NCBI RefSeq assembly: GCF_947241125.1
Contig: NZ_OX365700.1
Location: 310,001-374,000 of the forward strand
Direction of reading: 5' to 3'
Length of the DNA stretch: 64,000 bases
Origin: Nitrospira tepida
GTDB lineage: Bacteria > Nitrospirota > Nitrospiria > Nitrospirales > Nitrospiraceae
The notes beneath the pieces are model-generated. The model was given only the letters and a program-made list of their open reading frames with translations, did no database searches and was not told where the DNA came from. The first letter of the stretch is position 1; each line of letters starts with the position of its first letter. Below are positions 1 to 64,000 of the stretch, piece after piece. The position numbers were made by a program, and so were the translations under genes.

Positions 1-115
1 CCCCCTGGGCACGCATGATCGCCGACGCTCCCGTCTCGTCAAGTCCCATCTCCCTCCTCCTTCAGTTAGGAGGGTGGGGAAAATTCAATGACCACACCTG
101 GGGATTATTGGATGA

Positions 116-388
116 CCGCTGACATTCAGCGGGACCACCGGCGGAAGTAACCCCGCATCCAAGACCATCACAGTCACGAACCCGGGGACCGGGACCCTCA
201 CCTGGGCCGTCGTGGACAATGCGAACTGGCTCACCGCCACGCAATGCGGCAGCACCATCACGGCGGCCGTTAACCTCTCCAGGGTGGCAGACGGGACCTA
301 CAATGGAGTGATCACCGTCTCGGCCGCCAGCGCAACCAATACCCCATAGGCGACTCCCGTGACTTCGACGGTACCCGCGTCTGCTTAA
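116..388 (+). pseudogene. BACON-like domain remnant of a surface protein
   Basis: Translation in the frame of position 116 gives a typical Ig-like/BACON repeat end: NPASKTITVTNPGTGTLTW, then a conserved NWLT, then DGTYNGVITVSA. There is no start codon; the frame opens just after a TGA at 113-115. It is interrupted by an in-frame TAG at 347-349, after which the expected TPVT tail continues to a TAA at 386-388. This is therefore the 3' end of a decayed extracellular adhesin-type gene. A fibronectin-type fragment lies downstream of the riboswitch, so both may derive from one multi-domain surface protein. The domain name is inferred from sequence feel only. Confidence 0.55.
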
Positions 389-420
389 CAACCAATAGGA
401 TGGATCACGTTCTGGTGAAA

Positions 421-629
421 CGCAGAGCGAGGTTCGTCCCGTGACAAGGGCAAACCGCCTGTAAAGGCGGGACGCAAAGCTAAGAGACCTCATCGGAACC
501 TAGAAGAGACCCGACGGTCAGTCTGGCTGCCACGCTGGCTCGATGGGTGACTTCGGTAACCTGCATGTGTCCTTCCCCTGCAGTTACCCAAACGAGCGTG
601 GTAGCCAGCGCCGGATGTAACCAAGGAGG
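421..629 (+). promoter_or_regulatory. Cyclic di-GMP-I (GEMM) riboswitch with expression platform
   Basis: The aptamer core shows the GEMM-I hallmarks: ACAAGGGCAAACC, a hairpin (CCGCC, loop, GGCGG), GGGACGCAAAGC, and a second arm ending near 535. The downstream segment can switch. The aptamer's 3' strand at 525-536 (GGCTGCCACGCT) is complementary over 12 bases, with one G-U, to 595-606 (AGCGTGGTAGCC). A ribosome binding site AAGGAGG at 623-629 and an ATG at 639 follow at once. Alternative pairing of the aptamer strand is the usual logic of riboswitch control. The family is known to bind c-di-GMP; the ligand here is inferred from motif match. Confidence 0.85.
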
Positions 630-638
630 ACCGGAACC

Positions 639-952
639 ATGCCTCGCACAGATCACAGACCCACGCGTTTCACCTTCAGTGAGGTGTTCACACTCTCCCT
701 GTATGGGCTCGTATTGTGGGTCTACGGCGCGCCCATCGCCATCATCAAGGGGAACGTGACCAGTTACGTGGCGAGCGGGCTACCACGGGGACTACCTACT
801 TCTTTGTCGTCACCGCGTTCGACAACAACGGCAACGAAAGCTCGTATTCCAACGAGGTAAGCAAGAGCGTGTATTACAAAAAGCACAATCAGGGACGAGA
901 ATCTGAAAGAGCAGTATTGGTGAGCCGAGATCGACTGGAAGGAGGAAACTAC
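639..952 (+). pseudogene. Riboswitch-controlled protein with fibronectin-III fragment, frameshifted
   Basis: An ATG with a strong AAGGAGG nine bases upstream opens a peptide with a hydrophobic segment (FTLSLYGLVLWVYGAPIAI), probably a signal or anchor. It runs into the start of a fibronectin-III strand (NVTSYVASGL). Near position 782 one base appears to be missing. In the next frame the same domain continues as TGTTYFFVVTAF, then DNNGNESSYSNEVS. The second frame stays open into the small membrane gene that starts at 953. The c-di-GMP riboswitch just upstream suggests it was a matrix or adhesion protein. It may be a real pseudogene or an assembly indel. Confidence 0.6.
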
Positions 953-1180
953 ATGCCGCAGCGAACCCAAATTCTGTACTTGATGCAGCTTCTGAAAGGT
1001 ATTAGCCCCCTTGGAGTGTTGGCCCTGTTTATACTGATCAATGGCATGGTCCATTTGAAGTTGCTCGGGGTCTGGAGGAACACAGCCGTTGTGGGGCTGC
1101 GATACACCATTATTCTCGGAGTTTTCTTGTTGAATCTCGTAGTCTTAGCGATTCTACTTGTACTAATGTTTCGGCAGTGA
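953..1180 (+). CDS. Small two-helix membrane protein
   Basis: This 75-residue protein starts at an ATG preceded by GGAGG eight bases upstream. Two hydrophobic segments are visible, around residues 15-35 (ISPLGVLALFILINGMVHL) and 46-73 (a leucine/valine-rich run ending LVLMFRQ), with a short WRN loop between them. No known motif is recognised. It shares its reading frame with the fibronectin fragment upstream, so it could be the C-terminal anchor of that broken gene, but its own ribosome binding site favours a separate start. Confidence 0.55.
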   Translation: MPQRTQILYLMQLLKGISPLGVLALFILINGMVHLKLLGVWRNTAVVGLRYTIILGVFLLNLVVLAILLVLMFRQ

Positions 1181-1335
1181 ACAACAAGACTCCAGGGGGA
1201 AAGGCTGTTCCCTGAGGCGATCGGCCAGCGCCTGAACCGTCATCGGCGCATTCCATTCGGCCCGATTGTTCACCAACACGTAGGTCTTGACCGTTCTGCG
1301 GACCGCTTCTTTATACGAGATCCACCGTCTCCTGT
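1181..1335 (-). pseudogene. DUF72 family 3' remnant
   Basis: On the minus strand this stretch encodes TVKTYVLVNNRAEWNAP followed by MTVQALADRLRE. This matches the C-terminal signature of DUF72 (YecE-like) proteins, in which a YFNNHAEGNAP-type motif precedes AxxLxxxL. Upstream the frame meets a stop and a probable frameshift, and the rest of the roughly 250-residue protein is missing. It is a relic. The remaining bases up to about 1560 hold nothing I can identify. Confidence 0.5.
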
Positions 1336-1562
1336 CTCATCTGCGACAGTTCTTCGACTATCGCCGTCCTCGTCGCTGACACTATCTAGGCTCAGGGGAT
1401 AGTCTCAGATCCGCAAGTTCCCACGCGCTCGTTCGCCTTCCGATCAAATCCCCCGCTTTCGAGTTACCCTCATCGGGTCTACCAGAGTTCTTGCCAGGCC
1501 TTATCCTTGGAACATGTGCCCGCGGAGCTGGGGGGCGGTGTTGCGTAACCAGGGAGGTGTGC

Positions 1563-1790
1563 ATGAATTGTCCGCGGTGTCAGGGTCTTATGGTAGAAGA
1601 TCATTTCATCGATCTTCAGGAGTCGATGGGGCCGCACTGGGTCACGGTGATGCGCTGTATGAACTGCGGGAATGTCGTGGACCCAGGCATCGCCGTCAAT
1701 CGCCTGTGGGCGGAGACCAGCCGCACCGCGGTCGCGCGGTCTTCCAAGGACGAATCCGTGATCCCGCAGGACGCGAGACAGGCCGCCTAA
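1563..1790 (+). CDS. Small two-CxxC zinc-ribbon-like protein
   Basis: This 75-residue protein starts at an ATG with GGGAGG upstream. It carries CPRC at residues 3-6 and CMNC at about 32-35, spaced as in a zinc ribbon, followed by GNVVDPGIAVNR. It closely resembles the N-terminal half of the protein at 48863-49198, which has CVRC, CVQC and DVIDPVILRNR, so the two are paralogues. The function is unknown; metal binding is inferred from the cysteine pairs. Its neighbours (remnants and toxin-antitoxin genes) give no functional clue. Confidence 0.7.
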   Translation: MNCPRCQGLMVEDHFIDLQESMGPHWVTVMRCMNCGNVVDPGIAVNRLWAETSRTAVARSSKDESVIPQDARQAA

Positions 1791-1857
1791 GCCTACTCGG
1801 ACCAGGGGCGCTCGCAATTTTCTACACGATGGGGGACCAGTGTCACGGAGTGCGGCC

Positions 1858-2094
1858 ATGCCATTCGATGAAGAGACCGAAATCCAGCGCAAGATCTTGC
1901 GCCTGTTGCGGGCGAAGGGCGGGTTGTGGAGCGAAGAGGAGTTCACACATATCGAGGCCGGCCCGCTTGACCTCGCTCGCCACATGGCGATCCTGGTGGA
2001 ACGCGGGCATGTCGAGCACGATCCTGTGCGGCACTGCTATCTCTTGACGGCCCGCGGCGTCGACCGCCTGAACGAGCTCGAAGCCTCGGAATAA
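1858..2094 (+). CDS. Small winged-helix-like protein
   Basis: This 78-residue protein begins MPFDEETEIQRKILRLLRAK and ends in a helix-turn-strand pattern (LDLARHMAILVERGHVEHDP, then YLLTARGVDRLNEL). That layout is typical of a short winged-helix fold, like those of PadR/ArsR-type or phage-type regulators. ATG 1858 is chosen because a GGAG sits upstream; a GTG at 1840 would add six residues. DNA binding is an inference from the predicted secondary structure; no family name can be given safely. Confidence 0.55.
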   Translation: MPFDEETEIQRKILRLLRAKGGLWSEEEFTHIEAGPLDLARHMAILVERGHVEHDPVRHCYLLTARGVDRLNELEASE

Positions 2095-2474
2095 CCTCTC
2101 CAGGGTACGCCCTCTGCATGAGGGCAGCAGGTGGTCTCGCCGCGATACACACCAAATGTGGGGTCAAGTCTTGTCTTGTGCATGCCCTTGAACAAATCAT
2201 AAGCCTCATGGCTCACCCGCTCCGCCTCCGCCTACCAGGTGCACCCTCGCATCTCAATGCGCGCAGCGATGAACCACTACGCGCGGTCGCGATTCGAATT
2301 TGCATGGCCCATGGGAATCGCCCCTTGAAAATGACCAGTCTCCTTTATGTTTGGCAATTTGTCGTAAAACCGCGCAACGTCATAGACTCCTAGCCTCGAC
2401 TGGAAGGGATGGACGCGGAGGGGGTCGCCACGGCGAGAATAAGATCTCAATGGCTCGTCAAAGTTCTCCATTTG
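2095..2474. other. Intergenic region with mobile-element-like motif
   Basis: About 380 bases contain no convincing gene. Around 2155-2185 the sequence AAATGTGGGGTCAAGTCTTG resembles the ends often seen beside REP-associated (Y1) transposase genes. A related string, CAAGCCTGACCCTGATCAG, occurs near 40128. No transposase is present. The rest shows no clear structure. Confidence 0.3.
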
Positions 2475-2503
2475 TTGATCGACCTCCGGGCCGGTGCTAT
2501 AGT
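2475..2503 (+). promoter_or_regulatory. Predicted sigma-70 promoter of the DUF433/DUF5615 pair
   Basis: TTGATC at 2475-2480 and TATAGT at 2498-2503 are separated by 17 bases, a good housekeeping-type promoter. It lies about 50 bases before the antitoxin start codon. There is no experimental support. Confidence 0.45.
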
Positions 2504-2551
2504 GCGCCCGATCCTCACGTAGCGTGTTGATAGGGCTCCTCGCCGTCAGCC

Positions 2552-2788
2552 ATGAAGACCGACCTTCTCCAACGCATTACCATTGAACCGGGCAAGTGCG
2601 GCGGCCGCCCCTGTATTCGCGGTATGCGCATTCGTGTCCAGGATATACTGGATATGCTGGCAGCGGGCACGTCCGAGGACGAGATCTTGCGCGATTATCC
2701 TTACCTGGAGCGTGAGGACATCCGAGCCGCCATGGCCTACGCCGCCGCCTATCTGAATCACAGTATCGTGCCTGCGCGGACTGGATGA
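2552..2788 (+). CDS. DUF433 antitoxin-like protein
   Basis: This 78-residue protein has the DUF433 pattern: RITIEPGKCGGRPCIRGMRI, then V-DIL-ML, then EILRDYPYLEREDIRAAMAY. DUF433 proteins are winged-helix-type antitoxins paired with PIN-like DUF5615 toxins. Here the stop codon overlaps the start of the downstream DUF5615 gene (ATG at 2785), a typical coupled module. The gene is intact. It probably neutralises and autoregulates the toxin; this is known for related families and inferred here. Confidence 0.85.
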   Translation: MKTDLLQRITIEPGKCGGRPCIRGMRIRVQDILDMLAAGTSEDEILRDYPYLEREDIRAAMAYAAAYLNHSIVPARTG

Positions 2789-3115
2789 AGTTCCTCGTGG
2801 ACGCCAGCCTGCCACCCGGTCTCGCCACCTGGCTCCGCAAAAAGGCACATGAGGCGATCTATGTCAGCGATCAGCCTGGCTTGAATCTCGATGACCGCGC
2901 CGTTTTCGAGTTCGCCCGGCGGCACGGATACATCATCATGACGAAAGATGAGGACTTTGCGGTTCTCGCCACACTCGTCGCTCAGCCAGCGTCGGTGGTC
3001 TGGTTGCGATTGGGCAACGCCACGAACTCCTCGCGCAGGAACTGGTTAGGACCGCTCTTGCCCGAGATCATGCAACGTCTTGCTGGGTGGGGAAACACTC
3101 ATCGAAGTGGTATGA
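2785..3115 (+). pseudogene. DUF5615 PIN-like toxin, frameshifted near the C terminus
   Basis: The start MKFLVDASLPPGLATWL, the central YIIMTKDEDF and the later VVWLRLGNATN are the three conserved blocks of DUF5615 (Mut7-C/PIN-like) proteins, with acidic residues expected to bind metal. The family's usual end, GETLIEVV-stop, is present, but in the next frame (ETLIEVV then TGA at 3113-3115). The frame is lost in a G-rich run at 3086-3092, where one extra G explains the change. As written, the open frame continues to 3129 with an unrelated tail. Either the toxin is inactivated or this is a homopolymer error. Confidence 0.75.
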
Positions 3116-3178
3116 CGCGTTCCTCCTGAGTCAGAACAGATGGGATCGCCCCTCATCCATTCCCCAGTTACAGCACGC

Positions 3179-3203
3179 CCAGCTCTGCTGTCCGCTGAGC
3201 TGG
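3179..3203 (-). terminator. Hairpin after the acyl-CoA dehydrogenase gene
   Basis: A perfect 7-bp stem (CCAGCTC/GAGCTGG) with an 11-base loop lies 15-40 bases past the stop of the minus-strand gene. No U-run follows, so intrinsic termination is only possible, not shown. Confidence 0.3.
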
Positions 3204-3217
3204 AAGGTCTTTCTTCT

Positions 3218-5125
3218 TTATGAATTCTTTTTGGGCAGGTAGTCGTCGAGTCGGCGCTGCACGATGCCGTGATTGAGCCGGTCGTACCGTCCGGCTAGGG
3301 CGTTGCGCCCCGTCGCGGCCATGTCCTCGTCGCGGTTGCTGATCAGCTCTCGGATGGCGCGGGTGATCCGTTCCTTCGCGTCCATCGTCACCCGCTCGAC
3401 CAGTTCCCAAACACCCATACGGCCGGTCTCCCGTTCTTCCTGTCTGGCTCTTAGAGTCGCAGCCGCAATTATCAGCAGGTCTTCTCCGATCATCTCGATT
3501 CGGTTTTGCCTTCCTTGATCGTCCCGCAAGGATTCGCGTTTCATCGCCATCGCGTAGAGGATGGCCCTGGTCAGTTTCCGGCTGAGCCGTTCGACCAAGG
3601 AGAGATGGGACAGGACCGGCATGTCCAGGAATTCCGGGCGCATTGGTAGCGGCGCTTTTTTCCACAGCTTGAGGTACCAAGGAATATAGAACCGCGCAAG
3701 CTTGAGCAGCTCCGCCATCCGTCGGCCCGCAGTCGTTCCCTTCTCGAAATACGGCTGCGCGCGTTCGAGATGGGGATTCAGCCCTTCGCGCGAGACGAAC
3801 GGCCGCAGGATGTCGGTGGCCCCTTCGCCGATCCGGTACATCTCCGCGTCGCGCACCAGTTGCTCGATCCCGAAAGCCGGCTCGCCGCGCAGGCGTTTGG
3901 ACTCGGCCGTCTCGTAGCCCATGCCGCCGAACAGGGTCTGCGCGTCCTTTAAGAACCGGATCGTGGCTTCGGAGCAGAAGATCTTGGCAATCGCGGCTTC
4001 GATGCGGATGTCGAACTGGTGCTGATCCGCGAGCCGCCAAACCAGATGGGCGAGCGACTCCATCGCGAACAGGTCGGCTGCCATGCGGCCGATGCGCATC
4101 TGTTGGGTCTGCCGCTCCGCCAACGGCTTTTGAAATGTCCTCCGGCTGTGCGCCCGGTCCAACGTCGGCTGCCAGGCCTGCTTCGCCATCCCGAGACAGA
4201 TCGCGGGGATGCTGATGGCGCGGCCGATGTTGAGAATGGTCAGCGCGTACTTCAGGCCTTTTCCGATTTCGCCCACAAGATTACCGGCCGGAATGCGCAC
4301 CTGCTCGAACGTCATCCAGGCGTTTTCGATGCCGCGGCACCCTTCGAACTGGCACCGTTGCCGCACCTGCACGCCAGGCCACATCATGTCGAGCACGAAG
4401 GCAGAATGGACGGACTCCTCCGCCTGGCGCTTGTCGGACACCGGCGCCCAGACCGGTTTGCCGTCCCGTTGCACACGTTTGGCGGGCACCCTGGCGATCA
4501 GGGTGACGAAGCGGGCAATCGGACCGTTGGTGCACCAAAGCTTCTGGCCGTTGACGATGAAGGCGTCACCCGCCTCGTTCAGGATCGCCTCGGTCTGAAT
4601 GTTCGCCGCATCCGACCCGGTGACCGGCTCCGTCAGCGCGAACGCGGAGAGTTGCTCCCGCGCCACCAACGGCAGGTAGGTCTTCTTCTGCTCCTCGCTG
4701 CCGAACAGCAACACCGGCATGGCGATGCCGATGGATTGTGGCACGGCAACGGTCAAGGCCAGGATGTTGCTCCAACCGGCGATCAGGGTCAGCACCCGGC
4801 CGTAGTTCGTGTAGGAGAAGCCGAGCCCGCCGTATTCTTTGGGGATCTTCATCCCGAAGGCGCCGAGCGCGAACAACCCTTGGAGCACATGCGGGGGAAT
4901 CTTGGCGGTCCGCTCGATCTCGTCAGGATCGACCTGACTGGTGAGAAACACTTCAATCGTCTTACAGAAGGCTTCGCCCGCGGCCCGCTCCTCCGGCGGC
5001 TCATCCGGCGGCAACAGCAACTCGAAATCCGGGCGCCCTTCATAGAGTCCCGCCATGAAGCTGCGGCCCGTCAGCTTCTCGCGGGCTTCCTCGATCTTTT
5101 CGAGTCCTTTAAAGAGTTGCGCCAT
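3218..5125 (-). CDS. Acyl-CoA dehydrogenase, large (VLCAD-like) type
   Basis: This FAD enzyme should form the 2,3-double bond in an acyl-CoA. It has 635 residues, longer than the usual ~380, because of a C-terminal helical extension as in FadE/VLCAD types. Visible blocks are GLGFSYTNYGRV (about 100), ALTEPVTGSDA (about 164), the FAD-contact region LWCTNGP (about 196), GGMGYETAESKRLRGE (about 400), and MYRIGEGATDILR. In this last block Glu434 is at the catalytic-base position of MCAD-type enzymes. An AGGAG precedes the ATG. It is the last gene of a minus-strand run after an acyl-CoA synthetase and prpCBD. The chain-length or branched substrate cannot be read from sequence. Confidence 0.9.
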   Translation of the reverse strand: MAQLFKGLEKIEEAREKLTGRSFMAGLYEGRPDFELLLPPDEPPEERAAGEAFCKTIEVFLTSQVDPDEIERTAKIPPHVLQGLFALGAFGMKIPKEYGGLGFSYTNYGRVLTLIAGWSNILALTVAVPQSIGIAMPVLLFGSEEQKKTYLPLVAREQLSAFALTEPVTGSDAANIQTEAILNEAGDAFIVNGQKLWCTNGPIARFVTLIARVPAKRVQRDGKPVWAPVSDKRQAEESVHSAFVLDMMWPGVQVRQRCQFEGCRGIENAWMTFEQVRIPAGNLVGEIGKGLKYALTILNIGRAISIPAICLGMAKQAWQPTLDRAHSRRTFQKPLAERQTQQMRIGRMAADLFAMESLAHLVWRLADQHQFDIRIEAAIAKIFCSEATIRFLKDAQTLFGGMGYETAESKRLRGEPAFGIEQLVRDAEMYRIGEGATDILRPFVSREGLNPHLERAQPYFEKGTTAGRRMAELLKLARFYIPWYLKLWKKAPLPMRPEFLDMPVLSHLSLVERLSRKLTRAILYAMAMKRESLRDDQGRQNRIEMIGEDLLIIAAATLRARQEERETGRMGVWELVERVTMDAKERITRAIRELISNRDEDMAATGRNALAGRYDRLNHGIVQRRLDDYLPKKNS

Positions 5126-5146
5126 GATCCGGCTCCTGCTCCGTTG

Positions 5147-6862
5147 TTACGCCACGTCCTTGAACCGAAGGTCCCGATAGCGCGCCAGTTCCGAAGCCAG
5201 CTTCGCCTTCAACTCCAGTCGCTTGGGCTTGCCGGTGGAAGTGTAAGGCACCTCCTGCCCGAACAGAATCACCTTGGGCCGTTTCCAGAACGGGAGGCGC
5301 GGCCGGCAAAACTCCTCCAGCATCTTGGGCGTGAGTCCCGATTGCCCCTCCGCCGGCACGACATAGGCGGCAATCTCCTCGCCGTAGAAGCGATGTTCGA
5401 ACGGCACGGCCATGGCGAACTTGACCCCCGGATGACCCTTCAGCACCTCGTCGATCTCGAGCGGCGAAATGTTCACGCCGCCGCGAATGATCAGTTCCTT
5501 GAGCCGGCCGGAGATGAAAAAGAACGGGCGCCCCTGTTCGTCCTTCACGAAATACCCTTCGTCGCCGGAGCGGAACCAGCCCCACTTGAACGCTGCCTCG
5601 TTGGCGTCGGGCCGTTTGAAGTAGCCAACGCAGACGGTGCCGCCCTTGATGCAGATTTCCCCGCGCGCAAGCTCTGGCAACGCGGCCCCGGACTGATCGA
5701 GAATCGTCATGAGGTTATGGCGCAGCGGCACGCCGATCGACGGGAACTCATAGGCCGTGAGCCACCGGCGATGTTCCTCAGGCGTGAGGTCGTTGGGAAG
5801 GAAACAGGAGTAGCAGGTGGTCTCCGACAGGCCGTATCCGTGCCGGATCGGAAAGCCGAACCGGTCTTCGAACCGGGCCGCCGTGTCCTTGAGCAGCGGA
5901 CCGGCTCCGCAGATGAACCCGCCGAACGGATGCAGGTGATAGGGCGTTAGGTCCTCGTTCGCCTCCAGCAGAAATTCCAGCAGGGTCGGAACCACGCTCA
6001 CGCAGGTGACCTGCTCCTCGTGCAGGCGCTTCCAAAACAGCCCGGTCTTGAACTTGCGGTTCAGCACCGCGGTCCCCTTGCAATAGAACGGCGTCACGAG
6101 CGTCACCACGATGCCGTTCACGTGATGGATCGGCAACACGCACATCAGCCGATCCTGCGGGCCGAACCGGTGCCACTGGCCGATCGCGTCGGCGTCGATC
6201 AGCAGATTTTCCGCCGTGAGCACAACTCCTTTCGGTGGGCCGGTTGTGCCGGAGGTATAGACGATCAGCGCCTCGTCCAGCAGATGCGGCGGCAATGATT
6301 GGACGTGGCGGCTCGCCCCGTCCAGCCCCGCATGCTCGGCGATCGTGAACGATCCGTGCTCGGTCGCGTCCTCCAGCGCCACCACGTGGCGCAGCGCCGG
6401 CAATTCGCCCTGAAGCTGCTTCAATTCCTCGAACGAGCCTTCCCAGCAGAGGACCGCCGACGCCTCCGAATGTTCCAGGATGTAACGTTTTTTCTCCGGC
6501 GCCTCCTCAGCGTTGATGGGGACCACGGCAAGGCCCAAAGTCCAGGCGGCAAAGTACACCATCACGGTAATGTCATGATTCGACAGGATCGTCGCAAGCC
6601 GGTCACCCCGCACGAGCCCGAGGCGGTCATGGAGAAAGGCCGCCACCCTCTGCACGAGCGCGTTGAATTCGCCGTAGGTGTAGCTGCGCCGGACCTGCCT
6701 TTCGTCGTCGTAGTAGGTCAGGAAAGTCCGCTTGATCAGGTCCGGATCGTAGACCCGAGCCCGATAGAACTCGGCAAAGGATTGCCAGGGCAGCGAGGAG
6801 GGCTCGCCGGACAGTTCGCGCGCCCGCGCGATGCGCTCATCCACGGCGGTCGAGGGGGACAT
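5147..6862 (-). CDS. AMP-forming acyl-CoA synthetase
   Basis: This 571-residue ANL-superfamily ligase activates a carboxylic acid to its CoA thioester with ATP. Diagnostic motifs are the P-loop YTSGTTGPPKGV (about 195), HGYGLSETT (about 325), the Asp of WFRSGDEGYF (about 440), RLKELIIRGG (hinge, about 465), and a C-terminal TSTGKPKR with the adenylation lysine. The ATG lies within the last codons of the citrate-synthase-like gene (26-base overlap), suggesting translational coupling. Located beside prpDBC, it may serve as the propionyl-CoA or short-chain synthetase (PrpE-like role), although it is not recognisably PrpE itself. Confidence 0.9.
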   Translation of the reverse strand: MSPSTAVDERIARARELSGEPSSLPWQSFAEFYRARVYDPDLIKRTFLTYYDDERQVRRSYTYGEFNALVQRVAAFLHDRLGLVRGDRLATILSNHDITVMVYFAAWTLGLAVVPINAEEAPEKKRYILEHSEASAVLCWEGSFEELKQLQGELPALRHVVALEDATEHGSFTIAEHAGLDGASRHVQSLPPHLLDEALIVYTSGTTGPPKGVVLTAENLLIDADAIGQWHRFGPQDRLMCVLPIHHVNGIVVTLVTPFYCKGTAVLNRKFKTGLFWKRLHEEQVTCVSVVPTLLEFLLEANEDLTPYHLHPFGGFICGAGPLLKDTAARFEDRFGFPIRHGYGLSETTCYSCFLPNDLTPEEHRRWLTAYEFPSIGVPLRHNLMTILDQSGAALPELARGEICIKGGTVCVGYFKRPDANEAAFKWGWFRSGDEGYFVKDEQGRPFFFISGRLKELIIRGGVNISPLEIDEVLKGHPGVKFAMAVPFEHRFYGEEIAAYVVPAEGQSGLTPKMLEEFCRPRLPFWKRPKVILFGQEVPYTSTGKPKRLELKAKLASELARYRDLRFKDVA

Positions 6863-8003
6863 AGGTCCTCGGGGCCGGCCCCGTGTAGAGGGCGCGAGGC
6901 CGGATCAGACGGTTGTGGTCCTGCTGTTCGATCACGTGGGCACACCAGCCGGACAGGCGGGAACAGACGAACACGGGCGTGTAGAGCTCCCGTGGAATGT
7001 CCATCAACAAATAGGCGACCGCCGTATAGAAATCCAAGTTCGGATAGAGGTGCTTCTCCTTCTGCATGATCCGGTCGATGATCACGGCCGTGTCGTACCA
7101 GCGCTGGTTCTCGCAGAGACGGCCCAATCGCTCGGCCTCCCGCTGAATGATCAGGGACCGCGGGTCCCCCTTCTTCAGCACCCGATGCCCGAACCCCATC
7201 ACGCGCCGCTTCTCGGCGAGGGCCGTCCTGACCCAACGTTCGGCCCGGGCTGGAGAGCCCACGTCCAGCAGCATCGCCGCGACCGCCTCGTTGGCCCCTC
7301 CATGCAACGGTCCCTTGAGGGTGCCGATCGCGCTGGTGACGGAAGCATGGAGATCAGTCAGGGTCGAGGCCGTGACCCGCGCCGCGAAGGTGGAGGCGTT
7401 GAACTCATGTTCCGCGTAGAGGATCAACGAGATATCGAGGACTCGGGCCATCGCTTTGGCCTGAGCATCCCCCTGGCGGCCGGTCAACAGGTAGAGCAGG
7501 TTTTCCGCGAGGGACAGGTCCGCGCGCGGATGGAGCCGCGGGAGAGCGCGGGTCCGTCGATAGACGGCGGCGATCAGTTCCGGCGTCTGAGCCAACAGCC
7601 GGATCGCTTTGCGGAGATTCGCCTGGCGCGACCCGTCCTCGACCTCCCGATCGACCATGCCCAGCAGGGAGATGCCGGTCCGGAGCACGTCCATCGGATG
7701 GGCCGCCGGCGGGATGAGGTCCAGAAACGCCTCCGCCGACGGAGGCAGGGGCCACTCGGCCCGGAGTCGTTCGGCGAAGTCCGCCGCCTCCTTCTTGCCG
7801 GGCAACTCGCCGTAGAGCAACAGGTAGGCCGTGTCTTCAAACGTCCCCTGCTCTGCCAGGTCGCCGATCGCGTACCCGCGATAGCGCAGGCCTAGGTCCC
7901 CCTCGTCCACTTGGCAGATCGCGGATTCCCCGGCCGGCACCCCTTCGAGCCCGGGGCGATAGGGAATCGTCCTGGTCTCGTCATCGGTCGCTTGTGTCGT
8001 CAT
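6837..8003 (-). CDS. prpC: 2-Methylcitrate synthase / citrate synthase family
   Basis: This 388-residue enzyme condenses propionyl-CoA (or acetyl-CoA) with oxaloacetate. The citrate synthase catalytic triad is visible: His in GPLHGGANEAV, His in MGFGHRVLKKGDPRS, Asp in YPNLDFYTAVAY. The ending CAHVIEQQDHNRLIRP is typical of short methylcitrate/citrate synthases. ATG 8003 is preferred over an upstream in-frame start at 8048 because GAGGAG sits four bases before it. The gene overlaps the 3' end of prpB. Its place after prpD and prpB makes 2-methylcitrate synthase the best call. Confidence 0.9.
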   Translation of the reverse strand: MTTQATDDETRTIPYRPGLEGVPAGESAICQVDEGDLGLRYRGYAIGDLAEQGTFEDTAYLLLYGELPGKKEAADFAERLRAEWPLPPSAEAFLDLIPPAAHPMDVLRTGISLLGMVDREVEDGSRQANLRKAIRLLAQTPELIAAVYRRTRALPRLHPRADLSLAENLLYLLTGRQGDAQAKAMARVLDISLILYAEHEFNASTFAARVTASTLTDLHASVTSAIGTLKGPLHGGANEAVAAMLLDVGSPARAERWVRTALAEKRRVMGFGHRVLKKGDPRSLIIQREAERLGRLCENQRWYDTAVIIDRIMQKEKHLYPNLDFYTAVAYLLMDIPRELYTPVFVCSRLSGWCAHVIEQQDHNRLIRPRALYTGPAPRTYVPLDRRG

Positions 8004-8904
8004 GGCGCTCCTCATGGTGCTTCTCCAAGAGACGGGATTGTCGTTCATAGTCCTCGTAACGCAGCAGGTCGTAGAGTTCCCGGCGCGTCTGCATCTGCGA
8101 CAGCCGGTCCTTCTGCGAGCCGACCCGCTTCAGGTCATGGAGGAATTCCTCGACCGCCTTGGCGGCGACGCGGAGTGCACTGACCGGAAACAGCACGAGC
8201 CGGTACCCCAGGGCCTCGAACTCGCCCGCGCTGAGATAGGGTGTCTTGCCGAATTCGGTCATGTTCGCGACCAGCGGCACCTTGACGCCTTCCTTCGCCA
8301 TCCGTTCGGCGAAGAACCGGAACTCTTCCGCCGACTCGAGCGCTTCGGGAAAAAGGGCATCGGCCCCTGCTTCGATATAGGCCAAGGCCCGCTTGACCGC
8401 ACCTTCCATCCCCTCAACCGCCCGCGCGTCGGTGCGGGCGACGATCAGGAAGTCCGGGTCCCTCCGCGCCAGGCAGGCCGCCCGCAGCTTGTCGGCCATC
8501 TCGCTCGTCGAGACCAAAACCTTGCCCGGCAGATGCCCGCAACGTTTGGGCAACTCCTGATCCTCCAATTGCATACCGGCCAGCCCGGCGGCCTCGCATT
8601 GCTCCACGGTTCTCATCACGTTCAGGGCCGAGCCAAAACCCGTATCCGCGTCCATCAGAGCCGGGATCGTGACGGCGCGGCTGATCGTGGCCGCGTCTGA
8701 CACCACCTCAGTCAACGACAGCAGCCCGAGATCCGGCAGCCCGCGGGCCGCTGACAGGCCGGCGCCCGAGATATAGAGGGCCTCAAAGCCGGCTCGTTCG
8801 ATCTGGATGGCCGTGAGCGCGTTGAAGGCGCCGGGCAGCGTGACCATCTGCCGATCCAACAATCGGCGCAGGCGGCTACCTGGGCTGTCTTGACGCTCCG
8901 TCAC
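7981..8904 (-). CDS. prpB: 2-Methylisocitrate lyase
   Basis: This 307-residue ICL/PEP-mutase-family lyase cleaves 2-methylisocitrate to pyruvate and succinate. The catalytic loop reads ELPKRCGHLPGK, with the KRCGH signature and active Cys. Metal/substrate-binding DADTGFGSALNV and the early GAFNALTAIQIERAGFEALY block are present. The start is two bases after the prpD stop and the 3' end overlaps prpC, so these three genes form one transcription unit. This completes the cleavage step of the methylcitrate cycle. Confidence 0.93.
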   Translation of the reverse strand: MTERQDSPGSRLRRLLDRQMVTLPGAFNALTAIQIERAGFEALYISGAGLSAARGLPDLGLLSLTEVVSDAATISRAVTIPALMDADTGFGSALNVMRTVEQCEAAGLAGMQLEDQELPKRCGHLPGKVLVSTSEMADKLRAACLARRDPDFLIVARTDARAVEGMEGAVKRALAYIEAGADALFPEALESAEEFRFFAERMAKEGVKVPLVANMTEFGKTPYLSAGEFEALGYRLVLFPVSALRVAAKAVEEFLHDLKRVGSQKDRLSQMQTRRELYDLLRYEDYERQSRLLEKHHEERHDDTSDR

Positions 8905-8906
8905 AG

Positions 8907-10304
8907 TCAGGCCGCTCCTTTCATGCTCATGTGGCGCGAAAGAATGCCGATGTCCTTCACGCGTTCGAGATTCCAGATGAGATCCAAGAGGCTGCGGGCT
9001 TGGTTTTTATCCAGTTTGCCCTTCACCAAGCTAAGGAATTTCTCCTCGACCTGCCGGTCGGTCATGGGGTTCTTCGGATGGCCCAGCGGATGGTCCACCT
9101 GCGCCTCATAGTCACGGTCGGACGCCGTACGGACCGTCAGCCTGGTCGGCATGGCTTCCGGATAGAGCCCGACGAAATCCTGTCGTGGGGAGACGCGCAC
9201 CTTCTGTATCAGCTCCAGCAGAGCCGGATCGTTGAGCCGGCGGGGTTCGAACGAACGGAGCGTGACGGTGCCGTCCAGCAAGGCCACCGCGACGCAGTAG
9301 GGGAAACTATGGTCGGCCGTTTCCCTCGTTTGCGGACGCCATTTCTCCGGGTCGCGCCCGATAATCTCGATCGCCACGTCGTAACTGTCGATCGTCACCG
9401 CCGCGATCTTTGTCAGCGCTTCCGATCCTTCGCTTTTCAACAATTCTTCCCGCAACGTGAGCGCCGCCTCGACCGCCGTCTGGGCGTGGTATTCGACCGG
9501 GTAGTGTTTGATGTAGGTGTCCAGGATCTTGAATAAGCCGGCTCGTTCAAGGCCTTTTTCGCCGGCCAGCGGCGCCAGCTCGAATGGGCCCGAGACGAGC
9601 TTCATGAACCCTTTCTCGCCCTCGAAGATCGGCGAAGGGCCTGTCATGCCACGCCGGGCGAGCAGCGCCGCGAACAGCCCGTTCCGAGCGGCGTTGGAAA
9701 AGGCGCAGGCCTTCCACATGGACAGATCGCCCACTCTGGTCTGGCGCAGCGCGATGTTGGCGACCCCCGCCAGATTGACCGCCTGTCGCGTCTGCCCTTC
9801 CGTGAACTTCAGCACCTTGGCCACCGCCAGGGCCGAGGAGATCGGCCCGTAGGTGACATGGTCCCAACCCCGGGGCCGCAGAGCCGCGGCATCGCAGAGC
9901 CGGCATTGGACCTCGTAGGCCAACGCGATGGCCTGGATGACCCGCTGGCCGGAGGCCCCGACGGCTTCGCCCGCCGCCAGAATCGCTGCAATGTTGTCGG
10001 AGGGATGGGCCGGCTCTTTGGACAGATAGGTATCGTTGAAGTCAAGGTAGCGGACCAGCGCCCCGTTGGCGAAGGCGGCAAGGTCCGGCGGCGCCTTGTG
10101 TTTCGTGCCCCAGAGCGTGGCGCCGTGGGCATCCGCAACCGACCGCGCCAGATCGCGCGCGATGCGGCAAGGCGGGGCGTTCCAGGCCCCGAACGCGCAG
10201 CCAAGACTGTCGGCGATCCGCCGTTTCACCTCATGGACGACCTCGCCCGGCAGATCCTCGTAACAGAGCAACCGGCTGTATCGCGCAAGACGGTCTGCAA
10301 GCAT
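8907..10304 (-). CDS. prpD: 2-Methylcitrate dehydratase, MmgE/PrpD family
   Basis: This 465-residue protein of the MmgE/PrpD fold dehydrates 2-methylcitrate to 2-methyl-cis-aconitate. Family blocks include VVHEVKRRIADSLGCAFGAW, YLDFNDTYLSKEPAHPSDNI and AHQTAVEA-like YHAQTAVEAAL. The C-terminal DHPLGHPKNPMTDRQVEEKF is the usual PrpD ending. ATG 10304 fits a GAGG 8-11 bases upstream; a GTG at 10310 is the alternative. It is the first gene of the prpDBC unit. No aconitase for the next step lies in the window. Confidence 0.92.
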   Translation of the reverse strand: MLADRLARYSRLLCYEDLPGEVVHEVKRRIADSLGCAFGAWNAPPCRIARDLARSVADAHGATLWGTKHKAPPDLAAFANGALVRYLDFNDTYLSKEPAHPSDNIAAILAAGEAVGASGQRVIQAIALAYEVQCRLCDAAALRPRGWDHVTYGPISSALAVAKVLKFTEGQTRQAVNLAGVANIALRQTRVGDLSMWKACAFSNAARNGLFAALLARRGMTGPSPIFEGEKGFMKLVSGPFELAPLAGEKGLERAGLFKILDTYIKHYPVEYHAQTAVEAALTLREELLKSEGSEALTKIAAVTIDSYDVAIEIIGRDPEKWRPQTRETADHSFPYCVAVALLDGTVTLRSFEPRRLNDPALLELIQKVRVSPRQDFVGLYPEAMPTRLTVRTASDRDYEAQVDHPLGHPKNPMTDRQVEEKFLSLVKGKLDKNQARSLLDLIWNLERVKDIGILSRHMSMKGAA

Positions 10305-10370
10305 GGTCACCTCATCGGGGACGTTATTCGTCGAGCGTCAAATCGTTCTTCGCGCAGCCGGGATTCATTC

Positions 10371-10402
10371 GTTTGACGGTTGACGCATGACGATTGACGC
10401 AG
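10371..10402. repeat. Dispersed TGACG intergenic repeat, copy A
   Basis: The sequence TTGACGGTTGACGCATGACG followed by ATTGACGC is built of 7-9-base TGACG units. Related copies lie near 10490, 16000, 18865, 21293-21392, 31265-31315 and 32555-32607, all between catabolic genes. Confidence 0.6.
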
Positions 10403-10506
10403 TTCTTTGCCTCATCCCTTCATCCCCGCCGGCGGGTGATGCAGCGTGATGCGGGCCGTCCGGTGCGTGATCGTGAGCAACTGATTCAGCATGACGATCT
10501 CACTCT

Positions 10507-11322
10507 TCACGACTGACGTCGCGCCGAACGGAGGGAGGGACGTATTCCGGAGGCGGCCAAGTCCCTCATCCGCCTCCGCTCGGCGATCAACGCAAGCAGG
10601 TCCCCCACCCCCTCGCCTGTCGTGGCGACCACCTTCAGCACGGACGGGCACCATTCGCGCAGATCGCGCAAGGTGGTCTCGGCGCCGGGATGATCGCCCT
10701 TGTTCACCACGACGATGTGCGCCACCTCCAGGAGTCCGGCCTTCATCGCCTGCACCTCATCGCCCAGTCCCGGCGCCACCACCGCCACAACCGTGGCCGC
10801 GACATCCATGACGTCGAGCTCTCCCTGACCAACCCCGATCGTTTCGATCAACACCACATCATATTCGGCCGTCTCCAGTACCCTCACTGCGTCGCCTGTG
10901 GCCCGCGCCAGTCCCCCCGCATGGCCTCTGGTCGCCATGCTGCGGATGTAGACCCCGGCATCGGCGGCCCAATCCTGCATGCGGATGCGGTCACCGAGCA
11001 GCGCGCCGCCGGTCACGCGGCTGCTGATATCGACCGCGAGCACGCCGACCGTCATGCCCAGTCGCCGATAGGCCGCGATGAGCTGCGCGATCAACGTGCT
11101 CTTGCCCGCGCCCGGATACCCGGTCACGCCGATCACGTTGGCGCGCCCACGCCTCGGTCCCAGCCGCTGGGAGACTGCCGCACCGTTCGGGCCGCCGATC
11201 TCCAGCAACGTGATCGCACGGGAGAGGGCGCGCACGTCGCCTGTCTTGACCTGCTCGATCAGTGACGCGACATCGGTCGTCACCTGCGTCCTGGTCATTG
11301 GGCCGACTTCGGGAAAGACCAT
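10507..11322 (-). CDS. meaB: MeaB-type G-protein chaperone of the B12 mutase
   Basis: This GTPase loads and protects adenosylcobalamin-dependent acyl-CoA mutases. Its 271 residues show Walker A GYPGAGKST, the base-switch region VDISSRVTGGALLGDRIRM, ETIGVGQGELDV, and NKGD for guanine recognition. ATG 11322 is chosen: it lies two bases past the lyase stop with GAGG six bases upstream. MeaB proteins usually have 310-330 residues. Here the C-terminal dimerisation arm is short and ends in SLRSARRQS, whose codons lie in a TGACG repeat. It matches the mutase subunits encoded upstream in the same island. Confidence 0.9.
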   Translation of the reverse strand: MVFPEVGPMTRTQVTTDVASLIEQVKTGDVRALSRAITLLEIGGPNGAAVSQRLGPRRGRANVIGVTGYPGAGKSTLIAQLIAAYRRLGMTVGVLAVDISSRVTGGALLGDRIRMQDWAADAGVYIRSMATRGHAGGLARATGDAVRVLETAEYDVVLIETIGVGQGELDVMDVAATVVAVVAPGLGDEVQAMKAGLLEVAHIVVVNKGDHPGAETTLRDLREWCPSVLKVVATTGEGVGDLLALIAERRRMRDLAASGIRPSLRSARRQS

Positions 11323-11323
11323 G

Positions 11324-12271
11324 TTATGCCTCAAGGGTTCCGGACGACTCGACCTGCGACAGCCGGGACGAGAGCCGGCGGTTCAGCTCGCGGCCGACGG
11401 ATTGCGCGGCCGCCACCACCTTGCGCTCGTCGACGGCCACGGTCGCGCCGCAAGCTTTCAGCGCGTAGACCACGTCTTCCGTGGCCACGTTGCCGGAGGC
11501 CCCAGGCGCATAGGGACAGCCGCCCAGCCCTCCGGCGGAAGAGTCGAATGTCCCGATTCCGTACTCCCACCAGGCGGTCAAGACATTGGCGACCGCCATC
11601 CCATAGGTATCGTGAAAATGGAGCGCGAGCCGCTCGGGCGGAAGACCGAGAAGCACCGCGTCCAAGAGCTTCCGAACGTCGGTGGGGGCCCCCTTCCCGA
11701 TCGTATCGCCCAGCGAGATCTCATCCACGCCGAGGTCGAGCAGGCGCTTGGTCACATCCGCAACCCGAGCCGGAGCGACCCGGCCTTCATAAGGACAGAA
11801 GAGCGCCGTGGACACATAGCCGCGCAGGGCCATGCCGTCGCGCTTGGCACCGGCCACCACCGGCCGGAACCGTTCGAGCGATTCGGCGATCGTCGCGTTG
11901 ATGTTGCGCCGCGTAAAGGTGTCGGAGGCGGCGATGAAGACCGCGATCTTCTGCGCCCCAACCGCCCGCGCCCGCTCCAGCCCCCGTTCATTCGGAACCA
12001 GCGCCGAGTAAGTCACGCCGGGCACCCGCTCGATCTTGCGGAAGACGTCCTCACTGTTCGCCAGTTGCGGCACGGCCTTGGCCGAGACGAACGACCCGGC
12101 CTCGATCTCCGCCACGCCGGTTCTGGACAGGGCGTTGATAAAGGCCACCTTGACTTCGGTCGAGAGGATGGCCGCTTCGCTCTGCAGGCCGTCCCTCGGG
12201 CCCACCTCGACAATCCGGACAGGCCTCCTGGCCGTGCCGGTCTCACCGGTGTGCGGCAGGGTTGGACTCAT
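11324..12271 (-). CDS. liuE: Hydroxymethylglutaryl-CoA lyase
   Basis: This 315-residue TIM-barrel lyase cleaves HMG-CoA into acetoacetate and acetyl-CoA, the last step of leucine degradation. Signatures are EVGPRDGLQSE at about residue 22, GSFVSAKAVPQLAN, the metal-ligand HFHDTYGMAVANV, and the catalytic cysteine loop GLGGCPYAPGASGNVATED. GAGG precedes the ATG. The gene follows the methylglutaconyl-CoA hydratase gene and is nearly fused to meaB. The length is normal for the family. Confidence 0.95.
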   Translation of the reverse strand: MSPTLPHTGETGTARRPVRIVEVGPRDGLQSEAAILSTEVKVAFINALSRTGVAEIEAGSFVSAKAVPQLANSEDVFRKIERVPGVTYSALVPNERGLERARAVGAQKIAVFIAASDTFTRRNINATIAESLERFRPVVAGAKRDGMALRGYVSTALFCPYEGRVAPARVADVTKRLLDLGVDEISLGDTIGKGAPTDVRKLLDAVLLGLPPERLALHFHDTYGMAVANVLTAWWEYGIGTFDSSAGGLGGCPYAPGASGNVATEDVVYALKACGATVAVDERKVVAAAQSVGRELNRRLSSRLSQVESSGTLEA

Positions 12272-12300
12272 TCATGTCCTCGTTGCGCTGCGGCTTCGTA

Positions 12301-13098
12301 CTATCGATTCACACGCGGCCCCGCCCAGGCGGGGGCGCGTTTCGCCAAGAACGCTTGGAGCCCCTCCCGCGCCTCCTCCGAGAGCCTCGCCTCCGCATTG
12401 GCCTCCGCGCAGAGATGCCAGCGCTCTGGATCGGGTGACTGGACGATCCGGCGAAGCAGTGACTTGCTGTGCCGCAGCGCCTGCGGGGCCAGTTGCGCCA
12501 CCGCGTCGATCAGTTCGTCGACCCGTTTGTCGAGTCCATTCCGCTCGACCACATCGTGGACCAGGTTGAATTGCCGAGCCACCGAGGCGGAGAACGTTTC
12601 GCCGGTCAACGCATAACGGCGCATGAACGATTCCCCGGCCTTGCGCAGCACGAACGGCGCAATCACCGCCGGCACCAACCCGAGCCGCGCTTCGCTCAAC
12701 GCGAACGAAGCCCCCTCCACCGCGATCACGATATCGCAGACGGCGAGCAGGCCGACCCCTCCCCCGAAGGCCGATCCCTGGACCCGCGCGATGACGGGAC
12801 AGGGGCATTCATCGATGGCGCGATACATCCTCACCAGGCTCCCCGCGTCCCCTCGTGCCTGCTGGGGAGAGACCGAGCCGCCCGAACCCATCCACCGAAG
12901 ATCCGCGCCCGCGCAAAAGACCGCTCCGGCCCCGCCCAAGACCACCACCCGGACAGCTTGGTCGCGGCCCAAGGTTTCGAAGGCTTCGCACAGCTCGCCG
13001 ACCATCGATCCGTCGAACGAGTTCCGGCGATCCGGCCTGTTCAACGTGACCCGGGCCACGGCGTCCTGCTGCTCGACCAGAACGGCGGACTCGCTCAA
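12301..13098 (-). CDS. liuC: Methylglutaconyl-CoA hydratase (enoyl-CoA hydratase family)
   Basis: This 265-residue crotonase-fold protein probably hydrates 3-methylglutaconyl-CoA to HMG-CoA. Oxyanion-hole motifs are CAGADLRWM and GSAFGGGVGLLAVCD. The string FALSEARLGLVPAVIAPFV is characteristic of the LiuC/AtuC subgroup. The start is a TTG with AAGGAG four bases upstream; no better ATG exists. It sits between carboxylase beta (liuB) and HMG-CoA lyase, the order of leucine operons, which supports the specific assignment over a generic enoyl-CoA hydratase. Confidence 0.9.
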   Translation of the reverse strand: MSESAVLVEQQDAVARVTLNRPDRRNSFDGSMVGELCEAFETLGRDQAVRVVVLGGAGAVFCAGADLRWMGSGGSVSPQQARGDAGSLVRMYRAIDECPCPVIARVQGSAFGGGVGLLAVCDIVIAVEGASFALSEARLGLVPAVIAPFVLRKAGESFMRRYALTGETFSASVARQFNLVHDVVERNGLDKRVDELIDAVAQLAPQALRHSKSLLRRIVQSPDPERWHLCAEANAEARLSEEAREGLQAFLAKRAPAWAGPRVNR

Positions 13099-13117
13099 GG
13101 GGCTCCTTCCATCATGG

Positions 13118-14722
13118 CTACATCCGGAACACCGGCGGATGGGATTCGCGGGTCGGCAACGACGCCGCTATATCCAGACAGAGGCCGAGCACCCGGCGGG
13201 TGTCGATCGGATCGATGATCCCGTCGTCCCAGAGCCGGCCCGAGCTGAAATAGGCGCTCCCCTCCTGCTCGTATTGCCGCCGGATGGACTCGGTGATGCG
13301 ATCCCGTTCCTCGTCCGGCAAGGTCTTGCCTTCCCGCTCGAGCTGTTGCTGTTTCACGGTCACGAGCACCTGCGCCGCCTGCTGCGCGCCCATGACCGAG
13401 ATCCGTGCGTTGGGCCAGGCGAACAGGAATCGCGGGCCATAGGCACGCCCGCACATGGCGTAATTGCCGGCGCCGTGCGACGCGCCGATGATCACCGTGA
13501 ACTTCGGCACCTCCGCGGTCGCCACGGCCTGCACCATCTTGGCGCCGTCCTTGATGATCCCGCGCGCCTCGTAGTCCTTTCCGACCATGAACCCCGTGAT
13601 GTTCTGGAGGAAGACGAGCGGAATGCGCCGCTGCGAACAGAGCTGCACGAAATGGGCGCCTTTGAGCGCGGCTTCGGAGAACAGCACCCCGTTGTTGGCC
13701 ACGATTCCGACCAGATGGCCCATCCAGTGCGCGAAGCCACAGACCAGCGTGGTGCCATAGCGGGCCTTGAACTCGTGAAACCGGCTTCCGTCGACAAGCC
13801 GCGCGATGACGTCCCGTGTGTCAAAGGTCTGGCGCGGGTTGCTGGGAATCAGGCCGTAGAGATCGCCGGCCGAATAGAGCGGTTCCTCGACGGCAGGACG
13901 TGACCGCCTCGGCGGCTTCTTGCCCAGCGTGGCCACGATGGAGCGGCAGATCTCCAGCGCATCGCGGTCGTCTTCGGCCAGGTGGTCGCTCACGCCGGAC
14001 AGTCTCGTATGCAGATCGCCGCCGCCGAGCGCCTCCGCCGTGACTTCCTCGCCGGTGGCGGCCTTCACCAACGGCGGGCCCGCGAGATAAATAGTCCCCG
14101 TGCCCTTCACGATCACGTTTTCATCGCACATGGCCGGCACATAGGCGCCGCCGGCCGTGCACATGCCCATCACGACCGCAATCTGCGGGATGCCCAGCGC
14201 CGACATCCGGGCCTGGTCGTAGAAAATGCGTCCGAAGTGGTCGCGGTCCGCAAAGACCTCGGCCTGCATGGGCAGGAACACCCCGCCGGAATCGACCAGG
14301 TAGATCGCGGGCAGGCGGTTCTCAAGCGCGATCTCCTGCGCGCGCAGATGCTTCTTGATCGTCGCGGGGAAATAGGTACCGCCCTTGACGGTCGCGTCGT
14401 TGGCGGCGATGACGCAGGGGCGACCGGCAACGTACCCGATCCCGGTGATGATTCCGGCGGCGGGAACTCCGTTGTCATAGAGGCCGAAGGCCGCGAGCGG
14501 GCTCAGCTCGAGCCAGAAGGAATCGGGATCGAGCAGCAAGGCAATCCGCTCGCGGGCCGTGAGCTTGCCGCGTTTCTTGTGCAAGGCCGTCGCATCGGCC
14601 GGCCCTCCGGCCTGGATCTGAGCCAGATGCTTTTTGAGATCCGCGACCAGGCCTTCATAATGCTGCCGGTTCCGGCGAAACTCCTCGGAGGTTGTGCTCA
14701 CCCCGCTCTTCAGCACGCGCAT
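13118..14722 (-). CDS. liuB: Methylcrotonyl-CoA carboxylase beta subunit (carboxyltransferase)
   Basis: This 534-residue acyl-CoA carboxyltransferase moves CO2 from biotin to 3-methylcrotonyl-CoA. MCC-beta hallmarks include [75 protein letters not shown] and [19 protein letters not shown]. The matching alpha subunit, with biotin carboxylase and biotin carrier domains, is absent from the window, so it must be encoded elsewhere. Downstream liuC and liuE complete the leucine branch. Confidence 0.92.
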
Positions 14723-14744
14723 CTGAGCCCCCTGAACGTTCTCG

Positions 14745-15142
<398 letters not shown>

Positions 15143-15152
<10 letters not shown>

Positions 15153-15991
15153 GCTCGCACCTCTTCCAGGACATATTTGCCGGCGTGGTCTCTGCGGACA
15201 TAGCCGGCCTGCACCAGCGGGTCATGTTCGAAGATCAGCAGCCAACGTTCCTCGAACGCGCGGTCCAGCACCCACCGTTTAGTCTCGAGCGTCTGGATCG
15301 GGTAGAGGTCGTACCCCATGATGTAGGGGAGCGGCAGGTGCGAGACCGTCGGGATGAGATCGCCGAGGAAAAACGCCGTTCGGCCTTCTGATTCGATCTT
15401 AACCCCCTGGTGATAGCGGGTATGGCCCGCCGTCACGACCGCGGTAATGCCCGGCAGCACCTCCGTGTCGCCATGCAACAGCTCCCACCGGTAATGCTCC
15501 GCCACCGGCACGATATTTTCGCTACGGTAACTGGCTTTCGTCCGTTCGTTGGCCCGGGCCGCGTCTTCGAACTCGCCCTGCTGGATGAAATAGGTAGCCT
15601 TGGGGAAGGCCGGGGCAAGCGACCCTCGACCGTCACGCCTGGTATTGCCGCCGGCATGGTCAAAATGCAGGTGGGTGTTGATGACCATGTGAATGTCATC
15701 CGCGTCCAAGCCATGTTCCCTGAGCGAGGCGAGCAACGTGCGCTTCCGGTCCACCGCGAACATGCGATGGAACTTGTCGTCGCCCTTGTCGCCCAAACCC
15801 GTATCCACGAGGATGTTCCGGCCGTGGGCCTTGATGAGCAGACAGGTCAGGCTCAAGGGAATCCGGTTCAACTCGTCCGCGTCGCAGCACCGCTGCCAGA
15901 GCACCTTCGGCACCACGCCGAACATCGCCCCTCCGTCCAGCCGGAACCGCCCGTCCGTTACGGGATAGATGTCAAACTCGCCGAGTTTCAT
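15143..15991 (-). CDS. MBL-fold metallo-hydrolase
   Basis: This 282-residue metallo-beta-lactamase-fold protein has HLHFDHAG (metal site HxHxDH), [15 protein letters not shown] and FEHDP. These are the full ligand set of a dizinc hydrolase of the lactonase-like group. It is sandwiched between the two subunits of the B12 mutase and overlaps the small-subunit gene. It may hydrolyse a CoA thioester or lactone formed in the pathway, but its substrate cannot be told from sequence. ATG 15991 is preferred; upstream codons fall in a TGACG/CGTCA repeat. Confidence 0.85.
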
Positions 15992-16338
15992 AGCTGCCAT
16001 CAATCGTCATGTGTCAAACGTCATTGGTCACTGGTCAGCCGCGATTCGTGAAGGTGCGTCCTGTCCCTCATCTCTTACAGGAAGGTGCAGGGCTCATAGC
16101 GGCCCATTCCATTTTCTGCCTCCTATCTTCTCCCTCACCGCGGCTCGGCTGTAGGGGATGGGCACGGAGGCTCTCGTCATAGCGCCGGTTGCCATTTCAA
16201 GAAACCACACAGGTGCCGGCGCGCCGTTCTGTTAATCCGAGAAGGCGCCCGGCCAATGGTACAAATATCAATGAGCGGCACTTCATCATCGCATTATGGC
16301 GAAGCCGAAGCTGCCCGCCCTTCGCCAGACGAGGCGCT
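15992..16338. other. Intergenic region with CGTCA repeat
   Basis: About 350 bases lie between the mutase large subunit and the MBL gene. Positions 15999-16038 hold a degenerate copy of the dispersed repeat in the CGTCA orientation (ATCAATCGTCATGTGTCAAA and onward). The rest shows no gene, tRNA or clear promoter. Confidence 0.5.
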
Positions 16339-17934
16339 TTACAACACCACGGGCTCGCGATACGTCCCAAACACTTCCTTGAGCGCCGCGCAGATCTCCC
16401 CCAACGTCGCCTTCGCCTTCACGGCCTCGACCAGGTACGGCATCAGGTTCTCGTGGCAGACGGCCGCCTCCTGCACTGCTTCGATGGCCCCCGCCATCTT
16501 GAACGGGTCGCGCGACTTCCTGAGGTCGGAGAGCCGGGCCACCTGCTCCGCTTCGACCTCCGGCCCGATCTTGAGGATCGGGATCTTCTGGGGCTCCGAT
16601 TCGACGAACTCGTTGACGCCGACGATGGTCCGGTCGCCCCGCTCGACCTCGCGCTGGTACCGCTGCGAGGCATCCAGGATTTCCCGCTGCGGATAGCCCT
16701 GCTCGATCGCCTTGACCATCCCTCCCATGTCGTCCAGCCGCTGGAAATAATCGCGCGCGCCTTCCTCGAGCCGATTCGTGAGCGTCTCGACATAGTAGGA
16801 CCCGCCCAGCGGATCGATCGTGTTCACCACCTCGCTCTCATGGGCGATTACCTGCTGCGTGCGCAACGCCAGCCGGACGGCGTCCTCCGTCGGCAGCGCC
16901 AGAGTTTCGTCCATCGAGTTGGTGTGGAGGGACTGGGTTCCGCCCAGCACGGCCGCCAAGGCTTGCAAGGCCGTGCGCACCACGTTGTTCAACGGCTGTT
17001 GCGCGGTCAGCGAGCAGCCGGCGGTCTGCGCATGACAACGCAGTTGGAGCGATCGGGGATCGGCTGGGTTATAGCGCCGTCGCATTTCGCGCGCCCACAG
17101 GCGCCGCGCCGCCCTGAACTTGGCGATCTCCTCGAAGAGATCGTTATGGACATTAAAGAAGAACGACAGTTTCGGCGCGAACCGGTCTACGGCCAATCCC
17201 GTCTTCACCGCCGCCTCCACGTAAGTGAGCCCGTTGTAGAGGGTGAACGCCAGTTCTTGAACGGCCGTCGAGCCCGCTTCGCGGATGTGGTAGCCGCTGA
17301 TGCTCACCGGATGCCACTTGGGAACCGAGTCGGCGCAGTACTCGATCGTGTCGGTGATCAAGCGCAGCGACGGCTCCGGCGGAAACAGCCACTCCTTCTG
17401 GGCGATGTATTCCTTAAGGATGTCGTTCTGCAGGGTCCCGCCGAGCCGCTCGAAGGGAATGCCGCGGCGCTCCGCGGCCGCGAGGTACATGGCGAAGAGC
17501 ACCGCGGCCGGCCCATTGATCGTCATCGAGGTCGTGACCTGATCGAGCGGAATGCCCTCGAACAGCCGTTCCATGTCTGCCAAGGATGAGATCGAGACCC
17601 CGCAGTGCCCGATCTCCCCGTGGGCCAGCGGATCGTCCGCGTCGAGGCCCATCAGCGTCGGCATGTCGAAGGCCACACTCAACCCCGTTTGCCCGTGTTC
17701 GAGGAGATACTTGAACCGGCGGTTGGTGTCCTCGGCCGATCCGAATCCCGCGAACTGCCGCATGGTCCACAGGCGTCCTCGGTACATGGTCGGATAGATG
17801 CCGCGGGTGTAGGGAAACTCGCCCGGTCGGCTGAGGTCCTGCTCGGGGGACCAGCTCTTCAGCTCGTCGGCGGTATAGACCTGCGCAACTTCAATTCCCG
17901 AAAGGGTAGTGAATTGGGGTTTCCGCTCGTTCAT
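16339..17934 (-). CDS. icmA: Acyl-CoA mutase large subunit, isobutyryl-CoA mutase type
   Basis: This 531-residue TIM-barrel subunit of a B12-dependent mutase shows [46 protein letters not shown] and [13 protein letters not shown]. Two residues set substrate choice. In methylmalonyl-CoA mutase, Tyr89 and Arg207 hold the carboxylate. Here the aligned residues, with identical spacing of 118, are Phe61 (RQFAG) and Gln179 (IAQKEW), as in isobutyryl-CoA mutase (Phe80/Gln198). The protein also resembles IcmA overall ([12 protein letters not shown]-type block). GGGAGG precedes ATG 17934. It likely interconverts isobutyryl- and butyryl-CoA, linking valine breakdown to beta-oxidation. Confidence 0.88.
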
Positions 17935-17967
17935 GACGCACCGCCTCCCTTCAGGCACATGGCCATG

Positions 17968-18852
17968 CTAGGAAGCATTCAGTGCCGGCTGCTCGTCATA
18001 GATGTAGAACCCACGACCGGATTTCCTGCCGAGCCACCCCGCCTCCACGTATTTCCGCAGCAGTGGACAGGGGCAAAACTTCGGGTCGCCGAGGTCCTGG
18101 TAGAGCACTTCGCAGATCGCCAGCACCGTATCCAAGCCGATGCGGTCGGCCAGAGCCAGCGGGCCCACCGGATGGTTGGCGCCTTCCACCATGGCTAAGT
18201 CGATCGATTCGGCCAAGGCGACACCATCTTCCAGGGCGAAGATGGCTTCGTTGATCATCGGGATCAGGACGCGGTTCACGATGAAGCCAGGGAAATCCTT
18301 GCACACGACCGGCGTCTTACCCAGACGGCGGACGAGCTCAAGCGCAAGCGTGAGCGTGCGCTCGGAAGTTTCGACCCCCCGCACGACTTCCACAAGACGC
18401 ATGACCGGGACCGGGTTCATGAAGTGAATCCCCACCACGCGGTCCGCCCTCCCCGAGGCCACGCCCAGGCTTGCGATGGAAATCGAAGAGGTGTTGCTGC
18501 TTAGGATCGTCGCTGGGTCGCAGATCCGGCCGAGTTTCGCGAAGACTTCTTGCTTCATGACGCGATCTTCGGGAACGGCTTCGATAACGACCTGGGCCTC
18601 CACCAACTGTTCCAGACTTCTCATCGGCCGGATCAGCGCCAGGACCGCCCCGGCTTGATCCGGCCGGAGGGCCCCCTTCTCCACGGCCTTGGTCACCGCT
18701 TGACCGATCTTTTTGATCGCGTCCTTGAGCGCCTCTTCCGTTACATCGACCAGCAAGACCCTCCAGCCGGCCGCTGCGCAGACCTGTGCGATGCCGCGGC
18801 CCATCTGCCCGGCCCCCACCACGCCGATGGTCTTGACGTCGTCGATCTTCAT
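17968..18852 (-). CDS. hbd: 3-Hydroxybutyryl-CoA dehydrogenase
   Basis: This 294-residue NAD(P)-dependent enzyme oxidises 3-hydroxyacyl-CoA to the 3-keto form. The Rossmann motif GVVGAGQMGRGIAQ is at the N terminus. The catalytic His lies in GIHFMNPVPVM, and KDFPGFIVNRVLIPMINEA links the domains. An upstream TTG at 18870 falls in a repeat, so ATG 18852 is used. It lies between the thiolase and the mutase large subunit, fitting butyryl-CoA turnover to acetyl-CoA. Confidence 0.92.
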   Translation of the reverse strand: MKIDDVKTIGVVGAGQMGRGIAQVCAAAGWRVLLVDVTEEALKDAIKKIGQAVTKAVEKGALRPDQAGAVLALIRPMRSLEQLVEAQVVIEAVPEDRVMKQEVFAKLGRICDPATILSSNTSSISIASLGVASGRADRVVGIHFMNPVPVMRLVEVVRGVETSERTLTLALELVRRLGKTPVVCKDFPGFIVNRVLIPMINEAIFALEDGVALAESIDLAMVEGANHPVGPLALADRIGLDTVLAICEVLYQDLGDPKFCPCPLLRKYVEAGWLGRKSGRGFYIYDEQPALNAS

Positions 18853-18864
18853 GACCTGAAGACC

Positions 18865-18925
18865 CGTCAACCGTCATCCGTCAATCGTGAAAATCGGTTG
18901 ACGGTTGGCCATTGACGCTTGACGC
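18865..18925. repeat. Dispersed TGACG repeat, inverted pair (copy D)
   Basis: CCGTCAACCGTCATCCGTCA on the left faces TTGACGGTTGGCCATTGACG on the right, forming an imperfect inverted repeat between hbd and the thiolase gene. It shares units with the other intergenic copies. Confidence 0.6.
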
Positions 18926-18930
18926 CCCCT

Positions 18931-20115
18931 CTACCGCTCCACAATCATGGCCAGCGCCTCGCCGCCTCCGATGCAGAGGCTGGCCAGCCCGCGCCTGACC
19001 CCTCGCGCCTCCATCGCGTGGAGCAGTGTCGTCACGATGCGGGCGCCGGTTGCTCCAATCGGATGGCCCAAGGCCACGGCACCGCCGTGGACGTTGACCC
19101 GTTTGGGATCGAGCCCTAATTCCCGGTTCACCGCAAGCGAGACAGAGGAGAAGGCTTCATTGATCTCGAACAGATCAATCTCACCGACGGACAGCCCCGT
19201 CTGCTTGAGCACCAGCTTGATGGCTTCGACCGGCGCGATCGTGAACCATTCCGGCGCGAGCGCCGCGCCCGCATAGCCGACGATTCGCGCCATCGGCTTC
19301 AGTCCAAGTCGTGCCGCCTCGTCGTCCGCCATGATCACCAGCGCCGCAGCTCCGTCGTTGCAGGACGGAGAATTGCCCACCGTTAGCACGCCGTCCTCCT
19401 GAAACACCGGCTTCAACGAGCGCAGTTTGCTCAGATCGGCCCGATTGGGTTCTTCGTCCTCCCGCACAACGAGCGAAGGTCCTTTTTTCTGCGGCACCTC
19501 CACCGGCACGATCTCCCTGGCAAAGGCGCCGGAGGTCACCGCCTCCCGAGCCCGGCGATAGCTCTCCAAGGCGAAGTCGTCCAGCTCTTCCCTCGTGAAA
19601 CGGTATTTCGCGGCGCAGAGCTCGCCTCCATGGCCCATGTGAAAATTGTTATAGACGTCCCACAACCCGTCTTTGATCAAACTGTCGGTCAGTTCCCCGT
19701 GCCCGAGCCGGTAGCCCTGTCGGGCCTTCTCGAGCAGGTAGGGCGCGCGGCTCATGTTTTCCATGCCGCCCGCCACGATGACCTTTGCGTCGCCGAGTTG
19801 GACGGCGCGCGCGGCCATGATCGCCGTCATGAGGCTTGAGCCGCAGACTTTGTTCACGGTCGTCGCGCCGACAGAGTTCGGAATACCCGCGCCCATGGAA
19901 GCCTGTCTCGCCGGCGCCTGGCCCAGCCCTGCGCTCAACACGGACCCCATGTAGACTTCGTCCACGCGATCCGGACGAAGCTCGATGCGTCTCAAGGCTT
20001 CGGCGATGGCGAGGCTCCCCAGCTTGGTCGCGGGCACAGGACTGAAGACCCCGTTGAAGCTTCCCATCGGGGTCCTCACCGCGCTCACAATCACCGCTTG
20101 CGGTCGATGCGTCAT
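18931..20115 (-). CDS. Acetyl-CoA C-acyltransferase (thiolase)
   Basis: This 394-residue thiolase cleaves or forms 3-ketoacyl-CoA. The nucleophilic Cys is in VNKVCGSSLMTAIM, followed by GGMENMSRAPYLL, the His motif GGAVALGHPIGATGAR, and the second Cys in SLCIGGGEA. ATG 20115 overlaps the E2 stop as ATGA, with GGGAG eight bases upstream. Its position next to hbd suggests acetoacetyl-CoA thiolysis, the end of both the leucine and butyryl-CoA routes. A second thiolase lies at 30063-31253. Confidence 0.93.
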   Translation of the reverse strand: MTHRPQAVIVSAVRTPMGSFNGVFSPVPATKLGSLAIAEALRRIELRPDRVDEVYMGSVLSAGLGQAPARQASMGAGIPNSVGATTVNKVCGSSLMTAIMAARAVQLGDAKVIVAGGMENMSRAPYLLEKARQGYRLGHGELTDSLIKDGLWDVYNNFHMGHGGELCAAKYRFTREELDDFALESYRRAREAVTSGAFAREIVPVEVPQKKGPSLVVREDEEPNRADLSKLRSLKPVFQEDGVLTVGNSPSCNDGAAALVIMADDEAARLGLKPMARIVGYAGAALAPEWFTIAPVEAIKLVLKQTGLSVGEIDLFEINEAFSSVSLAVNRELGLDPKRVNVHGGAVALGHPIGATGARIVTTLLHAMEARGVRRGLASLCIGGGEALAMIVER

Positions 20116-21281
20116 AGGCGCTTCTCCCAATCCTGCTGCTCGAGATCACGCTTGATCTTGGCCATAAACTGATCGGCGGTGGCGCCGTCGATCACGCGGT
20201 GATCGAACGAAAGGCTCAGATAACACATGGGCCGAATCGCGATTGCATCGTGGATGACGACCGCCCGTTTCTGCACGGCGCCGATCCCGAGGATCGCAAT
20301 CTGGGGCTGGTTGATGATCGGCGTGCTGAAGAGGCTCCCGAATCCTCCATGGTTCGTGATCGTAAAGGTGCCGCCCTGGACCTCCTCCGGCGCGAGCTTC
20401 TTGTTTCTGGCGCGCTCGGCCAGGTCCGCCACTTCCTTGGAGAGTTCCAGCAATCCTTTGCGGTCGGCGTGCTGGATCACGGGCACTAACAGCCCCTCGT
20501 CGAGCGCCACGGCAACGCTCATATGGATGTCCTTCCTGAGGACGATCCCCGAGTCGCCCCATGAGGAGTTCATGATCGGCAGTTCCTTAAGCGCGCGGCA
20601 CACGGAACTGATGATGAAGGGCAAATAGGTCAACGACTTCCCTTCACGAAAGCGGGCGATCCCGGAGCAGTCCACCTCGAAGAAGGTGGCGACATGGGGA
20701 GCGGCCTGCTTGCTCTTCACCATCCGTTCGGCGATGGTCCGGCGCATCTGCGTGAGCGGGAGTATCTCATCCTGTTCCCGCAGCTCTCTCGGCGCCTCTC
20801 GCTTCACCCCCGCCGGGGTAGGTTGCGTCGCCGTGGGTTCGCGCCCGGCGACAAAGGCCAGCACGTCCTTTTTTGTGACGCGCCCTCCCTCGCCCGTCCC
20901 GACGACCTGATGCAAATCTACGCCATGTTCCTTCGCCAGTTGGCGGACCGCGAGGGAATAATGTTCCTCCCCGCCGGACATTGGCTCGGCCGGACGCACC
21001 ACCACGCCGCCGACCCGGTTGATGACCCCAGTCTCAGCCGTGACGCCACCGTCCAGACGGGCCAGCACCGTGCCGACGGGCACCGTCTCCCCAGGCTGAA
21101 CCAGCACCTCGATAAGCAGGCCCGTCGCCGGCGAGGGGATCTCCAAGGCGACCTTGTCGGTCTCCACTTCGAGCAGCGGCTGATCCTTCTCGATCCGTCC
21201 GCCTTTCGGGACCAGCCACTTGACCACGGTCCCTTCCGCGATGCTCTCGCCCAGTTGCGGCATGACAATGTCGGTCGCCAT
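20112..21281 (-). CDS. 2-Oxoacid dehydrogenase E2 (dihydrolipoamide acyltransferase)
   Basis: This 389-residue E2 core enzyme has an N-terminal lipoyl domain (residues 1-76; lipoylated Lys in ETDKVALEI). A Pro/Ala-poor linker follows, then an E3-binding domain (LAKEHGVDLHQVVGTGEGGR, about 112-145). The C-terminal acyltransferase domain has the catalytic SFDHRVIDGATADQF. It joins the E1 subunits encoded just upstream. Surrounding leucine and valine genes suggest a branched-chain complex, but pyruvate or 2-oxoglutarate activity cannot be excluded. No E3 gene is in the window. Confidence 0.93.
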   Translation of the reverse strand: MATDIVMPQLGESIAEGTVVKWLVPKGGRIEKDQPLLEVETDKVALEIPSPATGLLIEVLVQPGETVPVGTVLARLDGGVTAETGVINRVGGVVVRPAEPMSGGEEHYSLAVRQLAKEHGVDLHQVVGTGEGGRVTKKDVLAFVAGREPTATQPTPAGVKREAPRELREQDEILPLTQMRRTIAERMVKSKQAAPHVATFFEVDCSGIARFREGKSLTYLPFIISSVCRALKELPIMNSSWGDSGIVLRKDIHMSVAVALDEGLLVPVIQHADRKGLLELSKEVADLAERARNKKLAPEEVQGGTFTITNHGGFGSLFSTPIINQPQIAILGIGAVQKRAVVIHDAIAIRPMCYLSLSFDHRVIDGATADQFMAKIKRDLEQQDWEKRL

Positions 21282-21292
21282 AAAACTCCGTT

Positions 21293-21392
21293 ATGCGTCA
21301 ATCGTCAATTGTCATTCGGCTCAGAAGTGAACATGCTGTCATCATCCTCCACGATTGACGCATGACGCTTGACCAGTGACGATCGTCAATAG
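21293..21392. repeat. Dispersed TGACG repeat, inverted pair (copy E)
   Basis: TGCGTCAATCGTCAATTGTC at 21296 faces ACGATTGACGCATGACGCTT at 21351, between the E1 beta and E2 genes. The arms match copies A and F most closely. Confidence 0.6.
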
Positions 21393-22390
21393 GCTGCCAA
21401 TTTCTTCGCCGCCGCCACCACGTCGCTGGTCTTCGGGAGGAAAAACTCCTCCAGCGGTGGGCTGAACGGCACCGGTGTATCCGGCGCCGCAATCCGCACG
21501 ACCGGCCCATCCAGATGATCGAAACAGTCTTCGGCCAGTGATGCCGCGATTTCGGCGCCGATGCCGCCGGTCTTGTTGTCTTCGTGCAGGAGGATGGCCT
21601 TGCTGGTCCTGCGCACGGATCCATATATCGTGTCCTTGTCGAGCGGACTCAGCGTCCGCAGGTCGACAACCTCGAGATCAATCCCCTCTCGGCTCAGCAG
21701 CTCCGCCGCCTCGAGCGCGACATGCACCATCGCGCCATAGGTGATGACCGAGATATCGGTGCCCCGCCGCTTGATGTCCGCCTGCCCGATCGGCACGACG
21801 AAATCGTCCTTCGGCAACTGGGCCTTGATGCGCCGGTAGAGAAACTTGTGCTCGAAATAGATGACCGGATTGGGATCGCGGATGGCCGCCTTCAGCAGCC
21901 CCTTGGCGTCGTAAGGAGTGGAGGGCGCCACGAGTTTGAGGCCGGGGGAATGAAAGAACCAGCCCTCGGGACATTCGGAGTGGAAAGGCCCTCCGTGCAC
22001 GCCGCCGCCGAAGGGCGCGCGAATCACCATCGGCACGGGCGCGCCCCAGCGATAATGATTCTTGGCGGCCACCTCGGTGATCTGATCGAAGGCGCAGGAG
22101 ATGAAGTCGGCAAACTGCATCTCGACGACGGGCCGGAGCCCCATCATCGCCGCGCCGATTGCCGCCCCGACGAAGCCCGATTCGGCCAGCGGCGTATCCA
22201 GCACCCGCCACTCCCCGTACTTCTGAAGAAACCCTTCCGTAATCTTGAAGGCGCCTCCGTAGGTTCCGATGTCCTCCCCCATCAGAAAGACCCGGCTGTC
22301 TTGCGCCATCTCCTCGTCCAGCGCCTGGGAGATCGCCTCCAAATACGTCACATCCGTCCCGGATGCCACGCTGGTCATGGTCGTGCTCAT
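21386..22390 (-). CDS. 2-Oxoacid dehydrogenase E1 beta subunit
   Basis: This 334-residue protein is the transketolase-like beta chain of a thiamine-diphosphate E1. Family blocks are VFLMGEDIGTYGGAFKITEG, DTPLAESGFVGAAIGAAM, MQFADFISCAFDQI, and the C-terminal SPLDKDTIYGSVRRTSKAILLHED. The Glu in LAESG is at the ThDP-activating position. The start overlaps the E1 alpha stop by four bases (ATGA). Likely role: decarboxylation of branched-chain 2-oxoacids. The assignment to branched chains rests on neighbours only. Confidence 0.92.
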   Translation of the reverse strand: MSTTMTSVASGTDVTYLEAISQALDEEMAQDSRVFLMGEDIGTYGGAFKITEGFLQKYGEWRVLDTPLAESGFVGAAIGAAMMGLRPVVEMQFADFISCAFDQITEVAAKNHYRWGAPVPMVIRAPFGGGVHGGPFHSECPEGWFFHSPGLKLVAPSTPYDAKGLLKAAIRDPNPVIYFEHKFLYRRIKAQLPKDDFVVPIGQADIKRRGTDISVITYGAMVHVALEAAELLSREGIDLEVVDLRTLSPLDKDTIYGSVRRTSKAILLHEDNKTGGIGAEIAASLAEDCFDHLDGPVVRIAAPDTPVPFSPPLEEFFLPKTSDVVAAAKKLAAY

Positions 22391-23388
22391 GGTGCGACCT
22401 CCCGTTCGGTGGCGAAGACTCCTTCCAGGGCCTCTGGTCCCTCCGGCAAGGGACTCTGTTCAGCAAACTCTACGGCTGCCTCGATTTCCTTTTTGACCCG
22501 CTCCCCGACCTCTTGAAAATAGGCGGGGTCCCCGTAGCCCAGTTGCGTCAGCAGCCGCTCGGCGCTCAGGATCGGATCCTTCTGCTTCCATTCTTCCAGC
22601 AACTCGCGCGGCACGTACTTGGCCGGGTCATGTTCCGAATGGCCATGCATCCGCATCGTTTTGAATTCCAGAAACGTCGGTCCCGCTCCGGCTCTGGCTC
22701 GGGCAATGGCCCGTTTGGAGGCAAGATATACGGCAACCACGTCATTGCCATCGACGATCTCGCCCGGCATCCCGTAGGCCTTGGCCCGCTCGACCACATC
22801 CCGGATCGCCATCTGATACCGGATCGGCGTGGAGTAGGCGTACTGGTTGTTGTTGCAGAAGATGACGACCGGCAGTTTGCGGACGGCCGCGAAATTCATG
22901 GCCTCATGAAAATCGCCCCGACTGGTCCCGCCGTCCCCCGTGCCGGTGAACACCACCCGGGCCTCGCCCCGCATTTTGAAGGCGAGTGCCGCCCCGGTCG
23001 CGACCGGGAGGTTGTCGGCTAGGTGACTGACAAAGCCGATGATTCCGCGCTTCAGGTCTCCCATGTGGACGTTGCCGTCTTTGCCCTTGGTGGGGCCGGT
23101 TCGTTTGCCCAGGTACTGGGCGATGACTTCTCCCGGCGTGATACCCCGGATCAGGAAGGCCCCCATGTCCCGATGGAACGGGGCGATCACGTCATCCCGT
23201 TCCAGGGCCGAGGCATAACCGACGGCGATGGCTTCCATCCCGTGGCTGGTGTAGCAGCCGCCGACGATGCGACCCTGCCGGTACAGGGCACTGATGCGGT
23301 CTTCGAGGGCTCTGGTGAGCCGAAGGTAATAGTACATCTGCAGCAGGTCGGCCCGTTTGATGTCTCGTTTCACCTCCGCCAGGTCCAT
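22387..23388 (-). CDS. 2-Oxoacid dehydrogenase E1 alpha subunit
   Basis: This 333-residue protein carries the thiamine-diphosphate motif GTGDGGTSRGDFHEAMNFAA ending in CNNNQYAYSTP, plus HRDMGAFLIRG and the loop MRMHGHSEHDPAKY. GGAGG precedes the ATG. It is translationally coupled to E1 beta and follows a phosphoribosyltransferase-like gene with 36 bases between. With E1 beta and E2 it forms a complete decarboxylating core, lacking only dihydrolipoamide dehydrogenase. Confidence 0.92.
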   Translation of the reverse strand: MDLAEVKRDIKRADLLQMYYYLRLTRALEDRISALYRQGRIVGGCYTSHGMEAIAVGYASALERDDVIAPFHRDMGAFLIRGITPGEVIAQYLGKRTGPTKGKDGNVHMGDLKRGIIGFVSHLADNLPVATGAALAFKMRGEARVVFTGTGDGGTSRGDFHEAMNFAAVRKLPVVIFCNNNQYAYSTPIRYQMAIRDVVERAKAYGMPGEIVDGNDVVAVYLASKRAIARARAGAGPTFLEFKTMRMHGHSEHDPAKYVPRELLEEWKQKDPILSAERLLTQLGYGDPAYFQEVGERVKKEIEAAVEFAEQSPLPEGPEALEGVFATEREVAP

Positions 23389-23424
23389 GAGCTACCTCCA
23401 GCCGATGTATGAGGGTGACGTTGC

Positions 23425-24180
23425 TTATAATTCTGGCATGTCTCTCCAGAACAGCAAGGGTTGCCGGTCCCGGCACAGGGGACAGCGGTCCGGCTCCCAT
23501 TGCGGCATGTCCAGGTCCGTCGTGTAGTAGAAGGGATAGGTAGCAATCAGTTCATCCATGAGGGGAAATTGGCCGCTGTCCCGACGGGCGAAGACCATCA
23601 TGCCGGCCAGATGGCCGCCTTGGTCCGTGATCACCTTGCCGAGTTTGCTCACGCAGTTCCCGCGAGTGGTCACGTCGTTGAGCGCCACGAACCGGTCACC
23701 GGGCCTGATGAGCCCCTCGGCGATCTGCGTGCCGATCCGTCCCGTCTCGCAGTTGTAGGGCGTCAAGGTCACACGAAGGCCCATCTGCGCATCCAGCAGC
23801 TTGGCGATACCGTCCGCCAGTTGTGCGGCTGCCGAGCCGGTCGTGACGAGGCCCGTGATCGATTCCTTCTCGAACGTGCGCGAGATCCAGTTCGCCATAT
23901 CCCGGACGATCAAGCCAAGGAGCTCCGGTACTCGCGAGATCGATTCGAACCGCAGGTAGGTCCCCGTATGGTGGCCGGACACGACCGCGACATGAGTATC
24001 GAAGTACACCGCCTGGGCGGTGCGTAGAATCCGATGCACGTCCCACTCCGACAGATTCGAGTGCGGTCCCTTTCGGATGATCCGCTCCAGCCTGGTGTCG
24101 ATCTCCGGACTCACATAGAGCTTCCGGTGCCGCTCCACCAGTTCCGACAGGGCCGACTCCTGAGTGAGGTTGACGCTCAT
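23425..24180 (-). CDS. Orotate-phosphoribosyltransferase-like protein
   Basis: This 251-residue protein has a PRTase-type core. The region RFVALNDVTTRGNC corresponds to the PRPP-binding loop (usually VVDDVxTTG), and GLVTTGSAAAQLADGIAK resembles the substrate-side GxxxGG block. The C terminus has a CPLC cysteine pair near WEPDRCPLCRDR, which is not typical of pyrE. The acidic pair of the loop is reduced to ND, so catalysis is uncertain. GGAGGAAGG precedes the ATG, and the leader holds two identical 63-base structured repeats. It stands just upstream of the E1/E2 genes; the reason is unknown. Confidence 0.65.
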   Translation of the reverse strand: MSVNLTQESALSELVERHRKLYVSPEIDTRLERIIRKGPHSNLSEWDVHRILRTAQAVYFDTHVAVVSGHHTGTYLRFESISRVPELLGLIVRDMANWISRTFEKESITGLVTTGSAAAQLADGIAKLLDAQMGLRVTLTPYNCETGRIGTQIAEGLIRPGDRFVALNDVTTRGNCVSKLGKVITDQGGHLAGMMVFARRDSGQFPLMDELIATYPFYYTTDLDMPQWEPDRCPLCRDRQPLLFWRDMPEL

Positions 24181-24194
24181 CGTCCTTCCTCCAT

Positions 24195-24257
24195 ACCAAG
24201 CTTTGCTAGAACCGGCGGCTCATCGGGCGAAGCCCCTCTGCATTGACGCCGCCGGAG
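24195..24257 (-). repeat. 63-bp structured leader repeat, copy 1
   Basis: It is identical to copy 2 over 63 bases. It contains an outer stem CCGGCGGC/GCCGCCGG (24212-24219 with 24248-24255) and an inner GGGC-GAA-GCCC hairpin. It lies immediately upstream of the ribosome binding site of the phosphoribosyltransferase-like gene. Confidence 0.8.
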
Positions 24258-24301
24258 GAACACCTCACGTGATTCTCTTCCCCTCTCTTCTCTACCAATC
24301 C

Positions 24302-24364
24302 ACCAAGCTTTGCTAGAACCGGCGGCTCATCGGGCGAAGCCCCTCTGCATTGACGCCGCCGGAG
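24302..24364 (-). repeat. 63-bp structured leader repeat, copy 2
   Basis: It is a perfect duplicate of copy 1, 107 bases away, with the same nested hairpins. The linker between copies is pyrimidine-rich on the plus strand. Confidence 0.8.
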
Positions 24365-24398
24365 AGATCCCTCTAATGCTTCCTCTCCGCCTCTCCAT

Positions 24399-24423
24399 AC
24401 CAAGCTTTGCTTGAACCGGCGCC
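24399..24423 (-). repeat. Partial third copy of the leader repeat
   Basis: ACCAAGCTTTGCTTGAACCG matches the first part of copies 1 and 2 with one change, then diverges. It begins 97 bases after copy 2, so the unit spacing is roughly regular. Confidence 0.65.
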
Positions 24424-24455
24424 TCCTTCTCGTCTCGTAGACCGGGTTGCCTTCG

Positions 24456-25442
24456 CTATTCCTCCGCCTTCACCACTCGGTTCCTCAAGACCCCGATCGG
24501 CTGAATCTCCAATTCCACGACGTCACCCGGTTTGAGAAAACGATCCAGCTCAAGGCCGCAGCCGCCGCCCACCGTCCCCGATCCGAACAGGTCGCCCGGA
24601 TAGAGACGTTCCCCTTGTGACACATGCGCAATCATCTGAGAAAAACTCCAATAGATCGAGCCAAATCGCCCGCGCGACCACTCTTCGCCGTTGACGCGCG
24701 CGATCATCGTCAGGTCGTCCAGGTTCGGGATCTCGTCGGGAGTCACCAGATAGGGCCCGATGGCCGTGGCGAAGTCCTTCCCTTTCGCCGGTCCCAACCG
24801 GCAGGCCATCTCCTGAAACTGAATGTCCCGCGCGCTGAAATCGTTCATGATCGTGTAACCGGCGATGTACTGGCCCGCTTCCCGTTCCGGCAGATCCTTG
24901 CCCTGCCGGCCGATCACACAGGCCAATTCCAACTCGTAGTCCAGCTTCGTGGTCGCAAGCGGCCAGGCTAGATCCTGGTCCGGCCCGATGATCGTGCGGT
25001 GATTCCCCTTGTAGTAGACCGGCGCCTTGTACCATTCAGGCGGGATAGGCTGCCCCCGCCGCTTGGAGGTGGCGGCAATGTGGTCCTCGAACGCGATGAA
25101 GTCACGGAGCGAAGGCGGATTGGGTAACGGAGCGATGACCCGCACCACGGTGGTCTTGTAGAAGATCGTTTCCCCTGTGGGTCCTTCCGCTTCAGGCCCC
25201 AAGCCCGCGGCATGCTCCAAAGCCCGTCGGGCGGCCTCCATCGCCGAGGGCCCGCCCTCCAGAAACTCCAGCATTGTCGGCGGCACCTGCGCCGCCGCCA
25301 GCCGGTACGGCTGTGCCTCTTTCTGGTCTGCCAGCCATCGCGCATAGGCCATGTTCAAGTCCACCAGGTGAGCACTCTGGAGGGCTCCGATCCTTGTAAA
25401 CAACCCGACCGGCGTACGAACCTGAAAGCTGGCCAGTTTCAT
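24456..25442 (-). CDS. Fumarylacetoacetate hydrolase family protein
   Basis: This 328-residue FAH-fold enzyme would cleave fumarylacetoacetate to fumarate and acetoacetate. Metal-site and family motifs are FIAFEDHIAATSKRRG, LDYELELACVIGRQGKDL, FNDFSARDIQFQEM and GDLFGSGTVGGGCGLEL. ATG 25442 overlaps the homogentisate dioxygenase stop as ATGA. This coupling and the tyrosine context make the FAH reaction likely. The broader FAH family also holds hydrolases for other acylpyruvates. Confidence 0.9.
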   Translation of the reverse strand: MKLASFQVRTPVGLFTRIGALQSAHLVDLNMAYARWLADQKEAQPYRLAAAQVPPTMLEFLEGGPSAMEAARRALEHAAGLGPEAEGPTGETIFYKTTVVRVIAPLPNPPSLRDFIAFEDHIAATSKRRGQPIPPEWYKAPVYYKGNHRTIIGPDQDLAWPLATTKLDYELELACVIGRQGKDLPEREAGQYIAGYTIMNDFSARDIQFQEMACRLGPAKGKDFATAIGPYLVTPDEIPNLDDLTMIARVNGEEWSRGRFGSIYWSFSQMIAHVSQGERLYPGDLFGSGTVGGGCGLELDRFLKPGDVVELEIQPIGVLRNRVVKAEE

Positions 25443-26560
25443 GACCGACTCCAACTGAGGGCGTAATCCTTCTGTTCAACCGCCTCGAACTCCGGCAACA
25501 CGACAAAAGGCCGGCGGGACTCGATCATCACGGCCACTTCTTCCGTGTGCGTTTTTCCCTTGCTGGCCTCGACGGCTTGAGGCTGAGGCCCGTGATGGAT
25601 GCCTTGCGGGTGCAACGTCAGCATGCCCGGTTGAATCCCGGCTCGGCTGAAGAAGTTGCCCCGGTGATAAAACAGCACTTCGTCGTAATCCATGTTCCGG
25701 TGGTAAAAGGGGACTTTGAGCGCCTCGGGATCGCTCTCCAGCGGCCGCGGCACGAAGCTCGAGATCAATATCCCTCCGGCCTGAAACGTCGCATGGACGG
25801 ACGGAGGCAGGTGGTACCGTGGGCTGGTCACGGGACGAAAATCCCGCACGTTGAGCTTGGCCGCCCAGAGATCGCCCTTCCAGCCGACGACATCCAGCGG
25901 ATGGAACGGATACCAGACGCGCGTGTATTCACCGCGGCGCTTGATCCGAACCTCCCATTCGCGGGTCTCGCCGCCGGCTTGATCGGACGGAGCGGGGCCG
26001 CCGTCCAATTCCGGAGCCGCCAAGAGCCCTCGATCGAAGAGCGCATGTTGTCCCAGCAATCCCCGCTCGGGCAGGCGGATGGCTTCTTCCGATTCAACGA
26101 TCAGGAACAACGAAGGTTGCGTCTCCACCATCACACGATAGGTCGTGCCTTTGGGGATAACGACATAATCGCCCGGTTCGTAAGGTAATGAGCCGTAGTC
26201 CGTTTCAAACCGTCCCTGGCCGGCATGCACAAAGTGCACCTCATCGCCGTCGGCGTTCCTGACAAAATAAGGCATCGAGGTGGCGCGCCGCGAAATGAAC
26301 AGGCCGCCGTCCGGGCTGCGGAGGACTTCGGCCGGATGACCGTCGGATGATCCCAGATCCTGCGTGGCGAGAGCGGAGCAGGCAAACGCTCGAGGACGGA
26401 GGGGACCTTCAATGCGGACCCATCCGGTGGGAGGATGAATGCGGTATAAATGGGAGACGGGGCCGCTGAAGCCCTGGCGCCCGTGTTCTTCCTCGCATAA
26501 CCCCTCCGGGATAGCCACATGCGCCTGGAGCGGCACCTTCCCTTTCTTCAGCAGGTACAT
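25439..26560 (-). CDS. hmgA: Homogentisate 1,2-dioxygenase
   Basis: This 373-residue iron enzyme opens the homogentisate ring to maleylacetoacetate. The C-terminal iron site is clear: FYHRNMDYDEVLFYHRGNFF followed by GMLTLHPQGIHHGPQP, with the expected His/Glu/His ligands. The N-terminal cupin half has PYFVRNADGDEVHFVH and YEPGDYVVIPKGTTYRV. It is shorter than the ~430-residue Pseudomonas type, in line with a compact bacterial form. GGAGG precedes the ATG. No maleylacetoacetate isomerase gene is seen nearby. Confidence 0.93.
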   Translation of the reverse strand: MYLLKKGKVPLQAHVAIPEGLCEEEHGRQGFSGPVSHLYRIHPPTGWVRIEGPLRPRAFACSALATQDLGSSDGHPAEVLRSPDGGLFISRRATSMPYFVRNADGDEVHFVHAGQGRFETDYGSLPYEPGDYVVIPKGTTYRVMVETQPSLFLIVESEEAIRLPERGLLGQHALFDRGLLAAPELDGGPAPSDQAGGETREWEVRIKRRGEYTRVWYPFHPLDVVGWKGDLWAAKLNVRDFRPVTSPRYHLPPSVHATFQAGGILISSFVPRPLESDPEALKVPFYHRNMDYDEVLFYHRGNFFSRAGIQPGMLTLHPQGIHHGPQPQAVEASKGKTHTEEVAVMIESRRPFVVLPEFEAVEQKDYALSWSRS

Positions 26561-26623
26561 GACGGACCTCCGTCACATGCAGCGAATCATATCTCCCATA
26601 CAGATGACTCCCAGCAAGCCCAT

Positions 26624-27220
26624 TTACGATGCCCGCTTCTGGCTCGTCTTCTGCCTCCGTCGGAGAGGAACCGGGCTCGACTTGTAATCGATGATGGTCT
26701 GTTCGACGCCCGCGATCTGATCGCGCTCGATGTCTTTGTACAGAGACTCGACCGTGCTCCGGACGAAGGTCTTGGACTTTTCTTCACCATGCTCCCGTTG
26801 CGTCAATTCGAGAAACACCCCGGCGCCGGGAAACAGGGGGTAGGTAAACCGCTGCTTGAGCGGGCCGAATCCGTCCCGCCCGTCCTTGAGCGGACCGCTG
26901 AACTTCACTCCGTGGGCCTCCCATTCCCTGCAGACGGCCTCGATATCGTCCACTTCGATTGCGACGTGCTGCACCCCTTGGCCGTACTTTTCGATGAACT
27001 CATTGATCTGGGACTTGACCGCCTTGTCCCGCCCCTGCATGAGCGCGATCTTGGCCTCACCCCGTTGGACGACCACCGTATCCATGCTGGACTTGTCGCT
27101 TCCCACGTCCCGTGCCGACCAAATCACCTCAAATCCGAGCACCTTGGTGAACAGATATTCCGCCGAATCCAGATCTTCCACACAGAGCGTGATGTGATCG
27201 ATGCCCATTGATCCGCGCAT
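26624..27220 (-). CDS. Half-size 4-hydroxyphenylpyruvate dioxygenase-like VOC protein
   Basis: This 198-residue single vicinal-oxygen-chelate protein is encoded directly before hmgA. It contains the HPPD catalytic-domain signature KSQINEFIEKYGQGVQHVAI and three putative iron ligands, His9 (GIDHITL), His85 (VQHVAI) and Glu138 (VFLELTQR). Full HPPD has about 350 residues with an extra N-terminal VOC half that is absent here. A GGAGG eight bases before ATG 27220 supports this start, so the gene is not simply cut. It probably supplies homogentisate from 4-hydroxyphenylpyruvate; another VOC reaction is possible. Confidence 0.75.
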   Translation of the reverse strand: MRGSMGIDHITLCVEDLDSAEYLFTKVLGFEVIWSARDVGSDKSSMDTVVVQRGEAKIALMQGRDKAVKSQINEFIEKYGQGVQHVAIEVDDIEAVCREWEAHGVKFSGPLKDGRDGFGPLKQRFTYPLFPGAGVFLELTQREHGEEKSKTFVRSTVESLYKDIERDQIAGVEQTIIDYKSSPVPLRRRQKTSQKRAS

Positions 27221-27532
27221 GGTGTGACCTCCTCTACCCCCGCAGCTGGTTGGAGTCGCTGGTCTTGCCGGGCAAGTGAATCGCGATGCCTCCCTCCTTC
27301 ATCCGGAGTATAGCAACATGGCTGGGAGTATAACAACAGTATCTATATTGAACAATATATTTTTTATATTATCCGAGAGAGGCCATGAACATCTCACTGC
27401 AAGCCTATTCTGAGCCGACCATGATCCTTCGCAATGCCTCATCTCCTCACCACAAAGTTATTCATTGTTTTTATGATATGAAAGTACTATCATCAAGGCA
27501 CGATCTCGACATACGGCGTCAGGAGGTGCTCC
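27221..27532. promoter_or_regulatory. Divergent control region with inverted repeat
   Basis: This region separates the minus-strand tyrosine genes from a plus-strand oxygenase. It contains a direct repeat GGAGTATA(G/A)CAACA (27305 and 27325). An inverted repeat TATATTG-AA-CAATATA at 27344-27359 lies in an AT-rich stretch unlike the surrounding DNA. Such a palindrome suits a dimeric repressor. No gene is visible here. Confidence 0.45.
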
Positions 27533-28279
27533 ATGACCTTCTATGAGGAGATGCGGGAGTTCGTCCTTCGTCACGGCGCAATCAACAACCCCTACCTGGA
27601 CCGCTTCAAGACCGCAGAGATCACCGATCAAGAATTTCACGAGTTCGCCGTCGAGTTTTACAACTTCGCGCGCTTTTTCCCCCGGATTCTCGCCGCTCAG
27701 TTGGTGAACACGGAGGACGAGCAGGTGGCGGACGAGCTGACGAAGGTGCTCTATTCGGAACTGGGTGACGGCGAAACCAGAAGGCGGCACGAGTTGCTCT
27801 ATCGCGACTTCCTTCGGTCCGTCGGGATCTCGGTCCATGACGCGATGGTTCGTCCGATGCTGCCTTCCACCCGCGCCTATATTGACGGGATGGAACAACT
27901 CTACAGTGACGGCAATCACGCCAGGGCGCTCGGCGCCTCGTTCGGTCTGGAGAATATGGCGATTACCATGTGGGATCACCTGATCCCCGGCCTCTCCATC
28001 CTCAAGAGCCAACGGTATCCGGCCATGGACATGACCTATTTCACCTTTCACCGGCAGCTCGAAGCCTCGCATGAAGAGGCGATGGCACAGGCCGTGGCCG
28101 CGGTTGGCGGCGCCAACGACGGCGGGAACGAGAGGATGACGGAACAAGAAAAGGCCGACTTCCGTTATGGCGTGAACGCCGTGCTGAACTATCTGGAAGG
28201 CTTTTGGATGGGACTGGAACACCGGTCAGCCGGCTCGGCGAAGACCTGGGAGCATCTGGCCCAACGGCAGGCAAGTTAG
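27533..28279 (+). CDS. Heme-oxygenase-like diiron oxidase (HDO), CADD/SznF/UndA superfamily
   Basis: This 248-residue all-helical protein shows ligand clusters of the HDO superfamily: Glu41 in VEFYNF, Glu76...His86 in YSELGDGETRRRH, and His173-x3-Glu177-x2-His180 in FHRQLEASHEE. SznF, UndA and the p-aminobenzoate synthase CADD share this layout. The gene is followed 51 bases on by a FadD-type acyl-CoA ligase, and it opens the plus-strand cluster opposite the tyrosine genes. Candidate roles are tyrosine-derived p-aminobenzoate formation or oxidation of a fatty acid or amino acid. None can be chosen from sequence alone. Confidence 0.8.
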   Translation: MTFYEEMREFVLRHGAINNPYLDRFKTAEITDQEFHEFAVEFYNFARFFPRILAAQLVNTEDEQVADELTKVLYSELGDGETRRRHELLYRDFLRSVGISVHDAMVRPMLPSTRAYIDGMEQLYSDGNHARALGASFGLENMAITMWDHLIPGLSILKSQRYPAMDMTYFTFHRQLEASHEEAMAQAVAAVGGANDGGNERMTEQEKADFRYGVNAVLNYLEGFWMGLEHRSAGSAKTWEHLAQRQAS

Positions 28280-28330
28280 ACAATGGGCGTCCAAACCGAC
28301 GGATGATGGGGCGAGGGCCCATATTTTTTT

Positions 28331-30043
28331 ATGGAACGGCCCTGGATCAGCCAGTACGATTCCGGTGTTCCTCCGACTGTCAACTATCCAGCCTGGACGG
28401 TCCCTGACTTCCTGCGACATTCATCGGCCCGTGCCGCCGACTCTCCGGCGCTCCTGTTCTACGGCGCCCGCATTTCCTACGGCGAACTGGACGACCTCAC
28501 GACCCGCTTTGCGGTGGCGCTGCGGCGGCTCGGGGTCGGAAAAGGTGATCGGGTTGCCCTCATGCTCCCGAATATTCCGCAGGCCGTCATCGCCTACTAT
28601 GGCATTCTGAAGGCAGGCGCCGTCGCCGTGCCGACCAATCCGCTCTACGTCGAACGAGAGATTCAGACCCAGGTGACGGATGCTGGGGCGGAGGCGATGG
28701 TGGTCCTTGACCTGTTTTACGCCCGCGTCCGGGCTGTCCGGCAAACGGCCTCTCTCCCCAAGCGCATCATTGTCACCAGCGTTCGGGATTATCTGCCGCT
28801 GTTCAAGAAACTCCTCTACCCGATCAAGGCCCGGCTGGCGAAACGCTGGGTTCACATCAACACCACGCCGCCCGCGTACGATTTCCACAAGTTGTTGCGT
28901 GCGGCGTCCCTGGGGGACGAGAGCCGCTCCGCCGATCTCCCGTCCGTGCAACCCGACGACCTCGCCCAACTGCAATATACGGGCGGGACGACGGGCATAC
29001 CCAAGGGCGTGATGTTGACCCACCGCAACGTCGTCGTCAACACGCTGCAAGGCCGATACTGGTATCCGGATCTTCAAGAGGGCCGGGAGATCTTTTTGGG
29101 CGCGATCCCGTTTTTTCACTGCTACGGCCAGAGCACCTGCCAGAACCTGGCGATCGCGACCGGGTGCTCGATCGTGCTCCTTCCCCGGTTTCACGCGGAC
29201 GAGGTCGTCAAGGCGATTCACAGGCATCGTGTGACGATGCTCTCGGGCGTGCCCATGATGTACACGATGATTGCCGAGTATCCGGACGCCGGCCGTTACG
29301 ATTTGCGATCGCTGCGTGTCTGTTTGAGCGGGGCGAGTCCGCTGCCGGCCGACGTGCAGGAACGGTTCGAGCGCCTGACCGGGGCGAGGATTGCGGAAGG
29401 CTACGGCCTGAGCGAAGCCGGGCCAGCGACCCATTGCAACCCGTTGCACGGAACCCATCCCCGTGGCTCGATGGGGCTTCCGTTTCCGGATACGGAGGCG
29501 CGCATTGTGGACACGGAGACCGGTCTTCACGACGTGCCCGTGGGCGAAGTCGGGGAGCTGATCGTCAGAGGACCGCAGGTCATGCGCGGCTATTGGAACA
29601 GGGAGGAGGACACGCGCCTCGTCTTGCGTGACGGCTGGCTCTATACGGGGGACCTTGTCCGCCGAGATGACCGGGGCTTTTTCTTTTTCGTCGACCGCAA
29701 GAAGGACGTCATCAAATCGCGCGGCGAGACGGTGTATCCACGGGAAGTCGAAGAGATCCTGTATCGCCATCCGAACGTCAAGGAGGCCGTGGTCGTGGGG
29801 CTCCCGGATCACCGCTATGGAGAAGCCTTGCACGCCTATGTGGTGACCAAAGAAGGGCGGGAGGTCACCGAGAAGGAATTGATCGAGCATTGCAGCAAGG
29901 ACCTGGCCCGCTACAAGGTTCCGGCCGCCATTACATTCCGCCGTGAATTGCCGCGGACCCTGATCGGGAAAGTATTGCGACGCGCGCTGCGCGAGGAAGC
30001 CGTCGCTGCCGGTCACGGCGCGCAGATTCAGCGCGCCGTCTGA
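28331..30043 (+). CDS. Long-chain acyl-CoA synthetase (FadD-like)
   Basis: This 570-residue AMP-forming ligase has the P-loop QYTGGTTGIPKGVMLTHRN, EGYGLSEAGPATHCNP, GWLYTGDLVRRDDRGFF, the hinge/lid motif DRKKDVIKSRGETVYPREVE, and the C-terminal Lys in TLIGKVLRR. These match the FadD subgroup that activates medium- to long-chain fatty acids. The N terminus (PPTVNYPAWTVPDFL) is usual for the group. It heads a beta-oxidation series of thiolase, 3-hydroxyacyl-CoA dehydrogenase, enoyl-CoA hydratase, lipase and acyl-CoA dehydrogenase, all in one direction. Confidence 0.93.
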   Translation: MERPWISQYDSGVPPTVNYPAWTVPDFLRHSSARAADSPALLFYGARISYGELDDLTTRFAVALRRLGVGKGDRVALMLPNIPQAVIAYYGILKAGAVAVPTNPLYVEREIQTQVTDAGAEAMVVLDLFYARVRAVRQTASLPKRIIVTSVRDYLPLFKKLLYPIKARLAKRWVHINTTPPAYDFHKLLRAASLGDESRSADLPSVQPDDLAQLQYTGGTTGIPKGVMLTHRNVVVNTLQGRYWYPDLQEGREIFLGAIPFFHCYGQSTCQNLAIATGCSIVLLPRFHADEVVKAIHRHRVTMLSGVPMMYTMIAEYPDAGRYDLRSLRVCLSGASPLPADVQERFERLTGARIAEGYGLSEAGPATHCNPLHGTHPRGSMGLPFPDTEARIVDTETGLHDVPVGEVGELIVRGPQVMRGYWNREEDTRLVLRDGWLYTGDLVRRDDRGFFFFVDRKKDVIKSRGETVYPREVEEILYRHPNVKEAVVVGLPDHRYGEALHAYVVTKEGREVTEKELIEHCSKDLARYKVPAAITFRRELPRTLIGKVLRRALREEAVAAGHGAQIQRAV

Positions 30044-30062
30044 GACGTTCAAGGAGGCCTTC

Positions 30063-31253
30063 ATGAAGGACACCGTCATTGTCGCCGGGGCACGGACGCC
30101 CATCGGCAACTTCGGCGGGGCGCTCAAGGACCTTCCCGCCCAGAGGCTCGGCGAGCTGGTCGTGCGCGAGGCTGTCGCCCGGGCCGGGCTTGATCCGGCG
30201 CTCGTGGAGGAAGTGATTGTCGGCTGTGTGGGGCAAACCAGCGACGCCTATAACGTAGCCAGAGTGATCGCCCTCATGGCTGGGTTGCCGATTCCCACGC
30301 CCGCCTATTCGGTCCAGCGCAATTGCGCCTCGGGCCTTCAACCGTTCGTGAACGCCCACCAGAATATCCAGAGCGAGGACGCGGACGTGCAGGTCGTGGG
30401 AGGGGTCGAAAGCATGAGCCGCGCCCCGTTCATCTCCCGCGACATGCGGTGGGGGAAGCGGCTGCGGCATGCCGAGTTCATCGACAGCATCTGGGAGGGC
30501 TTGACCGACGCCTTTTGCGGCCAGCTCATGGGGCGGACCGCCGAAACCCTCGCCGAAGAGTTCGGCATCGGCCGGGAGGAGCAGGACCGGTTCGCGGTGG
30601 AGAGCCACCGTCGCGCCTTTAGAGCGATCCGCGAAGGCAAATTTAAGGAAGAGCTTCTGTCGGTGACGGTGCCCAAAACCGTCGCGGGCCGTGAAGCAGC
30701 GCCCACGTTGTTCGCGCAAGATGAAGGACCGAACGTGGCGCTCACCGAACAACAACTCGCCCTCTACCCTCCCCTCTTCAAGGAGGGCGGAACGGTGACG
30801 GCGGGAAACAGTTGTCCGCTCAATGACGGGGCGGCCGCAGCAATCGTGATGTCCGCTGAGCGGGCGCGGACGCTGGGGCTGGCTCCGCTCGGCCGTATCA
30901 GGGGATATGCCATGGTCGGGGTGGAGCCGACACGGATGGGGATCGGGCCGGCAGAAGCCCTGCCGTTGGCCCTCAAGCGGGCGGGACTGAAACTGGCCGA
31001 TCTGGAGCTGCTCGAGGTGAACGAAGCGTTTGCCGCCCAATATCTGGCAGTCGAACGTTTGTTGGGCCTCAAGCGGGAGATTGTGAACGTCAACGGCGGC
31101 GCGATCGCGCTCGGCCATCCGGTCGGCATGACCGGCACGCGTCTGGTCCTCACGCTCCTCTACGAGATGCGGCGGCGCGGGGCGATGCTGGGAGCGGTGA
31201 CCCTGTGCGTGGGCGGCGGGCAAGGCGCGGCGATGGTCTTCGAGCGGATATAG
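30063..31253 (+). CDS. Acetyl-CoA acyltransferase (thiolase)
   Basis: This 396-residue thiolase has the active Cys in SVQRNCASGLQPFV, GGVESMSRAPFIS, the His motif GGAIALGHPVGMTGTR and the second Cys in TLCVGGGQG. AAGGAGG lies upstream of the ATG. It differs clearly from the thiolase at 18931-20115 (for example QRNCASG versus NKVCGSS), so the two probably serve different chain lengths. The gene order indicates 3-ketoacyl-CoA thiolysis in fatty-acid oxidation. Confidence 0.93.
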   Translation: MKDTVIVAGARTPIGNFGGALKDLPAQRLGELVVREAVARAGLDPALVEEVIVGCVGQTSDAYNVARVIALMAGLPIPTPAYSVQRNCASGLQPFVNAHQNIQSEDADVQVVGGVESMSRAPFISRDMRWGKRLRHAEFIDSIWEGLTDAFCGQLMGRTAETLAEEFGIGREEQDRFAVESHRRAFRAIREGKFKEELLSVTVPKTVAGREAAPTLFAQDEGPNVALTEQQLALYPPLFKEGGTVTAGNSCPLNDGAAAAIVMSAERARTLGLAPLGRIRGYAMVGVEPTRMGIGPAEALPLALKRAGLKLADLELLEVNEAFAAQYLAVERLLGLKREIVNVNGGAIALGHPVGMTGTRLVLTLLYEMRRRGAMLGAVTLCVGGGQGAAMVFERI

Positions 31254-31264
31254 GACGAAACAGG

Positions 31265-31315
31265 TCAACCGTCGATCGTCAAAGGGAAGACCGAATGACG
31301 CATGACGATTGACGA
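31265..31315. repeat. Dispersed TGACG repeat, inverted pair (copy F)
   Basis: GGTCAACCGTCGATCGTCAA faces ATGACGCATGACGATTGACG in the gap between thiolase and 3-hydroxyacyl-CoA dehydrogenase genes. The right arm is nearly identical to copy A. Confidence 0.6.
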
Positions 31316-31330
31316 AGTACGGGACACGCC

Positions 31331-32554
31331 ATGTACATCTACAAGGTCGGAGTGATGGGAGCCGGAACGATGGGCGCGCAAATCGCGCAGGTCGTGAGCT
31401 TCGCCGGCCTGCCGGTCGTGCTCGCCGACATGAATGAGGCCTTGGCGCAGCGAGGGGTCGCGTCCGTGCGTGCGATCTATGAGGCCCGCGTCAGCAAGGG
31501 GAAGATGACGCCCGAGCAGGTCGAGGAGAAGCTGTTGCTGGTCACGGCGGCGGCCGGCCTCGCCGACCTTCGGGATGTCGATCTCGTCATCGAAGCGGTT
31601 CCTGAGGACCTGAAGTTGAAAAAGCGGATTTTTCAGGAATTGGATCAGGTCTGCCCGCGGGGCGCCATCCTGGCCAGCAACTCGTCCGCGCTCTCGATCT
31701 CGGCATTGGGCGCAGCCACCCACCGGCCTGGCCAAGTCTTGGGGCTGCATTTCTTCAATCCGGCCTATGCTATGCCGGTGGTGGAGGTGATTCCCGGACT
31801 CGCCACCGATCCCCAGACTGTTGACGATGTGGTGGGCTTCGCGCAGAGCCTCCGCAAGACGCCGATCGTCGTGAAGGAATGCGCCGGCTTCTTGGTGAAT
31901 CGGCTGCTGATGCCCTACGTCAACGAGGCGATCCTCTGTCTTCAGGAAGGGGCCGCATCGCCGAAAGACATCGATCAGGACCTGGTTTCGTTCGGAATGC
32001 CCGTTGGCCCGTTCGCCCTGTCTGATACGGTGGGATTGGATATTGCGTTCGAGGTGGCGCGAATTCTCCACCGGCATTATGGACCCAGGATGGCGCCGGC
32101 CCCTTTGCTCGAGGCCTTGGTCAAGGCCGGGCGGCTGGGCGTCAAAGCTGGTCATGGATTCTACGACTATCTCAGCACCGAGGAGGGAGGCCGCGATCAA
32201 AGCCTGGACCATCTGATCCAGCGGATCGCGCAAGAAAGCGGCTCGCGCCGAACCAAGTGGAGCCGGTCACGGCTCCTGCTGGCCATGGTGAACGAAGCGG
32301 CGACCGCCCTGCAGGAAGGCATCGCCTCAGCCAGCGACATTGATGTGGCCATGATGGGAGGGATCGGGTTTCCGCGTGAGACCGAAGGTCCGTTGCATTT
32401 CGCCGACCAACTCGGCATTGATCAGGTCCTTCATGAATTGGAGGAATTCTCGCACAGTCTCGGCCCGCGCTTCTGGCCGGCGCACCTGCTGCGACGGATG
32501 GTGGAGGCCGGATTCACCGGACGGATTGCGGGACGAGGGTTCTTTAGCTATTGA
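31331..32554 (+). CDS. 3-Hydroxyacyl-CoA dehydrogenase with duplicated C-terminal domain
   Basis: This 407-residue protein has a Rossmann domain (GVMGAGTMGAQIAQVVSFAG; residues 1-180) with catalytic His in GLHFFNPAYAMPVV. A first 3HCDH C-terminal domain follows (KECAGFLVNRLLMPYVNEA; about 180-285). A second, diverged copy (RLLLAMVNEAATALQEG, IGFPRETEGPLHFADQLG; about 305-405) comes last. This equals the dehydrogenase half of FadB without the hydratase half, which is encoded separately just downstream. Confidence 0.92.
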   Translation: MYIYKVGVMGAGTMGAQIAQVVSFAGLPVVLADMNEALAQRGVASVRAIYEARVSKGKMTPEQVEEKLLLVTAAAGLADLRDVDLVIEAVPEDLKLKKRIFQELDQVCPRGAILASNSSALSISALGAATHRPGQVLGLHFFNPAYAMPVVEVIPGLATDPQTVDDVVGFAQSLRKTPIVVKECAGFLVNRLLMPYVNEAILCLQEGAASPKDIDQDLVSFGMPVGPFALSDTVGLDIAFEVARILHRHYGPRMAPAPLLEALVKAGRLGVKAGHGFYDYLSTEEGGRDQSLDHLIQRIAQESGSRRTKWSRSRLLLAMVNEAATALQEGIASASDIDVAMMGGIGFPRETEGPLHFADQLGIDQVLHELEEFSHSLGPRFWPAHLLRRMVEAGFTGRIAGRGFFSY

Positions 32555-32607
32555 CGCGACTCATTGAGAACTTCCGCCGCTTGCGGCTTGCTGTTCACGC
32601 TTGACCG
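32555..32607. repeat. Degenerate TGACG repeat between dehydrogenase and hydratase genes
   Basis: TATTGACGCG directly at the dehydrogenase stop and TTCACGCTTGACC near the hydratase start look like a worn copy of the dispersed repeat. They bracket a small hairpin-forming CCGCCGCTTGCGG. Confidence 0.4.
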
Positions 32608-32620
32608 AGGTGAGGTCACC

Positions 32621-33409
32621 ATGACCACGACCACCGGCTCGATGGTTTCTTGCAAGATCGAAGACAGGGTCGCAACCCTCGCCATCAACCACCCGCCGGC
32701 GAACACGCTGACCGAGTCGGTCATGGACGAGTTGGAGACAGCGTTTGAGGCTCTGGGCAAGGACGAGGCCGTCAAGGCCGTGGTCTTGACCGGCGCGGGA
32801 CGTTTCTTCGTCGCCGGAGCCGACATCCGCCAGTTGGCCGCGATTCCTTCCTCACAGGAAGGCGAGCGGATGGCGCTTCGCGGGCAGGCGATCCTGGACA
32901 AGATCGAAGCCTTCGACAAGCCGGTGATTGCCGCAATCAATGGAGCCTGTCTCGGCGGGGGCTTGGAACTCGCGATGTGCTGCCACATGAGGCTCGCATC
33001 GGAGGGAGCCACTCTCGGCCAGCCGGAGATCAACCTGGGAATCATGCCGGGCTTCGGCGGCACCCAACGGCTTCCCCGGCTCATCGGGCGGTCAAAGGCG
33101 ACGGAGCTGATCCTGACGGGGAATGTCGTCTCCGCACAGGAGGCCAAGGCGCTGGGACTGGTGTCGCAGGTCGTGCCGCCGGATGATCTCCTTCGCCAGA
33201 CCCGGGGGCTGGCGCGCACCATAGCGGCAAAAAGCTTGGTGGCGGTCCGGACGGCGCTCCAGGCCATCCGCGAAGGGAATGATCTGAGCCTGCGACAAGG
33301 TCTGGCGTTGGAGGCGCGCCTGTTCGGCGTGCTGTGCGAGACGGAGGATCGACAAGAAGGACTTACGGCTTTCCTGGAGAAACGACAGCCGAGATTCAAG
33401 GACCGTTGA
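32621..33409 (+). CDS. Enoyl-CoA hydratase
   Basis: This 262-residue crotonase-family enzyme has the oxyanion-hole blocks FVAGADIRQLA and NGACLGGGLELAMCCHMRLA. The second catalytic-glutamate block is GQPEINLGIMPGFGGTQRLP. Both glutamates expected for hydration are present. ATG 32621 has GAGG upstream. Together with the dehydrogenase gene before it, it provides the two FadB activities as separate proteins. Confidence 0.93.
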   Translation: MTTTTGSMVSCKIEDRVATLAINHPPANTLTESVMDELETAFEALGKDEAVKAVVLTGAGRFFVAGADIRQLAAIPSSQEGERMALRGQAILDKIEAFDKPVIAAINGACLGGGLELAMCCHMRLASEGATLGQPEINLGIMPGFGGTQRLPRLIGRSKATELILTGNVVSAQEAKALGLVSQVVPPDDLLRQTRGLARTIAAKSLVAVRTALQAIREGNDLSLRQGLALEARLFGVLCETEDRQEGLTAFLEKRQPRFKDR

Positions 33410-33524
33410 GGCCTCCGTGGGTTTTCTGGATAGTGCGGCGCCTGGGTCTCCCCCGGGAAGCCGCGCAGCAGATTATCACCCCGTCCGGGCAGTTCCGGCG
33501 GCAGGACCAAGCCGTTGGTGCACG

Positions 33525-34760
33525 ATGGGACAGTCAGGCAAGCGGGCCTTGGCCTTATCCGGCGGAGGGTTTACGGGCTATTTGTTTGAGATCGGCGCGT
33601 TGACCGCGCTGGACGATCTGTTCGGAGATGGCTTCCTGGTGAATGACTTCGATCTGTATGTCGGTGTGAGCGCGGGCGCTGCGGCGGCCTCGCTGGTGGC
33701 CAATCGAGTCAGTCCGGAGGACATTCTCAAGACGAATCTCTCCGGGCAGCGTCCTTACTACTTTGAGCATCGGGACATTTTCACCCCGGCCCTGGGAGAG
33801 GGGATCAAAACGGTCTGGCGCGTGGCCCGGCAACTCATCCCGCTTCTCCAACTCTATGTGCGGCACTACGGAGAGATGACGCTGATCGACCTGCTCGACA
33901 AGGCCCAGGATGCTCTGCCGGGCGGCATCTATACGTTGGAACCGTTCGCTCGATATCTGGAAACGACCTTTAAAGCCAATGGACTGAGCAACCGGTTTAC
34001 CGGACTTACAAAAGAGCTGTACATCCCCGCGATCGATCTGGAAACCGGCGAAAGCGTTCTGTTCGGCGATGAGGGGTGGCGCGAGGTGCCGATCTCCCGA
34101 GCTGTCGCAGCGTCGTCCGCTGCCCCCATCTATTTCTGCCCGGTTCGAATCCAGGACCGTGACTATATCGATGCCGGCATCGGCCGGCTCACATTCTTCG
34201 ACATCGCGGTCAGCAAGCATGTGGAGTTCATGATCCTGATCAATCCGATGTTTCGGGCCCCGCACCGCCAACTGATGCATGGCGAGGGAGCCGACGGCAG
34301 GCGCGCCGCGCGCTTGCGCGACAAAGGATTTCTCTCCATCGGCGAACAGGCCTCTCGCATCAACTTCGAGGCGCGCTTTTCCCAAGCCTTGACCCTATTC
34401 CAACAGAGCCATCCGGACACCGAGTTGTTGATGATCACCCCGTCTCATCACGATGCGCTCCTGTTCGAACGGAGTTTTTTGAGTTACCACGACCGGGTGC
34501 TGCTGCTCCGAGCAGGATACTGGGCGGTTGCGAACGCGGTCAGAGACCGGTTTGACGACCTGCTGGCGCAGTTCGCGCGCCATGGCATTCCTCTCTCACG
34601 CGCCCGATTCGAAGACCGGATGCAGCCACGCATGGCCCAACTGGATCAGGTCGCGGCGGCGTCCGGCCGACCGCAACATCAGACCACAGTCGTTCCGGCA
34701 GTGCCCAGGCCGCCAGGTTTGGGTTGGCGCAAGGCGGATCAGCGGGAAGGGAGCCTGTAA
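33525..34760 (+). CDS. Patatin-like phospholipase
   Basis: This 411-residue protein has the complete patatin signature: oxyanion loop LSGGGFTGYLFE at about residue 11, nucleophile Ser in VGVSAGAAAAS (GxSxG), and catalytic Asp in YIDAGIGRLT (DxG). It should act as an acyl hydrolase on lipids inside the cell. No signal peptide is evident. ATG 33525 is the first codon consistent with the domain; an ORF open from 33417 adds an unlikely leader. It could release fatty acids for the surrounding beta-oxidation enzymes. Confidence 0.9.
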   Translation: MGQSGKRALALSGGGFTGYLFEIGALTALDDLFGDGFLVNDFDLYVGVSAGAAAASLVANRVSPEDILKTNLSGQRPYYFEHRDIFTPALGEGIKTVWRVARQLIPLLQLYVRHYGEMTLIDLLDKAQDALPGGIYTLEPFARYLETTFKANGLSNRFTGLTKELYIPAIDLETGESVLFGDEGWREVPISRAVAASSAAPIYFCPVRIQDRDYIDAGIGRLTFFDIAVSKHVEFMILINPMFRAPHRQLMHGEGADGRRAARLRDKGFLSIGEQASRINFEARFSQALTLFQQSHPDTELLMITPSHHDALLFERSFLSYHDRVLLLRAGYWAVANAVRDRFDDLLAQFARHGIPLSRARFEDRMQPRMAQLDQVAAASGRPQHQTTVVPAVPRPPGLGWRKADQREGSL

Positions 34761-34762
34761 AG

Positions 34763-36703
34763 ATGGCGGGCACAACGCCGTTATTCCAAGGTTCGCTGGC
34801 AGTCGCCGAAGCCTCCCGAGATACGAAGCGGTACGCAGGCTTCCTGTCCGGGCTCTTCGAGGGCATCGTTCGGCGCCATCTGTTCGATTCTTATTCGATC
34901 CCTCCCCTCAGCGAGACGGGAACGGCGTTCCTTGAACGGCTCCGTCCGCTCCTGATCGAGAAAGTGGACCCGGACACCGTCGATCGCGAAGGAGAGATCG
35001 GCGAAGACATCTTGACCGCACTCAAGCAGATCGGTGCCTTCGGCCTGAAGATCCCGAAGACCTACGGTGGGCTCGGCCTCTCCCAATCCGACTACCATCG
35101 GGTGGCGACCTTGCTTGGGAGCCATGATGCGGCACTCACCGTCCTTCTTTCCGCTCATAATTCGATCGGGGTGCCCGAACCGGTCAAGCTGGCCGGAGAT
35201 CAGGAGCAACAACAACGATGGTTGCCCCGCCTGGCCAACGGCGAGATCTCGGGCTTTGCGCTGACCGAACCGGATGCCGGTTGCGACATCTGGGATCTCA
35301 AGACCTATGCGCTCCGCGTATGGGACGGTGGCGAGCTGGTGGGCTATCGGCTCACCGGCGAGAAGATGTACACGACCAACGCGCCGCGGCGAGACGGCGA
35401 ATTCTTGGCCTCGCTGCTGGTCGTGATCGCGCAGATCGTGGACGAGCCCCATGAGGTCGCGCGTCCCAAGGAGCAACGGCGGTTCGGGGCGTTTGTGGTC
35501 GAGACCCATGCCCCGGGGTGCCGCTGCAGCCGGTTTCGCTTCATGGGCGTACGCGGCATCTATAACGGCCGGGTGCAACTGCGAGACGTGTTTGTGCCCG
35601 TGGCCGATCGGCTCGGGCAGGAGGGAGAAGGGCTTCGGCGCGCCTTGGAAACCTTGACCGTCGGCCGGCTCACGCTTCCGGCCGCCTGCTTGGGCAGCCT
35701 GAAGCAATGTTTGTGGCTGGCCCGTCGCCGCGCGCAACAGCGTATTCAATACGACCGCTCGATCGGCGAGCACACGGACATCGGATCGAAGCTCGTGCGG
35801 ATGGCGTCGCGCACGCTGGCGCTGGAGGCATTGGTCGCGATCACGGGCGTTTGGGCCGATGCCAAGGTGGACGTCAGGCTGGAATCGGCGGCCGCGAAGA
35901 TTCTCGCCTCCGAATGGCTGCTGGAGTCGTTGATCGACCTGTTGCGCATCTACGGCGGGCGCGGGTTTGAGACAACGGACTCGCTCCGGCTCCGGGGAGA
36001 AATGCCGGCCCCGGTGGAGCGGATGATCCGCGATTCCCTCATCAACGTTATTTGGGAAGGCACCAACGGGATCCTCACCCTCTGGATCGGGCGGGAAGGG
36101 CTGGCGGAATATGTGGCGAAGGGGAACGCCTTTCTGGAGTTCCGGATCAAGGAGATCGCGCAGGCTCTCCCCTTTTTCGCCCGGGTGGCGGCCCGATCAC
36201 TTCGCGCCGCATCCGCCTACGAGAGGAAGCCCGCGGCACCTGGCTCGCCCGCGACTGATTGGGATCGTTTTGTCGCGAGGGAAAGCCGCGAGCTGGCGCG
36301 AACAACCCTGTGGGTCACGGCCCGTCACCGTCATGGGCTCATACGCAAGCAACGGCTGTTGACCAGGCTGGTGACAGCCGGCATGCAGCTCTTTGCCGGC
36401 GAAGCGCTCGCGTGGTATGCATCGCAGCCGGACGTCCGTGACCGGCCGCTGTGTCGGGCTCTCGTGGCCGATTTCCAGGGTCGAGTCGAGGAGCTGTTCG
36501 ATCCCACCCCCTTACTCTCCCTGCGAACGCCCCGGTGGGATGACGACACGAGACTGTTTCACCTAGCCAAGGAGATTCTTGCGGGCCAGGCCGACTGGCT
36601 GGAAGCAGGCATCATCCCGTCCGGCTCGGTCGATCAGACTCTCGCCGGAACCAGTTGCGATGCGGAGGCGGAGCACCTGATGGGCGTATCTTCGAAAGGG
36701 TGA
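34763..36703 (+). CDS. Acyl-CoA dehydrogenase, large type (second copy)
   Basis: This 646-residue FAD enzyme is paralogous to the one at 3218-5125. Blocks: KIPKTYGGLGLSQSDYHRVA, FALTEPDAGCDIWDL, RLTGEKMYTTNAP, GGRGFETTDSLRLRGEMPAP, and NVIWEGTNGILTLWIGREGL with Glu at the catalytic-base position. A C-terminal extension of about 200 residues is helical, as in VLCAD-like proteins. ATG 34763 is two bases past the patatin stop, with GGGAG upstream. It supplies the first step of the fatty-acid oxidation series on this strand. Confidence 0.92.
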   Translation: MAGTTPLFQGSLAVAEASRDTKRYAGFLSGLFEGIVRRHLFDSYSIPPLSETGTAFLERLRPLLIEKVDPDTVDREGEIGEDILTALKQIGAFGLKIPKTYGGLGLSQSDYHRVATLLGSHDAALTVLLSAHNSIGVPEPVKLAGDQEQQQRWLPRLANGEISGFALTEPDAGCDIWDLKTYALRVWDGGELVGYRLTGEKMYTTNAPRRDGEFLASLLVVIAQIVDEPHEVARPKEQRRFGAFVVETHAPGCRCSRFRFMGVRGIYNGRVQLRDVFVPVADRLGQEGEGLRRALETLTVGRLTLPAACLGSLKQCLWLARRRAQQRIQYDRSIGEHTDIGSKLVRMASRTLALEALVAITGVWADAKVDVRLESAAAKILASEWLLESLIDLLRIYGGRGFETTDSLRLRGEMPAPVERMIRDSLINVIWEGTNGILTLWIGREGLAEYVAKGNAFLEFRIKEIAQALPFFARVAARSLRAASAYERKPAAPGSPATDWDRFVARESRELARTTLWVTARHRHGLIRKQRLLTRLVTAGMQLFAGEALAWYASQPDVRDRPLCRALVADFQGRVEELFDPTPLLSLRTPRWDDDTRLFHLAKEILAGQADWLEAGIIPSGSVDQTLAGTSCDAEAEHLMGVSSKG

Positions 36704-36802
36704 GACCTGGTGGAGGAGCCGGAGAAGGAGAAGCGCCGGGTAATGATGGCCCTTGGCTCCGGGGCGGGGTTCGGATGATGGTCACCGGTCGGTGAGGTCA
36801 GC

Positions 36803-37765
36803 ATGGCGGAGATCGCAAGCTACTTTGACGCGGTAAAAGAGCGATATGGGCTGACCAGCGATTATGCGCTGGCCGACAAGCTCGGCATCGCCCAGCCCGA
36901 GGCCAACCTGATGCGCCGCGGGCTCAAGATTCCCAAGCCGGAACTGTGTATCAAGATCGCCAAGCTGCTCGACCGCAACCCGGTGGAGTTGCTGCTGGTC
37001 GCCCAAAAGGACAAGGCCCCCGCCTCCGCCAAGCAGTATTGGACGCTGGCCCAGACCGCGGTGGACGTGATGCTCCATGTGCCGAAACATCCCAAGTACC
37101 TCCCCAAGAAGGTCGAGGCAATCGGCCGGGAATTGCGCCAGCTCGAATCGCAGACGCTCGTGTACGAAGGCGCCGCGGCCAATGCCGAAGCCGTCCGCCT
37201 GGTCGAGACGGCGGAGCGCTCGATCGACGCGGTCATGGAACGATGGAACATCTGGAAAAAAGGGGAGGCGCTGTACCCCAACTACCTCCTGGCCAATCAA
37301 GCCGCGGCCAAGCGAGGGGTCGCCATCCGCCGCCTCCTGGTCCTGTCGAGCGAGCAGATGCGCGACGATTCCCTCGTGGCCGACGCCGTCGAGGTGATGG
37401 ACAACCAGCAGCGCGCCGGGATCAAGATCTTCTTCTCGTTCCGGGAAGAACTGGACCGGTCACCGGCCTTTTGCCGGTTCGAGGAGGATTATCGGAAACA
37501 GGGGGCGGCCCATGACATCAACGCGGCCATGTTCGACGGCGAGATCCTGATCTTCTCGCAATCCTACGGGCAGGTCCCGCTCGGAATGGTCGGCAAGCCG
37601 ACGCCGATCACCATGATCAGCCAACTGGAAATCACGTGGAAGCCGGAGGCCATCCGCGATTTGAATCCCGCGCCGCTGTTCGACATGACGCGGTACGTGT
37701 TCGAATATGCGGGACGGCACGCCTTCAAAGCCGAGTTGGCGCGCTTCCAGAAAGCCTTTCCATGA
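36803..37765 (+). CDS. HTH (Cro/CI-type) protein with C-terminal PLD-like/DUF5919-like region
   Basis: This 320-residue protein has an N-terminal helix-turn-helix (DYALADKLGIAQPEANLMRRG, residues 19-40). The C-terminal half contains NYLLANQAAAKRGVAIRRLLVLS and MFDGEILIFSQSYG. This resembles the PLD-like signal domains (DUF5919 type) attached to regulators. A GAGG precedes the ATG. It lies between the acyl-CoA dehydrogenase and tryptophan dioxygenase genes and may regulate one of them. The family name is tentative; DNA binding is well supported by the HTH. Confidence 0.65.
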   Translation: MAEIASYFDAVKERYGLTSDYALADKLGIAQPEANLMRRGLKIPKPELCIKIAKLLDRNPVELLLVAQKDKAPASAKQYWTLAQTAVDVMLHVPKHPKYLPKKVEAIGRELRQLESQTLVYEGAAANAEAVRLVETAERSIDAVMERWNIWKKGEALYPNYLLANQAAAKRGVAIRRLLVLSSEQMRDDSLVADAVEVMDNQQRAGIKIFFSFREELDRSPAFCRFEEDYRKQGAAHDINAAMFDGEILIFSQSYGQVPLGMVGKPTPITMISQLEITWKPEAIRDLNPAPLFDMTRYVFEYAGRHAFKAELARFQKAFP

Positions 37766-37853
37766 AATTCCCGTGCGAGCCGTTCAAGATCAAAGCTGTC
37801 GAGCCCATCCGACGGACGCTCTGTGCAGCGCCCGCATATACCCCGAGCGCAGC

Positions 37854-38711
37854 ATGAGCGTTGAGCCGCCGTCTTCGCAAGCCGACCGGCAGTTGACGTA
37901 CAGCGATTACCTCCGGATTCCCGAACTGTTGCGTCTGCAATCTCCCCTCTCCAGGCCGATGGCCCATGACGAATTGCTTTTTATCATCATTCATCAGACC
38001 TACGAGCTCTGGTTCAAATTGTTGTTGCACGAACTGGATGCCGTCGTGGCAAATCTGCGCGCCGCGACGCGGCGGCCTGACTCGCGAGACGAGGTGTATG
38101 AGGCGGCTCGCCTGTTGAGACGGTGCACCGAGATTGCCAGACTCCTTGTCGAGCAATTCACCGTCTTGGAAACGATGCTGCCGACGCACTTCCTGGCCTT
38201 CCGCGATCGGCTGCGGCCTGCGAGCGGGTTTCAGTCCGAACAGTTTCGAGAACTGGAGTTCCTCTGCGGCCTGAAGGATGAGCGGATGCTGGACTTGCAC
38301 GAGCCAGCCCCGGAGCTGTTCGCCGCGCTTCAGCGGCGGCTGAAGGAACCGTCCCTCCGCGATGTCTTTTTCGACGCGCTGGCGGCGATGGAAACGGCCC
38401 CTCCGATGTCTCCGGACGCCGCGGAGAACGAGCGGTTCCGGATGCGGGCCCAATTGATCGTTGCGGTGTATCGCAAGGAGGGCGGCCATCGGGATTGGAT
38501 CGATGTCTGCGAGCGACTCACCGAGTTCGATGAGCTCCTCGTCGCCTGGCGCCTGCGGCACATTCAAATGGTGGAACGCACCATCGGGATGACCAGGGGG
38601 ACCGGTGGCAGCGCCGGAGCCTCCTATCTCAGGGCGACCTTGGATAAAAAGTTTTTTCCTGAACTGTGGGAAGCCCGCTCCCTCATGTGTGAAGACCCGC
38701 ATGGATCTTGA
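37854..38711 (+). CDS. kynA: Tryptophan 2,3-dioxygenase
   Basis: This 285-residue heme dioxygenase converts tryptophan to N-formylkynurenine. Signatures: QLTYSDYLRIPELLRLQ, HDELLFIIIHQTYELWFKLL, FQSEQFRELEFLCG, the proximal heme His in LRHIQMVERTIGMTRG, and the substrate loop GTGGSAGASYLRATLDKKFF. ATG 37854 gives the usual N terminus. Kynureninase follows six bases later. No kynurenine formamidase is seen in the window, so that step is supplied from elsewhere or spontaneously. Confidence 0.95.
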   Translation: MSVEPPSSQADRQLTYSDYLRIPELLRLQSPLSRPMAHDELLFIIIHQTYELWFKLLLHELDAVVANLRAATRRPDSRDEVYEAARLLRRCTEIARLLVEQFTVLETMLPTHFLAFRDRLRPASGFQSEQFRELEFLCGLKDERMLDLHEPAPELFAALQRRLKEPSLRDVFFDALAAMETAPPMSPDAAENERFRMRAQLIVAVYRKEGGHRDWIDVCERLTEFDELLVAWRLRHIQMVERTIGMTRGTGGSAGASYLRATLDKKFFPELWEARSLMCEDPHGS

Positions 38712-38716
38712 CGGCG

Positions 38717-39907
38717 ATGGATGAGCTGCTGTCGTACCGGAAAGACTTCCCCATCCTTGACCGGGCCATCTACATGATCAGTCACTCGTTGGGCGCGATG
38801 CCGGCTCGCGTCTACGACCGCCTGCGCGAGTTCGCGGATCTCTGGGCGACGCGTGGCATCCGAGCCTGGGCTGAGGGTTGGTGGGAGATGCCGGTGAAGA
38901 CCGGCGACAAGATCGCCCGCATCATCGGTGCCGATCCTGGGACCGTCGTGATGCACCAGAACGTGTCCGTGTGTCAGTCGCTCATTGCCTCCTGCTTTGA
39001 TCTGACCCGGAAGCGCAATAAGATCGTCTACGAAGCCTTGAACTTCCCTTCCGTGATGTACGTTTATGAAGCGCATGTCCGCGCGGCCGGAGCGCGCCTT
39101 GTGGAGGTTCCCAGCGACGACGGCCTGACCATCGATACGGAGCGTCTGCTGGACGCCATTGATGAGGAGACGCTCCTGGTACCGATCTCGCACGTGCTGT
39201 TCAAGAGTGGGTACATTCAGGATGTCCGGGCCGTCGTTCACAAGGCCCATTCGGTGGGCGCGAAGGTCGTATTGGACGTCTACCAGTCGGCAGGCACCGT
39301 GCCCCTTGATGTCAGGGCTCTCGACGTCGATTTTGTGGTGGGGGGGTCCGTCAAATGGCTCTGCGGCGGTCCTGGCGCCGGCTTCCTCTACGTGCATCCG
39401 GCGCTGCACCACCAACTGGAGCCGAAGGTCACCGGGTGGATGGCGCACCGAGAGCCCTTTGCCTTTGAGCCCGGCCCGATCACCTATGCTCCCGACATCC
39501 ACCGCTTTCTCCATGGCTCGCCCGGTATCCCGGCGTTGTATGCGGCGGAAAGCGGCTATGAGATCATTCTCGCGGCCGGCATCGGGAAGATCCGCGCAAA
39601 ATCGATTCGGCAGACTTCCCGGTTGGTCGAACTGGCGGATCAGTACGGGTGGCAGGTCAAGTCGCCGCGGAGTGCAGGAACGCGGGGCGGCATGGTCGCC
39701 GTCGATGTCCCCCATGCAGCCGCCATCGTGCGTGAGTTGGCCAACCGCGACATCCTGGTGGACTTTCGGCCCGGCGTCGGCATTCGCATCGCGCCGCACT
39801 TCTATACGTCCGATGACGAGATCGATGCCACGATGCAGGAAATACACACCATCCTCGAGACCAAGGTCTATGAGCGGTACCTGTCAGCGGGGGGCGCGCA
39901 ATTCTAG
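38717..39907 (+). CDS. kynU: Kynureninase-like PLP enzyme
   Basis: This 396-residue fold-type I aminotransferase-class-V protein has VMHQNVSVCQSLIASCF near the phosphate site. Asp in LDVYQSAGTVPLDV contacts the PLP nitrogen, and the Schiff-base Lys is in VVGGSVKWLCGGPGAGFLYV. It ends with VDFRPGVGIRIAPHFYT. These features and the tryptophan dioxygenase just upstream point to kynureninase, releasing anthranilate and alanine. ATG 38717 is chosen over a TTG three codons earlier. Cysteine desulfurase-like activity is the main alternative. Confidence 0.88.
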   Translation: MDELLSYRKDFPILDRAIYMISHSLGAMPARVYDRLREFADLWATRGIRAWAEGWWEMPVKTGDKIARIIGADPGTVVMHQNVSVCQSLIASCFDLTRKRNKIVYEALNFPSVMYVYEAHVRAAGARLVEVPSDDGLTIDTERLLDAIDEETLLVPISHVLFKSGYIQDVRAVVHKAHSVGAKVVLDVYQSAGTVPLDVRALDVDFVVGGSVKWLCGGPGAGFLYVHPALHHQLEPKVTGWMAHREPFAFEPGPITYAPDIHRFLHGSPGIPALYAAESGYEIILAAGIGKIRAKSIRQTSRLVELADQYGWQVKSPRSAGTRGGMVAVDVPHAAAIVRELANRDILVDFRPGVGIRIAPHFYTSDDEIDATMQEIHTILETKVYERYLSAGGAQF

Positions 39908-40130
39908 TACGCCGGCGTCCGTGAGGGGCCGTTGAGCTGGAGCGAGTGATGAAGCAGATCATGGGGATGATCGCCCGAGCCACGGACGGCGCACCTTACT
40001 CCAGCTTGAGCTGGTCAGGCCGGCGATACCCGGTGCGTGCACACGAACAGGCAGATCACTTACGTGTATGTGACGGAATCCAGTTCGGCATCAACGGCGC
40101 GCAGGTTGGACCATAAGTCAATACGCAAGC
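39908..40130. other. Intergenic relic region
   Basis: About 220 bases after kynU show no gene. Near 40116-40140 the string AGTCAATACGCAAGCCTGAC resembles mobile-element borders, related to the motif near 2160. A short palindrome CCAGCTTGAGCTGG occurs around 40001. Confidence 0.3.
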
Positions 40131-40166
40131 CTGACCCTGATCAGTGCGCTGACCCTGATCAGTGCG
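40131..40166 (+). repeat. 18-bp tandem duplication
   Basis: CTGACCCTGATCAGTGCG occurs twice back to back, at 40131-40148 and 40149-40166. The second copy covers the stop codon of the DUF1016 gene on the minus strand. Confidence 0.9.
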
Positions 40167-41091
40167 CGTCGAAGACGCGGACGTAGCTGTCCATCTGGCC
40201 GATGTCCTGATGCGTGAGCGCGCCGACCGTCAGGTCGACCAGCACGAAGCAGCGCAGCAGGTAGTTGTAGAACACCAGGTCAACGTAGAAGTCCTCCTCC
40301 TCGAATCGGATCCGCTTCTGGCGTGCCACGAAGGCGAATCCCTTTCCCAGTTCCAGCAGGAACGCTTGCAGGTTGTCGATGATCGCCTGTTCGACCTTCG
40401 ACTCGCGCAGCGCCGGGTAGTCCTGGAGCTCGAGGAACTCGAGCACGTAGGGGTCGCGGATGAAGTGCTCCGGCTCCATACTCCCCAGCTTCTGTCGGGC
40501 CTCCCTGCGGACAGGCGCCTTCCTCCGGCTGCCGAGCAGGCGTTCGTAGTAGAGGACGGAGATCTGCCGTTCGAGCTGGCGGGTGGACCAGTGCTGGCTC
40601 ACCGCTTCGTTCGCGTACCACTGCCGCGCATCCGGGGCGGCCACCTGCATCAGGAGTCGGTAATGGGTCCAGTTCAATTCGCCATGCGCGATGTGGCGAA
40701 CTGCCTCCCTCCCGGAATCGAGACGCGCTGCGTCTCGTTTTCGAGCGTCGCCTGCCGGCTGCGATTCGAGAGGCACCGCGTCTCGAATGTCGAACATCCG
40801 GTAAAACTGCCGCATCTTGCGCAGATTGGTGACATCGAAGCCCGGTCCGAACTCCGCCATGAGGCGCCGTGACAGCTCCTCCAGGAGCGCTTCACCGTAG
40901 GTGGCGCGGCGCCGGCCGCCCTGTTCGTGCTCGACGATCAGCCGCCCAACGTGCCAGTACGCCTGCACCATCGCGGCATTGACGGCGCGATAGGCACCGG
41001 CGCGCGCCTGTTCGAGGACGAAGCAGATCTCCCGAAACAGCGGCTCCGCGGTCCTGGCGAGCGGAGTGTTGGAGGCCTTCTTCGGCATCAC
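40159..41091 (-). pseudogene. DUF1016 (YhcG-type PDDEXK nuclease) gene, C-terminally truncated
   Basis: This 310-residue ORF has the DUF1016 N-terminal domain ([40 protein letters not shown]) and the PDDEXK-type C domain (LELGKGFAFVARQKRI, FYVDLVFYNYLLRCFVLVDL). It stops at DIGQMDSYVRVFDAH, about 30-40 residues short of the family's usual end (after a QMxMYVNYYD-type block). The stop falls in the 18-bp tandem duplication. These proteins occur in restriction and defence loci. It overlaps the helicase remnant upstream. Nuclease function is doubtful here. Confidence 0.7.
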
Positions 41092-41330
41092 ACCCCTTCC
41101 GTCTCGAACATCAGGCGGAAGAAGTCCTCTTCGATCAGGCGCACCTTCCAGGTGTCATCGGGCGCCTTGAGGTTCTCGAGGTTGTTGTCGCCGTTCACGA
41201 AAATCTGGTCGAATGCCGCGTCAAACAGGGACATAGACAACCTATCCATGCCGCCCACAGCTCGGCGGGTCAGCTCATGGGCAAAGTACTTGGCATGGTA
41301 GCGGGTGAGTGACTTAGTTGGATTGGCCAT
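41088..41330 (-). pseudogene. SNF2-type defence helicase remnant
   Basis: From ATG 41330 the peptide reads [20 protein letters not shown], then [12 protein letters not shown]. This is the N terminus of the large SNF2-related helicases of defence islands, which should continue with VDLNPHQ and the Walker A region. Instead it jumps to an unrelated tail ([19 protein letters not shown]). The helicase domains are gone, leaving 80 residues. The deletion fused it to the DUF1016 gene by a four-base overlap. Confidence 0.6.
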
Positions 41331-41712
41331 GGTGGGCGCAAGAATACCCATTTTCGTTTGGGCGGACAATGGGCTACGGCGCAAGATGCGCGGTACTGCT
41401 TAGTTCTGGAAACTGACTGCCAGGTGAGAAAGGCAGGAGCGAAATGGGACCATTTGGCCTATGCCAATCTTCATCATACATCGACCGGGATTAGTGCTGC
41501 AGTGGGTGAGTTCGAATTGAGGGACGGGGGGTACCCGCAGATTATTGCTCGGGAAAATAGTCCGCCGGCGAAGAAGCGTCGTCCGCGCCATTCGGACCGT
41601 CACCGCCCTCGTGGAGGTCCTCGCAGGAAGTCCGTCCCCTGTTCAATGCAGGATTCACACGAGTGTGCGCAGGGGCCTCTAGCATTGGGGGCAAGCACCG
41701 GCCGTCGAGAGA
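41331..41712. other. Non-coding region without recognised content
   Basis: About 380 bases show no gene with codon structure or homology that I recognise. An open frame at 41358-41957 runs antisense to the SRPBCC gene and lacks a convincing start. Confidence 0.4.
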
Positions 41713-41713
41713 T

Positions 41714-41751
41714 GGGCGGCCGCCGCGAAGGAGACCCCGCGACGGCCGCCC
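41714..41751 (-). terminator. Strong hairpin after the SRPBCC gene
   Basis: A perfect 9-bp stem (GGGCGGCCG/CGGCCGCCC) with an inner CGCG pairing lies about 60 bases beyond the minus-strand stop. No U-run is seen, so termination is inferred. Confidence 0.4.
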
Positions 41752-41812
41752 GACGAATCCCCGGCTGCGTGTGGTCTTTGGGAGGGATTCACGCAGCCGA
41801 TCCTGACCTGCG

Positions 41813-42262
41813 CTACTTCACGGCCCCCCTCCAGGCTCCGGTTTCCTGCCCGCGGGTTTCGATGAACTGTTTGAATCGTTCCAAATCTCCCTGGACTCGT
41901 TGCGTCACGACGCCCACCGCGTCGCCGACGTTCTCAACCACGCCTTGCGGGTCGTAGTCCATCTGCACCATGACTTTGGATCTCGTGGCTGAGAGCGGAT
42001 GAAAGGTCACCACTCCGGCGTTTTTCGCGCCGGAGGTGCTCGCCCAGGCGATGCGCTGATCCGGGATTTGTTCCGTAATCTGCGCCCGCCATTCTTTTTC
42101 TTTTCCTCCGACTTCGGCTTTCCAATACAACTGCCGGTCATCGAGTTGTTTCACTTGCTTGACCCCTTCCATGAAATGCGGAAAATCCTCGAACTGTGTC
42201 CATTGATTGTAGGCCGTTCTGACCGGCACATTGACCTCGATCGATTGTTCGACGACTGACAT
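41813..42262 (-). CDS. SRPBCC (polyketide cyclase/dehydrase-like) protein
   Basis: This 149-residue START-like fold protein has VEQSIEVNVPVRTAYNQWTQ, FEDFPHFMEGVKQVKQLDD and FHPLSATRSKVMVQMDYDPQ. This is the pattern of the Coq10/cyclase-dehydrase group that binds hydrophobic ligands or membranes. ATG 42262 is preceded by AAAGGAGGAG. It stands alone between relic regions and its ligand is unknown. Similar proteins are often stress-related. Confidence 0.85.
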   Translation of the reverse strand: MSVVEQSIEVNVPVRTAYNQWTQFEDFPHFMEGVKQVKQLDDRQLYWKAEVGGKEKEWRAQITEQIPDQRIAWASTSGAKNAGVVTFHPLSATRSKVMVQMDYDPQGVVENVGDAVGVVTQRVQGDLERFKQFIETRGQETGAWRGAVK

Positions 42263-42433
42263 TGTCCTCCTCCTTTCAAAGGACGAAGATCTTCCCTCCG
42301 CCCCTGTTGCAATGGTGAACGACCCGTGACCGGGCGCGTTGGCGATTCCTTCGGTCATGAGGATAGACCGTCCTCGGTCGGTCTGAGGACTAGGCAGAAC
42401 CCAAGGCTGGACCGGGGACCGAGACATTGTGAG

Positions 42434-42755
42434 GCATGGTCATTTCGAAGCCTCGGGCCATGCGATCGAGACCACGAACAACCGCATGGAAATGACGGCG
42501 GCCATCGAGGCCTTGAAGACCCTGCCTGCTTCACAGACGGTTCTGCTCCATTCCGACTCCCAGCTCCTCATCAAGACCATGACGCTGGCCTGGAAGCGAA
42601 AGAAGAACCATGATCTCTGGGCCGAGTTGGATCGGCTGGCCGCCCTCCACCGGGTCAGTTGGCAATGGATACGCGGGCACAACGGCCATCCGGAAAACGA
42701 AGCCTGCGACCGGCTCCCTCAAGACGCCGCTTCGGTTGCCAGTGGCTTGCGCTTG
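42434..42755 (+). pseudogene. 5'-truncated rnhA duplicate
   Basis: From about 42443 the DNA is a diverged copy of the intact rnhA at 43417-43851. It encodes EASGHAIETTNNRMEMTAAI, HSDSQLLIKTMTLAWKRKKN and WIRGHNGHPENEACDRL. The first ~35 residues, including the first catalytic Asp, are missing. The end also changes (RLPQDAASVASGL). It lies 5' of a toxin-antitoxin module that separates it from the intact gene. Confidence 0.85.
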
Positions 42756-42941
42756 TCTAGGTGCCAGGTGCGGATAGGCGACGGACGGTCGCATCAGTCC
42801 CGGCGGGCGGCGAGACCGGCGCCATATCACCACTCAGTTGAACTGCCCGATCCGCGTTGCTATAACGTGACAGGACAAGCTCTGTGTGACCATCTGCCTC
42901 GTCCTTAACTGTGATCTCTCTTGCGCAAAAGGGAGTGAATC

Positions 42942-43142
42942 ATGGCGACAGCATTACGAATGGAAGTGAATCCCAGCAGCATTATCAAGGCTGTGAAAAG
43001 GATGAAAAAGAAAGAACGGCAGATTTTTATCGAGGACTTAATCGCGGCGACTTCTCCGGAATACCTGCGGAGCATCAGGGAAGCTCGCTGGGACTATAAG
43101 GCCGGAAGAGTGAAGGATCACGATGAAGTCTTTGGCCGATGA
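42942..43142 (+). CDS. Antitoxin of a RelBE-like module
   Basis: This 66-residue protein has a helix-rich N terminus (SSIIKAVKRMKKKERQIF) and a C-terminal EARWDYKAGRVKDHDEVF. That tail is typical of short antitoxins that wrap a RelE-fold toxin. The stop overlaps the toxin start as ATGA (43139-43142). It appears intact. The two partial/complete rnhA copies flank the module. Confidence 0.75.
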   Translation: MATALRMEVNPSSIIKAVKRMKKKERQIFIEDLIAATSPEYLRSIREARWDYKAGRVKDHDEVFGR

Positions 43143-43392
43143 TCTATCGGCTGACCTACACGCAACGAGCAATCCGAGACATCGACAGACTCGATCCCTC
43201 CATCAAGCAACGAATCGGAAAACCCTCCTCCGTTACGAAGAGAATCCGCTGGCGCACGCTGAATCCTTGAAGGACTCTGATCTTGGCTCCTACCGGTTCC
43301 GTATCGGTGATTATCGGATCATCTTTGATCTCCAAGGGAAGAAAATCGTCGTCTTGCGGGTCGGCCATCGAGGAGAGATCTACAAGAGGTAA
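43139..43392 (+). pseudogene. RelE/ParE-type toxin with single-base frameshift
   Basis: ATG 43139 begins MIYRLTYTQRAIRDIDRLDP, then SIKQRIGK, a RelE start. In the next frame the rest continues as TLLRYEENPLAHAESLKDSD, YRFRIGDYRIIFDL and VLRVGHRGEIYKR, the full toxin end. The frames join at an AAAA run (43219-43222), where one missing A restores a continuous 85-residue protein. As written the toxin is inactive. A sequencing error or a slippery site are alternatives. Confidence 0.8.
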
Positions 43393-43416
43393 CGCCACCG
43401 CTTCTCCCATAAAAGC

Positions 43417-43851
43417 ATGAACCACCCTATCCTGATCTGGACCGACGGCAGTTGTCTCGGGAATCCCGGCCCGGGCGGCTGGGCCTATATTATCGAGATC
43501 GGTGAAGAGCGGACCGAAGCCTCGGGCCATGCGATCGAGACCACGAACAACCGCATGGAAATGACGGCGGCCATCGAGGCCTTGAAGAGCCTGTCTGCGT
43601 CCCGCATGGTCGTGCTCCATTCCGACTCCCAGCTCCTGATTAAAACCATGACCCTGGGCTGGAAGCGGAAAAAGAACCATGATCTCTGGGCCGAGCTGGA
43701 TCGGCTCGCCGCCCTCCACCGGGTCAGTTGGCAGTGGGTACGCGGGCACAACGGCCATCCGGAGAACGAAGCCTGCGACGTTCTCGCGCAGCGGGCCGCT
43801 TCCATTGCCGGCGGCTTGGGAGGGGGCCAGGCGCAAGGAATGAGCCGGTAA
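43417..43851 (+). CDS. rnhA: Ribonuclease HI
   Basis: This 144-residue enzyme degrades RNA in RNA-DNA hybrids. The DEDD metal site is complete: Asp in WTDGSCLGNPGPGGWA, Glu in RMEMTAAIEAL, Asp in LHSDSQ and the final Asp in NEACDVLA. The handle region KTMTLGWKRKKNHDLW and WVRGHNGHPENE are typical. A truncated duplicate lies about 1 kb upstream on the same strand. Confidence 0.93.
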   Translation: MNHPILIWTDGSCLGNPGPGGWAYIIEIGEERTEASGHAIETTNNRMEMTAAIEALKSLSASRMVVLHSDSQLLIKTMTLGWKRKKNHDLWAELDRLAALHRVSWQWVRGHNGHPENEACDVLAQRAASIAGGLGGGQAQGMSR

Positions 43852-43914
43852 GCCGTCTCCGCCATCCTCTCTGCGTCTTACAGTTCCGCCCGGCCCACCA
43901 CCGCTTTGCTTGAG

Positions 43915-44154
43915 CTACCGCTCTCTCGCCTTCTCACGGTTCAGATCATCCAGCCGGCCTGAGCGATTTCGCACCGCACGCACCGTGCGGCTGCTGATCA
44001 TCGCACTCCCCGCCAAACGCGCCTTCGCGATCGCGCCATTGTAACTACCTTGCCTCTCCGGCCTGTTTCCACGGTCGGACAGCCCGAAACGGATGGTGCG
44101 CGGCCGGACCGGAACTTGCTCTTCCGCCTTCCCCACGATCTTGCTGTCAGACAT
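43915..44154 (-). CDS. Small basic protein of unknown function (doubtful)
   Basis: From ATG 44154 a 79-residue basic peptide (MSDSKIVGKAEEQVPVRPRT start, ending LDDLNREKARER) is possible, with a weak AGAG upstream. It has no recognised motif. It could be a small antitoxin-like or DNA-binding protein, or chance. The stretch 43896-43915 next to it resembles part of the leader repeat near 24400 (CGCTTTGCTTGA). Confidence 0.3.
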   Translation of the reverse strand: MSDSKIVGKAEEQVPVRPRTIRFGLSDRGNRPERQGSYNGAIAKARLAGSAMISSRTVRAVRNRSGRLDDLNREKARER

Positions 44155-44445
44155 CGCGGGTCTCTTCCCGACTCTGTGGGGCATCGTGAACGAGCAATCA
44201 GGTGAACGATGACCGCGTAACGGGAATAGGAGGCGCCGTTCCATGAAGCATCGGATCTCGACCCTCTCGGTATCCGGTCTCCGGCCCGCAGTAGGCAGCC
44301 GCCCTCCCACAATCTCCACCTTCTCCCTACGGCCGACCGACTGGTCAGCGCCCTTGATGCCGGGTCGGACGGCTTCGGCGCGCAGCACCATCGACGGAAG
44401 ATCTTCGCAAGATCCTGACCACCGGGAGCACAGGAGTCCCGTCAC

Positions 44446-45162
44446 ATGACGTCGATCGATCTGGCTGTGACGGCGTTTTTCAACCAGTTTGTCCAGCGGT
44501 CATGGACGTTCGATGCGATCATGGTCTACCTCGCCTCAAGCAATCTCGCCAAGGGCTACCTGATCCTGCCCCTGTTCTGGTGGGCCTGGTTTCGGGAAGA
44601 GAGGAACGAGCACCGTCATGCGATCCTGGTGACCCTGCTGGTCTCCTGCATCTTCGCCGTCGCCCTTTCTCAGGCCGCACAATACAAGCCGATCCGCGTG
44701 AGACCCTTGTTCACGCCCGAACTCCACCTGAAACATGCCGAAGGGCTCCAGGAATGGCACTATTCGTCGTGGAGCGCGTTCCCGAGCGACCATGCGACCT
44801 TCTTCTTTTCGTTCGCGGTCGGGTTGTTCTTCGTTTCCCGGACGCTGGGGTGGCTGGCCTTGGCCCATGCCGTCCTTATCATTTCGTTTCCCAGGGCTTA
44901 CCTCGGCCTCCACTATCTGACCGATATCGTCGCGGGCGCCCTATTGGGTGGGTCGGTCACCTATGCGTTCTGTACCAGCGAAGGGATACAGACCCGCCTC
45001 GGCTCTTGGACGACGACATGGGAGCGGACGAGGCCGGCCGCGCTGTACGCCGCTTTGTTCGTGATGACCACCCAAATGACCTATCTATTCTATGACGCCC
45101 ACGAGTTGGCTCAGTTTCTTTACGACCTGCTCAAGGGAGCCGGAGAGAAACTGCTTCACTAG
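44446..45162 (+). CDS. PAP2-family membrane phosphatase
   Basis: This 238-residue polytopic protein has the three PAP2 phosphatase motifs: KPIRVRP, WSAFPSDHATFFF and FPRAYLGLHYLTDIVAG. It has about six hydrophobic segments. It likely dephosphorylates undecaprenyl pyrophosphate or a phosphatidate at the membrane. The start ATG overlaps the stop of a possible 68-codon leader frame (44243-44449). The stop TAG at 45160-45162 lies inside the left border of a MITE-like element, so the original C terminus may have been longer. Confidence 0.88.
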   Translation: MTSIDLAVTAFFNQFVQRSWTFDAIMVYLASSNLAKGYLILPLFWWAWFREERNEHRHAILVTLLVSCIFAVALSQAAQYKPIRVRPLFTPELHLKHAEGLQEWHYSSWSAFPSDHATFFFSFAVGLFFVSRTLGWLALAHAVLIISFPRAYLGLHYLTDIVAGALLGGSVTYAFCTSEGIQTRLGSWTTTWERTRPAALYAALFVMTTQMTYLFYDAHELAQFLYDLLKGAGEKLLH

Positions 45163-45374
45163 CCCGCATTATTCACGAGAGTTCGTGACGAAACCGCGGA
45201 GATGCCACGCGAAACGGGCGTGCGGAGCCGCGAGAACCCGAGGCATACTTAGGCAGTATGTCGAGGGGGTGAGCGGCGAGCCCGCCCGGTTGGCTGCCGT
45301 TCAGGCGCAGCCAACCTTGTTGCAGCGGCATATCGGCGGTTGCAGTAGAAGTCATCGTGAATAATGCGGGCTAG
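45159..45374. mobile_element. 216-bp MITE-like element with 20-bp terminal inverted repeats
   Basis: The ends CTAGCCCGCATTATTCACGA (45159-45178) and its exact reverse complement (45355-45374) bound a non-coding core. CTAG at each outer edge may be the tip of the repeat or a 4-bp target duplication. Inside, GGTTGGCTGC and GCAGCCAACC (45288-45316) form a 10-bp hairpin. The termini resemble those of IS1380-type elements, from memory only. No transposase is encoded, so it would move only in trans. Confidence 0.8.
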
Positions 45375-45527
45375 CCAACCGCTACGCTCCATCCTTCCGC
45401 CTCGCGTTCAAGCATGATTCGGGCGGCGCATCCGCCGGCAGGTCGCTGCCACGGCACGTCGCTGCCTCTTGAGCCCTGAACCCCTGTTGCGATAGTCTGG
45501 CTCCCTTCACAAGAGGAGTGGCACACG

Positions 45528-46310
45528 ATGGGAACCAAGACAAGGACCGGATTGACGCGCGCGACGTTTCTGGATCGTTATATTCAGCGGTTTAAGGAAC
45601 GGTTGGAGAAATTTCAGCCGTTTCTCTCCCGCAAAAAAACCACCATGTCGCTGGAGCAGTTCGATGAAGACATGGAGGATCTGATCGGCCAAGTGTTCGG
45701 CCAGGCCTCCGATCAGTTCGAGGCCTATCTCTATGCCAAGATCGGCGAAGGGAGCCTCCTGCCCGAGGAGGCGCAGGAAAGCGGTACCCATGACCGGGAA
45801 CGCGAGAGCCTGCACCAGCGCAAGCGGGTGCTCGAAAGCTGCGTCGCCGACCTCGAATTCCGCAAGCGCCTGCTCGTGACGCGGCGGCCTGGCCTCGACG
45901 GGCAGGCCCTGCAACGGGTGACCGTCGAGGACTATATGGCCAGCGACGTCCGCAGCATCCACAGCGGCGCGACGATCAAGGAGGCGGGCCGGGCGTTGCA
46001 GAAGTGGAAGGTCGGCTCGCTCATCGTGGATGACGGCTCGCGCTATATCGGTATCGTGACCGACTCGGATCTAAGCCGGAAGGCCGTGGCCCGCGGGCTC
46101 GATCCGAGCACGACGACCGTGCTCACCTGCATGAGCAAGCCGGTCGTGACGATCGAGCTGACGGAATCCCTGTCGGACGCCCTGGCCCTCATGAAGGATG
46201 CGGGGGTGCGGCACCTGCCTGTGACGGCGGACCGGACCATCATCGGCGTGCTGTCTGTGTCGGACATCCTGCGGGCGATTGAGGACCTGTCGGCGATGCG
46301 CGTGGACTAG
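45528..46310 (+). CDS. CBS-domain pair protein with helical N terminus
   Basis: This 260-residue protein has an N-terminal charged helical region (about 1-120, with FDEDMEDLIGQVFG and a coiled-coil-like RERESLHQRKRV). Two CBS domains follow: VEDYMASDVRSIHSGATIKE to GIVTDSDLSRKAVA (about 132-190), and CMSKPVVTIELTESL to GVLSVSDILRAIED (about 200-255). CBS pairs bind adenyl nucleotides and regulate partners. AGGAG precedes the ATG. The next gene encodes a lipoprotein with a glycosidase-like fold; any link is unclear. Confidence 0.85.
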   Translation: MGTKTRTGLTRATFLDRYIQRFKERLEKFQPFLSRKKTTMSLEQFDEDMEDLIGQVFGQASDQFEAYLYAKIGEGSLLPEEAQESGTHDRERESLHQRKRVLESCVADLEFRKRLLVTRRPGLDGQALQRVTVEDYMASDVRSIHSGATIKEAGRALQKWKVGSLIVDDGSRYIGIVTDSDLSRKAVARGLDPSTTTVLTCMSKPVVTIELTESLSDALALMKDAGVRHLPVTADRTIIGVLSVSDILRAIEDLSAMRVD

Positions 46311-46332
46311 CCCCCCATTTCAGACCCTCCTC

Positions 46333-47763
46333 ATGAACGCGACCCGACCAGTGAGCCGGCGGCCGCTAGTTCTGTGGTTACCGCTGTGGTGCGCAGTGGT
46401 GCTGAGCGCGGCGGCCGGTTGCGTGACCGACGGCGAGCGGCTCCGGGCTGCCTCATTCGAGCCATCCGCTCCGATGGTGACGGTGACGCCGGTCGAGATC
46501 GACGAGGTCCTCTACAATCCCGGGATGGGCTTTGCCGATTTCCATTTCGGGTTCGGCCATCCGCCTCCGGCCGATCGCTATCCTCGCTCGACCGTCGCCT
46601 ATTTCCGCTGGTCCTGGGCCGACCTTGAGCCGGCCGAGGGGCACTATGCATTCGACTTCGTGGATCGGATCATCGAACAGGCCAAGGCCAAGGGCGAACG
46701 GCTGGCCTTCCGCATCGTGGCGGAATACGAGCAGGGATCGCCGCGCTGGCTGTTGGAGAAGGGGGTCGCCAGCATCAAGGAAACCGACGGGATCTTTCCG
46801 GACTACAACAATCCTCTCTTTCTCGAGTACCACGAAAAGTTGATCAAGGCCTTCGGCGAACGGTACGGCGCTTCGCCGGAGATCGACCATGTGGACATCG
46901 GATCGGTCGGGTGCTGGGGAGAATGGAACACAGCCTGCTGCCTCCCGGAGCAACGTCCTCAATGCCAGGCGTTCTTTCCGAGCGAGGGGAATCAGCTCAG
47001 GATCACCGACTGGTACTTCAGGTATTTTCCGCAGGTGCCGCTGGTCAGCCTGCACGGCGGCCAACTCAAATATGGCGCCGAACGCGGAGCCGGCTGGCGC
47101 GGGGACTGTTTCGGGGACTATGGCTATTTCACCCCCACCTGGAATCACATGGAACATGCTTACGCACCGGTGCTGCGCGATCCGGTGATCGGCGAGGCCT
47201 GGAAACGTGGTCCCGTGCAGTTCGAAGTCTGCGGCGTGATGCAGGACTGGCAGGACAAGGGGTTCGACATCGATCGTATCTTGCAGCAGGGGCTGGACTG
47301 GCACCTCTCGGTCCTGAACGCAAAATCGGCTCCCGTGCCGGAAGCCTGGCGATCCAAGGTCGAACAGTTTCTCAAGAAGATGGGCTATCGGCTGGTGCTG
47401 CGTGAGTTCAGCCATCAGGCGGAGGCCAGGGCCGGCGGTCCGTTGGTCCTGCAATCCCGATGGGAGAATGTCGGCGTGGCTCCCGTCTATCGTCCCTGGC
47501 CGCTTGCCTACCGGCTGCGGAACGAGTCGGAGCAGGTCATGGCTCAATGGACGAGCGGGGCGGATCTCAAGCGGTGGCTGCCGGGCGAGCCATACCTGGT
47601 CGAAGAGACGCCGGCGATTCCGCCGGACGTGCCGGCCGGAGTCTATCACATCGATGTTGCGGTGCTCGACGAAGCAGGCCGGTTGCCACTGGTGGATCTG
47701 GCCATTGCCGGGCGGCGGGCGGATCGATGGTATCCGATCTCCCGGGTCATGGTCCGCGAATAG
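46333..47763 (+). CDS. Lipoprotein with glycoside-hydrolase-like (DUF4832-type) fold
   Basis: This 476-residue protein has a signal peptide with lipobox LSAAAGC. The core resembles a TIM-barrel glycosidase: YFRWSWADLEPAEGHYAFDF, FRIVAEYEQGSPRWL and a likely catalytic Glu in DIGSVGCWGEWNTACC. The C-terminal beta domain (LQSRWENVGVAPVYRPWPLAYRL) matches the DUF4832 pattern. It probably acts on an extracellular or periplasmic sugar polymer; the substrate is unknown. It converges on the CarH gene. Confidence 0.75.
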   Translation: MNATRPVSRRPLVLWLPLWCAVVLSAAAGCVTDGERLRAASFEPSAPMVTVTPVEIDEVLYNPGMGFADFHFGFGHPPPADRYPRSTVAYFRWSWADLEPAEGHYAFDFVDRIIEQAKAKGERLAFRIVAEYEQGSPRWLLEKGVASIKETDGIFPDYNNPLFLEYHEKLIKAFGERYGASPEIDHVDIGSVGCWGEWNTACCLPEQRPQCQAFFPSEGNQLRITDWYFRYFPQVPLVSLHGGQLKYGAERGAGWRGDCFGDYGYFTPTWNHMEHAYAPVLRDPVIGEAWKRGPVQFEVCGVMQDWQDKGFDIDRILQQGLDWHLSVLNAKSAPVPEAWRSKVEQFLKKMGYRLVLREFSHQAEARAGGPLVLQSRWENVGVAPVYRPWPLAYRLRNESEQVMAQWTSGADLKRWLPGEPYLVEETPAIPPDVPAGVYHIDVAVLDEAGRLPLVDLAIAGRRADRWYPISRVMVRE

Positions 47764-47796
47764 CAGCCTCTCCGGCGATTGAACGGCGAGCCAGAG

Positions 47797-48720
47797 CTAG
47801 CGAGGCGCAGACGATTGGGCAGACCGCACGCGTTCCAAGAACCGGTCCAGCGAGTCCAGATCCTCCAGCACGACCAGCCCTTCCTCCTCGAAAATCTCCT
47901 TGACGGCCGAGAGGCCGGCTCCTCCCAACCCGACCGGACAAAGCGGCTTGATCTTGTGGGCCAGCGCCTTGGCCAGGGCGTGAAGCTCGTCATCCGGACC
48001 GCCCAACGTCATCGAGAGCAGCACCAGGGCCGGCTGCACGTCAAGGCACAAGGCCGACAGGTCGTCGATCGGCGTGTTGGGGCCTAAGTAGATCACCCGG
48101 AATCCTCGGACGGCGCAGTGGTAGGCGACGGTCTGCGCGCCGAGTTCGTGCGTCTCCTTCGGAGGACAGGCGACGACGACCTTCGGGCCATGATCCGGCG
48201 GCGCCAATTGATTCATCACGGAGAAGAGCTTCTGCTGCACGACCTTGCTGACGTAATGTTCGACGGCCACGCTAAGCCTCCCCTCATGCCATAACTCCCC
48301 GACGCGCTGCTGGAGCGGGATCAGCATCCCGTGGAGCGCTTCGTCAAACGGGACGATGGCGACCGCTCCGTTCAGCTTCCGCTCAAAGCTCGTCTTGTCC
48401 AACGGATCGAGCGACTGAATCAGTTGTTCGATCAACCTTGCATAGGGATTCGAGTCCGGAGAGCGCGCCGGCAAGGCCGATTGGCGCGCACGCGCGAGCA
48501 ATTCATCCCGGCCCAGTTCCGCCAAATCCCCGATCGAGTATCCCCGCTCCTGCTCCTGCTTCAAAAAACGAAGCAGCAACACGTCTTCGTCTGAATAATT
48601 GCGATAACGGTTGGCCCCCCGGATCGGTTTCAACAACCCATAACGCCTCTCCCAGACGCGAATCACGTCCTTGGTGAGACCGGTGAGTTTCGCAACTCTA
48701 TGAATTCTATGGGTATTCAT
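47797..48720 (-). CDS. carH: CarH-type B12-dependent photoreceptor and MerR-family repressor
   Basis: This 307-residue protein has an N-terminal MerR-type HTH (HRVAKLTGLTKDVIRVWERR, residues 7-26). A helical bundle (about 95-170) and a C-terminal cobalamin domain (about 178-300) follow. The CarH photosensor residues align: Trp144-x9-Glu154-His155 (WHEGRLSVAVEH), His145 right after the Trp (like His132 of Thermus CarH), and the lower Co ligand His191 in KETHELG. Known CarH tetramers repress in the dark with adenosylcobalamin and fall apart in light. It diverges from the photoprotection genes, which it likely controls. An ATG at 48732 is an alternative start. Confidence 0.9.
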   Translation of the reverse strand: MNTHRIHRVAKLTGLTKDVIRVWERRYGLLKPIRGANRYRNYSDEDVLLLRFLKQEQERGYSIGDLAELGRDELLARARQSALPARSPDSNPYARLIEQLIQSLDPLDKTSFERKLNGAVAIVPFDEALHGMLIPLQQRVGELWHEGRLSVAVEHYVSKVVQQKLFSVMNQLAPPDHGPKVVVACPPKETHELGAQTVAYHCAVRGFRVIYLGPNTPIDDLSALCLDVQPALVLLSMTLGGPDDELHALAKALAHKIKPLCPVGLGGAGLSAVKEIFEEEGLVVLEDLDSLDRFLERVRSAQSSAPR

Positions 48721-48745
48721 AATGCAACCCATGATAGCACAGTGC

Positions 48746-48827
48746 GTCCAATGTTTGTAGAATATTTTTTATATCAACTATTGACACATTGGACAAATAC
48801 CGTTATACATTAGACACAACATTGGAC
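48746..48827 (+). promoter_or_regulatory. Promoter with CarH-operator-like repeats
   Basis: A near-consensus promoter, TTGACA (48781-48786), 17-base spacer, TATACA (48804-48809), points to the plus-strand operon. Boxes of ACAT(T)(G/A)GAC occur at 48786-48794, 48807-48815 and 48819-48827, with one inverted (GTCCAATGT) at 48746-48754. They overlap the -35/spacer, the -10/start and the start-proximal DNA. The inverted box lies between this promoter and the regulator gene. This layout suits repression and autoregulation by the divergent CarH-like protein. Confidence 0.7.
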
Positions 48828-48862
48828 ATACCATAGGCCAAACGATCAAGGAGGTGATGACC

Positions 48863-49198
48863 GTGGCGACAGCAAGGACGAGACAGGCCGATCGAGCAAC
48901 CCCGATCCAACCATCCGCGCTCCGCCCTGCGACGATTCAAGAGTGTGTGCGGTGCGGTGGATTGTTGGTGATCGACCACTGCACGGACCTGATGGACGGC
49001 ACAGGCCGGTTGGAGTTCACGGCCCTACGCTGCGTGCAGTGCGGCGACGTCATCGATCCGGTGATTCTTCGGAATCGCGTCACCCAAGGGACCAAGCAGG
49101 CCTCGGTCCCCTCCGGCTTGCTGACTGATCCAGCCGGCGTCGCCTTCCGCGTCAGTGCCGGTCGATCGGGACAGTATGCAACAGCCATGTTCTCGTAG
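48863..49198 (+). CDS. Two-CxxC zinc-ribbon-like protein, first gene of the light-regulated series
   Basis: This 111-residue protein has CVRC and CVQC pairs about 30 residues apart, followed by GDVIDPVILRNR, and is paralogous to the protein at 1563-1790. AAGGAGG at 48848-48854 best fits GTG 48863 (eight bases), not the nearer ATG 48857 or GTG 48854. It follows the CarH-controlled promoter directly. Its N-terminal 25 residues and C-terminal tail are not in the paralogue. Its role is unknown; metal binding is likely. Confidence 0.75.
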   Translation: MATARTRQADRATPIQPSALRPATIQECVRCGGLLVIDHCTDLMDGTGRLEFTALRCVQCGDVIDPVILRNRVTQGTKQASVPSGLLTDPAGVAFRVSAGRSGQYATAMFS

Positions 49199-49236
49199 AT
49201 TTCACACACCACCATTCAACAGGAAGGATGACAGCC

Positions 49237-50190
49237 ATGCGGAGGACCACGGTGCTTACGGCAGCCATCGCGAGTTTAGCTTTGATGACAGGCTCGGGAA
49301 TCGCTTTCGGAGCGGGCGAGAAGGAAAAGGACATGGCGACGATCCCCGGCGGGGAATTCACCATGGGCGGCAACGAACATTCAGATGAGCCCCGGCATCA
49401 GGTCGTGCTCGACTCGTTTCTGATCGATAAGTTCGAGGTCTCGAACGCGCGATTCAAAGAATTCATGAAAGCGACCGGTCATCCGGCTCCCGCCTACTGG
49501 GACGATCCTCGATTGAGCAAGCCCAACCAGCCGGTGGTGGGCGTGAGCTGGCATGATGCGACTGCCTTCTGTAAGTGGGAAGGAAAGCGGTTGCCAACCG
49601 AAGCCGAATGGGAACGGGCTGCTAAAGGACCCTCGGGCGACAACCATTATCCCTGGGGGCATTCGCTGGATCCGTCCAAGGCCAACTATGGCCAGAACGT
49701 CGGGCGGACCGAGCCGGTCGATGCCTATCCCGAAGGGGTGAACGGCTTCGGGCTCTATAACATGGCCGGCAATGTGTTCGAGTGGGTTTCAGATTGGTAT
49801 GACCCCCACTCGTACAAGAGGAGCAATGCCCTAAATCCACAGGGCGCCGACAAGGGGTACAACTTCGCCAACCAGGGCCCGGTAAAGGTCCTACGAGGCG
49901 GCTCATGGCTGGCACCGGAGACCTCTCTCCACACCACACACCGGTTCTGGAACCAGCCGGAGAACAATTCCTATGGGGTCGGACTGGGATTCCGTTGCGC
50001 CAAGAGCGCCGCTCCGATCGTGCATGCGGATCAGGCAGGCCGGGACGCATTCATCCAGGCCCTGATCAGCATGGGCATTGAGAAGTACCCGGATGCTCTG
50101 GTGTCGATCGAACAAGCGCTCAAGGCAGATCCGAGCAACAAGGAATATGCCGCGACCCGCGACCTCATCAAGAAGAGCCTGAAGAAATAA
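49237..50190 (+). CDS. Secreted FGE-sulfatase-domain protein 1 with C-terminal helical repeat
   Basis: This 317-residue protein has a signal peptide (LTAAIASLALMTGSGIAFGA) and a formylglycine-generating-enzyme-like domain: IPGGEFTMGGNEHSDEPRH, DKFEVSNARFKEFM, RLPTEAEWERAAKG, MAGNVFEWVSDWYD, VLRGGSWL and GLGFRCAKS. The active-site cysteine pair of true FGE is absent (the region reads LHTTHRFWNQ), so oxidase activity is unlikely. The last 50 residues look like a TPR-type helix pair (YPDALVSIEQALKADPSNKE). ATG 49237 fits AGGAAGG nine bases upstream. Confidence 0.85.
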   Translation: MRRTTVLTAAIASLALMTGSGIAFGAGEKEKDMATIPGGEFTMGGNEHSDEPRHQVVLDSFLIDKFEVSNARFKEFMKATGHPAPAYWDDPRLSKPNQPVVGVSWHDATAFCKWEGKRLPTEAEWERAAKGPSGDNHYPWGHSLDPSKANYGQNVGRTEPVDAYPEGVNGFGLYNMAGNVFEWVSDWYDPHSYKRSNALNPQGADKGYNFANQGPVKVLRGGSWLAPETSLHTTHRFWNQPENNSYGVGLGFRCAKSAAPIVHADQAGRDAFIQALISMGIEKYPDALVSIEQALKADPSNKEYAATRDLIKKSLKK

Positions 50191-50196
50191 TGGTTT

Positions 50197-50230
50197 CGGC
50201 GGCAGCCGCGTCCCGTCGCGGCTGCCGCCG
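50197..50230 (+). terminator. 14-bp stem hairpin between the FGE-like genes
   Basis: CGGCGGCAGCCGCG pairs perfectly with CGCGGCTGCCGCCG across a six-base loop, seven bases past the first FGE-like gene. No U-run follows. It may act as an attenuator or protect the upstream mRNA from decay. Confidence 0.5.
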
Positions 50231-50270
50231 GTATGCGGGTCAATCTTCGCCATCTGGCCGGAGGGATGCC

Positions 50271-51326
50271 ATGGAGAGAATAACGAACACGATCCTTATC
50301 GCTGCCGTCCTGCTCGCGGTCGCAGTCAGCGTCGCGGACGGAGCCGACTCGATGATTCCGGACGACATGGTGTATGTCGCCCAGGGGCCATCGATCATGG
50401 GTCTCGACAGAGCGCAGCAACCGGAAACCAATGCCAAACTGACGCCCTACCAGAAACGTATGGCGACACCCTGGTCGGCGGATGCCTTCCACGATGAAGT
50501 TCCGGCCCATCTGGTCATGCTGGATGCCTTTCTGATCGATAAGTACGAGGTCTCCAATGGGAACTATGGCGAGTTCATGAATCAGACAGGCCACCCCGCA
50601 CCGGCCTATTGGGACGATCCGCGCCTCAACAAGTCGGAGCAGCCGGTAGTCGGTGTCAATTGGTACGATGCCAAGGCCTACTGCGAATGGCGAGGCAAGC
50701 GGCTTCCGACCGAGGCCGAATGGGAGAAGGCGGCGCGCGGCCCCTCCGGGAACCTCTATCCCTGGGGCGACCAATTCGATGAAGCCCGCGCCAACTTCGG
50801 GCGCCGGGCCGAAGCGACGGCTCCGGTCACAGCCTACCCCGAAGGGGCCAGCTATTACGGCGCCCTCAACATGGCCGGCAACGTCTTCGAGTGGGTGGCC
50901 GACTGGTACGACCCCCAGTACTACGGCCGGTTCGACACCTCCGTGAATCCGACCGGGCCGGACAAGCCCATCTGGCTTGGCGGGACCGGCACCTATGTGG
51001 ATCGTCTGACCGTCGGAGAAAAGCGCGTCATCCGCGGCGGCTCCTGGATCGCGCCGGAAGCGACGGTACGGTCCACGCACCGGTTCTGGAATCATCCCTT
51101 GAATAACAGCTACGGCGTCGGTCTCGGGTTCCGCTGCACACAGCAGGCGCCGCAGCAGATTGAACAACAGATTCGCCAGGCCTCCATCGAAGCCTTGGTT
51201 CTCATGGGTAAGGAACAGTTCGAGGAGGCCAGGCAGTCGGTCGCGCGCGGATTGCGGATCGATCCGGTGAACCCGGAGCTGTTGGATCTGGACCGGTTGA
51301 TTCATAAGTCACTGAAACGCGGTTAG
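50271..51326 (+). CDS. Secreted FGE-sulfatase-domain protein 2 with C-terminal helical repeat
   Basis: This 351-residue paralogue of the preceding gene has a signal peptide (ILIAAVLLAVAVSVADG). The FGE-like core shows DKYEVSNGNYGEFMNQTGHP, RLPTEAEWEKAARGP, MAGNVFEWVADWYDPQYYG, VIRGGSWIAPEA and GLGFRCTQQ. It has a TPR-like tail (EEARQSVARGLRIDPVNPE). Again the catalytic Cys pair is replaced (VRSTHRFWNH). The strong similarity, including the GHPAPAYWDDPRL block, shows a recent tandem duplication. GGAGGG precedes the ATG. Confidence 0.85.
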   Translation: MERITNTILIAAVLLAVAVSVADGADSMIPDDMVYVAQGPSIMGLDRAQQPETNAKLTPYQKRMATPWSADAFHDEVPAHLVMLDAFLIDKYEVSNGNYGEFMNQTGHPAPAYWDDPRLNKSEQPVVGVNWYDAKAYCEWRGKRLPTEAEWEKAARGPSGNLYPWGDQFDEARANFGRRAEATAPVTAYPEGASYYGALNMAGNVFEWVADWYDPQYYGRFDTSVNPTGPDKPIWLGGTGTYVDRLTVGEKRVIRGGSWIAPEATVRSTHRFWNHPLNNSYGVGLGFRCTQQAPQQIEQQIRQASIEALVLMGKEQFEEARQSVARGLRIDPVNPELLDLDRLIHKSLKRG

Positions 51327-51358
51327 TCTCACAGGCCGGCATAGGCGGGAGCACACCC

Positions 51359-51748
51359 ATGAGCAAAATCCAGTCCCCTTCCACACCAACTTTCTCGTTC
51401 GGCCTTCTGTTGATCGCGGTCGCGGCGTGGTTCGTCCAGCCTGTGCATGGCGGTCCGATCGATCCGGGCGCACATCCCTTTCCGGAGGCGGCGCAGGCCG
51501 TTCATGAAGCCGAACATGCCGTCGACCAGGCCTGGGAGACCTATCACAAGGCGGCCTTGGGGGGGACGATCGCGTCGCCGGCCGTGCAGGCGGAGATCGA
51601 ACAGCATTTGCATGAAGCCCGGGCGTTGGTGCCGCAAGCTCGGTCGGCGGCGGAACGCGGCGATACAAGGCAAGTCCAACGATTGGTGGACGCCATTACG
51701 ATCCATACTGATGCGGCAATCATGGGAAGCAGGGAGCACAAGCGATGA
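51359..51748 (+). CDS. Small secreted helical protein
   Basis: This 129-residue protein has a signal peptide (SFGLLLIAVAAWFVQPVHG). The mature part is rich in helix and histidine (AAQAVHEAEHAVDQAWETYH, IEQHLHEARALVPQARSA). The pattern suggests a small periplasmic helical bundle, possibly metal-binding. Its stop overlaps the start of the third FGE-like gene (ATGA), so the two are co-translated. No family is recognised. Confidence 0.7.
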   Translation: MSKIQSPSTPTFSFGLLLIAVAAWFVQPVHGGPIDPGAHPFPEAAQAVHEAEHAVDQAWETYHKAALGGTIASPAVQAEIEQHLHEARALVPQARSAAERGDTRQVQRLVDAITIHTDAAIMGSREHKR

Positions 51749-52590
51749 TACTGATGCGGAGAGCTGTAGCGATCATGATCTGGAACGTTCTCCTCTGGAC
51801 GGTCGGCGTACTGGCGTTGGTCCCGGCCACGTTTCCGGTGGCGGCGGCGACCCGGACTATCGAGCCGGACCCCGTGCCGATGGTGATGATCCCCGCTGGT
51901 CCGTTCAAGATGGGAAGTGAGGACGGCAAGGGGCGAGAGGACGAGCGGCCTCAGCGGGACATTTACTTGGATACATTCGCCATCGACCAGGTAGAAGTGA
52001 CCAACGAGCGCTACCTGGCCTTTGTAAAGGCGACCGGGCATCGCAATCCCCCGAACCCTTACGGGTCCGGCTTTTTGCATGACGCCACCGGGATCGAGCA
52101 ACTCCCGGTCGTGCAGGTGACCTGGTATGACGCCAAGGCCTACTGCGCCTGGGCGAAGAAGCGCTTGCCGACGGAAGCGGAGTGGGAAAAGGCGGCGCGT
52201 GGCACGGATGGGCGTTTGTATCCCTGGGGCAATGACCCGCCCTCTCCGAAACGCGCCAACTTCGATCGCGAATGGGAGGGAGAGAAGACCATGCATCCGG
52301 TGGGTGCGCTGTCGGCCGGCGACTCGCCCTACGGGGTCAAGGACATGTCCGGAAACGCGCGGGAATGGGTCGAAGATTGGTACGATCCGGACTACTACAA
52401 GCACGCTCCCGACCGCAATCCCAAGGGACCTGCCAAAGGAGTCGTGCGGAGCATCAGAGGCGGGTCCTGGCACAGCCCAATGTGGGATATCGGCGTCGCC
52501 TCCCGGGGACGTGGAGGGTTTGCGCTCCAGACGCACGGCACCGGCTTTCGCTGCGCAAAGAGCGTCGAAGGGCCAGACGGCGCGAAATAA
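51745..52590 (+). CDS. Secreted FGE-sulfatase-domain protein 3
   Basis: This 281-residue protein has a signal or anchor segment (IWNVLLWTVGVLALVPATF) and an FGE-like domain with VMIPAGPFKMGSEDGKGRED, DQVEVTNERYLAFV, RLPTEAEWEKAARGTDG, MSGNAREWVEDWYD, IRGGSWHSPM and GTGFRCAKS. It lacks the C-terminal TPR-like tail of its two paralogues and is more diverged. The catalytic Cys pair is missing here too (DIGVASRGRGGF). It may bind a periplasmic partner or ligand instead of oxidising cysteine. Confidence 0.85.
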   Translation: MILMRRAVAIMIWNVLLWTVGVLALVPATFPVAAATRTIEPDPVPMVMIPAGPFKMGSEDGKGREDERPQRDIYLDTFAIDQVEVTNERYLAFVKATGHRNPPNPYGSGFLHDATGIEQLPVVQVTWYDAKAYCAWAKKRLPTEAEWEKAARGTDGRLYPWGNDPPSPKRANFDREWEGEKTMHPVGALSAGDSPYGVKDMSGNAREWVEDWYDPDYYKHAPDRNPKGPAKGVVRSIRGGSWHSPMWDIGVASRGRGGFALQTHGTGFRCAKSVEGPDGAK

Positions 52591-52600
52591 GGAGGAGGCC

Positions 52601-53569
52601 ATGCACATCGTCGTGACCGGGGGGACCGGCTTTATCGGGTCAGCGCTGAGTGAGCAGTTGGCGGCTCAGGGCCATCGGGTCACTCTACTCACCCGCGATA
52701 CCAACCGGGCCTGGCGCCGATTGGGGAATCTCTGCGAATACATGGAATGGGACGGGATCTCGCCCGGTACCTGGGAGACCTCGTTCGAAGAGGTCGAGGC
52801 CGTCGTTAATTTGGCCGGCGCCTCGATTGCGGATGAACGCTGGACGGAATCCCGCAAACGGCATCTGATCGAGAACCGCGTCTCGGCCACTCGATTGGTC
52901 GTCCAGGCGCTTGGTCGCCGCGCGAGCCGTCCTGTGGTTCTGATCAGCGGGTCCGGTGTCGGCTATTACGGGGCCAGCGATGATCGGTTGCTCGATGAGC
53001 GGGCGGAACGGGGATCGGGATTCCTTGCGGACCTGTCGGAAGCCTGGGAGGCCGAGGCCTATCGGGCCGAGGCGCTCGGCGTGCGGGTCGTGCGGCTTCG
53101 TATCGGGATGGTGCTCGAGCGGGATGGAGGCGCGCTGCCGCGCATGCTGCTGCCCTTCAAACTGTTTGTGGGAGGCCCGATCTCTCCCGGCGACCAGTGG
53201 GTGTCGTGGATTCATCGGCAGGATCTGATCGGGTTGATCCAATGGGCGATAACGAATCACACGATCTCCGGCCCCTTGAATGCGGTGGCTCCGGGAGCCG
53301 TGACGATGGCCGAGTTCTGCCGCCTGCTCGGTCGAGCGATGGGCCGGCCGTCCTGGCTTTCGGTCCCAGGATTCGCCGTGAAGTTGGCGCTGGGCGAAAT
53401 GGGCACGTTGCTCACGACAGGACAGAGGGTCATCCCGATGGTCGCCCTGTCCTCCGGGTTTCCCTTTGTCTACCCGGACCTGGAATCGGCCCTGCGCGCC
53501 ATCCTGATCGGCAGGACCGGCGCCGGCCCTTCGGTCCCGGACCGTCGGCAGACCGAGGTGTCGGCATAA
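52601..53569 (+). CDS. TIGR01777-family NAD-dependent epimerase (SDR39U-like)
   Basis: This 322-residue extended SDR protein has the Rossmann motif VTGGTGFIGSALSEQL, VVNLAGASIADERWT, the family's WTESRKRHLIENRVSATRLV, SGSGVGYYGASDD and WVSWIHRQDLIGLI. The TIGR01777 group is often found beside photolyase and DUF523 genes in light-induced loci, as here. AAGGAGGAGG lies before the ATG. The substrate is unknown. Confidence 0.92.
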   Translation: MHIVVTGGTGFIGSALSEQLAAQGHRVTLLTRDTNRAWRRLGNLCEYMEWDGISPGTWETSFEEVEAVVNLAGASIADERWTESRKRHLIENRVSATRLVVQALGRRASRPVVLISGSGVGYYGASDDRLLDERAERGSGFLADLSEAWEAEAYRAEALGVRVVRLRIGMVLERDGGALPRMLLPFKLFVGGPISPGDQWVSWIHRQDLIGLIQWAITNHTISGPLNAVAPGAVTMAEFCRLLGRAMGRPSWLSVPGFAVKLALGEMGTLLTTGQRVIPMVALSSGFPFVYPDLESALRAILIGRTGAGPSVPDRRQTEVSA

Positions 53570-53600
53570 CGACAACCAATTCTTGTGGAGGGACAGCGCC

Positions 53601-54194
53601 ATGAATCGCCTGCATGGACCAAAAGAGAGATGGACTGTCTTGAGCCTCGGCCTCGCCGGCCTGGCCGCGTTTCTGGCGTTCGCCCAAGCCCGATCAGGGT
53701 GGGCCGCGCCGCCTGCGAACGGAGGCTCTTCGGGGATCAAAGTCGGGGACCGTTTGCCCGATGTGTTGGTGATCGGCGCCGGCGGAAAGCCGGTGCGACT
53801 GACTCAGACCGGTGCCCAGGTGAAGTTAATCAGCATTGTCCCGCAGCTCAACACGCCGGTGTGCGACGAGCAGACGCACCGTTTCAGCGAGCAGCGGGGT
53901 TCGCTCGATCCCAAGGTACAGGTCATCACGCTCAGCACCAACAGCGCCGACGACCAGGCCGCCTTCGCCAAGAAGGCCCGCATTGGGAACATCACCTTTC
54001 TCTCCGACGCGCCGGGCTATGAGTTCGGCCGCACGACGGGGCTCCTGCTGAGCCCCTACAAGATCCTCCATCGCGCAGTGCTTGTCGTCGATCGAGACAA
54101 TGTGATTCGTCACCTACAATTGGTGCCGATGGGCGAATTGCCGAACTTCGACGCGGCCTATGAGGCCGCGGGCAAGCTACTGCCGCGACCGTAG
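53601..54194 (+). CDS. Periplasmic Tpx-like peroxiredoxin
   Basis: This 197-residue thioredoxin-fold peroxidase has an N-terminal signal segment (LSLGLAGLAAFLAFAQARSGWAA). The peroxidatic motif is QLNTPVCDEQTHRFSEQ (Tpx form TPVC), and FLSDAPGYEFGRTTGLLLSP follows. The second, resolving Cys of classical Tpx is absent: SADDQAAFAKKARIGN replaces the Cys-containing helix. It therefore seems a one-Cys enzyme exported to the periplasm. GGAGGG precedes ATG 53601. In this operon it fits detoxification of light-generated peroxide. Confidence 0.82.
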   Translation: MNRLHGPKERWTVLSLGLAGLAAFLAFAQARSGWAAPPANGGSSGIKVGDRLPDVLVIGAGGKPVRLTQTGAQVKLISIVPQLNTPVCDEQTHRFSEQRGSLDPKVQVITLSTNSADDQAAFAKKARIGNITFLSDAPGYEFGRTTGLLLSPYKILHRAVLVVDRDNVIRHLQLVPMGELPNFDAAYEAAGKLLPRP

Positions 54195-54205
54195 GGGGGA
54201 CCGCC

Positions 54206-54676
54206 ATGGAGGCGACATTCCGCTATCTGCATCTGTTGGCTTGCGGCCTGTTGATCGGCAAAGTGGCGTTGCTGTCGTTCGTGGTCGCGCCCGTGTTGGC
54301 CAGGACCCTGGAGCCGGAGTCTTTCGGCAAGGTCGTCCGGCAACTCTTCCCCGCCTATTATGTGTTGGGCATGGCCTCGGCGCTGCTGGGGCTCGCGGCC
54401 GTGAGCTGTCTCAGCATGCTGCAAGGGTTCGGTATGGCGAGTCTCGCTGCCAGCCTGCTGTGGCTGATCGTGCTCGCGGGAGAGGGCTATTGCCGGTCGT
54501 CGCTTACGCCCATGAGCAACGAGATGCGGGACCGGCTGAAGCAACAGGAGTTGGCGGGTTCGGTCGATCTCGCGTTGCAACGGAACTGGCAGCGACTACA
54601 CCAACGATCGGTGTATCTGAACACCTTGGTCCTGTTCTGCGCGCTGGGGCTGCTGGGATTCTCCATCAGGCTGTAA
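54206..54676 (+). CDS. DUF4149-like four-helix membrane protein
   Basis: This 156-residue protein has four hydrophobic segments (about 6-32, 47-70, 76-92 and 133-153). The N-terminal YLHLLACGLLIGKVALLSFVVAP and central PAYYVLGMASALLGL are typical of DUF4149/TMEM205-like proteins. RDRLKQQ..DLALQRNWQRLHQRSVYLN before the last helix is the conserved cytosolic loop. Its function is not known. Twelve bases separate it from tpx. Confidence 0.8.
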   Translation: MEATFRYLHLLACGLLIGKVALLSFVVAPVLARTLEPESFGKVVRQLFPAYYVLGMASALLGLAAVSCLSMLQGFGMASLAASLLWLIVLAGEGYCRSSLTPMSNEMRDRLKQQELAGSVDLALQRNWQRLHQRSVYLNTLVLFCALGLLGFSIRL

Positions 54677-54693
54677 CAAACAAGGAGGACGAT

Positions 54694-55179
54694 ATGACGC
54701 TCCGTCGATGGTTGCCGGCGATGTATGGGTTGGTCGGGCTGTTGACTCTGTGGGGCCTGTTTCCGATGTGGCTTCCTGGTGATGTCGCAGGGGCGGAATC
54801 TCATGAGATGAGGGAGCGCGCCGCGCGCGGCGCCCAGGCAGAGCCGGCCATGCCAGACGGGGTTGTCGGCCTTTCATTGCAGGTGGGAGCTGAGCGCGTG
54901 GGGGATCCGGCGGCGCTGTATATCGGGCAGGTCTTTCCGCAAGGACCGGCCCATGAGGCCGGGTTGGAGCATGGCGAGGAAGTGACGGCCATCGATGGCC
55001 AGCCGGTGGCCGGCAAGACCCACGCAGAGGTCGTCATGATGGTCCGTGGAGAGGTGGGGAAGACGGTCCGGCTCAGCGTGAAAGGCGAACGCGGGACCCG
55101 CGAGGTGACCCTGACCCGTGTCGGGAGCGACCGGCTCTACAAAGGCATGCCTGGAACCCATGCCAGACCCGAGCGATAG
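54694..55179 (+). CDS. Secreted PDZ-domain protein
   Basis: This 161-residue protein has a signal peptide (LVGLLTLWGLFPMWLPGDVAGA) and one PDZ domain (about 55-150): IGQVFPQGPAHEAGLEHGEE, VTAIDGQPVAGKTHAEVVMM, VRGEVGKTVRLSVKG. There is no protease domain, so it likely binds protein C termini in the periplasm as an adaptor. CAAGGAGG precedes ATG 54694. Its start lies 17 bases past the DUF4149 stop. Confidence 0.85.
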   Translation: MTLRRWLPAMYGLVGLLTLWGLFPMWLPGDVAGAESHEMRERAARGAQAEPAMPDGVVGLSLQVGAERVGDPAALYIGQVFPQGPAHEAGLEHGEEVTAIDGQPVAGKTHAEVVMMVRGEVGKTVRLSVKGERGTREVTLTRVGSDRLYKGMPGTHARPER

Positions 55180-55222
55180 AGCCTGTCCGACCGGCTTGTC
55201 TCCGGCGGACAAAGGAGGACCA

Positions 55223-55801
55223 GTGAGCCATCGATATGGACGAGCCGGATTTTCCGGCATGCTGCCAATGCTGGCAGGCCTCGCAGTCTGTGCCGTCGTC
55301 TGGACCTCGCTGTCCTCATTGAATCCGGCCGCCTCCGGTGAGTCGACCAAGAGGTCCCCGCTCCCCGCGTCCGGTCATCTGGCGCGGGCCAAACTGTACC
55401 TCGCCGCCGGAGACTTTCGCCGGGCGCTGGAGGCCTGCGAGCAGGAGGTGAATGAACGGCCATCGGCCGAGAACTACACCTATCTGACCTATGTCTACCA
55501 TGCGATCGACGGCTATCTCGATCGCCAGTCGCAACGCGAGCAATGGGGCCTCGTCGAACAGTTGTACAGAAACCTGACCTACCGTGAGGCGCAGGATTTG
55601 ATCGATCCTCCGGGCGGGCTCGCCCGCATGGCCAAGGAATTCATTCAGGAGAGTGTGCGGAACCAAGCCGACCTCACGGCAGCCATGGCTACCAGGCTCG
55701 ATGCCCTGCGGACCGAGGCGCTGTGGAAGCAGCAGGCCCTGTGGCGGAGCGAACGGGCCGACGATTGGTGGTCGGGCGTGCCGGCGGAATGGGGATGGTG
55801 A
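55223..55801 (+). CDS. Membrane-anchored helical (TPR-like) protein
   Basis: This 192-residue protein starts at a GTG with AAAGGAGG seven bases upstream. It has one N-terminal hydrophobic segment (MLPMLAGLAVCAVVWTSLSS). The soluble part has a TPR-like pair (LARAKLYLAAGDFRRALEAC, NYTYLTYVYHAIDGYL) and a Trp-rich end (WRSERADDWWSGVPAEWGW). No family is identified. Its place between the PDZ and photolyase genes implies a shared envelope or photostress role. Confidence 0.7.
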   Translation: MSHRYGRAGFSGMLPMLAGLAVCAVVWTSLSSLNPAASGESTKRSPLPASGHLARAKLYLAAGDFRRALEACEQEVNERPSAENYTYLTYVYHAIDGYLDRQSQREQWGLVEQLYRNLTYREAQDLIDPPGGLARMAKEFIQESVRNQADLTAAMATRLDALRTEALWKQQALWRSERADDWWSGVPAEWGW

Positions 55802-55805
55802 AACG

Positions 55806-56015
55806 ATGAGACAGACGGCTACTGTGGAAGGGGGCACCGCGACTCCGCACGGCGCCTCCCAACGGGGTGAGTGGGTCGCTGCGTTGGGCTCACAGTGGGT
55901 CCACTCCCCCGTCCACGGATTGGAAGAGTGTCCCAGACCGGGCGGTCATGGCGCAAGCCGACGGGACATGAAAGCAGCCGGCCGGATCTCGATTCGGCGA
56001 TTGAAAGGATCATGA
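55806..56015 (+). CDS. Possible small leader ORF before photolyase
   Basis: A 69-codon frame (MRQTATVEGGTATPHGASQR start) ends with a TGA that overlaps the tandem ATGATG of the photolyase start. Its ribosome site is weak and there is no homology. The overlap hints at coupling, but it may be chance. No other gene fits this 210-base gap. Confidence 0.3.
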   Translation: MRQTATVEGGTATPHGASQRGEWVAALGSQWVHSPVHGLEECPRPGGHGASRRDMKAAGRISIRRLKGS

Positions 56016-57307
56016 TGTCGAGAGCGATCGTGTGGTTTCGGCGGGATCTCCGGGTGCAGGATCACCCCGCCCTGGCGAATGCGCTCCGAGACTATGAGGA
56101 GGTCATCCCGCTCTTCGTGTTCGACGAGCCGTTGCTCCGGTCGCAGGTCTTTGGCGCCGGGTGCGTCCGGTTCATGCTGGATTGTCTGGCCGAACTGCAA
56201 CGCTCGCTGGCCGGATCCGGGCTCTCATTGCGATGGCGCCATGGCGATCCTCTGGAAGACGTTCCGAAGCTGGCGCGCGACATGCGGGCCGACGCGGTGC
56301 TGTGGAATCGGGACTATGATCCGGTCGCTGTGGAACGGGATCATCTCGTCATGCGGGCCTTGGCCAAGCAAGGGGTCGCGGTACGGACCTTCAAGGACCA
56401 TATGGTCTTCGAGCCGGATGAGATCCGCACAGCGGACGGCGGGGGCTTCCAACGCTACGGCGCCTATCGGGCGAAATGGTGGGCCAAGTGGCGGGCCGCT
56501 GCCCCGGAATCGGCGACCCTGTCTCCTTCAAGACAGTCAGCGGTTCCCTCCAAAGAGATCAAACCGCTCCCCTCCGCTTCAGATTTGGGATACCAGACTA
56601 TCGTGCCGGCGATTCCCGGCGGAGAACGGCAGGCCCTCGCTCGACTGCGACTGTTTTTGGACGGCCCGATTCACCGCTATGGCATCGGACGCAACCGGCC
56701 GGCACAGGACGAGACCTCCGTGCTCTCTCCGCACTTCCGATTCGGGACTTTGTCGCCGCGCTCGGCAGTCCGGCAGGCGCTGCGAACCTTGAGCGATCGG
56801 GACAGTCAACGAAACGGCGCATCCCGGTCAGATGTCGTGACCTGGATCGACGAATTGGTCTGGCGGGATTTTTTTCATCAGGTGCTGGCCAACCATCCGC
56901 ATGTAGCCGGGGAGCCGTTCCGGGCGGCGGCGGTCGCCCCTCGCCGTCCCGACGGGCCGGAGGCCCGCTGGTTGTTTCAGGCCTGGCGCGAGGGGCGAAC
57001 CGGCTATCCGCTGGTGGACGCCGGCATGCGTCAACTGAACCAGACCGGCTGGATGCACAATCGCGTGCGCATGGTGGCGGCGTCGTTCCTTGCGAAGGAT
57101 CTGCGGCTGGACTGGCGTTGGGGCGAGCGCTACTTCATGAACCGGCTGCTCGATGCGGACCTGGCCGTGAACAACGGCAACTGGCAATGGTGCGCCTCGA
57201 CCGGCACGGACGCCATGCCTGGCTATCGGATCTTCAACCCGGCGCTACAGGGGAAAAAGTTTGATCCGGCCGGCGAGTACGTGGCCGAAGCGGCGAGGAC
57301 GGCATGA
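56015..57307 (+). CDS. phr: Deoxyribodipyrimidine photolyase
   Basis: This 430-residue flavoprotein repairs UV-induced pyrimidine dimers with blue light. The N-terminal antenna domain begins IVWFRRDLRVQDHPALANAL. The FAD domain shows FRFGTLSPRSAVRQAL, WIDELVWRDFFHQVLA, RTGYPLVDAGMRQLNQTGWM, HNRVRMVAASFLAKDLRLDW and NNGNWQWCASTGTDAMPGYR. The protein ends at LQGKKFDPAGEYVAEAARTA, about 40 residues before the usual C terminus, with its stop overlapping the next start (ATGA). Core flavin contacts remain, so it may still work. Confidence 0.9.
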   Translation: MSRAIVWFRRDLRVQDHPALANALRDYEEVIPLFVFDEPLLRSQVFGAGCVRFMLDCLAELQRSLAGSGLSLRWRHGDPLEDVPKLARDMRADAVLWNRDYDPVAVERDHLVMRALAKQGVAVRTFKDHMVFEPDEIRTADGGGFQRYGAYRAKWWAKWRAAAPESATLSPSRQSAVPSKEIKPLPSASDLGYQTIVPAIPGGERQALARLRLFLDGPIHRYGIGRNRPAQDETSVLSPHFRFGTLSPRSAVRQALRTLSDRDSQRNGASRSDVVTWIDELVWRDFFHQVLANHPHVAGEPFRAAAVAPRRPDGPEARWLFQAWREGRTGYPLVDAGMRQLNQTGWMHNRVRMVAASFLAKDLRLDWRWGERYFMNRLLDADLAVNNGNWQWCASTGTDAMPGYRIFNPALQGKKFDPAGEYVAEAARTA

Positions 57308-58260
57308 ACCGGGAGCATCCCATTAAGCTCGGCATCAGCCGCTGCCTGCTCGGAGACGAGGTCCGGTTCGACGGCGGGCACAAGCGGGATCACTTTCTGG
57401 TCGAGGTGCTGGGCCGCTATGTCGAATGGGTGCCGGTCTGTCCCGAGGTGGAGGCGGGGTTGGGCACGCCACGGGAGGCGATGCGGTTGGTGGGCGAGCC
57501 GGAACAGCCCCGGTTGATCACGATCCGAACGAACCGGGACCTGACCAGGCCGCTGGCAGAGTTCTCTCACCGGCGGGTTCGGGAGCTGGAAGCGGAGGAT
57601 CTGTGCGGATACGTGTTCAAGAAGGACTCGCCGAGCTGCGGCATCGAGCGGGTGAGGCTCTACAACAAGCACGGGATGCCGGGCCGGGCCGGGGTGGGGG
57701 TCTTCGCCCGGGCGTTCCGCGAGCATTTTCCGCTGACGCCAATCGAGGAGGAGGGACGGCTCTGCGATCCGTTGATCCGCGAAAACTTCATCGAGCGGGT
57801 GTTTGCCTACGACCGGTGGCGGAGCCTGCTGTCGGCCGGCGGCACCCGGCGAGCCCTGGTGAGCTTTCACACGATCCACAAGTATCTCCTCCTGGCGCAC
57901 AGCGCGACCCACTATCGGAGTTTGGGCCAGATCGTTGCGCAGGCCGACCGCTACCGGCCGAAGGAACTGCCTCTGCGATATGGAAAGCTGTTCATGGAGG
58001 CCCTGTCCGTCAAGGCGACGGTCCGCAAGCATGTGAACGTGCTGCATCACCTGGTGGGACACTTCAAAGCCCACCTCGATCGGGCTGAAAAGGCGGAGTT
58101 GTTGAGTCTCATCGACGATTATCATCGCGGCCTGGTCCCGTTGGTCGTGCCGATGACGCTCGTCAAACATTACGTGGCCCGATTCGAGGTGCCTTACGTC
58201 CGGGACCAGATCTATCTGAATCCGCATCCCAAGGAACTCATGTTGAGGAACCATGTATAG
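57304..58260 (+). CDS. DUF523-DUF1722 (YbgA-like) fusion protein
   Basis: This 318-residue two-domain protein has DUF523 (about 8-150: LGISRCLLGDEVRFDGGHKR, WVPVCPEVEAGLGTPREAMR, FKKDSPSCGIERV) with conserved Cys residues. DUF1722 follows (about 190-305: LVSFHTIHKYLLLAHSATHY, HVNVLHHLVGHF, IYLNPHPKELMLRNHV). Such fusions are a known companion of photolyase genes in several bacteria. It overlaps the photolyase stop, so the pair is coupled. The biochemical role is still undefined. Confidence 0.93.
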   Translation: MNREHPIKLGISRCLLGDEVRFDGGHKRDHFLVEVLGRYVEWVPVCPEVEAGLGTPREAMRLVGEPEQPRLITIRTNRDLTRPLAEFSHRRVRELEAEDLCGYVFKKDSPSCGIERVRLYNKHGMPGRAGVGVFARAFREHFPLTPIEEEGRLCDPLIRENFIERVFAYDRWRSLLSAGGTRRALVSFHTIHKYLLLAHSATHYRSLGQIVAQADRYRPKELPLRYGKLFMEALSVKATVRKHVNVLHHLVGHFKAHLDRAEKAELLSLIDDYHRGLVPLVVPMTLVKHYVARFEVPYVRDQIYLNPHPKELMLRNHV

Positions 58261-58290
58261 CCGCCTGAAAGGCGTGAAAGGAGTCGCTCG

Positions 58291-58800
58291 ATGGTCTCGA
58301 CCCAACGCGGAGTGGTGCTCGTCGGACATGGAGGCATTCCCAAAGATTGCCCGCCGGAGTTGATCACGAGGCTGAAGCGGCTGGAGGCGCAGCGGCGAGC
58401 GGTCAAGGCGCCGCCGAGCCAGGAGGAAATCGAATTGGACGCGACGATCCGGCGCTGGCCGAGGACCCCGCAGAACGACCCCTATCGCGTCGGGCTGGAG
58501 GCGGTGGCCGCGCATCTCCGCCAGCGGTTGGACGGAGCCCTCTTTGCGCTCGCATACAACGAGTACTGCGCGCCGACGTTACAGGAGGCGGTAGAAGAAC
58601 TGGCCGGAATGGGCGCGACGGACATTACGGTGATCACCACGATGTTCACGCCCGGCGGTTCCCATTCGGAAATCGAGATCCCGGAAATTCTCGCGGGGCT
58701 GAGGGCCGCACATCCGGAGATCACCTTGCGGTACGCCTGGCCGTTCGACTTGAACCTCGTCGCAGAGACCCTGGCGGAGCAACTGCGGCGGTTTTCGTGA
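58291..58800 (+). CDS. CbiX/SirB-like chelatase domain protein
   Basis: This 169-residue class II chelatase-like protein has the metal-binding His in VVLVGHGGIPKDCP and a second His in TTMFTPGGSHSEIEIPEI, the usual CbiX pair. Single-domain CbiX proteins insert cobalt (or iron) into sirohydrochlorin. Its N-terminal loop, PPELITRLKRLEAQ, is longer than in classical CbiXS. AAAGGAG precedes the ATG. A cobalt-chelatase-like gene at the end of a B12-photoreceptor-controlled series is notable. Another tetrapyrrole or metal role is possible. Confidence 0.85.
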   Translation: MVSTQRGVVLVGHGGIPKDCPPELITRLKRLEAQRRAVKAPPSQEEIELDATIRRWPRTPQNDPYRVGLEAVAAHLRQRLDGALFALAYNEYCAPTLQEAVEELAGMGATDITVITTMFTPGGSHSEIEIPEILAGLRAAHPEITLRYAWPFDLNLVAETLAEQLRRFS

Positions 58801-58936
58801 CTGGTTCTCATAGGTCTATCTCTGTATTCGCGCCCTGAATTCTCGCCTCCCCCGAAGGGGAAATCTCCGCTTTCTCCAGGCTAGAACCTTGTAGTAGAGT
58901 GAAGGCGGCGGTGGACCGGACAGGGAAAGGCAACAC

Positions 58937-59143
58937 ATGATTCGTATCCGCTTGGGAATGTTGATCGCCCTTCTGCTGTTCTGCGGATGGGTCCAGGGTT
59001 GCGTGGAGCCGGATCGATATATGACAGATGAGGAACAGGCCAAACAGGCCGAAGACAAGGACTCGTCTCGCGAGGCTCAACCCGGTCGGTCTCAACGTCC
59101 GTCCCGCAGCACTTCCTCGCCCGGCACGACCGGATCCTACTGA
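58937..59143 (+). CDS. Small lipoprotein
   Basis: This 68-residue protein has a signal peptide and lipobox (MLIALLLFCGWVQGC), leaving a short acidic then Ser/Arg-rich tail (EEQAKQAEDKDSSREAQPGR). GGGAAAGG sits six bases upstream of the ATG. It starts 137 bases after the chelatase gene, so it may be separately transcribed. No function is assigned. Confidence 0.65.
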   Translation: MIRIRLGMLIALLLFCGWVQGCVEPDRYMTDEEQAKQAEDKDSSREAQPGRSQRPSRSTSSPGTTGSY

Positions 59144-59369
59144 CCGGTCCATCTCTGAGTCCGTTTGGTGCTTTTCCGTGAACGGTGGCTGCTGAAGCCC
59201 TATCCGGAACTGTCCTGTAGTCGGCATTCCCAATGGCGAGTGGTCCTGTTTCACGGTCCGACAAGCCCCTCCGGTAGCGCCACCCTTCAGGTGCCGTGGA
59301 TTTGAGCCAGCCGAAGTGTGGCGTGGGACTCGCGATATCGGTATACTCGCGCGGGGCCGGCCATCCGAT
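59144..59369. other. Intergenic region before pyrE
   Basis: About 225 bases hold no gene. TATACT at 59342-59347 may be a -10 element for pyrE, giving a short leader. No riboswitch or clear attenuator is recognised. Confidence 0.35.
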
Positions 59370-60038
59370 ATGCCGATTTCGGATCGTGCAGAATTGGCGA
59401 CAGGCCGGGAGACATCGTCTGTGACGCAGGTCAATCGATCAACGGAACAGGACACGACATTGAAGGCCGAATTGGTCGAGGCGTTTCTTGAAACCCAGTC
59501 GTTCCGGTACGACCCGGATAAAGGGTTTACGCTGGCTTCCGGCCAGATCAGCCCCTTCTATGTGGATTGCCGGATGCTCATGGCGCATCCCGGCCCTCGC
59601 CGGCTGGTGGCACAGGCTGCCTGGGAACGGTTGAGGGAGGTGGACTTCGACTGCCTCGGCGGATTGGAGATCGGCGCGATTTCCATCGCCACCACGATTT
59701 CGGATTACGCGTTTGCGGCCAATCCTCAACGGGCATGGCGGACCTTCGTCGTGAGAAAGCAGGCTAAGGACCACGGCTTGGGGAAGCTGATCGAAGGCGG
59801 CGTCCGTCCGGGCGACCGGGCGGTGGTCGTGGACGACGTCTTGACCAGCGGCGGCTCGCTGTTGAAGGCGGTCGCGGCGGCGCGAAAGGCCGGACTGGAA
59901 GTGGGGCATGCTCTGGTGATCGTGGATCGCAAGGAACAGGATGGCCGGGCAAGGGTGGAAGCGGAAGGGCTCAGGCTCTTGAGCCTGTTGACGATCGATG
60001 ATTTTCACGCCAAGGTTGGACCGGCCGGCGCCCGCTGA
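59370..60038 (+). CDS. pyrE: Orotate phosphoribosyltransferase
   Basis: This enzyme makes orotidine 5'-phosphate in pyrimidine synthesis. The core GFTLASGQISPFYVDCRMLM, GGLEIGAISIATTISDYAF, FVVRKQAKDHGLGKLIEGG and PRPP loop RAVVVDDVLTSGGSL are all present. ATG 59370 gives 222 residues. The conserved domain begins only at LKAELVEAFLETQSF, so GTG 59420 or TTG 59461 may be the true start. It is unrelated to the PRTase-like protein at 23425-24180 beyond the fold. Confidence 0.9.
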   Translation: MPISDRAELATGRETSSVTQVNRSTEQDTTLKAELVEAFLETQSFRYDPDKGFTLASGQISPFYVDCRMLMAHPGPRRLVAQAAWERLREVDFDCLGGLEIGAISIATTISDYAFAANPQRAWRTFVVRKQAKDHGLGKLIEGGVRPGDRAVVVDDVLTSGGSLLKAVAAARKAGLEVGHALVIVDRKEQDGRARVEAEGLRLLSLLTIDDFHAKVGPAGAR

Positions 60039-60047
60039 TCGGCTGGG

Positions 60048-60356
60048 TTATTTGCATTCAAACTGAATGCCCCACCGCCGTTCTTGAACGATCTCCTGCG
60101 AACCCTGCACGTTGTGCACTCGACTTCGGCCCCTGGCTTCTCCTTCACGGACGATGGTGTAGCGACGGCCGCACTGTTCTTCGATCAACCGAATGGCATC
60201 CCGCCGAAATGTCGAGGTCATCGACCCGGTTTCCGGCCTGAAGGGATAGACGACGACGCCCCCCTGCTCGCTCACCTGTAACAGCTTGGCGCCCTCTGAA
60301 CAACCCTGGCAGGCGACCGCCAGAGCCAGCAGGCAGAACCTTGACCGGTTTTTCAT
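60048..60356 (-). CDS. Small lipoprotein of unknown function
   Basis: This 102-residue protein begins MKNRSRFCLLALAVACQGCS, a lipoprotein signal with lipobox AVACQGC. The mature part (VSEQGGVVVYPFRPETGSMT, IEEQCGRRYTIVREGEARGR, QEIVQERRWGIQFECK) has two cysteines and a compact alpha/beta pattern. This resembles small lipoproteins that end in WGIxFxC. It is transcribed towards pyrE and diverges from the rhodanese gene. The ribosome site is weak. Confidence 0.7.
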   Translation of the reverse strand: MKNRSRFCLLALAVACQGCSEGAKLLQVSEQGGVVVYPFRPETGSMTSTFRRDAIRLIEEQCGRRYTIVREGEARGRSRVHNVQGSQEIVQERRWGIQFECK

Positions 60357-60452
60357 GGAGTTCGTATCATAAGCGGAGGACCCGATCGGAACAAGAATCA
60401 ATCGGAGGTCCGCGACGGCGGACAGGGAGTCGGTTGCGAAAGGAGGACGTCC

Positions 60453-60881
60453 ATGAAACGGCCAGGGTGGCTTCTGATCGGCGGCATTGCGCTGGCGATT
60501 GTCGTAGCCGGGTCCACGGCTGGACTCGCCTACCATAGTTATGTGTTGAACGTGCAGCAATTGCGGGCGGGATTGATGAAGGCGGTCTCTCCGGACAAGA
60601 AGGGGTTCTTCTTGGTCGATGTCCGCAGCCCGGAAGAACATGCAGGCGGGTTCATTCCCGGCACCGATCTCAACATTGACTTCCGCGAGATCAAGGCCCG
60701 GCATCGGGAGATCGGAGCCAAACCGGACGAGCACGTCGTGGTGTACTGCCAGTCGGGCCATCGCAGCAATATCGCCGCGGAGACGCTGGCCGACTTGGGC
60801 TACCGCTACGTGTACAACGTCGATGGCAGCATGAACGCCTGGACGGAGGCAGGCTATCCGATCGAGCGTCCTCGCCGGTAG
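60453..60881 (+). CDS. Membrane-anchored rhodanese-domain protein
   Basis: This 142-residue protein has one N-terminal transmembrane anchor (LLIGGIALAIVVAGSTAGLA) and a single rhodanese domain. The domain shows FFLVDVRSPEEHAGGFIPGT, and the active loop VVYCQSGHRSNIAAETL has catalytic Cys in CxxGxR. It likely carries persulfide sulfur at the outer face of the membrane. AAAGGAGG precedes the ATG. It is monocistronic, flanked by genes on the other strand. Confidence 0.9.
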   Translation: MKRPGWLLIGGIALAIVVAGSTAGLAYHSYVLNVQQLRAGLMKAVSPDKKGFFLVDVRSPEEHAGGFIPGTDLNIDFREIKARHREIGAKPDEHVVVYCQSGHRSNIAAETLADLGYRYVYNVDGSMNAWTEAGYPIERPRR

Positions 60882-60898
60882 GAGGCGGGCACGGGCTG

Positions 60899-61825
60899 TC
60901 AACGGGCTGAGGACGGTTGTTGCGCCGGATGGCGGGTCGGCGAGGGCGAGCCGGTCTCCGTCCTCGGCCTGATGCTGATCACCGCCGGCAGCGGGATGTG
61001 GGAGGCCCGGGCGGTGCCGTCGACGGCGGACCGCCAACCGGGCGCGTAGCCCGATCTGGTCAGTTGCGCCAGCAAGTCGGCGCCGACCAGCACTTCGGAA
61101 GAGGAGCCGCCGTCCATCGCCATGACCTGCTTCACGGCCGGGAACGACCGGCGCAGGCAATCGCCCAACCCATAGAGCGTGGCCGGATTCGTCGTCTTGA
61201 GGAGCCAGATCATGCCGCCGCCGTCTTCGGCCAGGAGCGTCTGCTGCGCGCGCTTGCCTGATTGCCTGACGCGGATCTTGCCGGTTCGATCGACGACCAT
61301 GAGGGCTTGCGCCGCTTCCCGATAGGTCGGACGTTCCTCCTCAAACTGTTCAAAGGCCAGGTCGAGCACCCCGGCTTTCCGGCGGTCCGCCTCCGTGGGT
61401 TCGGCGACGAACAGCGCCTGCCATTGAGGGTGGCGCCGCTTTCCGAGCGCACGCCCGTCCTTATAGAGCAGCCCCATGTAGGAAAAATCGTCGAGAAACA
61501 GGCCGGCGTTGAACATGAGGCTGGCCCCGATGCGCCGCTGCCAGTCCACCATCAAGGGGGGGGAAGGCAAGCCTTCGTCCTGGAAATGGTGGACCGCAAA
61601 CCGGTAGCGCTCCGGATCGATGCGCACGAGCACCGCTGCAAGGTCCTCGCTGCATCGAACACCGGGATTCCAGGTCGCAAACGCCAGTCCATCCGCCACG
61701 CTGTCCCACTTGAGGCCCTCATCGGAAGCGGCTGGTGCTACCAGGGGGAGGACGAGCAGCAGCATGATCGCGGCGCGGCTGATCAGCGTCCGACCCAGGC
61801 GCAAGACCGAACCGGTCTTGGCCAT
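60899..61825 (-). CDS. Phosphodiester glycosidase (NAGPA/DUF2233) family protein
   Basis: This 308-residue exported protein has a signal peptide (AAIMLLLVLPLVAPAASDE). The family core runs MFNAGLFLDDFSYMGLLY to the diagnostic VMAMDGGSSSEVLVG, with Asp and Gly of the NAGPA active-site loop. Such enzymes hydrolyse phosphodiester-linked sugars in the cell wall or on glycans. The start at 61825 is chosen for the signal peptide; in-frame codons continue upstream to 61954. No partner gene is evident. Confidence 0.8.
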   Translation of the reverse strand: MAKTGSVLRLGRTLISRAAIMLLLVLPLVAPAASDEGLKWDSVADGLAFATWNPGVRCSEDLAAVLVRIDPERYRFAVHHFQDEGLPSPPLMVDWQRRIGASLMFNAGLFLDDFSYMGLLYKDGRALGKRRHPQWQALFVAEPTEADRRKAGVLDLAFEQFEEERPTYREAAQALMVVDRTGKIRVRQSGKRAQQTLLAEDGGGMIWLLKTTNPATLYGLGDCLRRSFPAVKQVMAMDGGSSSEVLVGADLLAQLTRSGYAPGWRSAVDGTARASHIPLPAVISIRPRTETGSPSPTRHPAQQPSSAR

Positions 61826-62024
61826 CAGGGCGTCGCAGCTTCCTCCCGGTCGCTCCCGGTCAGTTTGTCGGCCTGCGCGGTCGGCGTACATCGGAGACTC
61901 GGATCGGCACGCATGACGAGACGGACGAGCAGGATGCGTCGCGGGCTGGGCCAACGGGGACGAGTATAGAGAGGCCTCCCCGCCCGGTCAACGGCGCAGG
62001 CCTGCCGCTCTCCTCTCGCATCGA

Positions 62025-62486
62025 TTACCGTGCCGCCGGCGCCGGGTCCGGAGGCGGCGGTTCGTTGATCGTGCCCCAGAACAGGCCCAGCTCCGTGACC
62101 GTTTTCCTGAACGCCCCGAACTCGACCGGTTTGACCACGTAGGCGTTGGCTCCGAAGGCGTAGCAGCGCAGAATGTCCTGTTCCTCGCGCGACGAGGTAA
62201 AGATGACGACCGGGATGCGCTTTAGCATGTCGTCCGATTTAATGGCGCGGAGCACCTCCAGCCCGTCGACCTTCGGCATTTTCAGATCCAGCATGATGAC
62301 CGTCGGCTGGCCTTCCGGACGAGCGGCGTAGGGGCCCCGGCGATAGAGATAGTCCAAGACTTCCGAACCATCCCGGCAGAGGGTCACTTTCTCGGCGAGC
62401 CGCTGCTCTTCCATGGCGGCCAGGGCCAACTCGGCATCCTGGGGGTTGTCGTCGGCCAGCAGGATCGGTTTGTAGCTCACGGTCAT
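62025..62486 (-). CDS. Single-domain response regulator (Rcp1-like)
   Basis: This 153-residue receiver domain has the acidic pair in LLADDNPQDAELAL, the phospho-acceptor Asp in VIMLDLKMPKVDG, a Thr/Ser in VVIFTSSREEQD and Lys in YVVKPVEF. Insertions such as YLYRRGPYAA are typical of Rcp1/Cph1-type regulators. There is no output domain. Its start overlaps the kinase stop (ATGA), so the two form a strict pair. Confidence 0.93.
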   Translation of the reverse strand: MTVSYKPILLADDNPQDAELALAAMEEQRLAEKVTLCRDGSEVLDYLYRRGPYAARPEGQPTVIMLDLKMPKVDGLEVLRAIKSDDMLKRIPVVIFTSSREEQDILRCYAFGANAYVVKPVEFGAFRKTVTELGLFWGTINEPPPPDPAPAAR

Positions 62487-63892
62487 GCCGCCATCTGAAG
62501 CGGAGCCCGATGGGTGGGCAGAGCGATGTAAAACGTGGCGCCCTTGTCGGGCTCCCCTTCCGCCCAGCTCCTGCCCCCGTGCCGGTGGACGATCCGTCGG
62601 ACGTTGGCCAGGCCGATCCCCGTCCCCTCGAACTCATCGGCCCGGTGGAGCCGCTGAAAGACGCCGAACAGCTTGTCGCGATAAGCCATGTCGAACCCGA
62701 CGCCGTTATCCTTCACGAAGAAGACGGTTTCCTGCGGAGAGGACGAGTCGGCTCCGATCTCGATCTTCGCCAACGGCCTCGTGCTCGTGAACTTCACGGC
62801 GTTGGCGATCAAATTGACGAAGATCTGCCGTAGCATGGAGGGGTCGCCCTGGACGACCGGCAGATCCTCGATCTGCCAGGCGACGGCGCGCCCCTGCAGG
62901 TCCGGTTGCAGGTGCTGGATCACCTCTTTCACCAGTTGGTTCATATCCACGTCGGTCGTCGTCATCTCGGCCCGTCCCATGCGCGAGAAGCTCAGGAGAT
63001 CGTCGATCAACTGGCCCATCTGTTTGGCGGCCTGGGAAATGGTCGTGAGGTACCGGCGCGCTTTTTCGTTGAGGTCCTGCCCGGCGGCCTTCTCCAGCAA
63101 GGCGACGTAGCCGTCGATGTGGCGGAGCGGAGCCCTCAAGTCGTGCGACACGGAGTAGCTGAAGGCTTCCAATTCCTTGTTGGCCGCTTCCAGCAGTTCG
63201 CCCCGGTGCGCGAGTTCCCTGGCCACCCGCTCCCGCTCGGCAAGGTCGTGCCGGATGAGATAGTAGACCGACGACAGCAGCACGCATTGCAACAGCGTCC
63301 CGCCTCCGAGCAGCCAAATGTTCAGGCGGGTGCTGGCCGCCGAGTCATGGGCCCGACGTTCGATCGACTCGGTTTCTTCCCGGCTAATCTCCGACAGGAT
63401 GAGCCGCACCCCTTCGAGTTCACGGTTGGCGTCCCGTCCGGACACCAGCGGACGCACCCCCTGATAGCCGTGTTTCTGGCGTTGGACGATGCCGGCCCGC
63501 TCGGCGTCGAGCACGCGCTTGATGCGGGTTTCCAGCAACCGGACCCGTTCCTGCTGCAAAGGGCTTTCGCTGACCGATTCCTGAAACGTCAGCACATAGG
63601 CCGGGGCCAATTCGATGGCGGCTTGGTGCGCATCCAGATAACTGTCGTCGCCCGTGACCAAGTAGCGGCGGGAGCTGCGTTCGGCTTCTTCCAGCAGGGC
63701 GAGCAGGTCGTCGAGGCCCTTGACGAGGCGATGGCTCCGGGCGTCATGTTTGGTGTTCGTGATGAGGATGGAGGTGTTGCGATAGACCAGGAGGCTGATG
63801 GCGCCGACGACGAGGAACACCAAGCCGAAGCCGAGCAGCATGAGGTGATGAATGGACCACTGTGCGAACGAATTGCGGTATGGGATGCGCAT
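62483..63892 (-). CDS. CHASE3-type sensor histidine kinase
   Basis: This 469-residue membrane kinase has TM1 (about 17-37), a CHASE3-like periplasmic helical domain (RSSRRYLVTGDDSYLDAHQA) and TM2 (about 190-212). A HisKA domain with phospho-His in YSVSHDLRAPLRHIDGYVAL and an HATPase domain follow (N box FVNLIANAVKFTS, G1 VKDNGVGFDM, G2 EGTGIGLANVRRI). The kinase core resembles Cph1-like enzymes without the phytochrome. It is coupled to the response regulator just after it. The stimulus is unknown. Confidence 0.93.
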   Translation of the reverse strand: MRIPYRNSFAQWSIHHLMLLGFGLVFLVVGAISLLVYRNTSILITNTKHDARSHRLVKGLDDLLALLEEAERSSRRYLVTGDDSYLDAHQAAIELAPAYVLTFQESVSESPLQQERVRLLETRIKRVLDAERAGIVQRQKHGYQGVRPLVSGRDANRELEGVRLILSEISREETESIERRAHDSAASTRLNIWLLGGGTLLQCVLLSSVYYLIRHDLAERERVARELAHRGELLEAANKELEAFSYSVSHDLRAPLRHIDGYVALLEKAAGQDLNEKARRYLTTISQAAKQMGQLIDDLLSFSRMGRAEMTTTDVDMNQLVKEVIQHLQPDLQGRAVAWQIEDLPVVQGDPSMLRQIFVNLIANAVKFTSTRPLAKIEIGADSSSPQETVFFVKDNGVGFDMAYRDKLFGVFQRLHRADEFEGTGIGLANVRRIVHRHGGRSWAEGEPDKGATFYIALPTHRAPLQMAA

Positions 63893-64000
63893 GGGTGCGT
63901 GGACCGGAACATGAGGACGCGCGCGCCTTTCCGGGGCATCGATCTGGAGGCTGGGACAGGGATCGCGTCGATGCGGCGCACCGGGCCGGCTGGATCCGGT
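63893..64000. other. Window end, no feature
   Basis: The last ~100 bases upstream of the kinase show no gene start or clear promoter. Confidence 0.4.

Follow-up and report, generated by a model that had tools for sequence, protein, structure and literature searches.

Which protein reads the repeated boxes lying over the promoter between a MerR-type regulator gene and the operon that diverges from it, and what would be switched there? The window, i.e. the whole stretch of 64,000 nucleotides analysed here, covers positions 310001-374000 of a 4.73-Mb single-contig genome. Pattern searches of it confirmed the three direct boxes and one inverted box of a preliminary description, with ACATTGGAC at 48786-48794 (+), 48819-48827 (+) and 48746-48754 (-) and ACATTAGAC as the middle box at 48807-48815 (+). 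Counted from their first bases at 48786, 48807 and 48819, the direct boxes have the spacings of 21 and 12 bp (33 bp in sum) described before. The TTGACA-17-TATACA promoter reported beneath them is also present with its 17-bp spacer; its -35 matches the consensus perfectly and its -10 at only four of six positions. Because of this -10, which lacks the usual final T, a strict promoter scan reported no promoter here. The -10 is weak and its position putative, and in the upstream regions of relatives its first two positions are conserved (T 1.00 and A 0.96). We regard 48744-48829 as very likely a divergent operator-promoter region for CarH (Table 1), at which a light-damage operon would be repressed in the dark and released by light, with carH regulating itself. 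We infer the dependence on adenosylcobalamin and on light, the binding of CarH, the direction of regulation and the transcription starts.

Table 1. Predicted elements of the operator-promoter region and the genes on either side of it (positions in the window)
Feature	Position	Strand	Remarks
carH, MerR helix-turn-helix and B12-binding photoreceptor-repressor (predicted), 307 aa	47797..48720	-	domains, motifs, alignment
Extended -10 of carH (probable), TGC-TATCAT	48731..48736	-	TATACT or TATAAT in relatives
Inverted box ACATTGGACGC, pseudo-repeat with ACG for ACA	48744..48754	-	11 bp past the preceding repeat
carH-side CarH repeat (predicted), ATATTCTACAA	48755..48765	-	TCTACA at the place of the relatives' carH -35 TTGACA
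Operon -35 TTGACA, itself a TnnACA	48781..48786	+	TTGACN in upstream regions of relatives (73 of 74)
CarH repeat 1 (predicted), ACATTGGACAA, nnnnTnnACAn	48786..48796	+	57 of 73 regions have TnnACA here
Degenerate pseudo-repeat interval, 10 bp, without in-phase TnnACA	48797..48806	+	low conservation
Operon -10 TATACA, overlapped by repeat 2	48804..48809	+	17-bp spacer from -35
CarH repeat 2 (predicted), ACATTAGACAC	48807..48817	+	TnnACA at +30 or +31 from -35 in 61 of 73 regions
CarH repeat 3 (predicted), ACATTGGACAT, near the predicted start site	48819..48829	+	11, 12 or 22 bp past repeat 2 in relatives
First operon gene, small CxxC zinc-ribbon-like protein	48863..49198	+	start GTG 48863
Three proteins with FGE-sulfatase domains, plus one small protein	49228..52590	+	
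TIGR01777-family oxidoreductase	52601..53569	+	
DNA photolyase	56012..57307	+	
RudS-like protein, 2-thiouracil desulfurase domain and DUF1722	57304..58260	+	domains; PMC11417400

The published CarH operator is built of 11-bp direct repeats nnnnTnnACAn (PMC9304148), given in an earlier form as nAnnTnnACAn (PMC8156234). All three direct boxes, which share one orientation on the + strand and overlap the -35/-10 region, fit nnnnTnnACAn, and the position-2 A of the earlier form is not matched by them. The boxes are very probably a CarH-type operator. The former suggestion that they resemble no published CarH operator does not hold for the core, since the boxes fit TnnACA (PMC9304148). ACATTGGACAT extends this core in a lineage-specific way.

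The regulator itself appears to be a good class I CarH/LitR protein. MerR_1, B12-binding_2 and B12-binding all scored above cut-off in the domain search, and the Thermus CarH structure 5c8d aligns with the product over nearly its full length (E 3.5e-33), a sequence similarity by which the CarH fold is indicated. The recognition helix RxWERRY is intact as RVWERRY (RVWERRF is also frequent in relatives), and so are the photosensory motif Wx9EH (WHEGRLSVAVEH, with His after Trp), present in 72 of 73 distinct proteins, and the B12 motif D/ExHx2G-x41-SxT/V-x22-27-GG, here ETHELG-x41-SMT-x27-GG and with Ala in place of its Gly in many relatives. W144, E154, H155 and H191 are invariant in an alignment of 25 sequences. 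With 144.5 bits the protein does not reach the 400-bit cut-off of the NCBIfam CarH model, which is a naming threshold and not a biochemical feature; because the score lies so far under it, the regulator seems to be a distant, divergent CarH member. It is the only full CarH-type protein of the genome, two other matches being limited to the MerR part. The start codon is most probably at 48720 rather than 48732, since residue 4 or 5 of the long ORF is where most alignments with relatives start.

The genes behind the main promoter point in the same direction. From the zinc-ribbon to the RudS gene we infer a single transcript. The first product matched no Pfam or NCBIfam family, and a second copy of its gene lies further along the operon in many relatives. 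Among 51 long carH loci, the zinc-ribbon gene is found in 47, the three FGE-like genes in 33, 46 and 50 and the TIGR01777 oxidoreductase in 40, while the distal photolyase (29) and RudS (19) have counts bounded by the ends of the sequence stretches taken. Of 104 genomes, 100 have the first FGE gene together with carH. The presence of three paralogues with FGE-sulfatase domains in a single light-damage operon is conserved across Nitrospirota. RudS is frequently located in light-responsive operons (PMC11417400). A class I CPD photolyase is reported for most reference Nitrospira (PMC9239080), in passages that do not take up its regulation. Elsewhere in the window (42429-43851), two adjacent RNase HI-like reading frames share near-identical stretches, the first of which seems truncated or frameshifted.

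It is conceivable that the same protein occupies the boxes in response to B12 level or a partner protein instead of light, making it a repressor for B12 status or stress. Its B12 domains would suit such a role, Nitrospira marina needs external B12 (PMC8115632), and the class II LitR of Pseudomonas responds to a LOV partner instead of B12 (PMC9758184). However, the intact Wx9EH motif, with its His after Trp, and the occurrence of photolyase and RudS among the regulated genes make this unlikely, and a light-responsive CarH is preferred.

A single-protein query gave no match in a first scan of the named genomes; an alignment-based search of them for carH gave 76 loci, from Nitrospira and other Nitrospirota, including Ca. 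Nitrospira defluvii and N. moscoviensis (cultured). The phylogenetic footprint comprised 74 distinct upstream regions of Nitrospiraceae and other Nitrospirota including the window's own, 73 of them anchored on the TTGAC of the -35. In these 73 regions, TnnACA is found at +9 (57), +30/31 (61), +41/42 (20) and +52/53 (49) from the -35, with an additional peak at +23/24, where the -10 region and the second box overlap, and almost none elsewhere. Columns within the boxes mostly hold 1-2 bits and those of the spacers mostly less, even though nearly all of the CarH proteins share only 44-69% identity with that of the window; hence shared ancestry alone is insufficient to explain the boxes. Across the 74 upstream regions the boxes are held in near-fixed register and the spacers vary.

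In the window the spacing of the direct boxes (21 and 12 bp) departs from a strict 11-bp tandem, and the operon -35 lies 9 bp from repeat 1 as against 11 in register. Relatives have 11-bp steps at +30/+41/+52, and the carH-side pair of the window is separated by exactly 11 bp. Among the listed spacings, a gap of 21 bp between repeats 1 and 2 goes with a TATACA-type element at +23 and a gap of 22 bp with one at +24. The promoter spacer seems to pull against the 11-bp unit of the repeats. In several more distant relatives (L048, L053, L063 and L073) the -35 is itself a repeat, 11 bp ahead of the next, which is also the arrangement of published operators.

Box pairs and carH also occur together at the level of genomes (Fisher p about 1e-16). 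The pairs are present in 90 of 109 genomes with carH, and a reversed control pattern gave 6 matches in 175 genomes. Among 152 pairs counted in genomes G000-G127, 117 lie no more than 250 bp upstream of carH, 12 more precede the FGE gene on contigs without carH or at a second promoter, and the last 23 are scattered, seven of them in one genome. A reading in which CarH is a mere neighbour and the boxes serve some other regulator, or a classic MerR activator that untwists a long-spacer promoter, is very improbable given this co-occurrence, even if the weak -10 (4/6) resembles those of activated promoters. MerR activators bind a palindrome in a promoter spacer of 19-20 bp, but the spacer here is 17 bp and the boxes are direct repeats fitting CarH.

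Several other arrangements were observed among the relatives. In four loci (L062, L064, L065 and L071) the CarH promoter faces a gene for a small CxxCH haem-motif protein (NapC/NrfH-like by eye), and the genome of one of these (G070, locus L062) has a second operator ahead of the zinc-ribbon operon. Two or three neighbouring carH paralogues per genome are found in G053 (L039/L065), G065 (L043/L064), G060 and G077, and several such clustered paralogues have box pairs of their own. One Nitrospira-type carH (L128, 57% identity to that of the window) is on a probably misbinned contig of a Pyrinomonadaceae MAG.

Within the window, the boxes are clustered far beyond chance. Their total is not above expectation (8 observed, 10.06 expected), and neither four boxes in 82 bp nor three same-strand boxes in 42 bp arose in any of 1000 first-order Markov simulations, which gave a largest cluster of three, once, and took no account of the 38% GC of the site against 62% for the window. 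Although that total and that AT-rich composition, outside the simulation model, would suit chance clustering in intergenic DNA, this explanation is scarcely credible in view of the simulations and is refuted by the in-register conservation in 74 upstream regions. The preliminary description had held that boxes equally frequent elsewhere would speak against an operator; in the whole genome, ACATTNRAC pairs 0-25 bp apart are found at this locus only, as two overlapping pairs, so this check did not refute the operator. This relaxed pattern replaced exact ACATTGGAC pairs: with a gap of up to 15 bp there are none in the whole genome, the middle box being ACATTAGAC. A search for TTGACACATTGGACA with up to two mismatches gave two further matches in the genome; the one of these two that was read, apparently in coding sequence, was set aside as chance. 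Since the pairs are confined to the locus and TTGACACATTGGACA has so few matches elsewhere, the predicted regulon consists of one operator region, as far as these pattern searches reach. Three TnnACA in strict 11-bp tandem occur nowhere in the genome, so this operator would be overlooked by a scan that took the published spacing literally.

The inverted box requires a different reading from that first given. It is indeed present towards the regulator gene, but it is no extra copy for the operon promoter: it lies within the spacer of carH's own promoter, where each of its columns exceeds 1.1 bits across 67 relatives. In most of these relatives the inverted strand reads TTTGACAAACATTGGAC. In the sampled relatives, TATACT or TATAAT follows TTGACA by about 17-18 bp on the carH strand, and the two likely form the carH promoter, with two TnnACA exactly 11 bp apart. 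This -35 is changed to TCTACA in the window and to TCAACA in its closest relative, in both only at the free positions of TnnACA. These two cases hint that CarH binding may have preserved the carH-side repeat as the promoter moved to an extended -10. The inverted box and the second repeat in the carH promoter would imply autoregulation of carH. The predicted carH transcription start is only a few bases upstream of 48720; hence its mRNA would be nearly leaderless.

Taken together, the regulator motifs, the 74 conserved upstream regions and the light-damage operon support the operator of a multimeric CarH-like repressor that had been proposed. In the dark, CarH with adenosylcobalamin would multimerise and place its DNA-binding domains on the 11-bp nnnnTnnACAn repeats. 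With the three + repeats occupied, the start site of the light-damage operon and its -35/-10 region would be covered; occupation of the two opposite-strand repeats would cover the carH promoter and lead to autoregulation. Light would then cleave the Co-C bond and dissociate the multimer, allowing RNA polymerase to transcribe the zinc-ribbon, FGE-like, oxidoreductase, photolyase and RudS genes.

More broadly, we somewhat favour the view that a B12 light switch controls one photolyase/RudS/FGE-like/zinc-ribbon operon in much of the Nitrospiraceae, including cultured nitrite oxidisers, through an operator phased by compromise (21 bp with spacer 17, 22 bp with spacer 18). If such phasing is true, CarH would bind repeats out of strict tandem, and these lineages would offer a natural series of shifted-phase operators useful for studying how CarH reads DNA. 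Light inhibits nitrifiers (PMC9239080), and the locus would provide a concrete light-response circuit with a defined target promoter for cultured Nitrospira strains; the operon genes of unknown function are probably tied to light damage. A literature search, with most subscription journals outside it, found no earlier account of a CarH-type operator or of light sensing in Nitrospira.

The CarH operators of Thermus thermophilus and Bacillus megaterium have three or four tandem 11-bp repeats (PMC9304148, PMC8156234) and share with the Nitrospira region the TnnACA core, head-to-tail copies over the -35/-10 and a B12-MerR regulator. Unlike in these operators (11 + 11), steps of 21 and 12 bp separate the copies in the window and the operon -35 is out of register; the extended consensus ACATTGGACAT is also distinct, and the predicted target is a light-damage operon not known to hold carotenoid genes. 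Myxococcal operators (DR/dr) likewise mix perfect and degenerate repeats, and those of Sorangiineae are also located at divergent gene pairs (PMC9304148), but myxococcal operators have carotenoid gene targets and phased 11-bp units. A light-repair operon with photolyase, RudS and a MerR-type dark repressor is also known for the class II LitR proteins of Pseudomonas (PplR/PmlR; PMC9758184, PMC11417400), which differ in having no full B12 domain, a LOV partner and T(G/A)TACA sites. The CarH-type switch as such is hence already known, and what seems new, as far as the literature searched reaches, is its predicted occurrence in the Nitrospira lineage.
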